Shown here: in pieces, positions 1-6,538 of the stretch
Layout of the letters: every line of letters begins with the position of its first letter
Numbering within the stretch: position 1 is the stretch's first letter
Assembly (NCBI GenBank): GCA_021792815.1
Contig: JAJYTX010000167.1
Coordinates: 1-6,538, forward strand
Direction: 5' to 3'
Length of the DNA stretch: 6,538 nt
Source: Pseudomonadota bacterium
GTDB taxonomy: Bacteria > Pseudomonadota > Gammaproteobacteria > Steroidobacterales > Steroidobacteraceae
Translations under genes and position numbers: made by a program
Notes under the pieces: generated by a model
What the model was told of the DNA's origin: nothing
The model's database searches: none
The model's input: only the letters and a program-made list of their open reading frames with translations

Positions 1-1
1 C

Positions 2-130
2 GATCATCCTCGCGCTCCGGGCCGCCTCAGCGGCAATCCGCCCCGGTATACAGCTCCGCCGATCTTCCCCGGCGCCTACGCGCTCATGCAGCTCGGCGCA
101 AGGACGGGGTTTGCGGAGTCCTTACGGTAG
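2..130 (+). CDS. Possible C-terminal tail of an unidentified protein, cut by the left edge
   Basis: A frame open from base 2 to a TAG at 128-130 encodes 42 residues ending ...IFPGAYALMQLGARTGFAESLR. Of the three plus frames open here, this one has the highest share of G/C at third codon positions and the most protein-like composition, so I prefer it. The other two frames stay open to about 282-287 but give arginine/serine-rich, unlikely proteins. I recognise no family. If real, it would be the last gene of the element that ends at the tRNA remnant. The call is weak because random open frames of this length are common in GC-rich DNA. Confidence 0.2.
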   Translation, partial: DHPRAPGRLSGNPPRYTAPPIFPGAYALMQLGARTGFAESLR

Positions 131-333
131 GATCGGCGACGGGCATGGTGGCACCCCTTCCCGGTGTTGCTTGCCCGGCCCCCGTCGGTGTTCGTTCCGC
201 CGGCGAGGGCCGATTTCTGCCACACTATTGCCACACTTGGTGCCTCAAATTGGCACCAGTGGCCGCCGCTTCACACCACTAAGTGATTGAGTTTATTGGA
301 GTCTAGTGGCGTCCATGAGGGGCTCGGCTCGGC
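131..333. other. Non-coding stretch, probable attachment-site arm of an integrated element
   Basis: I see no convincing gene here. The stretch holds two direct copies of TGCCACACT (218-226 and 229-237, period 11). It also has a perfect 7+7 inverted repeat, TGGTGCC (238-244) and GGCACCA (252-258), and a further TGGCACC at 149-155. A locally A+T-richer segment at about 280-300 follows. Short direct repeats of this type next to a tRNA 3' end resemble the arm-type binding sites of tyrosine-recombinase integrases. That assignment is inference from layout. No integrase gene is visible in this window. Confidence 0.4.
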
Positions 334-360
334 TTCGAACCAGGTGGTCGGGGGTTCGAA
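334..360. repeat. 8+8 inverted repeat at the tRNA-fragment boundary (candidate recombination core)
   Basis: TTCGAACC at 334-341 is the exact reverse complement of GGTTCGAA at 353-360, separated by 11 nt. The right arm is part of the tRNA T-arm. The left arm lies in the flanking DNA, where a tRNA would carry its anticodon-arm sequence. Two inverted arms around a short spacer is the geometry of a tyrosine-recombinase core site. I infer this role from layout only. Confidence 0.4.
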
Positions 361-377
361 TCCCTCCGGGCGCGCCA
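342..377 (+). pseudogene. Detached 3' end of a tRNA gene, probably tRNA-Arg (likely attR/attL core)
   Basis: A complete T-arm is present: stem GGGGG at 350-354, loop TTCGAAT at 355-361, stem CCCTC at 362-366. It is followed by a 7-nt acceptor 3' strand, CGGGCGC (367-373), discriminator G (374) and CCA (375-377). The matching 5' acceptor strand GCGCCCG, D-arm and anticodon arm are absent upstream, so this is not a functional tRNA. An acceptor of the GCGCCCG...CGGGCGC-G-CCA type is typical of gammaproteobacterial tRNA-Arg, hence the isotype call. Detached tRNA 3' ends are the usual hallmark of integrase-mediated insertion of a genomic island or prophage into a tRNA gene. The intact tRNA should lie at the element's other end, outside this window. 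Confidence 0.7.
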
Positions 378-479
378 ACTCAAAGGATGGGACTGCCCAG
401 CCAGTGGAGAGTCGGGGGTTCGACAAAATTGCCTGGAGCGATTTTGAACGCGGCGTAGCCGCGGCCCCGCAGGGGCGAG
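361..479 (+). repeat. Tandem repeat, copy 1 (tRNA 3' end plus hairpin element)
   Basis: These 119 bases match 501-619 with only four differences (410/550, 430/570, 433/573, 456/596), at a period of 140. The unit begins with the last 17 bases of the tRNA (TCCCTCCGGGCGCGCCA). It runs through a 33-bp tRNA-flanking segment, a 13-base copy of the T-arm start at 411-423, and then a set of hairpins. The 21 bases between copies (480-500) are only partly matched after the second copy. The repeat is non-coding. Open frames crossing it give the familiar spurious translation of tRNA 3' ends. Confidence 0.85.
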
Positions 480-499
480 TCCCAGGGACGGGGCGAGTA
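424..499 (+). repeat. Multi-hairpin palindromic element, copy 1 (interrupts a T-loop copy)
   Basis: Consecutive inverted repeats are packed into 76 bases. CAAAATTGC (424-432) pairs with GCGATTTTG (438-446) over a 5-nt loop with one G-T wobble. CGCGGC (449-454) pairs with GCCGCG (458-463) over a 3-nt loop. GCCCC pairs with GGGGC just after that, over loop GCA. The element lies between GTCGGGGGTTCGA (411-423) and ATCCCTCC (from 500), exactly where the uninterrupted tRNA T-arm at 347-367 has no extra bases. It looks like a REP-like or other small palindromic insertion. I cannot name the family. Confidence 0.6.
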
Positions 500-500
500 A

Positions 501-619
501 TCCCTCCGGGCGCGCCAACTCAAAGGATGGGACTGCCCAGCCAGTGGAGGGTCGGGGGTTCGACAAAATCGCGTGGAGCGATTTTGAACGCGGCGCAGCC
601 GCGGCCCCGCAGGGGCGAG
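501..619 (+). repeat. Tandem repeat, copy 2
   Basis: This is the second copy of the 119-base unit at 361-479. It starts again with the 17-base tRNA 3' end, now without a T-arm in front of it. After 619 the match to copy 1 decays: a few bases of AGGGACG remain, and then the stop codon of the minus-strand DUF2845 gene follows at 633-635. The repeat therefore forms the immediate 3' flank of that gene and may act on its transcript end. Confidence 0.85.
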
Positions 620-627
620 AAGGGACG
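564..627 (+). repeat. Multi-hairpin palindromic element, copy 2 (3' end diverged)
   Basis: This carries the same hairpin series as 424-499. CAAAATCGC (564-572) and GCGATTTTG (578-586) now pair perfectly, followed by CGCGGC-GCA-GCCGCG and GCCCC-GCA-GGGGC. The A4/T4 flanks of the first stem make it resemble a short bidirectional intrinsic terminator for the minus-strand gene ending at 633, although its GC core is only four pairs. The right end is truncated or diverged compared with copy 1. Confidence 0.5.
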
Positions 628-632
628 TAGAT

Positions 633-989
633 TCAGTAGCCGTACTCGTGGAGTGTCCTGATCGCGGCAACCTTCCCGTCGACGAAGCGAATGCTCATCA
701 TGAGCTTGCCCGGTCCCCGGTTGTAGGTCCAGGTGTCGACGGGGATCTCGGCACCCACCGAGTGAGACTGGCTGGCCTGGCGACCGCCCATCCGTACGGT
801 GGTGGCATTCACCTTGAAGCCGCGCTGCACCAGCGCGGGGCGGCCGCAATAAGCGCTCACCGCCGCCATGGATTCGCCGCGCATGATGAGTCTGTTGCCA
901 CAACGCATGGTGTCGCACCACGCAGGATGCGCCGCCATGAGACAAAGAGCGGCGGGAACAAATGCTTTCGATCTCGGGTGTCGTGCCAT
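633..989 (-). CDS. DUF2845-family small secreted protein
   Basis: This encodes 118 aa. The N-terminus MARHPRSKAFVPAALCLMAAHPAWC is a signal peptide: a basic start, a hydrophobic core and a likely cleavage near residues 22-25. The mature part therefore acts in the periplasm or outside the cell. It opens with the family pattern MRCG..L...GES...V...CG.P, including two conserved cysteines (C30, C48). It ends in VDTWTYNRGPGKLMMSIRFVDGKVAAIRTLHEYGY, typical of DUF2845 proteins. Their function is unknown; the fold is thought to resemble small envelope/inhibitor lipoproteins of the OmlA/BLIP type. I chose the ATG at 987-989 because the signal peptide starts there and GGGGA lies 5 nt upstream. The longer open frame to 1133 adds an unlikely leader. 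It lies 209 bases downstream of the Pta-like gene on the same strand, too far to assume an operon. Confidence 0.8.
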   Translation of the reverse strand: MARHPRSKAFVPAALCLMAAHPAWCDTMRCGNRLIMRGESMAAVSAYCGRPALVQRGFKVNATTVRMGGRQASQSHSVGAEIPVDTWTYNRGPGKLMMSIRFVDGKVAAIRTLHEYGY

Positions 990-1034
990 GGCATTCCCCG
1001 CTCGTGAGCCGCATGCGCGCGTCCGCATTGCCCG

Positions 1035-1053
1035 GCCCGGGATGATCCCGGGC
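1035..1053. other. Perfect 8-bp hairpin in the intergenic gap
   Basis: GCCCGGGA (1035-1042) and TCCCGGGC (1046-1053) form a perfect stem over a 3-nt loop. It sits between the Pta-like gene (ends 1199) and the DUF2845 gene (starts 989). No T-tract follows on the minus strand, so it is not a classic intrinsic terminator. It could still end or stabilise the upstream transcript. The rest of 990-1198 shows nothing convincing beyond a weak TACACT -10-like hexamer (minus strand, 1124-1129). Confidence 0.35.
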
Positions 1054-1198
1054 ACTGCGTGGGCAGGCCATCGCACCTTCACTGCTGCGCGCCTCAGGCC
1101 CGGCGGTGCGGACAAGACGCCAGAGTGTAGCACCTGCTGGCCGGCGGGCTGTGTGGCTGGGGTGGCGATTCTGCGCCTGCGGCCTATGGGCTATCGGG

Positions 1199-2239
1199 TC
1201 AGGCTTGCGGCAGCGGTCGGTGAACCATGAGCACCGAAATCGCGCAGGATGCGAGGCGTGCGTGCGCATCGTCGGCACGGCTGGTCAGAACGATCGGTAC
1301 GCGCGCGCCGAGCACCACGCCGGCCAGCCGCGCATCGGCGAGATATTCCAGCTGCTTGGCGAGCATGTTGCCGGCCTCGATGTCGGGAACGACCAGGATA
1401 TCGGCGCGGCCGGCGACGGTTGACACGATGTTCTTGGTCGCGGCGGCCTCGCTCGAGACCGCATTGTCGAACCCGAACGGCCCATCGACCACGCCGCCGG
1501 TGATCTGGCCCCGGTCCGCCATTTTGCACAAAGCGGCCGCCTCGATCGTCGATTTGATCCGGGAAGTCACCAGTTCCACCGCCGAGAGGATCGCCACGCG
1601 CGGCGTCTGCACACCGAGTGCCCGGGCGAGATCGATCGCGTTCTGAACGATGTCGCGCTTGTCTTCGAGCGAAGGATAGATATTGACGGCCGCGTCGGTG
1701 ATGAACAGCAGCCGTGGGTACCGGGCGGTCTCGATCACGAACACATGGCTGATGTGGCGGGCGGTGCGCAGGCCGTGTTCCGGGTCCACGACCGGGTGCA
1801 TCAGCTCTTCGGTGTGCAGCGCACCCTTCATCAAGGCATCGACTTTGCCGGAACGGACCATGGAGATGGCCTGAACGACGCTTGGGGCGCCCTGCCCGGC
1901 GCCGACTAGAGGGTAGGCAGACAGATCGACCCCGGCCGCCCGGGCGGCCTCGCGGATTTTCGTCTCGGGGCCCACCAGGACCGGAATGATCAACCCCTCG
2001 CGGGCCGCTTCGACGGCACCCAACAGCGAGACCGCGTCGGTCGGGCAGACCACCGCCATACGCAACGGGGCGCACCGGCGGGCCGAGTCGATCAACTGCT
2101 GCAGGCGTCGAGGCGCCGTGGACGAGCCGGCGCTGCCCTCGGGGGGTTCAGTCCCGCCGGGCTCGCGGGGCGCTTCCACGGGGAGGATGTCCGTTGGGCA
2201 TGATGGTCTCAGCGTGCGTATCCGTATTGCCACCGGCAA
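1199..2239 (-). CDS. Phosphate acetyl/butyryltransferase family protein (Pta/Ptb domain)
   Basis: This encodes 346 aa from the first possible start, a TTG at 2239. GTG codons at 2233 and 2179 are alternatives. Residues 1 to about 47 are proline-rich and match nothing; the conserved domain runs from about 48 to the end. Recognisable blocks are IIPVLVGPE (84-92), DALMKGALHTEEL (134-146), FITDAAVNIYPSLEDK (179-194), VDGPFGFDNAVS (251-262), VVPDIEAGNMLAKQL (283-297) and the C-terminal TSRADD (319-324). These match the phosphotransacyltransferase family, which exchanges acyl-CoA and acyl phosphate in the cytoplasm. The sequence resembles the Pta half of the enoyl-CoA hydratase/phosphate acetyltransferase fusions of Proteobacteria, but the hydratase part is missing. 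No acetate or butyrate kinase is adjacent, so the acyl substrate and partner are unknown. It is divergent from the ABC gene, with 136 bases between. Confidence 0.85.
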   Translation of the reverse strand: MPVAIRIRTLRPSCPTDILPVEAPREPGGTEPPEGSAGSSTAPRRLQQLIDSARRCAPLRMAVVCPTDAVSLLGAVEAAREGLIIPVLVGPETKIREAARAAGVDLSAYPLVGAGQGAPSVVQAISMVRSGKVDALMKGALHTEELMHPVVDPEHGLRTARHISHVFVIETARYPRLLFITDAAVNIYPSLEDKRDIVQNAIDLARALGVQTPRVAILSAVELVTSRIKSTIEAAALCKMADRGQITGGVVDGPFGFDNAVSSEAAATKNIVSTVAGRADILVVPDIEAGNMLAKQLEYLADARLAGVVLGARVPIVLTSRADDAHARLASCAISVLMVHRPLPQA

Positions 2240-2281
2240 TCCGTACTATCCCCGGGGACCCGCACGACGGGGCTCAGCTTG

Positions 2282-2312
2282 GCCGGGCCGACCCTGGACG
2301 GGCGGGCCCGGC
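2282..2312. other. 8+8 inverted repeat in the divergent intergenic region
   Basis: GCCGGGCC (2282-2289) is the reverse complement of GGCCCGGC (2305-2312), with a 15-nt spacer. It lies between the divergent Pta-like and ABC genes. It could be an operator serving both, or a chance product of GC-rich DNA. A convincing -35/-10 pair is not visible in 2240-2375. The best -10-like hexamer for the ABC gene is CACAAT at 2340-2345. Confidence 0.25.
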
Positions 2313-2375
2313 AGGCGGATCCATCGGGTCCGGATGAGGCACAATAGCAGTTTTGCGCGGCCGTAACGGCAAACC

Positions 2376-3929
2376 ATGGCGAAATCGGGCAACTGCTCCC
2401 CGGCAGACAGACGCTTCCTCGACGTGAGCCTGCGCGATGTGTCGCTCAGCCGCGGTGGGCGGCTGGTGCTCGACGGGGTGAGCTGGATGATCCGGCCCGG
2501 CGAGCGATGGGTGCTCGCCGGCGCGAACGGGGCTGGCAAGACCCAGTTGCTGAAGCTGGTTGCGGGCGCCGTCTGGCCGACGCCGGGCCGCGACGCGCGA
2601 CAGTACCGTTGGAAGGGTGAAGTGTGGCGGACCCCGCGGGAAGTGCAGGATGAAATCGGCTATCTGGGGCCGGAGCGCCAGGACAAGTATGAGCGCTACG
2701 GCTGGAACCACACCGCCGAGGAGGTGGTCGGCACCGGTCTGTTCCGCACCGACATCCCGCTCGAGATTCCGGAGGCGGCCGATCGGCAGCGCGTCGCGGC
2801 GATGCTGCGCCGGCTGCGGATCGAGCCGCTCGGATCGCGGCGCTTCCTCACCTTGTCCTACGGCGAGCGGCGTCTGACGCTGCTGGCGCGGACCCTGATC
2901 TCCCGCCCGAAGCTGCTGCTGCTCGATGAGCTGTTGAATGGCCTCGACGATGCCAATCGGAAACGCGCGCTGCGATGGTTGGAAAGCACCGCCCGCTCAC
3001 GCCTGCCCTGGGTGCTGTCCACCCACCGGGCCGAGGATGTGCCGTCCTCGGCCACCCACGCCCTGGTGCTCGAGCACGGCCGCGTGAGGTATCGCGGTGC
3101 CCTGCCCGGTGTCCCCCTCGAGCGGTGGCTGGGGGCGATGGGTGCTCATGCGGGGCGATCGCGCGCGGCCGCCAAGGGTGGCGCCCCGGCGCGGACCGCC
3201 GGGGGCAGACAGCGTACCCGCCGACCGCGGCTTCGCGGCGCGGTGCTGGTGCGTCTGAGCAATGCCAGCATTCATCTCGACGGGCACCCGGCTCTGCACG
3301 ATATATCGTTGACGGTCCGCTCAGGGGAGTGCTGGGTGGTGCACGGGCACAATGGCGCCGGCAAGACCACATTGGTGAGGACGCTCTATGGGGATCACGG
3401 CGTCGCGGCTGGAGGACGTATCGAGCGTGCCGGTATCGGTCCCGGCGTACCCTTGCAGCAGTTCAAGCGGCGCGTCGGGCTGGTCGCGCCGCATCTGCAG
3501 ACCGACCTGCCGCAGGACCTGTCGGTCAGCGAGCTCGTGCAGTCTGGCCGGTATGCGAGCGTCGGCCTGAACGAGCCGCCGACCGCGGCCGATCGCGCGG
3601 CGGCGCGCCGCGCGTTGGCGCTGTTCGGCCTGCAGACGCTCGCGACACGCACGCTCCGGGAGCTGTCCTACGGACAGCTGCGCAGAGTGCTGTTTGCCCG
3701 GGCCTGGGTGTGCCCTCCGGCGATGCTGCTGCTCGATGAGCCTTTCTCAGGGCTCGACGGGCCGACGCAGCGCGAGCTGCTCGAGCGGCTCGAGCCGCAG
3801 GTGGCCGAGGGGACCGCAGTCGTCATGACCGTGCATCGACGGTCGGAGTGGCCCGGCTTTTGCACTCACGAGCTCGAGCTCGCGCATGGCCGCGTGCGTT
3901 ACGCGGGGCCGGCGCGAGCGCTGAGCTAG
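2376..3929 (+). CDS. ModF-like ABC ATPase with two nucleotide-binding domains, no membrane part
   Basis: This encodes 517 aa with two complete ABC cassettes and no membrane segments. Domain 1 has Walker A GANGAGKT (49-56), Q-loop Q102, signature LSYGE (160-164), Walker B LLLLDE (180-185) and H-loop H217. Domain 2 has GHNGAGKT (324-331), Q375, LSYGQ (430-434), LLLDEP (451-456) and H487. All ATP-binding and hydrolysis residues are present in both. Length and arrangement resemble E. coli ModF/PhrA (about 490 aa), a soluble twin ATPase of poorly known function linked by location to molybdate transport. No mod genes are present here. A basic linker (about 258-288, rich in Arg, Ala and Gly) joins the halves and could contact nucleic acid, so an ABC-F-like role cannot be excluded, though ABC-F hallmarks are not obvious. 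The ATG start lacks a clear Shine-Dalgarno. The 3' end shares CTAG with the convergent PhzF gene. Confidence 0.85.
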   Translation: MAKSGNCSPADRRFLDVSLRDVSLSRGGRLVLDGVSWMIRPGERWVLAGANGAGKTQLLKLVAGAVWPTPGRDARQYRWKGEVWRTPREVQDEIGYLGPERQDKYERYGWNHTAEEVVGTGLFRTDIPLEIPEAADRQRVAAMLRRLRIEPLGSRRFLTLSYGERRLTLLARTLISRPKLLLLDELLNGLDDANRKRALRWLESTARSRLPWVLSTHRAEDVPSSATHALVLEHGRVRYRGALPGVPLERWLGAMGAHAGRSRAAAKGGAPARTAGGRQRTRRPRLRGAVLVRLSNASIHLDGHPALHDISLTVRSGECWVVHGHNGAGKTTLVRTLYGDHGVAAGGRIERAGIGPGVPLQQFKRRVGLVAPHLQTDLPQDLSVSELVQSGRYASVGLNEPPTAADRAAARRALALFGLQTLATRTLRELSYGQLRRVLFARAWVCPPAMLLLDEPFSGLDGPTQRELLERLEPQVAEGTAVVMTVHRRSEWPGFCTHELELAHGRVRYAGPARALS

Positions 3930-4828
3930 AACATCATTTCGGTCTGGAAGACCGACACGGCCTGCCCGATGATCCATACGCCGGAAACCGTGCCGCCGGC
4001 CATCTCGAGCTCGACCTCGACCTGCCCGGGCCGGTGCAGCCAGCGGCCCTGCACCCCCCGGAAGGAGGCGTGATGGCGGTCGTGGGCAAGCAGGCCGTTC
4101 TGGATCAGGTATACCCCGAGGAGGCCGTGGGCATTGCCGCTCACCGGGTCCTCTGCGATCCCGAGCGCCGGGCAGAACATCCGGGCTTCGCTCAGATGGT
4201 GCTCGTGTTCCGGCGTGAGCGTGAACACGAAATATCCTGCCGCTCCGATCTGCGCCGAGAGCGTCGTCAGGCGGGCCATGTCGGGCTTGAGGTGGTTCAG
4301 CGCTTCCACGCCCCGCACCCCGATGAGCAGCCGTGTGCTGCTCGCACCGGCGATGCGCAGCGGACAGCGGGTGTCCAGATCATCCGTGGCCAGGGCGAGC
4401 GCATCGAGCACGGCGAGTCGCTCGCGATCGTTCAGCTCGCGGCCGAGGGGCGGGGTCTGCTGGCGCACGGCGATCTTGCGATCCTCGCCGCTGCCGCGCA
4501 CCTCGATCTCCACGATCCCGGCCTTGGATTTCTGCCGCAGGCGCTTCGGCGCGTTCGGTAAGGCCGAGAGCACGTGATGCGCGGCAACGGTGGCATGCCC
4601 GACGAATCCGGCTTCGGTGCGCGGGGTGAAGAATCGCGCCCGGACATCGTGATCGGTCCCGTCGGCCGCGAAGATGAACGCCGTATCGGCGTTGTTCAGC
4701 TCTCTCGCGATGGCCAGCATCTGCGTGTCGGTGAGGCCGTCCGCGTGGAGTACGACTCCGGCCGGATTGCCCGTGAAGCGCTCGAGAGTGAAGGCATCGA
4801 CCTGATGGATCTGAATCTTGCGAGTCAT
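3926..4828 (-). CDS. PhzF-family isomerase/epimerase (YddE-like)
   Basis: This encodes 300 aa, the usual PhzF length. The start MTRKIQIHQVDAFT (ATG at 4826-4828) matches the family's N-terminus. A GTG at 4855 would add nine unconserved residues, so I did not use it. Conserved elements are FTGNPAGVV (18-26), RFFTPRTEAGFVGHAT (65-80, with the active-site His of GHAT at 78) and AEDPVSGNAHG (225-235, with the expected Asp at 227). In P. fluorescens PhzF a glutamate (E45, in SETTF) is the catalytic acid/base. Here the equivalent is D48 in NNADTAFIF. Many proteobacterial members of this subgroup appear to carry Asp too. The PhzF/DapF-like fold is cytosolic and isomerises small acids. With no other phz genes nearby, phenazine synthesis is not implied and the substrate is unknown. 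Confidence 0.88.
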   Translation of the reverse strand: MTRKIQIHQVDAFTLERFTGNPAGVVLHADGLTDTQMLAIARELNNADTAFIFAADGTDHDVRARFFTPRTEAGFVGHATVAAHHVLSALPNAPKRLRQKSKAGIVEIEVRGSGEDRKIAVRQQTPPLGRELNDRERLAVLDALALATDDLDTRCPLRIAGASSTRLLIGVRGVEALNHLKPDMARLTTLSAQIGAAGYFVFTLTPEHEHHLSEARMFCPALGIAEDPVSGNAHGLLGVYLIQNGLLAHDRHHASFRGVQGRWLHRPGQVEVELEMAGGTVSGVWIIGQAVSVFQTEMMF

Positions 4829-4873
4829 CGGATACTGTTTTCGGCAACGCGCCACGACAGCAGGGGTGGCAAG

Positions 4874-4899
4874 GCCGGCGATTCTAGCTCATCGCCGGC
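4874..4899 (-). promoter_or_regulatory. Candidate operator: 8+8 dyad spanning the phzF-like -10
   Basis: GCCGGCGA (4874-4881) and TCGCCGGC (4892-4899) form a perfect inverted repeat with a 10-nt spacer. The centre-to-centre distance is 18 bp, near two helical turns. The predicted -10 TAGAAT (4881-4886, minus strand) lies inside the dyad, so a dimeric regulator bound here would block RNA polymerase. The regulator is unknown. Confidence 0.4.
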
Positions 4900-4909
4900 T
4901 GGCTGGCAG
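4881..4909 (-). promoter_or_regulatory. Predicted sigma-70 promoter of the phzF-like gene
   Basis: On the minus strand there is a -35 CTGCCA (4904-4909; 4 of 6 to TTGACA), a spacer of exactly 17 bp, and a -10 TAGAAT (4881-4886; 5 of 6 to TATAAT). Transcription would begin near 4874, giving a 5' leader of about 46 nt before the ATG at 4828. No strong Shine-Dalgarno is seen in that leader. Confidence 0.45.
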
Positions 4910-4952
4910 ATCCGGCTAGCCCCGGTGCCGCTCGCCCGGTAGTCCCGATTCA

Positions 4953-4982
4953 GGACCAGTCCGGTCCCCGGAACGGTACAAT
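4953..4982 (+). promoter_or_regulatory. Predicted -10 and upstream dyad for the YkoF-like gene
   Basis: TACAAT at 4977-4982 matches the -10 consensus at 5 of 6 positions and lies 6 nt before the ATG at 4989, so the start codon would be at or next to +1. No good -35 is present. Instead a small inverted repeat, GGACC (4953-4957) and GGTCC (4963-4967), occupies that area and could be an activator or repressor site. Confidence 0.4.
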
Positions 4983-4988
4983 GGCCCG

Positions 4989-5240
4989 ATGGACATCGCA
5001 GTGGACATCAGTCTGTATCCGCTTGCCGAGGCCTTCCGACCGATGATTCACGATTTCATCGACCGGCTGGCCGCCCGCGAGGACCTCAAAGTGGTACCGG
5101 GGAGCCTCAGTACCCAGATATTCGGCGAATATGAGCGGGTCTTCGAGGCCTTGAGAGCCGAGCTGCGCGGCACGCTCGAGGCGCGGCAGACCGGATCCGG
5201 CCAGGCGGCGTTCGTCATGAAGCTGCTCGGCCCCATTTGA
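4989..5240 (+). CDS. Small YkoF/thiamine-binding-like protein
   Basis: This encodes 83 aa without signal peptide or membrane segment. The pattern is IAVDISLYPLAE.....I..FI.RL....DLKVVPGSLSTQIFGEYERVFEALRAEL, then a terminal beta strand, AAFVMKLLG. It matches the ferredoxin-like beta-alpha-beta fold of YkoF and MTH1187-type thiamine-binding domains (ISLYPL at 7-12, STQIFGEYERVF at 41-52). YkoF of Bacillus binds thiamine or its HMP moiety with two such domains in one chain. A single-domain protein would need to dimerise. The ligand is not predictable from sequence alone. The ATG start lacks a Shine-Dalgarno and sits just after a -10 hexamer, suggesting a leaderless message. It is divergent from the phzF-like gene and 99 bases upstream of the ferredoxin gene. 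Confidence 0.65.
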   Translation: MDIAVDISLYPLAEAFRPMIHDFIDRLAAREDLKVVPGSLSTQIFGEYERVFEALRAELRGTLEARQTGSGQAAFVMKLLGPI

Positions 5241-5250
5241 AGACCGCGAG

Positions 5251-5270
5251 GCAGTGGCGCAGGCCGCTGC
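5251..5270 (+). terminator. Possible terminator hairpin after the YkoF-like gene
   Basis: GCAGTGGC (5251-5258) and GCCGCTGC (5263-5270) form an 8-pair stem with one G-T wobble over a 4-nt loop, 10 bases after the stop codon. No T-tract follows, so intrinsic termination is doubtful. It could protect the 3' end of the short message. Confidence 0.3.
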
Positions 5271-5305
5271 GGCGCGGCACACTGACAAATCCAATGCCTG
5301 TAATT

Positions 5306-5317
5306 CTGCCCGGGCAG
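5306..5317. promoter_or_regulatory. 12-bp perfect palindrome upstream of the ferredoxin gene
   Basis: CTGCCCGGGCAG is a perfect palindrome 22 bases before the ferredoxin ATG. A CTGACA hexamer (5282-5287; 5 of 6 to the -35 consensus) lies upstream, but its spacing to any -10 is poor. The palindrome may be an operator in the leader or promoter. A chance match in GC-rich DNA is also possible. Confidence 0.25.
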
Positions 5318-5329
5318 GGCTCCATTGAA

Positions 5330-5335
5330 AGGTGA
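5330..5335 (+). promoter_or_regulatory. Ribosome binding site of the ferredoxin gene
   Basis: AGGTGA ends 4 nt before the ATG at 5340. It is one of the clearest Shine-Dalgarno sequences in the window and fixes the start. This contrasts with the neighbouring YkoF-like gene, which has none. Confidence 0.6.
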
Positions 5336-5339
5336 GTGA

Positions 5340-5654
5340 ATGACGCTGCTGCGCGTGATCGACCGGGATGGTCAGGAGCATCGGGTCGAGGGAAAGACCG
5401 GCCTCAAGGTCATGGAAACCTTGCGGGATCTTGACTATGGGGTGGCGGCCATCTGTGGCGGCATGTGTTCGTGCGCCACCTGCCATGTCTACGTCGACCC
5501 CGAGTGGCAGGGACGGCTGCCCCCGCCGATGTCCGATGAGCGGGAGCTGCTGAACGAGCTGTCGCAGTGCGAGCCCAATTCACGACTGTCGTGCCAGATC
5601 GAGCTCACGGCCGACCTCGATGGCCTGCGCGTCACGATCGCGCCGGACGAGTAG
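5340..5654 (+). CDS. [2Fe-2S] ferredoxin, adrenodoxin type
   Basis: This encodes 104 aa, the normal length for an adrenodoxin/putidaredoxin-type ferredoxin. It is a soluble one-electron carrier, often serving P450, Rieske or Fe-S systems. The cluster ligands are C39, C45, C48 (C-x5-C-x2-C within CGGMCSCATCHVYV) and C85 (RLSCQIEL). C43 and C77 are extra cysteines. The sequence between 52 and 85 (DPEWQGRLPPPMSDERELL...) is typical of this subgroup. There is no adjacent reductase or oxygenase, so the partner is unknown. Unlike the isc-operon ferredoxin Fdx, it is not next to hscA or iscX. The RraB-like gene follows after 12 bases and is probably co-transcribed. Confidence 0.92.
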   Translation: MTLLRVIDRDGQEHRVEGKTGLKVMETLRDLDYGVAAICGGMCSCATCHVYVDPEWQGRLPPPMSDERELLNELSQCEPNSRLSCQIELTADLDGLRVTIAPDE

Positions 5655-5666
5655 GCGGGCGTTTCC

Positions 5667-6086
5667 GTGGATGTCGGTCATGCCATCATTGCGGTCGCCG
5701 TGGTCGGGGTGCTCATCCTGATCGTCGGGTATTTCCGGGTCCGCAAGACGTTGCAGGAGCAGCGCGGTCATGAGCAGCACGAGAGCTGGGACGAGGTGAT
5801 GGTCAAGCGGCTGCGTACCGAGGGCTACCATCCGTTCAACGAGTACCCGGTGGACTTCTTTCTCGCGCTCAGGGACGAGACCGCCTGCGAGGCGGTGCGA
5901 GCGCGGCTCGAGCCGCAGGGCTTCGCGGTGGATGTCAAGACGATGCGCGACGGCAGCGACCTGCCGTTCAGTCTGCATGCCTCAAAGTCCATGCGCCTGA
6001 TCGTGCCCGACATCCAGGCGATCAGCCGGCACATGAGCGCCCTGGCCGAGGAGTTTCAGGGACGGTACGACCGCTGGGCGGCGTAG
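5667..6086 (+). CDS. RraB-family (ribonuclease E inhibitor) protein with an N-terminal membrane anchor
   Basis: This encodes 139 aa. Residues 6-23 (AIIAVAVVGVLILIVGYF) are a single transmembrane helix, followed by a basic and then charged linker. The domain from about 58 on has the RraB pattern: YPVDFFLALRDETACEAVRARLEPQGFAVDV, and near the end ISRHMSALAEEFQGRYDRWAA, comparable with the LAEKFDVEYDGWG end of E. coli RraB. RraB binds RNase E and reduces mRNA decay. E. coli RraB has no membrane helix and carries an acidic tail, which is absent here. RNase E is itself membrane-attached in gammaproteobacteria, so an anchored inhibitor is plausible but unproven. The start is GTG at 5667; the next in-frame ATG would remove the helix. 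It lies 12 bases after the ferredoxin gene and converges on gpmA. Confidence 0.78.
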   Translation: MDVGHAIIAVAVVGVLILIVGYFRVRKTLQEQRGHEQHESWDEVMVKRLRTEGYHPFNEYPVDFFLALRDETACEAVRARLEPQGFAVDVKTMRDGSDLPFSLHASKSMRLIVPDIQAISRHMSALAEEFQGRYDRWAA

Positions 6087-6090
6087 GCGA

Positions 6091-6111
6091 GCCGAGCCGA
6101 GCGGCTCCGGC
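6091..6111. terminator. Hairpin between convergent rraB-like and gpmA genes
   Basis: GAGCC (6094-6098) and GGCTC (6103-6107) pair over a 4-nt loop. The stem continues with GCC (6091-6093) and GGC (6109-6111) after one bulged C. It fills almost all of the 27-base gap between the two convergent stop codons, the expected place for a bidirectional terminator. No T-tract is present on either side. Confidence 0.4.
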
Positions 6112-6113
6112 AC

Positions 6114-6538
6114 TCATTTCCGCTCCGTCTGGCGTCTGACGGCTTCGGCGGCGGCGGCGGCGACTTGCGGATCGCCCAGGTAGCGGCTGGCGAGCGGGGC
6201 GAGCTGCGGGTCGAGTTCGTACAGCAGCGGGATGCCCGTCGGGATGTTGAGCGCGACGATGTCGCTCTCAGAGACATGGTCGAGCATCTTGACCATCGCG
6301 CGCAGGCTGTTGCCATGCGCTGCAACCAGCACGTTGCGGCCGGCACGCAGCTCGGGCGCGATGCGCGCATGCCACAGCGGCTGCACCCGTGCCAGGGTGT
6401 CCTTCAGCGACTCCGCCGAGGGCAGCTCCTCAGTCGGCACCTCGGCATAGCGGGGATCGAAGCGCGGATGGCGTGGATCGTCGGCTGCAAGAGGCGGCGG
6501 CGGGGTGTCGTAGCTGCGGCGCCAGATCTTGACCTGCT
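6114..6538 (-). CDS. gpmA: 2,3-bisphosphoglycerate-dependent phosphoglycerate mutase, C-terminal part
   Basis: The gene runs off the right edge. 140 residues are visible, roughly the last 55% of a 250-aa protein. The frame reads [16 protein letters not shown]...[21 protein letters not shown], then [24 protein letters not shown] and [12 protein letters not shown], and ends after [31 protein letters not shown] contains the second active-site histidine (E. coli His184). The phosphorylated histidine (RHG motif) and catalytic Glu89 lie in the missing part. The enzyme interconverts 3- and 2-phosphoglycerate in glycolysis and gluconeogenesis in the cytosol. A GTG at 6440 is an internal valine and not the start, since the match continues upstream of it to the window edge. 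Confidence 0.93.

What the first reader, a model, noticed from the sequence alone, without database searches (positions are those of the whole stretch)
347..632. tRNA T-loop repeat interrupted by a 76-nt multi-hairpin element
The 13-mer GTCGGGGGTTCGA occurs at 347, 411 and 551. The first spacing is 64. The second is 140, which is 64 + 76. At 347-377 the T-arm continues directly into ATCCCTCCGGGCGCGCCA. At 411 the same T-loop is broken after TTCGA by 76 bases of stacked hairpins and then resumes with the same ATCCCTCC sequence. The third copy is also broken at the same base, by the same element. The simplest reading is a small palindromic element that inserted precisely in a T-loop of a duplicated tRNA 3' end, followed by tandem duplication. 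I do not recognise it as a described REP, MITE or attC family.
Basis: partly seen in the sequence, partly recalled or inferred. Interest (0 to 1): 0.7.

Follow-up and report, generated by a model that had tools for sequence, protein, structure and literature searches.

The report
Hairpin element inside tRNA-tail repeats
A small four-hairpin DNA element sits exactly in the T-loop of spare copies of a tRNA's 3' end; it belongs to a scattered, probably mobile family in related bacteria and resembles the long-known but unexplained RtT repeats behind a tRNA gene of E. coli.

Summary
In detail: GTCGGGGGTTCGA at 347, 411 and 551; the first copy continues into a tRNA-Arg(UCG) 3' end, the other two are split after TTCGA by a four-hairpin element E (424-499; 564-619, truncated).
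Its hairpins covary. In a skewed sample of 92 copies, 24 sit in tRNA T-loops, all in sense orientation, and 21 directly after NTGA; 14 of those 21 read in frame into the next gene. So E is not T-loop-specific.
The 140-base unit has the layout of E. coli RtT RNA: tRNA, linker, GGTTCGA, hairpin array ending GAGTA, ATCC...CCA. The E model hits three of the four K-12 RtT repeats end to end, yet the window scores only 14.8 bits against RtT (cut-off 45) and 31.2 against AaHKsRNA22 (cut-off 39.8), so it is a curated member of neither.
Best reading: a mobile hairpin element in T-loops of tRNA-tail duplicates, amplified in tandem. The mobilising enzyme is unknown.

The parts
125..330 (+). Probable end of an integrative element sitting at tRNA-Arg(UCG) (inference; no integrase seen here)
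   Evidence: Region 125-378 recurs at 97.7% in G010; 127-378 at 98.8% in G070 and 89.7% in G037, with no further similarity to the window in those loci; 87.0% in G003, whose locus also resembles window 2474-3580; 126-345 at 90.0% in G067; also in G007
331..377 (+). att-like core: 3' part of tRNA-Arg(UCG) from the anticodon arm to CCA, T-loop uninterrupted
   Evidence: RF00005 30.1 bits, 5'-truncated; 47-48 nt identical with tRNA-Arg(UCG) genes of relatives
378..410 (+). Linker between tRNA 3' end and second T-arm
   Evidence: Sequence; counterpart in G007 (L120)
411..423 (+). T5': second copy of the T-arm 5' half, GTCGGGGGTTCGA
   Evidence: Sequence
424..499 (+). Element E, copy 1: four hairpins (424-446, 449-463, 464-476, 479-494), right after TTCGA, ends GAGTA
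   Evidence: R1 92.5 bits, full length (this copy is one of the 13 sequences R1 was built from); fold -37.1 kcal/mol, z -2.80; covariation
500..517 (+). T3': tRNA-Arg 3' end ATCCCTCCGGGCGCGCCA resumed
   Evidence: Sequence
518..550 (+). Second copy of the linker
   Evidence: 360-423 and 500-563 differ at one base
551..563 (+). T5', third copy
   Evidence: Sequence
564..619 (+). Element E, copy 2, truncated before hairpin 4
   Evidence: R1 67.8 bits over 564-638; direct repeat ends at 619

Best explanation
Window 331-619 is the downstream tail of a tRNA-Arg(UCG) site carrying two tandem RtT-like units. Each unit is a spare copy of the tRNA's T-arm and 3' end whose T-loop is split by one copy of a short (about 75 nt) hairpin element, E; the second copy is truncated. 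Shown: the anatomy; the dispersal of E; its conserved structure; insertion with no target-site duplication beyond at most one base, mostly at [G/C]A|A; sense orientation in T-loops; the same layout at other tRNAs and in E. coli RttR. Inferred: E moves (enzyme unknown) into T-loops of tRNA copies. Only cells that keep an intact tRNA survive, so it is seen in redundant tRNA 3' ends next to intact genes; misalignment between the direct repeats then makes tandem arrays. Elsewhere E survives where about 75 in-frame bases are harmless, notably directly after ATGA start/stop overlaps. Resident units keep their hairpins and often an exact tRNA 3' end, by gene conversion with the tRNA or by selection on the transcribed tail; which of the two is open.
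For: Dispersal: R1 in 25 of 60 relatives, seven genomes with 13-64 copies. Same family inside and outside T-loops: within G038 and G037, T-loop and other copies are up to 96% identical while their 25-nt flanks are 42-57% identical. Structure: 11 of 25 pairs with two-sided changes in A1 (shuffle mean 4.1, slid controls 1-5); 15 of 25 in 14 copies at the Arg-CCG tail (shuffle mean 8.5, slid 1-4; that alignment was fitted to the model). T-loops: 24 of 92 copies, all sense, 0 antisense although TTCGAA reads the same on both strands (several are orthologues, so not independent); 13 of 80 when only copies sampled through R1 count. tRNA link: 21 of 25 pattern places lie behind tRNA-Arg 3' ends; 17 run straight into E's left end, 4 into other hairpin-rich sequence, 0 into ATCC. 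Exact tRNA 3' end after E in 10 of 14 Arg-CCG loci (exact match is what the script sought) while linkers have median identity 0.60. Loci without E: pta interval of G012 and G080; GatB matched in 58 of 60 genomes, aligned from residue 1, through the E-encoded part, in 3; junction GCATGA|GCGGC without and GCATGA|E|CCGGC with E. Nested copies, CCA|E|AAA in an older E (by eye). RtT layout: three of four K-12 RtT repeats hit by R1 over positions 1-75 at 27.3, 25.8 and 24.7 bits. A 175-bp VNTR is listed for rtT RNA in a Salmonella comparison (PMC2658671, passage).
Against: No mobilising enzyme found; Y1 transposases do not track copy number. The whole 119-nt unit folds no better than shuffles (z -0.37); E alone does (z -1.81 to -3.87 for six copies). 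RtT's outer stem, complementary to the tRNA 3' end, has p<0.05 in 4 of 4 K-12 units, 2 of 3 Gln and 4 of 8 Ser units but in 0 of 13 Arg units, the window's p being 0.70. The fourth K-12 RtT repeat is not hit by R1 at E<=10. E. coli shows a median of 3 places per genome at blastn sensitivity, so RttR is not visibly dispersed there. Several T-loop copies are closest to T-loop copies of other genomes, and gatB carries decayed-looking copies, which fits long residence rather than recent movement. Four of 14 Arg-CCG loci show no exact tRNA 3' end after E.
Confidence: 0.7

Rival explanations
1. Functional tail RNA: the unit is an RtT-type RNA co-transcribed with the tRNA, and E is its structural domain; selection, not element mobility, keeps it behind tRNA genes, and scattered copies are escaped by-products.
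For: RtT matches across the class of G002: 23 of 143 genomes at E<=1e-4, 7 over cut-off; 10 of 12 loci examined show T5|array|T3 behind a Ser, Gln or Tyr tRNA with the same 3' end (the model and the exact-match script both select for this shape). Compensatory changes at one tRNA tail.
Against: Up to 64 copies per genome, 68 of 92 sampled ones outside T-loops; linker and outer stem are not conserved; loci without the unit exist. No expression data here.
Confidence: 0.27
2. Ordinary REP element mobilised by a Y1 (RAYT, TnpA-REP) transposase.
For: Small, palindromic, no clear target duplication; in-frame insertions are known for REP/RPE families (passages of PMC3733652, and PMC10969869).
Against: Y1_Tnp in 2 of the 7 genomes with at least 13 copies (in one of them as two adjacent pieces, one with a stop) against 18 of 53 others; four hairpins rather than one tagged hairpin.
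Confidence: 0.08
3. att-site by-product: the T-arm copies are leftovers of integrase crossovers in the T-loop, and E later landed in them.
For: 331-377 looks like an att core with an element end before it; an ORF that by eye looks like an integrase start lies behind the unit in L050 (not tested); G080's pta interval has a lone GGTTCGA.
Against: 0 of 21 second GGTTCGA places behind tRNA-Arg continue into ATCC; the two pta intervals without E have no second tRNA 3' end; 14 of the 23 T-loop copies listed have a whole tRNA gene by ARAGORN shortly upstream of E, and one more (L113) shortly downstream.
Confidence: 0.12
4. Likeness to RtT and AaHKsRNA22 is convergence of GC-rich hairpin arrays, not kinship.
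For: R1 scores are modest (24.7-27.3 bits for RttR; 24.9-39 in the genomes); the fourth RtT repeat is missed; in L198, L199 and L201, which have other T-loop arrays, R1 finds nothing better than E 0.4.
Against: The three RttR matches run from model position 1 to 75 and start and stop exactly at the T-loop break; 35 of 60 related genomes have no R1 hit at E<=0.01. A hairpin-array null was not run.
Confidence: 0.3

Closest known systems
RtT / RttR RNA (Rfam RF00391), tyrT-tyrV tail of E. coli
   Same: tRNA, linker, (A)GGTTCG[AG], hairpin array ending GAGTA/GAATA, ATCC...CCA of the same tRNA, in tandem repeats; the RtT model matches the Ser units of L061 and L062 over the whole unit at 35.8 and 35.4 bits
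   Different: Window 14.8 bits against a cut-off of 45; other tRNA; no outer stem in the window; array 76 nt against 68 in the three RttR repeats hit; E is scattered through relatives' genomes, RttR is not visibly so in E. coli
AaHKsRNA22 (Rfam RF02902), Pasteurellaceae
   Same: ACAAAA hairpin, GAACG, two GC hairpins, GAG, hairpin, GAGTA; many dispersed copies
   Different: 31.2 bits against 39.8; there copies mostly follow AAGTGCGGT, which I recall as the uptake signal, not a T-arm
Rickettsia palindromic elements and other REPs inserted in genes
   Same: Small palindromic repeats read in frame in coding genes (passages of PMC10969869 and PMC3733652)
   Different: Here the in-frame copies counted are at the start codon overlap; sequence kinship was not tested
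RtT-like BIMEs upstream of enterobacterial genes
   Same: Dispersed repeats with similarity to rtT reported in PMC2965389 (passages)
   Different: Not compared with E here

Membership tests
RtT RNA (RF00391) | Rfam score of at least 45 bits | tested here: not met
   14.8 bits, window 399-517
RtT RNA (RF00391) | Repeat ending in the 3' end of the adjacent tRNA, behind that tRNA | tested here: met
   360-377 and 500-517 identical; in the window only the att-like tRNA copy, not a whole gene, precedes
RtT RNA (RF00391) | Outer stem pairing the tRNA 3' end with sequence before the array | tested here: not met
   Window own score 10, shuffle mean 10.6, p 0.70; p 0.003 or less in 4 of 4 K-12 units
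RtT RNA (RF00391) | Stable RNA released from the tRNA transcript | not testable with these tools
   No expression data; the 1991 report is known here only as cited in PMC2965389 and was not held
AaHKsRNA22 (RF02902) | Rfam score of at least 39.8 bits | tested here: not met
   31.2 bits for copy 1, 22.9-25.1 for copy 2
REP with RAYT (Y1) transposase | Y1 transposase associated with the repeat | tested here: inconclusive
   Y1_Tnp in 2 of 7 copy-rich genomes against 18 of 53 others; genomes may be incomplete, and flanking of a Y1 gene by E was not tested
MITE | Target-site duplication | tested here: not met
   None beyond one ambiguous base at the T-loop, gatB junction and nested sites
MITE | Terminal inverted repeats | tested here: inconclusive
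   Ends CAAAA and GAGTA are not inverted, read by eye only
tRNA gene | Whole tRNA fold | tested here: not met
   ARAGORN finds none in the window

The most novel reading that the evidence does not exclude
E. coli RtT, Aggregatibacter sRNA 22 and this element belong to one gammaproteobacterial superfamily of mobile hairpin arrays that enters tRNA T-loops in sense orientation and start/stop overlaps in frame; tRNA-tail units with an array in place of the T-loop are then a class-wide family that Rfam's RtT model only partly captures.
Probability: 0.45. Interest if true: 0.78.

Novelty: new variant of a known kind. Interest (0 to 1): 0.62.

Why it matters
RtT was reported in 1991 as a by-product of one E. 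coli tRNA operon. If its array is a mobile element lodged in the T-loop of a spare tRNA 3' end, its origin becomes testable, as do two puzzles: how a tiny element enters tRNA genes without killing the cell, and how it slips in frame into essential genes at coupled start/stop sites.

Tried and rejected
Own assembly of the window: not held. Viral contigs: two element patterns gave 0 matches; the first could not have matched the window itself, the second could. Plasmids and phages: the matches listed (20 of 86 and 20 of 115 records) end within query position 79, before E begins. Y1 transposase as mover: no association. Structure of the whole 119-nt unit: not better than shuffles. A tRNA-like outer stem for the window: rejected, though it holds for other tRNAs. 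G003 as an orthologous pta locus without E: no pta match in its fetched locus, so not counted. Conservation of the tRNA 3' end after E as a measured 100%: withdrawn, since the script sought the exact sequence; what stands is that 10 of 14 loci have it. For that reason the tail-RNA rival went from 0.30 to 0.27; no other odds were changed in checking. Papers: searches listed no paper that I saw joining RtT with T-loop insertion; PMC2965389 already notes RtT-like repeats upstream of several enterobacterial genes and files them as BIMEs. Only passages were seen of PMC10969869, PMC12306157, PMC3733652, PMC7657543, PMC8250186, PMC2965389 and PMC2658671; of the others only search listings.

Sampling and dropped rows: of 96 R1 hits in 84 chosen sources I kept 92; dropped were L080 (same place as L109) and three weak tandem second copies (L148:1741, L154:1583, L149:1794). 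The sources were best-scoring places, whose list was cut, one place each for several low-copy genomes, and loci, whose query included tRNA flanks and so favours T-loop copies; hence the separate count of 13 of 80. Pfam was run on 7 of the 14 in-frame proteins, two of them the same gene. One search lists 23 T-loop copies, one search counts 24 because its expression also takes GTTCGG (L070, second copy). One search covered 12 of the 41 RtT matches listed; L267 and L275 showed no such unit in it. GatB loci: 30 of 58 were fetched, of which 8 did not match the anchor of the script.

Full report
OBSERVATION. The repeat is as described. 331-377 is the 3' part of tRNA-Arg(UCG) with an uninterrupted T-loop; 411-423 and 551-563 repeat its T-arm 5' half, each followed after TTCGA by the array E (76 nt at 424-499; the second truncated at about 619). 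ARAGORN finds no whole tRNA. The DNA before it (125-330) is probably the end of an integrative element: it recurs in G010, G070 and G037 with no further similarity to the window in those loci, in G003 (whose locus also resembles window 2474-3580), in G067 (126-345 only) and in G007. So 331-377 is probably an att copy, and the units lie on the host side, which continues into a Pta-like gene (by eye from the ORF list).

THE ELEMENT. E folds into four hairpins with GA-type spacers, -37.1 kcal/mol, z -2.80; five other T-loop copies have z -1.81 to -3.87. Thirteen copies from the window and relatives give 11 of 25 pairs with two-sided changes, more than in any of 500 shuffles (mean 4.1) and than in slid pairings (1-5). 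Fourteen copies at the tRNA-Arg(CCG) tail (one of them, L095, from a more divergent genome) give 15 of 25 (shuffle mean 8.5; slid 1-4), in an alignment fitted to the model. Such shuffles ignore kinship of the sequences. Against the orthologous copy in G007 the window's hairpin 2 differs by two compensated pairs (CGCGGC/GCCGCG, CGGCGC/GCGCCG, read by eye).

DISPERSAL AND TARGETS. A covariance model (R1) hits 25 of 60 relatives of G002 at E<=0.01; seven have 13 to 64 copies. G002 is the genome of L015, titled a Gammaproteobacteria MAG; the kinship of the other handles is not told. In the 92 copies kept (60 regions plus earlier loci; hits; see the sampling note), -1 is A in 82, -2 is G or C in 88, +1 is A in 59; in the 38 copies outside the named classes the figures are 31, 35 and 25. 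Classes: 24 T-loop, 21 after NTGA (17 ATGA, 4 GTGA), 5 nested in E, 4 tandem, 38 other. All 24 T-loop copies are in sense orientation, none antisense, though several are orthologues. By eye, two T-loop copies sit in degraded, longer tRNA copies upstream of an intact gene (L070 Gln, L113 Arg), and L100 has E in what reads as a tRNA-Ser D-loop. Within G038 and G037, T-loop and other copies are up to 96% identical with 25-nt flanks 42-57% identical. Others of the 24 T-loop copies are closest to T-loop copies of other genomes.

START/STOP SITES. Of 21 NTGA copies, 14 have an upstream ORF of at least 100 aa ending there and a downstream ORF of at least 100 aa reading in frame through E from the overlapping start; two more read in frame but lack a long upstream ORF, one is at a contig end, four do not read through. 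Seven of the 14 proteins were scanned and all seven have a Pfam domain beyond the E-encoded part; in GatB it starts at residue 31, profile position 1. GatB was matched in 58 of 60 genomes; only G002, G017 and G038 align from residue 1. The junctions with and without E read GCATGA|E|CCGGC and GCATGA|GCGGC; L241, L245, L246 and L251 keep what look by eye like decayed copies, so at this site E may be old.

tRNA TAILS. A pattern blind to E (Arg 3' end, 20-50 nt, GGTTCGA) gave 25 places in 22 of 196 genomes. By reading the sequences, 21 lie behind tRNA-Arg 3' ends: 17 run straight into E's left end, some of them truncated copies; 4 (L198, L199, L201, L202) into other hairpin-rich sequence, in L202 one hairpin before an R1-like element; 4 places are not tRNA-linked; none of the 21 continues into ATCC. 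Of 14 Arg-CCG loci, 10 have an exact tRNA 3' end after E (the script sought the exact sequence); linker median identity is 0.60. The pta interval of G012 and G080 lacks E and a second tRNA 3' end; G080's has one lone GGTTCGA. Duplication and insertion thus go together in what I could see.

KNOWN RELATIVES. K-12 RttR repeats read (A)GGTTCG[AG], array, GAGTA (GAATA in the fourth), ATCCTTCCCCCACCACCA. Rfam's RtT model finds four; R1 hits three of them over positions 1-75 at 27.3, 25.8 and 24.7 bits and misses the fourth. RtT's own model is far below cut-off for the window (14.8 of 45), below it for two Ser units (35.8, 35.4) and over it in 7 of 143 genomes of the class of G002, E. coli being the only one of 14 control genomes. 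In 10 of 12 loci fetched there a script found T5|array|T3 behind a Ser, Gln or Tyr tRNA with the same 3' end (model and script both select for this shape). AaHKsRNA22 gives 31.2 bits (cut-off 39.8). R1 at E<=0.1 finds 2 to 11 copies in 4 of 5 genomes titled as Pasteurellaceae members (by name, recalled) and 1 in one titled Pseudomonas stutzeri. RtT's outer stem has p<0.05 in 4 of 4 Tyr, 2 of 3 Gln and 4 of 8 Ser units, in 0 of 13 Arg units. PMC2965389 (passages) reports RtT-like dispersed repeats in Enterobacteria; PMC7657543 (passage) a tandem GA motif in RtT; PMC2658671 (table passage) a 175-bp VNTR at rtT RNA.

MECHANISM. Inferred: E enters mostly at [G/C]A|A with no duplication beyond at most one base; T-loop insertions survive only where an intact tRNA remains; direct repeats then expand or shrink the array; in genes mainly in-frame positions at coupled starts are tolerated. 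The mover is unknown; Y1 transposases are not associated. Whether the tail RNA has a function is open.

VERDICT.

Noticed in passing
window 125-378: Conserved probable end of an integrative element at tRNA-Arg(UCG), found in G010, G070, G037, G003, G007 and in part G067.
   Followed up: partly
L198, L199, L201, L202: Hairpin arrays in T-loop position behind tRNA-Arg in other genomes; those of L202 (three tandem copies) match R1 at 28-30 bits, the others do not.
   Followed up: partly
L144, L146, L159, L123: E copies of a GAACGCCCG-type subfamily nested antisense at the same place inside older E copies.
   Followed up: no
L051, L011 and other Pasteurellaceae loci: The related element follows AAGTGCGGT (recalled as the uptake signal) and in L051 lies between inverted copies of it, like a terminator loop.
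   Followed up: no
L119, L130, L141, L152, L153, L160, L161: A larger composite around E in G038, G037 and G034: a GGCCGCGC-like stretch before E and a further GC hairpin after it.
   Followed up: no
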